A stretch of 10,799 nucleotides of DNA, taken from JBFLYE01 sp040756715 [NCBI: bacterium]. Lineage in GTDB: Bacteria; UBA9089; UBA9088. The DNA is taken from contig JBFLYE010000051.1 in NCBI GenBank assembly GCA_040756715.1, positions 1 to 10,799 of the forward strand, given 5' to 3'. A model generated the notes under the pieces. The model had not been told where the DNA came from and ran no database searches. It worked only from the letters and a program-made list of their open reading frames with translations. The position numbers and the translations under genes were made by a program. Shown here in pieces: positions 1 through 10,799 of this stretch; position 1 is the first letter of the stretch; every line of letters begins with the position of its first letter.

Positions 1-6
1 TATACT
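1..6 (+). promoter_or_regulatory. -10 box (TATACT) of the methyltransferase gene, probably leaderless
   Basis: TATACT lies at 1-6, followed by 6 nt and then the ATG at 13. The -35 region would lie outside the window. The same -10/N6/start geometry occurs before the genes at 3090, 4559 and 8560, which is why I call a promoter despite the missing -35. Transcription would start on or beside the A of the ATG, and no Shine-Dalgarno sequence fits in the space. Confidence 0.5.
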
Positions 7-12
7 TGTTAA

Positions 13-1161
13 ATGGAACTAGAAGGATTGTTTTGTCCATATTGTGGGGGGGAGCTTAAGATAAGCGAAATAGAATGGGCAGATGGCATTGTTAAATGCG
101 CCTGTTCAGAATGGCCATTCCTTTCAAACATCCTTATTTTAAAAAAGGGTGATGAAACAAAGAGGGCAATTGAGTATATAAAAAAGGGAAAGCCAGATAA
201 GGCGGCATTTCTCTTTTTGATGAAGGAGAGCAAAAGCCTATTTTTTGCTTGGGCAGCCTTACATAGAATGAGCTTCTTTACCACAATGGGTCTTTGGGGC
301 TACAGATTCTGGACAGAATACACAAGATATAGGTTTTCCTCGCCAACATTTTTATCCTTTATTCCCCTTACCTTTATTATTAAGGATATGCAGGGTGAAA
401 TTTTGGATTTTGGCTGCGGCACAGGCCATAGCTTATTCTTTCTTTCAAAATGGATAGCACCAGAAAGGATTACAGCCATTGACAGGCAATTTTCTGCCCT
501 TTATTTAGCAAAGAAATTCTTCTGTAAGGAGGCAAGGTTTATCTGCCTTGATGGAGATTTCTCCCTTCCCTTTTCCAATAATACATTTTCTAATATCCTC
601 TCTTTGGATTCATTCCATTTTGTAGAAGCAAAGAAGACCTTATCTTCTGAGTTTATGAGAATATTGAAAGATAATGGTACAATATTTCTCTCCCACCTTC
701 ATAACAAAAATAGGGAGAATCCTGTATCAGGCATTCCACTTGCACCCTCTGATTATCTCAGGTTATTTAAAGGAATGGAATACAGGGCAGTTCCGGATTA
801 TAAAATAAAGGAATCCGCTTTTGAAGGAAAGCTAGATATTTCTATAAACGAGGATGTGGGAAACTTTGCCTCCTTTTCCCTTATCCTTACAAAAAACCCA
901 AAAATATTTAAGGAATATGCAATAGATATTCTTGAGAACCTTAAAAATCCCATAATAAATCCAATATATAAATACAAGGAGAAAAAGGCTGGTTTTATTG
1001 TAAAAAGAAGGGGTTTAAGTGGGCTATATAGAAATGAATATCCCGAGGTGGAAACATATATCAAAAAAGAGGCATTTATCTACAAGAGGGATATTGAGGC
1101 AAGGAAAAGGGAGTTATTTACAAAGCTCTTTTTGGTTGATGCACCAGCAGGATATAAATGA
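13..1161 (+). CDS. Class I SAM-dependent methyltransferase with N-terminal zinc-ribbon (Trm112-like) segment
   Basis: A predicted SAM-dependent methyltransferase of 382 residues with unknown substrate. The N-terminus has Cys8, Cys11, Cys29 and Cys31 (CxxC...CxC), a small zinc-ribbon or Trm112-like segment of the kind fused to many bacterial methyltransferases. The Rossmann-type domain spans about residues 125-245. Motif I is ILDFGCGTG (130-138), an acidic residue follows the second strand (ITAIDR, 153-158), LDGDFSLPF is at 179-187, and RILKDNGTIFLSHLHN at 216-231 resembles the Methyltransf_11 strand 4/5 region. The last 130 or so residues are basic and match nothing I recognise; they may recognise the substrate. 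The ATG at 13 is supported by the zinc ribbon lying at the extreme N-terminus and by the -10 box 6 nt upstream. The dNTPase gene follows 37 nt downstream. The fold is secure; the substrate is not. Confidence 0.85.
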   Translation: MELEGLFCPYCGGELKISEIEWADGIVKCACSEWPFLSNILILKKGDETKRAIEYIKKGKPDKAAFLFLMKESKSLFFAWAALHRMSFFTTMGLWGYRFWTEYTRYRFSSPTFLSFIPLTFIIKDMQGEILDFGCGTGHSLFFLSKWIAPERITAIDRQFSALYLAKKFFCKEARFICLDGDFSLPFSNNTFSNILSLDSFHFVEAKKTLSSEFMRILKDNGTIFLSHLHNKNRENPVSGIPLAPSDYLRLFKGMEYRAVPDYKIKESAFEGKLDISINEDVGNFASFSLILTKNPKIFKEYAIDILENLKNPIINPIYKYKEKKAGFIVKRRGLSGLYRNEYPEVETYIKKEAFIYKRDIEARKRELFTKLFLVDAPAGYK

Positions 1162-1178
1162 AAAGTCAAAAGTCAAAA
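1161..1178. repeat. Short tandem repeat, AAAAGTC x2 plus AAAA
   Basis: The heptamer AAAAGTC occurs twice in a row at 1161-1174, followed by AAAA. It starts at the last base of the methyltransferase stop codon and fills half of the 37-nt gap before the dNTPase gene. It may be a small intergenic repeat or chance in A-rich DNA. Confidence 0.4.
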
Positions 1179-1185
1179 TTAAGGT

Positions 1186-1190
1186 AAGGA
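1186..1190 (+). promoter_or_regulatory. Shine-Dalgarno sequence (AAGGA) deciding the dgt start
   Basis: AAGGA ends 8 nt before the ATG at 1199. The same frame is open upstream to 1019 and contains an earlier ATG, but that extension lies inside the methyltransferase gene and has no family similarity. The site favours 1199. No -10-like box sits at the leaderless spacing here, consistent with an operon-internal gene. Confidence 0.6.
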
Positions 1191-1198
1191 TTTATAAA

Positions 1199-2236
1199 AT
1201 GGTGATTAGGGAAATCGTTGAGGATTTTGAGAAAAAGAGGCTCTCAAAATATGCAACCCTCTCAAGCAAGAGTATGGGAAGGGAAAAGGAGGAGGAAGCT
1301 TGCTCGATAAGGACAATATTCCAGAGGGATAGGGACAGGATAATTCATTCAAAGGCATTTAGGGAGCTTAAATATAAAACACAGGTATTCTTACTTCCCG
1401 AGGTAGAATCTATCAGGACAAGGCTTACCCATACGATTGAGGTTGCTCAAATTGCCAGGACAATTGCCAGGGCTTTAAGGCTAAATGAGGATTTAACCGA
1501 GGCAATTGCTCTGGGACACGACCTTGGACATCCTGCATTTGGTCATACAGGCGAGGATGCCTTAAGGGGTGTTTGCCCACTTGGTTTTAATCATTCTGAA
1601 CAATCTTTAAGGATAGTGGAGGTATTAGAGAAGGATGGGGAGGGATTAAACCTTACCTATGAGACAAGAGATGGAATATTAAAGCATTCATTGGGAGAAG
1701 ATGACCTGTTGGCTTACGATTTTAAAAAAGCAGGGCCAATTACACTGGAGGGTGCAATTGTTCTCTTTTCCGACAAAATTGCCTATATAAACCATGATAT
1801 TCAGGATGGAGAGGAGGCAGGACTTATATCAATTGAGGATCTTCCAAAGGAAGAGATAAAGCTATTGGGAAGAAAAAGCTCAGAGAGGATAAACAAGATG
1901 ATCAAGGCTGTGATTACAGAGAGCCTGGAAAAGGATTATATCGGGATGGAAAGGGAGGTTTTAGAGGCAACCGCAAGCTTGAGAGCATATCTTTACAAAA
2001 ACCTATATCAACACCCAAGGATACAGGAGGAGGCAGAAAAGGCAAAGAGGGTTATTGAGGAGCTATATTCGTATTACCTTAAGAATCCAGAGAGGATAGA
2101 GGAGAAATTTTGGTTTCTTAAAAATGTACCAATTGAAAGGCTTATCTCTGATTATATCGTAAGCCTTTCTGATATGTCTGCCCTCAATTCATACAAAAGT
2201 ATATTCTTCCCCATTCCATGGAAAGAAGCAAAGTAA
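1199..2236 (+). CDS. dgt: Deoxyguanosinetriphosphate triphosphohydrolase-like HD-domain protein (dNTPase)
   Basis: Hydrolyses dNTPs to deoxynucleosides and triphosphate; a cytosolic HD-superfamily enzyme that controls dNTP pools. Read from the ATG at 1199 it has 345 residues, typical of the shorter Dgt-like (type 2) subfamily. The metal-binding HD set is intact: His78 in RLTHTIEV, His107-Asp108 in GHDLGHPAFGHTGE, and Asp182 in LFSDKIAYINHD. The conserved FQRDRDRIIHSKAFRELKYK segment (41-60) and the R-T-R-L-T-H run are also present. Another ATG lies 60 codons upstream, but those residues overlap the methyltransferase gene and resemble nothing in the family. The HTH protein follows 16 nt after the stop. 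The family is certain; preference for dGTP over other dNTPs cannot be read from sequence. Confidence 0.93.
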   Translation: MVIREIVEDFEKKRLSKYATLSSKSMGREKEEEACSIRTIFQRDRDRIIHSKAFRELKYKTQVFLLPEVESIRTRLTHTIEVAQIARTIARALRLNEDLTEAIALGHDLGHPAFGHTGEDALRGVCPLGFNHSEQSLRIVEVLEKDGEGLNLTYETRDGILKHSLGEDDLLAYDFKKAGPITLEGAIVLFSDKIAYINHDIQDGEEAGLISIEDLPKEEIKLLGRKSSERINKMIKAVITESLEKDYIGMEREVLEATASLRAYLYKNLYQHPRIQEEAEKAKRVIEELYSYYLKNPERIEEKFWFLKNVPIERLISDYIVSLSDMSALNSYKSIFFPIPWKEAK

Positions 2237-2239
2237 TTT

Positions 2240-2243
2240 AGGA
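2240..2243 (+). promoter_or_regulatory. Shine-Dalgarno-like AGGA favouring a TTG start
   Basis: AGGA ends 9 nt before the TTG at 2253 and 15 nt before the ATG at 2259. The spacing favours TTG. The two starts differ by only two residues. Confidence 0.4.
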
Positions 2244-2252
2244 TTTATTAAA

Positions 2253-2582
2253 TTGAATATGCAAATAGGAAAAGTTCTTAAAGAAAAAAGGGAGAATATG
2301 GGATTGACCCTTGAGGAGATAGAAAGGAGGATGTTTGTCTCAAAAAGGTATCTTTCTTCACTTGAGAATGATGATATATCTGTTTTTCCCAAGGTCTCAT
2401 CTGCTATCCAAATGATTAGGCAATATGCCAGATTTCTTGGCTTTGAAGACTTTGAGATAGCAAACATGGTAAAAAATTTCAATCCCAGAATAAGACCTTC
2501 AATAATTCTTTTTGGACCACTTGTCTATATTATCCTCCTTCTTATCCTCCTTGTGATAGCCATTATCGCGATAAATCTATAA
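2253..2582 (+). CDS. Short RodZ-like protein: N-terminal HTH_25/XRE domain plus one transmembrane helix
   Basis: 109 residues (TTG start; 107 from the ATG at 2259). Residues 3-68 form a Cro/C1-type helix-turn-helix of the HTH_25 class: IGKVLKEKRENMGLTLEEIE is typical of RodZ and related membrane-anchored HTH proteins, and a YARFLGF-type segment follows. Residues about 84-108 are a continuous hydrophobic helix ending at the C-terminus. Full RodZ carries a long periplasmic region (DUF4115) after the membrane helix; none is present here. The protein could scaffold MreB-type cytoskeleton on the cytoplasmic side only, or be a membrane-tethered regulator. It ends directly against pgpA (TAA then ATG, no gap). 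In many bacteria a RodZ-like gene lies near pgsA/cinA genes, so the pgpA neighbour fits. Function is inferred. Confidence 0.75.
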   Translation: MNMQIGKVLKEKRENMGLTLEEIERRMFVSKRYLSSLENDDISVFPKVSSAIQMIRQYARFLGFEDFEIANMVKNFNPRIRPSIILFGPLVYIILLLILLVIAIIAINL

Positions 2583-3035
2583 ATGAAAAAGCTCATTCTT
2601 TTTACAGCCTATGGCTTTGGATTGGGAAAGATGCCTATTATCCCAGCAACCTTTGGAACATTGATTGGTGTTTTAATCTTTCTTCTTGCAAGCCAACAAA
2701 AGATACTTTATCTTCTTATAACCCTCTTGGTTACAATAGGAGGAATAAAAATAGCAGAGATTGCTGAAGATGCCTCAAAAATAAAGGATGACAGGAGGAT
2801 AGTCATAGATGAGGTGGCGGGTTTTTTGATAACAATGATTGGCATGGCAAATTCTCTTTTCTATCTTTTTTTAGGATTTTTCCTCTTTAGAGCTCTAGAT
2901 ATTATAAAGCCCTTTCCCATTCGCTATTCCCAAAGGCTCAAAGCCGGGCTTGGAATTATGATGGATGATGTCCTGGCAGGGATTTTTTCCTGTATTATTC
3001 TTAATCTTATCCATTACTTTTACCGCTTTTCTTAA
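2583..3035 (+). CDS. pgpA: Phosphatidylglycerophosphatase A
   Basis: Dephosphorylates phosphatidylglycerophosphate to phosphatidylglycerol at the inner membrane, the last step of PG synthesis. At 150 residues it has the usual family length. All four PgpA signatures are visible: GFGLGKMPIIPATFGT (11-26), DDRRIVIDEVAG (69-80), FRALDIIKPFPI (102-113) and GLGIMMDDVLAG (122-133), with hydrophobic membrane segments between them. The usual Pro-Gly of the first motif is Pro-Ala here. The ATG abuts the stop of the HTH gene and lacks a Shine-Dalgarno sequence, so translational coupling is likely. Confidence 0.92.
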   Translation: MKKLILFTAYGFGLGKMPIIPATFGTLIGVLIFLLASQQKILYLLITLLVTIGGIKIAEIAEDASKIKDDRRIVIDEVAGFLITMIGMANSLFYLFLGFFLFRALDIIKPFPIRYSQRLKAGLGIMMDDVLAGIFSCIILNLIHYFYRFS

Positions 3036-3054
3036 AATTTATTCTGGATAAAAG

Positions 3055-3083
3055 ATGATAACATCTTAGAAAGATTGTATAAT
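3055..3083 (+). promoter_or_regulatory. Promoter of the cupin/GMP operon, leaderless geometry
   Basis: The -35-like ATGATA (3055-3060, 4 of 6 to TTGACA) is followed by a 17-nt spacer and a perfect TATAAT (3078-3083). The ATG begins 6 nt after the -10 box, so the transcript would begin at or next to the start codon. No Shine-Dalgarno sequence is present. Confidence 0.6.
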
Positions 3084-3089
3084 CTTTAA

Positions 3090-3428
3090 ATGATCTTTGA
3101 AGAGAAACCGTGGGGAAGGTATGATGTCTTGGATTCTGGAAAGAATTTTAAGGTAAAGAGGATAAAGGTTTATCCTGGCCATAGATTAAGCCTTCAGCTT
3201 CACCACAAAAGGTCTGAACATTGGGTTGTTGTATCGGGATGTGCAAATGTCAGGGTTTCTGATAAGGAGCTAATCCTTAAAAGTGGAGATTGTGTTTTTA
3301 TTCCTGTATCCTCTCCCCATCGCTTAGAAAACAAAGGAAAAGAAGACCTTGTTGTTATTGAAATAGCCTTTGGAGATTATATAGAAGAAGATGATATTGA
3401 AAGAATAGAGGATGATTATGGAAGATAA
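3090..3428 (+). CDS. Cupin protein, stand-alone type II phosphomannose isomerase domain
   Basis: A 112-residue single-domain cupin matching the C-terminal mannose-6-phosphate isomerase domain of bifunctional ManC/AlgA enzymes. It probably interconverts fructose-6-phosphate and mannose-6-phosphate using a bound metal. Seen directly: PWGRYDVLD (7-15), PGHRLSLQLHHKRSEHWVVV (29-48) with the His/Glu metal ligands, GDCVFIPVSSPHRLENKG (86-103), and the family's C-terminal IEEDDIERIEDDYGR. In most bacteria this domain follows the guanylyltransferase in a single polypeptide of about 470 residues. Here it is separate, precedes the guanylyltransferase, and overlaps it. It starts a new transcription unit by its own promoter. 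Confidence 0.87.
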   Translation: MIFEEKPWGRYDVLDSGKNFKVKRIKVYPGHRLSLQLHHKRSEHWVVVSGCANVRVSDKELILKSGDCVFIPVSSPHRLENKGKEDLVVIEIAFGDYIEEDDIERIEDDYGR

Positions 3429-4425
3429 TACATATGTTGTTATTTTGGTGGGAGGGCCTGGAAAGAGGCTTTGGCCCCTTTCCACAAAAGAAAAGCCAAA
3501 GCCATTCCTTCCTTTAATAACAGAAAAGCCTTTAATAAAAGAAACCCTAGATAGGGTCTCTGATATATTTTCATCTAAGCAAATAAGGTTTGTTTTATCC
3601 AAAGAGCATAAAAATCTTGCTCAAAAGATATTTCCTTGGTCATCTTGTGAAAACTATATCATTGAGCCAGAGCCAAGGGATACCGCAGCGGCAATTGGCC
3701 TGACCTGCTTTAGCCTTCCTCCTAATTCCACATTGCTTGTTTTATCATCCGACCATTATATTTCTGAGAATAAAGCCTTTCAAAAGGGCCTTATCTCGGG
3801 AATAAAATTTTTAGAAGAAAACCCAGATTTTGTCTTGGTCTTTGGGATAAAGCCAGAAAGGCCAGAAACAGGCTATGGCTATATTGAAAAAGAAAGCCTT
3901 CTGAAAGAAAACATCTACAAGGTAGCCAGGTTTGTGGAAAAGCCAGATTATGAAAAGGCGAGGAAATATATAAAAAACCCAAATTATTTTTGGAACTCGG
4001 GGATTTTTATCTTTAAAAATAAAACGATGCAGAGCCATTTTAAAAAATTTCTTCCTGAGCATTTTAGGGTTCTTTCCGAAGGTAATCTTAAGGAATTCAA
4101 GAAGTTAAAGAAAGTTTCCATTGACTATGGTATAATGGAGCAGATTAAAAACATTGGAATGATTGAGGGAGATTTTTTGTGGGATGATATGGGAGGATAT
4201 TCCTCCCTTTTAAGGGTTCATAAGAAAGATGAAAGTAGCAACATTGTCTTTGGCAATCATAAGGGGATTGAGACAAAGGATTGCATTATCTATTCAGAAA
4301 ATGGTAATATTGGAACCATGGGAATCTCAAATCTTGTGATTGCATATTCAAAGGGGAATATCCTGGTTGCCTCAAGGGATAGATTGGATGAAATAAAAAG
4401 GCTGGTTGATATTATCGATGAATAA
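3418..4425 (+). CDS. manC: Mannose-1-phosphate guanylyltransferase (short form, no PMI domain)
   Basis: Makes GDP-mannose from mannose-1-phosphate and GTP for glycan or polysaccharide synthesis. Read from the ATG at 3418 it has 335 residues. Signatures: GGPGKRLWPLS (12-22), PKPF with catalytic-type Lys28, EPEPRDTAAAIG (83-94), SSDHYI (110-115), the TGYGYIE segment (151-157), FVEKPD (172-177) and WNSGIFIFK (192-200). The C-terminal GDFLWDDMGGYSSL matches the family's end. An in-frame ATG at 3412 is possible, but GAGG (3408-3411) stands 6 nt before 3418 and abuts 3412, which favours 3418. Either start overlaps the cupin gene in another frame, so the two are probably translationally coupled. The gene symbol is by homology; AlgA-type names are equally valid. 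Confidence 0.9.
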   Translation: MEDNTYVVILVGGPGKRLWPLSTKEKPKPFLPLITEKPLIKETLDRVSDIFSSKQIRFVLSKEHKNLAQKIFPWSSCENYIIEPEPRDTAAAIGLTCFSLPPNSTLLVLSSDHYISENKAFQKGLISGIKFLEENPDFVLVFGIKPERPETGYGYIEKESLLKENIYKVARFVEKPDYEKARKYIKNPNYFWNSGIFIFKNKTMQSHFKKFLPEHFRVLSEGNLKEFKKLKKVSIDYGIMEQIKNIGMIEGDFLWDDMGGYSSLLRVHKKDESSNIVFGNHKGIETKDCIIYSENGNIGTMGISNLVIAYSKGNILVASRDRLDEIKRLVDIIDE

Positions 4426-4523
4426 ATTGCGGATGTGTTTAGGTAGACAAGAAGAAGATTTGAATTTGCTTTTTTGATTTCGGAGTTCATTTGTTCCCTT
4501 AAAGCATACTTTACAAGAAATAT
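4426..4523 (+). other. Intergenic spacer between the GDP-mannose module and the EF-G-like gene
   Basis: About 100 nt with no plausible coding sequence. It contains GGATGTGTTTAGGT (4431-4444), a 12/14 match to the terminal repeat of the element at 10151. I looked for a terminator after the manC stop and found no stable stem followed by a T-run; the T-rich runs at 4469-4476 and 4528-4536 lack a stem. Confidence 0.4.
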
Positions 4524-4552
4524 TTGCCTTTTTTTTCAATATATTATATAAT
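4524..4552 (+). promoter_or_regulatory. Promoter of the EF-G-like gene, leaderless geometry
   Basis: TTGCCT (4524-4529), a 17-nt spacer and a perfect TATAAT (4547-4552), then exactly 6 nt to the GTG start at 4559. This is a good sigma-70 match with a start site on the initiator codon. There is no Shine-Dalgarno sequence. Confidence 0.7.
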
Positions 4553-4558
4553 ACGCTT

Positions 4559-6538
4559 GTGTATTCCTCTGATAAGATTCGTAATATTGCCCTCGTTTCC
4601 CATAGAGGGGCAGGAAAAACATCTTTAGCGGAAGCCCTTTTATTCAAAACAGGAAAAATAGATAGGCTTGGCTCGGTTGATTTAGAAACAAGCTTTTTTG
4701 ATTATGGAGAGGAAGAAAGAAAGAGAAAGACAACCATATCATCAAATATAGGCTTTTTTGAATACAAGGGGTATAAAATAAACATTATTGACACCCCTGG
4801 CTATTTTGATTTTATCGGTGAGGTAAGGGCAGGATTAAGGGCGGTTGAGGGTGTAATCCTTCTTATAGATGCTGAAGCAGGTGTTCAAGTAGGAACAGAG
4901 AATGTGGGAAAAATTGCAGCCGAATATAACCTTCCCCTCCTTATTTTTATCAATAAGCTTGATAAGGAGAATGCCGATTTTAATAAAACAATTGAGCAGA
5001 TAAGAAAAAAGCTCTCTCCTTCCTCTCCTTGCTTATTCATTCCCAATGGAAGGGGAGCTAATTTTTCATCCATAAGGGATGTTTTAAAAGAGGATTGCCC
5101 TGAAAAAGAGAGGCTTCTTGAAGCAATATCTGAAACAGACGATAAACTCCTTGAGAAATATTTGGAAAAGGGTGAGCTTTCATCTTCCGAGATTATGGAG
5201 GGGCTTACCTCTGGGATTAGAGAAAGAAAAATATTCCCTATCCTTTGTGGCTCATCTTTAAAAGAAATAGGGATAACAGAGCTACTTGATGCCATTATTT
5301 CATTTATTCCGGCCTATCACAAAACCATAGCATTAAATCCAGAAAACAAGGAGGTATTGGTGAACAAGGATAGCCCATTTTCTGGCTTTGTCTTTAAGGT
5401 AATTTCAGATCCCCATGTAGGCGAGCTTACATTTGTTAAGGTTTTATCCTTTAAGATGGAATCGGGGTGCGAGGTTTATAATTCAAGACAAAAACACAAA
5501 GAAAAATTGGGTCATCTTATGTTTGTTTGTGGAAAGACAAGACAGGATATCTCAGGAATTCCTGCGGGTGATATAGGCGTTGCGGTTAAGCTTAAAGGGG
5601 TGAAAATCTCTGATACCTTATGTGACCCAAGGTATTTGATAACATTTCCCGAGATTAAATTTCCCGAGCAGAGTATCTCGCTTGCCATAAACCCAAAGAC
5701 AAAGCAAGATCAGGAGAGGGTAAGTAATGGCTTACACAAGCTCTCTGAAGAAGACCCAACATTTACATCCCATTATGATGTTGAGCTTTCTCAAACAATC
5801 ATCTCGGGTATGGGTGAATTGCACCTTGAGATTATGTTGGATAAATTAAAACACAGGTTTCAAGTAGAGGTTAATGTAGAAAAGCCAAGGATTCCATATC
5901 GGGAATCAATAAAAATAAGGGCATCGGGAGAGGGAAAATACAAAAGGCAAACCGGTGGCAGGGGTCAATATGGCCATAGCCTTATCCACATAGAGCCACT
6001 TACTCTAAATAGTGAAGAGCCATTCGTCTTTGAAAATAAAATCTTTGGTGGAGCAATCCCTGCAAAGTATATCCCTGCGGTTGAAAAGGGTGTAAAGGAG
6101 GCAATGGATAAAGGAATTTTGGCAGGATATCCGGTAAAATGGGTAAAGGTTATCCTCTATGATGGCTCATTCCATGAGGTTGATTCCTCTGATATTGCCT
6201 TTCAGCTTGCCGGTTCATTTGCCTTTAAGGATGCATTTTCCAAGGCAAGTGCCTATCTTCTTGAGCCTATTATGGAGGTTGATGTCTATAGCCCAGAGGA
6301 ATATACAGGTGATATAGTATCTGACTTGAATGGAAGGAGGGGAAGGATATTAGGGATTGAAGGCGAGCGTATCCAGGCATTTGTTCCCCAAGCTGAAATG
6401 TATAAATATTCCACAAGCTTAAGGTCGCAGACGCAGGGAAGGGCAAGCTATACAATGAGATTTTCCCACTATGAGGAGGTTCCAAGCCATATAAGTAGCA
6501 AGATTATAGAAGAAAGGCAGGAGAAAACAAAATCTTAA
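4559..6538 (+). CDS. EF-G-like translational GTPase (EF-G2/FusA2 type, non-canonical)
   Basis: 659 residues, slightly shorter than canonical EF-G (about 690). Domain order is G, II, III, IV, V. The P-loop is SHRGAGKT (14-21) where EF-G has AHIDAGKT. Switch I is ERKRKTTI (53-60) instead of ERGITI. Switch II is DTPGYFDF (78-85), with Tyr82 replacing the catalytic His of DTPGHVDF. NKLD (132-135) is intact. Domain IV carries RQTGGRGQYGH (about 463-473) and the C-terminus ends with the typical GRASYTM...YEEVP segment. The DTPGY form marks the EF-G-like subgroup that includes mycobacterial FusA2/EF-G2, for which GTP binding without normal GTPase activity has been reported. It is therefore probably not the main translocase; its role may be in ribosome recycling, stress or hibernation (inference). 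The GTG start is supported by the promoter and by the family N-terminus (SDKIRNIALVSH). Confidence 0.88.
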   Translation: MYSSDKIRNIALVSHRGAGKTSLAEALLFKTGKIDRLGSVDLETSFFDYGEEERKRKTTISSNIGFFEYKGYKINIIDTPGYFDFIGEVRAGLRAVEGVILLIDAEAGVQVGTENVGKIAAEYNLPLLIFINKLDKENADFNKTIEQIRKKLSPSSPCLFIPNGRGANFSSIRDVLKEDCPEKERLLEAISETDDKLLEKYLEKGELSSSEIMEGLTSGIRERKIFPILCGSSLKEIGITELLDAIISFIPAYHKTIALNPENKEVLVNKDSPFSGFVFKVISDPHVGELTFVKVLSFKMESGCEVYNSRQKHKEKLGHLMFVCGKTRQDISGIPAGDIGVAVKLKGVKISDTLCDPRYLITFPEIKFPEQSISLAINPKTKQDQERVSNGLHKLSEEDPTFTSHYDVELSQTIISGMGELHLEIMLDKLKHRFQVEVNVEKPRIPYRESIKIRASGEGKYKRQTGGRGQYGHSLIHIEPLTLNSEEPFVFENKIFGGAIPAKYIPAVEKGVKEAMDKGILAGYPVKWVKVILYDGSFHEVDSSDIAFQLAGSFAFKDAFSKASAYLLEPIMEVDVYSPEEYTGDIVSDLNGRRGRILGIEGERIQAFVPQAEMYKYSTSLRSQTQGRASYTMRFSHYEEVPSHISSKIIEERQEKTKS

Positions 6539-6540
6539 AA

Positions 6541-7185
6541 TTATACGATTGCCTTTGCAAGAAAAAGGTCAAAGGCGGTGGTAATTTTAATATTTTTCTC
6601 CTCCCCTCCGACAATTTTTACCTTAAACCCTGCCTTTTCAACCAAGCTTGCACAATCCGTTCCATAAAATCCAGATTCGTATGCCTTTTTATAGGAGGAT
6701 AGGATTATCTCTTTCTTAAAACCCTGCGGTGTCTGAATAAGCCATAAATTTTCCCTGTTTAAGGTGTTTAAAACCCAACCATCCTTTACCATTTTTACCG
6801 TTGAGCTACTTTTAATGCCAGGAACAGCCGCTCCCTCATCTTTTGCAGAAGAAATAATCCGCTCTATTAAATCTTTACTTACAAATGGCCTCGCACCATC
6901 GTGGATAATCACAATCTCTGTATCTTTATCCAACATCTTTAGCCCATTATAAACAGAATCCTGCCTTTTTTCTCCGCCAATGGCTATTTTTTTTATCCCG
7001 AAGATATTGTTTTCCTTCCACCAATTGAGCCTTTTTTCAGAGACAACAAGGATAATAGATGAAACAGCCTTTAACATCGCCTCTATTGTATAGAATATAA
7101 GGGGCTTTCCCTTTAATGGAAAATATAATTTATCCCTTTTTGTCCTCTTAGACCTTCCTGCTGAGACAATTATTGCCTCTGTCAT
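6541..7185 (-). CDS. ispD: 2-C-methyl-D-erythritol 4-phosphate cytidylyltransferase
   Basis: Third step of the MEP isoprenoid pathway: MEP plus CTP gives CDP-ME. 214 residues, slightly short for IspD (usually 225-240). Seen: IIVSAGRSKRTKRDK (5-19) with Arg14 and Lys19 in the place of the catalytic Arg/Lys of the GxGxRM...PKQ loop, although the second Gly and the Met are replaced; GGEKRQDSVYNGL (70-82); HDGARP (95-100, usually HDAARP); QTPQGF (151-156); TDCASLVE (176-183); and NIKIT (198-202). The loop is shorter than in E. coli, but all catalytic positions seem present. It follows the AtpZ-like gene by 3 nt without a clear Shine-Dalgarno sequence. It converges on the EF-G-like gene with only 2 nt between the two stops and no visible terminator. 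Confidence 0.88.
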   Translation of the reverse strand: MTEAIIVSAGRSKRTKRDKLYFPLKGKPLIFYTIEAMLKAVSSIILVVSEKRLNWWKENNIFGIKKIAIGGEKRQDSVYNGLKMLDKDTEIVIIHDGARPFVSKDLIERIISSAKDEGAAVPGIKSSSTVKMVKDGWVLNTLNRENLWLIQTPQGFKKEIILSSYKKAYESGFYGTDCASLVEKAGFKVKIVGGEEKNIKITTAFDLFLAKAIV

Positions 7186-7188
7186 TTT

Positions 7189-7407
7189 TTAAGGATTCTT
7201 TAGAGACTTGATGATCATCCTTACTCCTTCATAAAACCCGGCAATTATCCCAAGTAGTAAAAAGATAATAGTAAAAAGGGGCGATGTTTTAAGGAATTTA
7301 TCAAGATAATAGCCTATTCCAAGACCAATAAAACAAGAGGCAACCATTACCCATCCAATTCCAGAGATCACCGCAATTCTTTTAGCAAGGCCTTTGTTTA
7401 TCACCAT
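7189..7407 (-). CDS. AtpZ/AtpI-like small membrane protein
   Basis: A 72-residue protein with two predicted transmembrane helices (about 12-35 and 43-62). The spacing of GIGYYLDKFLKTSPLFTIIFLLLGIIAGFYEGV fits the AtpZ/AtpI family, which typically has a G-x-x-LD-x-x-x-x-TxP-x-F core and lies upstream of F-type ATPase operons as an assembly or cation-handling factor. Here it precedes ispD, with no atp genes in view, so its link to ATP synthase rests on family resemblance only. Start: the ATG is followed by GTG, and a TATAAT box lies 10 nt upstream. Confidence 0.72.
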   Translation of the reverse strand: MVINKGLAKRIAVISGIGWVMVASCFIGLGIGYYLDKFLKTSPLFTIIFLLLGIIAGFYEGVRMIIKSLKNP

Positions 7408-7417
7408 AGGTTTTAAA

Positions 7418-7447
7418 ATTATACAACTTTCTTTATCTTAATAACAA
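7418..7447 (-). promoter_or_regulatory. Minus-strand promoter of the atpZ-like/ispD unit
   Basis: On the minus strand, TTGTTA (7447-7442), an 18-nt spacer and a perfect TATAAT (7423-7418), then 10 nt to the ATG at 7407. The transcript would have a leader of only about 3-4 nt. No Shine-Dalgarno sequence is present. Confidence 0.55.
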
Positions 7448-7452
7448 TAAAA

Positions 7453-7481
7453 TTGCAAAACACCTAGTTGTAATATAAAAT
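7453..7481 (+). promoter_or_regulatory. Promoter of mqnC, near-leaderless
   Basis: TTGCAA (7453-7458), a 17-nt spacer and TAAAAT (7476-7481), then 8 nt to the ATG at 7490. An alternative TATAAA at 7474 gives a poorer 15-nt spacer. The -35 box lies 5 bp from the -35 box of the divergent promoter, so the two probably compete or are co-regulated. Confidence 0.55.
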
Positions 7482-7489
7482 ATCAAAAA

Positions 7490-8512
7490 ATGAGAATAAG
7501 CAAAGAAGAGGCAATTAAGCTATTTTCCCTTGATATATTCTCCTTAGGAAAAATGGCAGACAAGGTCCGAAAAAAATTTCATCCAGAGGATTATGTAACC
7601 TTTGTTATTGATAGAAACATTACATTTACCAATATCTGCATAGCAAAATGCAAATTTTGTGCCTTCTTTGCAAGGAAAAAAGGGGATGGCTTTCTACTTT
7701 CCCTTGATGAAATTCTAAAGAAAATAGAGGAGTTGGTAAGGATTGGAGGAACCCAGGTTATGCTTCAAGGTGGTCTTAATCCAGAGCTTTCCCTTTCCTG
7801 GTATTGTAACCTCCTTTCCTCTATTAAAAAAAGGTTTAATGTCTGGCTTCATTCTTTATCTCCCTCTGAGATTGTCTTTCTTTCAAAAAAAGAGGGTCTT
7901 TCTATAAAAGATGTGCTTATTTCCTTAAAATCCGCAGGGCTTTCTTCCCTGCCGGGAGCAGCTGAGATATTGTGCGATCGGGTAAGAAAAAAGGTATCGC
8001 CAAATAAGCTAAGTGCAGATGAATGGCTTAATGTAATGGAGGAAGCCCATTCTATCGGAATGCATACAACGGCCACAATGACATTTGGAATTTGTGAGAC
8101 AATAGAGGAGCGTATTGAGCATCTTATAAAAATAAGAAACCTCCAGGATAAAACAGGTGGATTTAAGGCTTTTATCCCCTGGACATTCTCTCCAAAGCAT
8201 ACAGGGCTTTCAAGGATAAAACAGAGAGGGGCGATTGACTACCTAAAAACATTAGCAATCTCAAGAATATTTCTTGATAATATTCCAAATATCCATGCAG
8301 GATGGGTAACCGAGGGACCAAACATTGCCCAAATTGCCCTATTCTTTGGAGCAAATGATCTGGGAGGAATTTTAATGGAAGAGGAAGTTATAAAAAAAAC
8401 AGGCATAGAATATCATTTAAATATAGAGAAAATGGTTAATCTTATAAAGGGTGCAGAAAAAATCCCAGCTCAAAGGAATTCAAGGTATAATATTTTGTAT
8501 GTGTTTAGCTAA
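7490..8512 (+). CDS. mqnC: Cyclic dehypoxanthinyl futalosine synthase (radical SAM), menaquinone futalosine pathway
   Basis: A radical SAM enzyme that cyclises dehypoxanthine futalosine in the futalosine route to menaquinone. 340 residues. Cys50, Cys54 and Cys57 (CIAKCKFC, CX3CX2C) bind the 4Fe-4S cluster. The preceding VTFVIDRNITFTNIC (36-50), MLQGGLNPEL (91-100), AGLSSLPGAAEIL (149-161), HTTATMTFG (192-200), LQDKTGGFKAFIPWTF (208-223) and FGANDLGG (286-293) all follow MqnC. SLPGAAEIL is one residue shorter than the common SLPGGGAEIL. MqnE and CofH are the related alternatives; the IDRNI...TN start and the FGANDLG end favour MqnC. No other mqn gene is in view. The last codons (YVFS and the stop) are encoded by a sequence identical to the terminal repeat of the element at 10151. 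Confidence 0.88.
   Translation: MRISKEEAIKLFSLDIFSLGKMADKVRKKFHPEDYVTFVIDRNITFTNICIAKCKFCAFFARKKGDGFLLSLDEILKKIEELVRIGGTQVMLQGGLNPELSLSWYCNLLSSIKKRFNVWLHSLSPSEIVFLSKKEGLSIKDVLISLKSAGLSSLPGAAEILCDRVRKKVSPNKLSADEWLNVMEEAHSIGMHTTATMTFGICETIEERIEHLIKIRNLQDKTGGFKAFIPWTFSPKHTGLSRIKQRGAIDYLKTLAISRIFLDNIPNIHAGWVTEGPNIAQIALFFGANDLGGILMEEEVIKKTGIEYHLNIEKMVNLIKGAEKIPAQRNSRYNILYVFS
8498..8511 (+). repeat. Solo copy of the element terminal repeat, GTATGTGTTTAGCT
   Basis: An exact 14/14 match to the left end of the element at 10151-10323 and to 10706-10719. It sits in the last codons and stop of mqnC. No inverted partner is found in the next few hundred bases, so this is either a remnant of an insertion or a separate use of the same motif. 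Confidence 0.55.
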
Positions 8513-8524
8513 AAGCAAAAAAAC

Positions 8525-8553
8525 TTGACAAATTTTAATTTTTAGGTTATATT
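8525..8553 (+). promoter_or_regulatory. Strong promoter of the PilX-like gene, leaderless geometry
   Basis: A perfect TTGACA (8525-8530), a 17-nt spacer and TATATT (8548-8553), then exactly 6 nt to the ATG at 8560. It is the best -35 match in the window. Transcription would start at the initiator codon. An in-frame ATG at 8566 has no Shine-Dalgarno sequence that would favour it. Confidence 0.72.
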
Positions 8554-8559
8554 TAAGAT

Positions 8560-9012
8560 ATGAAGATGAGTTTTAAGAAAAAAAGGGGTGCTGCTTTATT
8601 TGTTGCCATTATATTTTCTCTTCTGTTTGTTGTGATGGCAATTACCATTGCGGTTATAACCATCTCAAATGTCAAGACAACCGCAGAGCTAAAAAAGGGC
8701 TTAAAGACATTCTATGGAGCAGAGGCAGGAATCTTTGCCCTTGCAGGATGGATCATCAAAAATCATAGGTTTGATGTTCCAAGGGATATATTAGAGCCTT
8801 GTCTAGGAGAAGATAGACCAGGTATGGGTTGCTATCGGATAAAAAGGTGGAATATAGTTGGTGAGACAATACACCCAGCAAGGGGATTTTCTAGCCATTG
8901 GTGGGCGTTTGATGTCTTTATAGACTCAGAGGCTCCGCCAAATAATCCAAGTGCAGAGATAGAGGCAATTGTCGCCATTCCTTTTATAAAGAGAAGCTAT
9001 GGAAATGAATAA
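8560..9012 (+). CDS. PilX N-terminal-domain-like, type IV pilus-associated protein
   Basis: 150 residues. A basic start (KMSFKKKRG) is followed by a hydrophobic helix (about 11-34) and FYGAEAGI (51-58). This matches the PilX_N pattern: a K/R-rich leader ending in Gly, a long hydrophobic stretch, then F-Y-x-A-E-A-G. The Gly-Ala junction at 10/11 could be a prepilin peptidase site, but the Glu5 typical of major pilins is absent (Val). The exported part is short and contains CLGEDRPGMGCY, where two Cys could pair. It probably has a minor pilin or pseudopilin role, exported to the cell surface. No other pilus gene is in view. The gene end overlaps the PaREP1-like gene by 8 nt. Confidence 0.68.
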   Translation: MKMSFKKKRGAALFVAIIFSLLFVVMAITIAVITISNVKTTAELKKGLKTFYGAEAGIFALAGWIIKNHRFDVPRDILEPCLGEDRPGMGCYRIKRWNIVGETIHPARGFSSHWWAFDVFIDSEAPPNNPSAEIEAIVAIPFIKRSYGNE

Positions 9013-9376
9013 AAATAACCTTAAGGTAAAGCGATATATAGAGCAGGCAAATAAATACATAAAAGAGGGTGAAAAAGAGCTTAAGGAGGATAACTTACTT
9101 CAAGCTTCGGAAAAATATTGGGGTGCAGCCGCACAAATGGTAAAGGCTTGGGCAGAATCTTTAGAGATGCGTCATAATGGCCATGCCTGGCTTTTTGAGG
9201 GTGTTTCTAAGCTTTCTTTACAAACGAATGACCCTTTAATTAAAAAACAATTCTTAATGGCAGGTATGCTTCATACCAATTTTTACGAAGGCTGGCTTAC
9301 CAAGGATGAGGTAGAAACAGCTGCCTCAGAAATTAAGGCATTCTGTGATAAAATAAAAGAAATAATAAAAAAATAA
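9005..9376 (+). CDS. PaREP1-like small helical protein, paralogue 1
   Basis: 123 residues, predicted all-helical and charged. The segment LLQASEKYWGAAAQMVKAWA (31-50) matches the core of the PaREP1 family (first defined from Pyrobaculum repeats and found in archaea and some bacteria), as does the downstream LH-x-x-FYE-G-x-L (89-98). HNGH at 57-60 is shared by all three copies. I recall PaREP1 proteins as HEPN-like, but no conserved R-x4-6-H RNase motif is visible across the three. The start is placed at 9005 rather than the ATG at 8999 because both paralogues begin at this point (M-x-KNNL). It overlaps the PilX-like gene by 8 nt, so it is probably translated from that transcript. Biochemical function is unknown. 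Confidence 0.75.
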   Translation: MNKNNLKVKRYIEQANKYIKEGEKELKEDNLLQASEKYWGAAAQMVKAWAESLEMRHNGHAWLFEGVSKLSLQTNDPLIKKQFLMAGMLHTNFYEGWLTKDEVETAASEIKAFCDKIKEIIKK

Positions 9377-9391
9377 GGAAGAAAAAGAAAG

Positions 9392-9769
9392 ATGAAAAGA
9401 GGGATTAAGATATTTAAACAATGCAAAGGAGATATTAAGCTCTATTCCAGTAGAGGATAATATTTATACCGAGATTAAGCCTGTCCGAGAGGCATTTGGG
9501 ATAGCATATTTGGCTATTCTTGAGGCAATAAAGGAATATTTGATTGAAAAAAGGCAATTTACAAAAAAGGGCTTCCCAGCTCAATAGATGGATATAGGGC
9601 GGTATTAAGAAAGCACTTGGTTATTCATAATGGAAAGTTAATCAGGGAATTTGAGATGCTTTATGATACCTTACACATAGCAGGTTATTATAGGGGAAAT
9701 CTTTACAATGTGAATGTGGTTAAAGAGGCATTAAAAGCGGCAAAGGATTTTATTGAAAAGATTAGATAA
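9392..9769 (+). pseudogene. DUF5618-like (HEPN-type) gene with two frame changes
   Basis: Fills the gap between paralogues 1 and 2. Translated in pieces it gives a coherent small protein of about 125 residues. From 9408: RYLNNAKEILSSIPVEDNIY..., then VREAFGIAYLAILEAIKEYL up to 9562. In the -1 frame from 9569: GLPSSIDGYRAVLRKHL..., LYDTLHIAGYYRG and a closing EALKAAKDFIEKIR, stop at 9767-9769. The order R-Y-L-N-N-A, K-x-VR-A-x-G-x-AY, SIDGYR, LH-x-AGYY resembles DUF5618, as I recall it. The ATG at 9392, with AAGGAAG 10 nt upstream, is out of frame with the body by one base (AAAA at 9395-9398 or GGG at 9401-9403). The second change is at 9563-9569, an A_AAA_AAG heptamer; without it the frame stops at 9585. 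Two lesions favour a pseudogene or homopolymer errors over programmed frameshifting. Confidence 0.65.
9563..9569 (+). promoter_or_regulatory. Slippery heptamer A_AAA_AAG at the frame change
   Basis: In the upstream frame the codons are ACA AAA AAG, exactly the zero-frame phasing of the dnaX-type slippery site. A -1 slip restores the downstream frame (T-K-K-G-L-P-S-S). An AAGG run lies 8 nt upstream at 9551-9554. Only a 3-bp GGG/CCC stem follows, so the stimulator is weak. Confidence 0.3.
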
Positions 9770-9778
9770 AAAATAAAA

Positions 9779-10150
9779 ATGAGTAAAAATAACCTTAGGG
9801 TAAAGCGATATATAGAAAAGGCGGATAGATACATAACGCAGGCTGAAAAAGAGTTTAAAAAAGGAGAGCTTTGCCAGGCATCTGAGAAATACTGGGGAGC
9901 ATCTGCTCAAATATTAAAGGCATGGGCAGAGTATAAGGGCATACAGCATAATGGCCATATCTGGTTATTCAAAGCAGCCGATAATCTTTCTTGTGAAGAG
10001 AAAGACCATAATTTAAAGAAACAATTCGGTCTTGCTTCTGCCCTACATACAAATTTCTATGAAGGATGGCTGACTAAAGGTGAAATAGAAAGTTATGGGG
10101 AGGAAGTAAAGGCATTCTGTGATAAAATAAAAGAAATAATCAAAAGATAA
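9779..10150 (+). CDS. PaREP1-like small helical protein, paralogue 2
   Basis: 123 residues, the same length as the other two copies and about 74% identical to paralogue 3 (91 of 123 by my count). It keeps QASEKYWGASAQILKAWA (33-50), HNGH (57-60), KKQFGLA (80-86), LHTNFYEGWLTK (89-100) and the FCDKIKEIIKR tail. Differences cluster in surface-type positions 13-32 and 72-78. It starts 9 nt after the stop of the broken DUF5618-like gene, without a clear Shine-Dalgarno sequence. Its stop TAA is the last three bases of an 8-bp direct repeat flanking the MITE-like element, so the element inserted exactly at its 3' end. Confidence 0.75.
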   Translation: MSKNNLRVKRYIEKADRYITQAEKEFKKGELCQASEKYWGASAQILKAWAEYKGIQHNGHIWLFKAADNLSCEEKDHNLKKQFGLASALHTNFYEGWLTKGEIESYGEEVKAFCDKIKEIIKR

Positions 10151-10244
10151 GTATGTGTTTAGCTCGGTGAGAATAAAATTGGGAAATAGGCACAAAGGCA
10201 CAGAGGCACAAAGGCGAGAGAGTTTATTTATTACTTGCTTTCTT
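10118..10244 (+). repeat. 127-bp exact direct repeat, copy 1
   Basis: Identical base for base to 10673-10799, offset 555 bp. It covers the last 11 codons of paralogue 2 and the first 94 bp of the MITE-like element. The base just upstream differs (C at 10117, T at 10672). The second copy ends with the window. Confidence 0.95.
10143..10150 (+). repeat. Left flanking direct repeat AAAGATAA (probable target duplication)
   Basis: AAAGATAA abuts the left end of the element and is repeated at 10324-10331, directly abutting its right end. The copy includes the TAA stop of paralogue 2. Confidence 0.6.
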
Positions 10245-10323
10245 TGTGCCTTTGTGCCTAGGTATATAGGACAGCTAAACAACGGCTATGGTAATTTGGT
10301 TAAGAGAGAAGCTAAACACGTAC
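10151..10323 (+). mobile_element. MITE-like element, 173 bp, 14-bp terminal inverted repeats
   Basis: The left end GTATGTGTTTAGCT (10151-10164) and right end AGCTAAACACGTAC (10310-10323) are inverted repeats matching at 13 of 14 positions. The element is flanked on both sides by AAAGATAA. A third inward-facing AGCTAAAC is at 10273-10280. The interior contains 8-bp tandem repeats and a long hairpin (10187-10260). No transposase or ORF fits, so it would be moved in trans. Removing the element and one flank copy leaves paralogue 2's stop followed by AG and the ATG of paralogue 3, a natural tight operon junction, which supports insertion. The same sequence restarts at 10706. Confidence 0.65.
10187..10260 (+). 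repeat. Hairpin with 19-bp arms built from 8-bp tandem repeats
   Basis: The left arm TAGGCACAAAGGCACAGAG (10187-10205) pairs with CTTTGTGCCTTTGTGCCTA (10242-10260) at 18 of 19 positions, loop 36 nt. The left part is a tandem octamer: GGCACAAA, GGCACAGA, GGCACAAA, GGCGAGAG at 10189-10220. The stem is not followed by a T-run, so it is not a standard terminator, but RNA from the region would fold strongly. Confidence 0.8.
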
Positions 10324-10331
10324 AAAGATAA
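10324..10331 (+). repeat. Right flanking direct repeat AAAGATAA
   Basis: The second copy of the 8-bp flank, abutting the right end of the element and lying 2 nt before the ATG of paralogue 3. Confidence 0.6.
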
Positions 10332-10333
10332 AG

Positions 10334-10705
10334 ATGGGTAAAAATAACCTTAAGGTAAAACGCTATATAAACCAGGCAGATAGATATATAAAAGAGGCCG
10401 AAAAGGAGCTAAGTGAGAATAACTTGCTTCAAGCCTCTGAGAAATATTGGGGAGGAGCTGCACAAATGGTAAAGGCTTGGGCAACCGCTAAAGGTATTCA
10501 GCACAATGGGCATATGTGGCTATTTAAGGCGGTGGATAATCTTTCCGAAGAGGAAAAAGAGCCCTATTTAAAGAAACAATTCGGTTTAGCAGGTATGCTT
10601 CATACGAATTTCTATGAAGGCTGGCTTACTAAAAGAGAAATAGAGGATTATGCCCAAGAGGCAAGGGCTTTTTGTGATAAAATAAAAGAAATAATCAAAA
10701 GATAA
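10334..10705 (+). CDS. PaREP1-like small helical protein, paralogue 3
   Basis: 123 residues. The N-terminal half is closest to paralogue 1 (shared LLQASEKYWG, AAQMVKAWA), while the middle (KGIQHNGH, KKQFGLA) and last 11 codons match paralogue 2, giving a mosaic look consistent with recombination among copies. HNGH (57-60) and LHTNFYEGWLTK (89-100) are retained. The ATG is exactly 555 bp downstream of the start of paralogue 2, because gene and element lengths add up to that period. Upstream is only a weak AAAG ribosome site. Its 3' end is followed without gap by another copy of the MITE-like element. Confidence 0.75.
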   Translation: MGKNNLKVKRYINQADRYIKEAEKELSENNLLQASEKYWGGAAQMVKAWATAKGIQHNGHMWLFKAVDNLSEEEKEPYLKKQFGLAGMLHTNFYEGWLTKREIEDYAQEARAFCDKIKEIIKR

Positions 10706-10799
10706 GTATGTGTTTAGCTCGGTGAGAATAAAATTGGGAAATAGGCACAAAGGCACAGAGGCACAAAGGCGAGAGAGTTTATTTATTACTTGCTTTCTT
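10673..10799 (+). repeat. 127-bp exact direct repeat, copy 2, at the window end
   Basis: The last 11 codons of paralogue 3 plus the first 94 bp of a second MITE-like element, identical to 10118-10244. It ends exactly at the last base of the window. Confidence 0.95.
10706..10799 (+). mobile_element. Second MITE-like element, truncated by the window end
   Basis: Begins with GTATGTGTTTAGCT directly after the stop of paralogue 3, preceded by AAAGATAA (10698-10705) as in the first copy. It is identical to the first 94 bp of the element at 10151, including the tandem octamers; the right arm of the hairpin and the right terminal repeat lie outside. Confidence 0.65.

What the first reader, a model, noticed from the sequence alone, without database searches (positions are those of the whole stretch)
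1..8562. Fixed -10/N6/start geometry suggests leaderless transcription as the rule for first genes
Four genes have a TATAAT-like hexamer ending exactly 6 nt before the start codon: TATACT/ATG 13, TATAAT/ATG 3090, TATAAT/GTG 4559, TATATT/ATG 8560. In three of these the -35 is in view, and each time the spacer is exactly 17 nt. mqnC (8 nt) and the minus-strand unit at 7407 (10 nt) are close to this. Sigma-70 RNA polymerase usually starts about 7 nt after the -10 box, so the first transcribed base would be the first base of the start codon. dgt, the manC-like gene and the HTH gene inside units have Shine-Dalgarno-like sites instead. Prevalent leaderless mRNAs are known in some bacteria such as Actinobacteria and Deinococcus, but an invariant 6-nt spacing in such a lineage is notable.
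Basis: partly seen in the sequence, partly recalled or inferred. Interest (0 to 1): 0.62.

Follow-up and report, generated by a model that had tools for sequence, protein, structure and literature searches.

The report
Leaderless promoters in an uncultured bacterium
In this uncultured bacterium about a fifth of the genes that begin a transcript seem to be read from promoters so close to the start codon that the messenger RNA has no leader, a layout already known from Deinococcus and mycobacteria.

Summary
In detail: four window genes have a TATAAT-like box ending 6 nt before the start codon. In 894 kb sampled from three genomes of the family, boxes at 6 or 7 nt before an in-frame start are over-represented at first genes: 45 of 171 promoter sites, against 4 of 175 and 3 of 109 in the other frames and 6 of 90 at internal genes. 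About half such boxes carry a TTG -35 at 17-18 nt, and at 6 nt the base before the start codon is a pyrimidine in 20 of 23 against 62 of 228 controls. This fits transcription starting on the start codon. Two parts are overstated: 6 and 7 nt are equally common, and only about a fifth of first genes are involved. An EF-G-like gene has TATAAT and no SD in three family members but an SD in 16 of 16 other phylum genomes. Yet strict whole-genome counts show an excess across the phylum, not only in the family. The 6-7 nt geometry is published for Deinococcus: a new member of a known kind. No RNA data were available.

The parts
1..6 (+). -10 box TATACT, 6 nt before ATG 13 (methyltransferase gene); contig edge, -35 not visible
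   Evidence: PF08241
3055..3060 (+). weak -35 ATGATA (4 of 6), 17 nt before the -10 of the cupin gene
3078..3083 (+). -10 box TATAAT, 6 nt before ATG 3090 (cupin, mannose-6-P isomerase C-terminal type)
4524..4529 (+). -35 TTGCCT (4 of 6), 17 nt before the -10 of the EF-G-like gene
   Evidence: also in L127 of G001
4547..4552 (+). -10 box TATAAT, 6 nt before GTG 4559 (EF-G-like gene); same geometry and GTG in G001
7453..7458 (+). -35 TTGCAA, 17 nt before the -10 of mqnC
7476..7481 (+). -10 box TAAAAT, 8 nt before ATG 7490 (mqnC): near-leaderless
7418..7423 (-). -10 box TATAAT, 10 nt before ATG 7407 (AtpI-like gene, followed by ispD)
7442..7447 (-). -35 TTGTTA, 18 nt before the minus-strand -10
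8525..8530 (+). -35 TTGACA (6 of 6), 17 nt before the -10 of the 8560 gene
8548..8553 (+). -10 box TATATT, 6 nt before ATG 8560 (PilX_N match below its cut-off)
1199..2236 (+). dgt, inside the unit: no -10 at 6-7 nt here; in G002 its homolog has TATAAT 7 nt before ATG

Best explanation
The boxes are -10 elements of ordinary housekeeping-sigma promoters (-35, 17-18 nt, -10) placed so that RNA polymerase starts on, or within a base or two of, the first base of the start codon. About a fifth of first genes would thus be made as leaderless mRNAs, presumably translated by ribosomes that engage the 5'-terminal start codon; other first genes would have leaders, some with SD sites. Shown by sequence: position, frame specificity, -35, pyrimidine before the start codon, recurrence in relatives. 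Inferred: the actual 5' ends, the sigma factor and the mode of translation.
For: Best promoter to next in-frame start, family f1 (G000, G001, G002): 23 at 6 nt and 22 at 7 nt of 171 sites, against 4 of 175 and 3 of 109 in the other frames and 6 of 90 at internal genes; by genome 28 of 119, 12 of 37 and 5 of 15. With the -35 not used for selection, the 66 in-frame boxes at 6-7 nt carry TTG at spacer 17 in 28.8% and at 18 in 22.7%, other spacers 0-6.1%; only 11 such boxes are found out of frame and 20 at internal genes. The base at -1 is a pyrimidine in 20 of 23 at 6 nt and 14 of 22 at 7 nt, against 62 of 228 control starts (Fisher p = 2e-8 and 0.001). EF-G-like gene: G001 keeps -35, TATAAT, N6 and GTG; G002 has TATAAT with N9. 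Pairs G000_1/G001_17 and G000_391/G001_30 (2 of the 9 first-gene pairs shown) keep a box against the start while the distance moves between 6 and 7. The G002 dgt homolog has TATAAT-N7-ATG. The full consensus TTGACA-N17-TATAAT-N6-ATG occurs in 17 of 19 phylum genomes and 3 of 22 others, reversed pattern 0 of 41 (no other distance compared there).
Against: No RNA data. Genes and starts come from my own crude caller (script, run from then on). Net of background (16 of 188 boxes at 10-11 nt) the share with fixed starts is nearer 16% than 24%. In the less selected set of 66 boxes the pyrimidine share is only 37 of 66. Strict whole-genome counts do not show the peak in G002: 8 at 6 nt, 5 at 7 nt, 7 at the control distance of 13 nt. 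In UBA9088, the nearest named genome, the short sequence before mqnC shows AAGGAGG and no such box, so the mqnC placement is not seen there. G000 has no 16S hit, so its own anti-SD was not seen.
Confidence: 0.87

Rival explanations
1. The TA-rich hexamer is a translation element (an AT-rich non-SD ribosome site as described for the FCB group), not a promoter.
For: The family is A-rich just upstream of starts, at internal genes too, and a motif model finds a separate T/A-rich element directly abutting the start. AT-rich RBSs are reported for the FCB group.
Against: The 6-7 nt box is scarce at internal genes (6 of 90 sites; 16 of 191 against 46 of 188 with fixed starts), and about half the boxes carry a TTG -35 at 17-18 nt.
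Confidence: 0.06
2. AT-rich chance: TATAAT-like hexamers are common at 37% GC and the reader selected the matches.
For: Low GC (0.374) and four selected examples.
Against: In-frame against out-of-frame contrast 45 against 4 and 3; binomial p = 1e-25 against a flat distribution over 2-40 nt. Samples of G014 (GC 0.368) and G006 (GC 0.343) give 0 of 37 and 1 of 26.
Confidence: 0.02
3. The true start codons lie further downstream and these promoters give ordinary leaders.
For: Start codons were not determined experimentally, and some genes have several in-frame candidates.
Against: The EF-G-like start region aligns in 19 genomes, and in 16 of them an SD sits right before it. For a translational GTPase in G017 the protein match begins at query residue 5 directly after the N6 ATG.
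Confidence: 0.05

Closest known systems
-10 motif adjacent to ORFs in Deinococcus-Thermus (PMC12340547; outline, results section 7 and discussion read)
   Same: -10 hexamer mainly 6-7 bp before the ORF, in nearly a third of D. radiodurans genes, giving leaderless mRNA, side by side with RBS genes
   Different: There the motif is TANNNT and is reported sufficient at the proper site; here the box is nearer TATAAT and about half the boxes carry a TTG at 17-18 nt
TA-led (leaderless) genes in bacteria, survey of 953 bacterial genomes (PMC3160421; abstract and sections 7 and 9 read)
   Same: TA-like signal about 10 bp upstream as leaderless marker; TAtAAT form in low-GC Firmicutes; change between SD and TA signals among orthologs
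   Different: The groups named in the section read include no candidate phylum, apart from one unclassified genome; here the change is shown for one gene across one phylum
Leaderless transcriptome of Mycobacterium tuberculosis (PMC3898074; summary and passages read)
   Same: 26% of genes with a primary TSS are leaderless; purine at +1 and pyrimidine at -1 preferred
   Different: Mapped by RNA there; no conserved -35 motif found there
Leaderless class of GeneMarkS-2, as cited in the StartLink paper (PMC9581028; passages read)
   Different: Gene-finder inference on NCBI representative genomes

Membership tests
Leaderless (TA-led) bacterial genes | -10 box placed so that the expected TSS falls on or next to the start codon | tested here: met
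   45 of 171 sites at 6-7 nt against 4 of 175 and 3 of 109 out of frame
Leaderless (TA-led) bacterial genes | confined to first genes of transcripts | tested here: met
   largely so: 6 of 90 sites at internal genes; 16 of 191 against 46 of 188 with fixed starts
Leaderless (TA-led) bacterial genes | no SD before those starts | tested here: inconclusive
   true for the EF-G-like gene in three genomes; not counted over all sites, and the box occupies the SD place
Leaderless (TA-led) bacterial genes | mRNA 5' end at the start codon | not testable with these tools
   no RNA data; only the indirect pyrimidine signal
Deinococcus-type -10 motif | -10 mainly 6-7 bp before the ORF | tested here: met
   23 at 6 nt, 22 at 7 nt of 171 sites
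Deinococcus-type -10 motif | works without a -35 | not testable with these tools
   TTG at 17 or 18 nt in about half of 66 boxes says only that many have one
FCB-type AT-rich RBS | element equally present at internal genes (my reading of what an RBS must do) | tested here: not met
   6 of 90 sites at internal genes for the 6-7 nt box
SD-led bacterial translation | anti-SD CCTCC at the 16S 3' end | tested here: met
   present in the 6 full-length 16S loci found among 19 genomes, including genus mate G001; G000 has no 16S hit

The most novel reading that the evidence does not exclude
One family of an uncultured phylum has moved a large share of its first genes from SD-led to leaderless expression by bringing complete -35/-10 promoters up to the start codon, while keeping the anti-SD in its 16S rRNA and using SD sites only weakly even inside operons. 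Its phylum mates remain mainly SD-led, so the phylum would record a genome-wide change of initiation mode that can be followed gene by gene.
Probability: 0.3. Interest if true: 0.55.

Novelty: new member of a known kind. Interest (0 to 1): 0.36.

Why it matters
It adds an uncultured lineage to the bacteria with many apparent leaderless genes and gives a usable rule for correcting start codons in its genomes. In the EF-G-like gene the homologous start carries an SD in 16 relatives and a promoter box in three, so a change between two initiation modes can be traced in related genomes. The frequent -35 differs from what was reported for Deinococcus and M. tuberculosis.

Tried and rejected
A three-class motif model (leaderless, SD, none) was dropped as a measure of shares: with shuffled upstream letters it still put 50%, 58% and 68% of genes in the '-10' class (real first genes 66%). 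Only its position peaks served as a lead. An SD count against an in-gene control is noisy because AGGAG-like strings are common in coding sequence (G000 first genes 49 of 139 against 38 in the control; internal 54 of 162 against 45); positional profiles were used beside it.

Idea that first-gene sites at 21-40 nt prove ordinary leaders: dropped, since such sites are no commoner in frame (36 of 171) than in the next frame (54 of 175). Only single cases with a visible GGAGG, four among the 70 rows asked for, point to leaders.

Idea that the phylum as a whole is strongly leaderless: the samples of G014, G006 and G009 speak against it (0 of 37, 1 of 26, 1 of 11), but strict whole-genome counts show some excess there too. 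Idea that loss of S1, S21 or IF3 explains the trait: S21 in 17 of 19 and IF3 in 19 of 19 genomes; a long S1-like match, below the family's cut-off as in all 19 genomes, is present in the three f1 genomes.

Upstream comparison of mqnC with 24 named loci found no box at 6-8 nt that I could make out, but nearly all are distant (65% identity or less) or short upstream. The phylum's name was not established; the nearest named genome is UBA9088 (MqnC 79% identical). I recalled, without testing it, that UBA9088 may belong near 'UBA9089' or Desantisbacteria; searches did not settle it (no held paper has both 'leaderless' and 'Desantisbacteria').
Full report
What was checked. The window is contig C51 of a 1.55 Mb, 218-contig, 96%-complete draft genome (G000) of an uncultured bacterium; GC is 0.374. 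The nearest named genome found is UBA9088 (MqnC 79% identical); no phylum name was established. The four 6-nt placements are in the sequence as stated, and so are the 17-nt spacers, although the -35 at 3090 and at 4559 match only 4 of 6. mqnC has its box at 8 nt and the minus-strand gene at 10 nt. Genes by family search: methyltransferase (13), dgt (1199), HTH_25 (2253), pgpA (2583), cupin (3090), manC-like (3421), EF-G-like (4559), ispD (7185, minus), AtpI-like (7407, minus), mqnC (7490), sub-threshold PilX_N (8560).

Genome sample. I took 80 contigs of G000 (606 kb of 1,553 kb), 10 stretches each of G001 (same genus, 200 kb) and G002 (same family, 87 kb), and 10 each of G003 (same order), G006, G009 and G014 (same phylum). 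Most G000 contigs were taken in number order; six were chosen for earlier hits (C35, C194, C212; C133, C188, C49). None of the three sites is among the 28 counted below, and one of the 28 lies in C49. Genes were called by a simple script from codon usage (script, run). 'First' means a divergent upstream neighbour or a gap above 60 nt; 'internal' means same strand and a gap of 30 nt or less; genes with gaps of 31-60 nt were left out of both.

Position of promoters. For each first gene the best -35/-10 pair from up to 150 nt upstream to 150 nt inside was found and the distance to the next in-frame start noted. In G000, 119 of 143 first genes have a site; 14 are at 6 nt and 14 at 7 nt, against 2+2 and 2+1 in the two other frames, and 5 of 63 sites at internal genes. 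In G001 it is 12 of 37, in G002 5 of 15, in G014 0 of 37 and in G006 1 of 26; in G003 2 of 13 and in G009 1 of 11. Pooled: f1 45 of 171 sites (205 first genes), the other four genomes 4 of 87, Fisher p = 8e-6. Distances of 8-13 nt are mildly over-represented (24 in frame, 20 in the two other frames together). Sites at 21-40 nt are not (36 of 171 in frame, 54 of 175 and 19 of 109 in the other frames), though four printed cases carry a visible GGAGG. With starts fixed as the 5'-most ATG, 46 of 188 f1 first genes have a box at 6-7 nt against 16 of 188 at 10-11 nt. The share is thus about a fifth: 22-24% gross, about 16-20% net of background.

Is it a promoter, and where would it start? When boxes are chosen by the -10 alone, the 66 in-frame boxes at 6-7 nt carry TTG at spacer 17 (28.8%) or 18 (22.7%) and rarely elsewhere (0-6.1%). 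Boxes at 8-12 nt show 12.3% and 7.7%, boxes at 20-40 nt 10.4% and 5.0%, and the 20 boxes at internal genes 5% and 10%. The base before the start codon is T or C in 20 of 23 sites at 6 nt and 14 of 22 at 7 nt, against 62 of 228 control starts; in the less selected set of 66 boxes it is 37 of 66. In 27 stronger sites with longer distances the sixth base after the box is a pyrimidine in about 44%. Transcription start sites in M. tuberculosis prefer a purine preceded by a pyrimidine, so this fits a start on the first base of the codon. That step is inference from sequence.

Relatives. An EF-G-like match is present in all 19 genomes of the phylum that the search returned. For the best match of each, G000 and G001 have -35, TATAAT, 6 nt and a GTG start; G002 has TATAAT with 9 nt. 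In the 16 others the aligned start is preceded by GGAGG (14) or GGGGG (2) at SD distance. The 16S 3' end carries CCTCC in the six full-length loci, including genus mate G001. Of 9 G000/G001 first-gene pairs shown, two have a 6 or 7 nt box in both genomes, and in each of these the distance differs by one, which speaks against an invariant 6. In G002 the dgt homolog has TATAAT 7 nt before its ATG, while in the window dgt sits inside a unit without such a box. In UBA9088 the sequence before mqnC shows AAGGAGG and no box.

Shine-Dalgarno use. In f1, SD-like cores are present but weak before first and internal genes, and stronger in G014 and G009 first genes. G006 is also weak at first genes (11 of 38 against 12 in the control) without being leaderless in the sample, so weak SD use does not by itself go with the trait.

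Results against a sharp family trait. Counts of TTG-N20-TATAAT at 6, 7 and 13 nt before ATG over whole genomes are 51, 26 and 18 for f1 (G002 alone 8, 5 and 7), 10, 6 and 2 for the two order mates, and 91, 104 and 59 for the other 14 genomes. Per megabase the 6+7 count is about 13.6 in f1 and about 5 elsewhere. Relative to the 13-nt control, however, the mean of 6 and 7 is 2.1-fold in f1 and 1.7-fold elsewhere, so the boundary is graded at best. One example outside f1 is a translational GTPase (TypA- or LepA-like by my inference, 601-629 aa frames) in G017 and G016, with 6 and 7 nt, where the protein match begins right after the ATG. Repeats inflate some counts: six near-identical sites in G005, four identical and two identical in G001.

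Known or new. A -10 motif 6-7 bp before ORFs is the published geometry in Deinococcus. Leaderless genes were reported in 207 of 953 bacterial genomes, with change between SD and TA signals among orthologs, and 21.6% of bacterial species are predicted to use leaderless transcription. This is therefore a new member of a known kind. Points of difference are the frequent -35 and the within-phylum change seen in the EF-G-like gene.

Noticed in passing
window 8999-9376, 9779-10150, 10334-10705: Three similar ORFs of 123-125 aa in a row (NNLKVKRYI type, by eye); the first has no NCBIfam match, the others were not searched.
   Followed up: no
window 10151-10330 and 10706-10799: Nearly identical spacer behind two of these ORFs, with runs of AGGCACAAAGGCACAGAGG (by eye).
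   Followed up: no
G000:C133:10617-12671 (L002, L003), G001:C48, G002:C45: The other EF-G copy shows one TGA inside the match in the three family members (G004:C206 and G007:C89 show one TAA); recoding, frame error or the end of the alignment was not examined.
   Followed up: no
phylum genomes G003, G006, G007, G008, G011: No long S1-like (rpsA) match, only short S1-domain hits or none (G008), and G004 has a partial one at a contig end, while f1, f3, f7 and f8 genomes have a long one (none of 19 reaches the family cut-off).
   Followed up: no
family f1, internal genes: SD-like cores are only weakly enriched before internal starts, which are A-rich instead, unlike in G014.
   Followed up: partly
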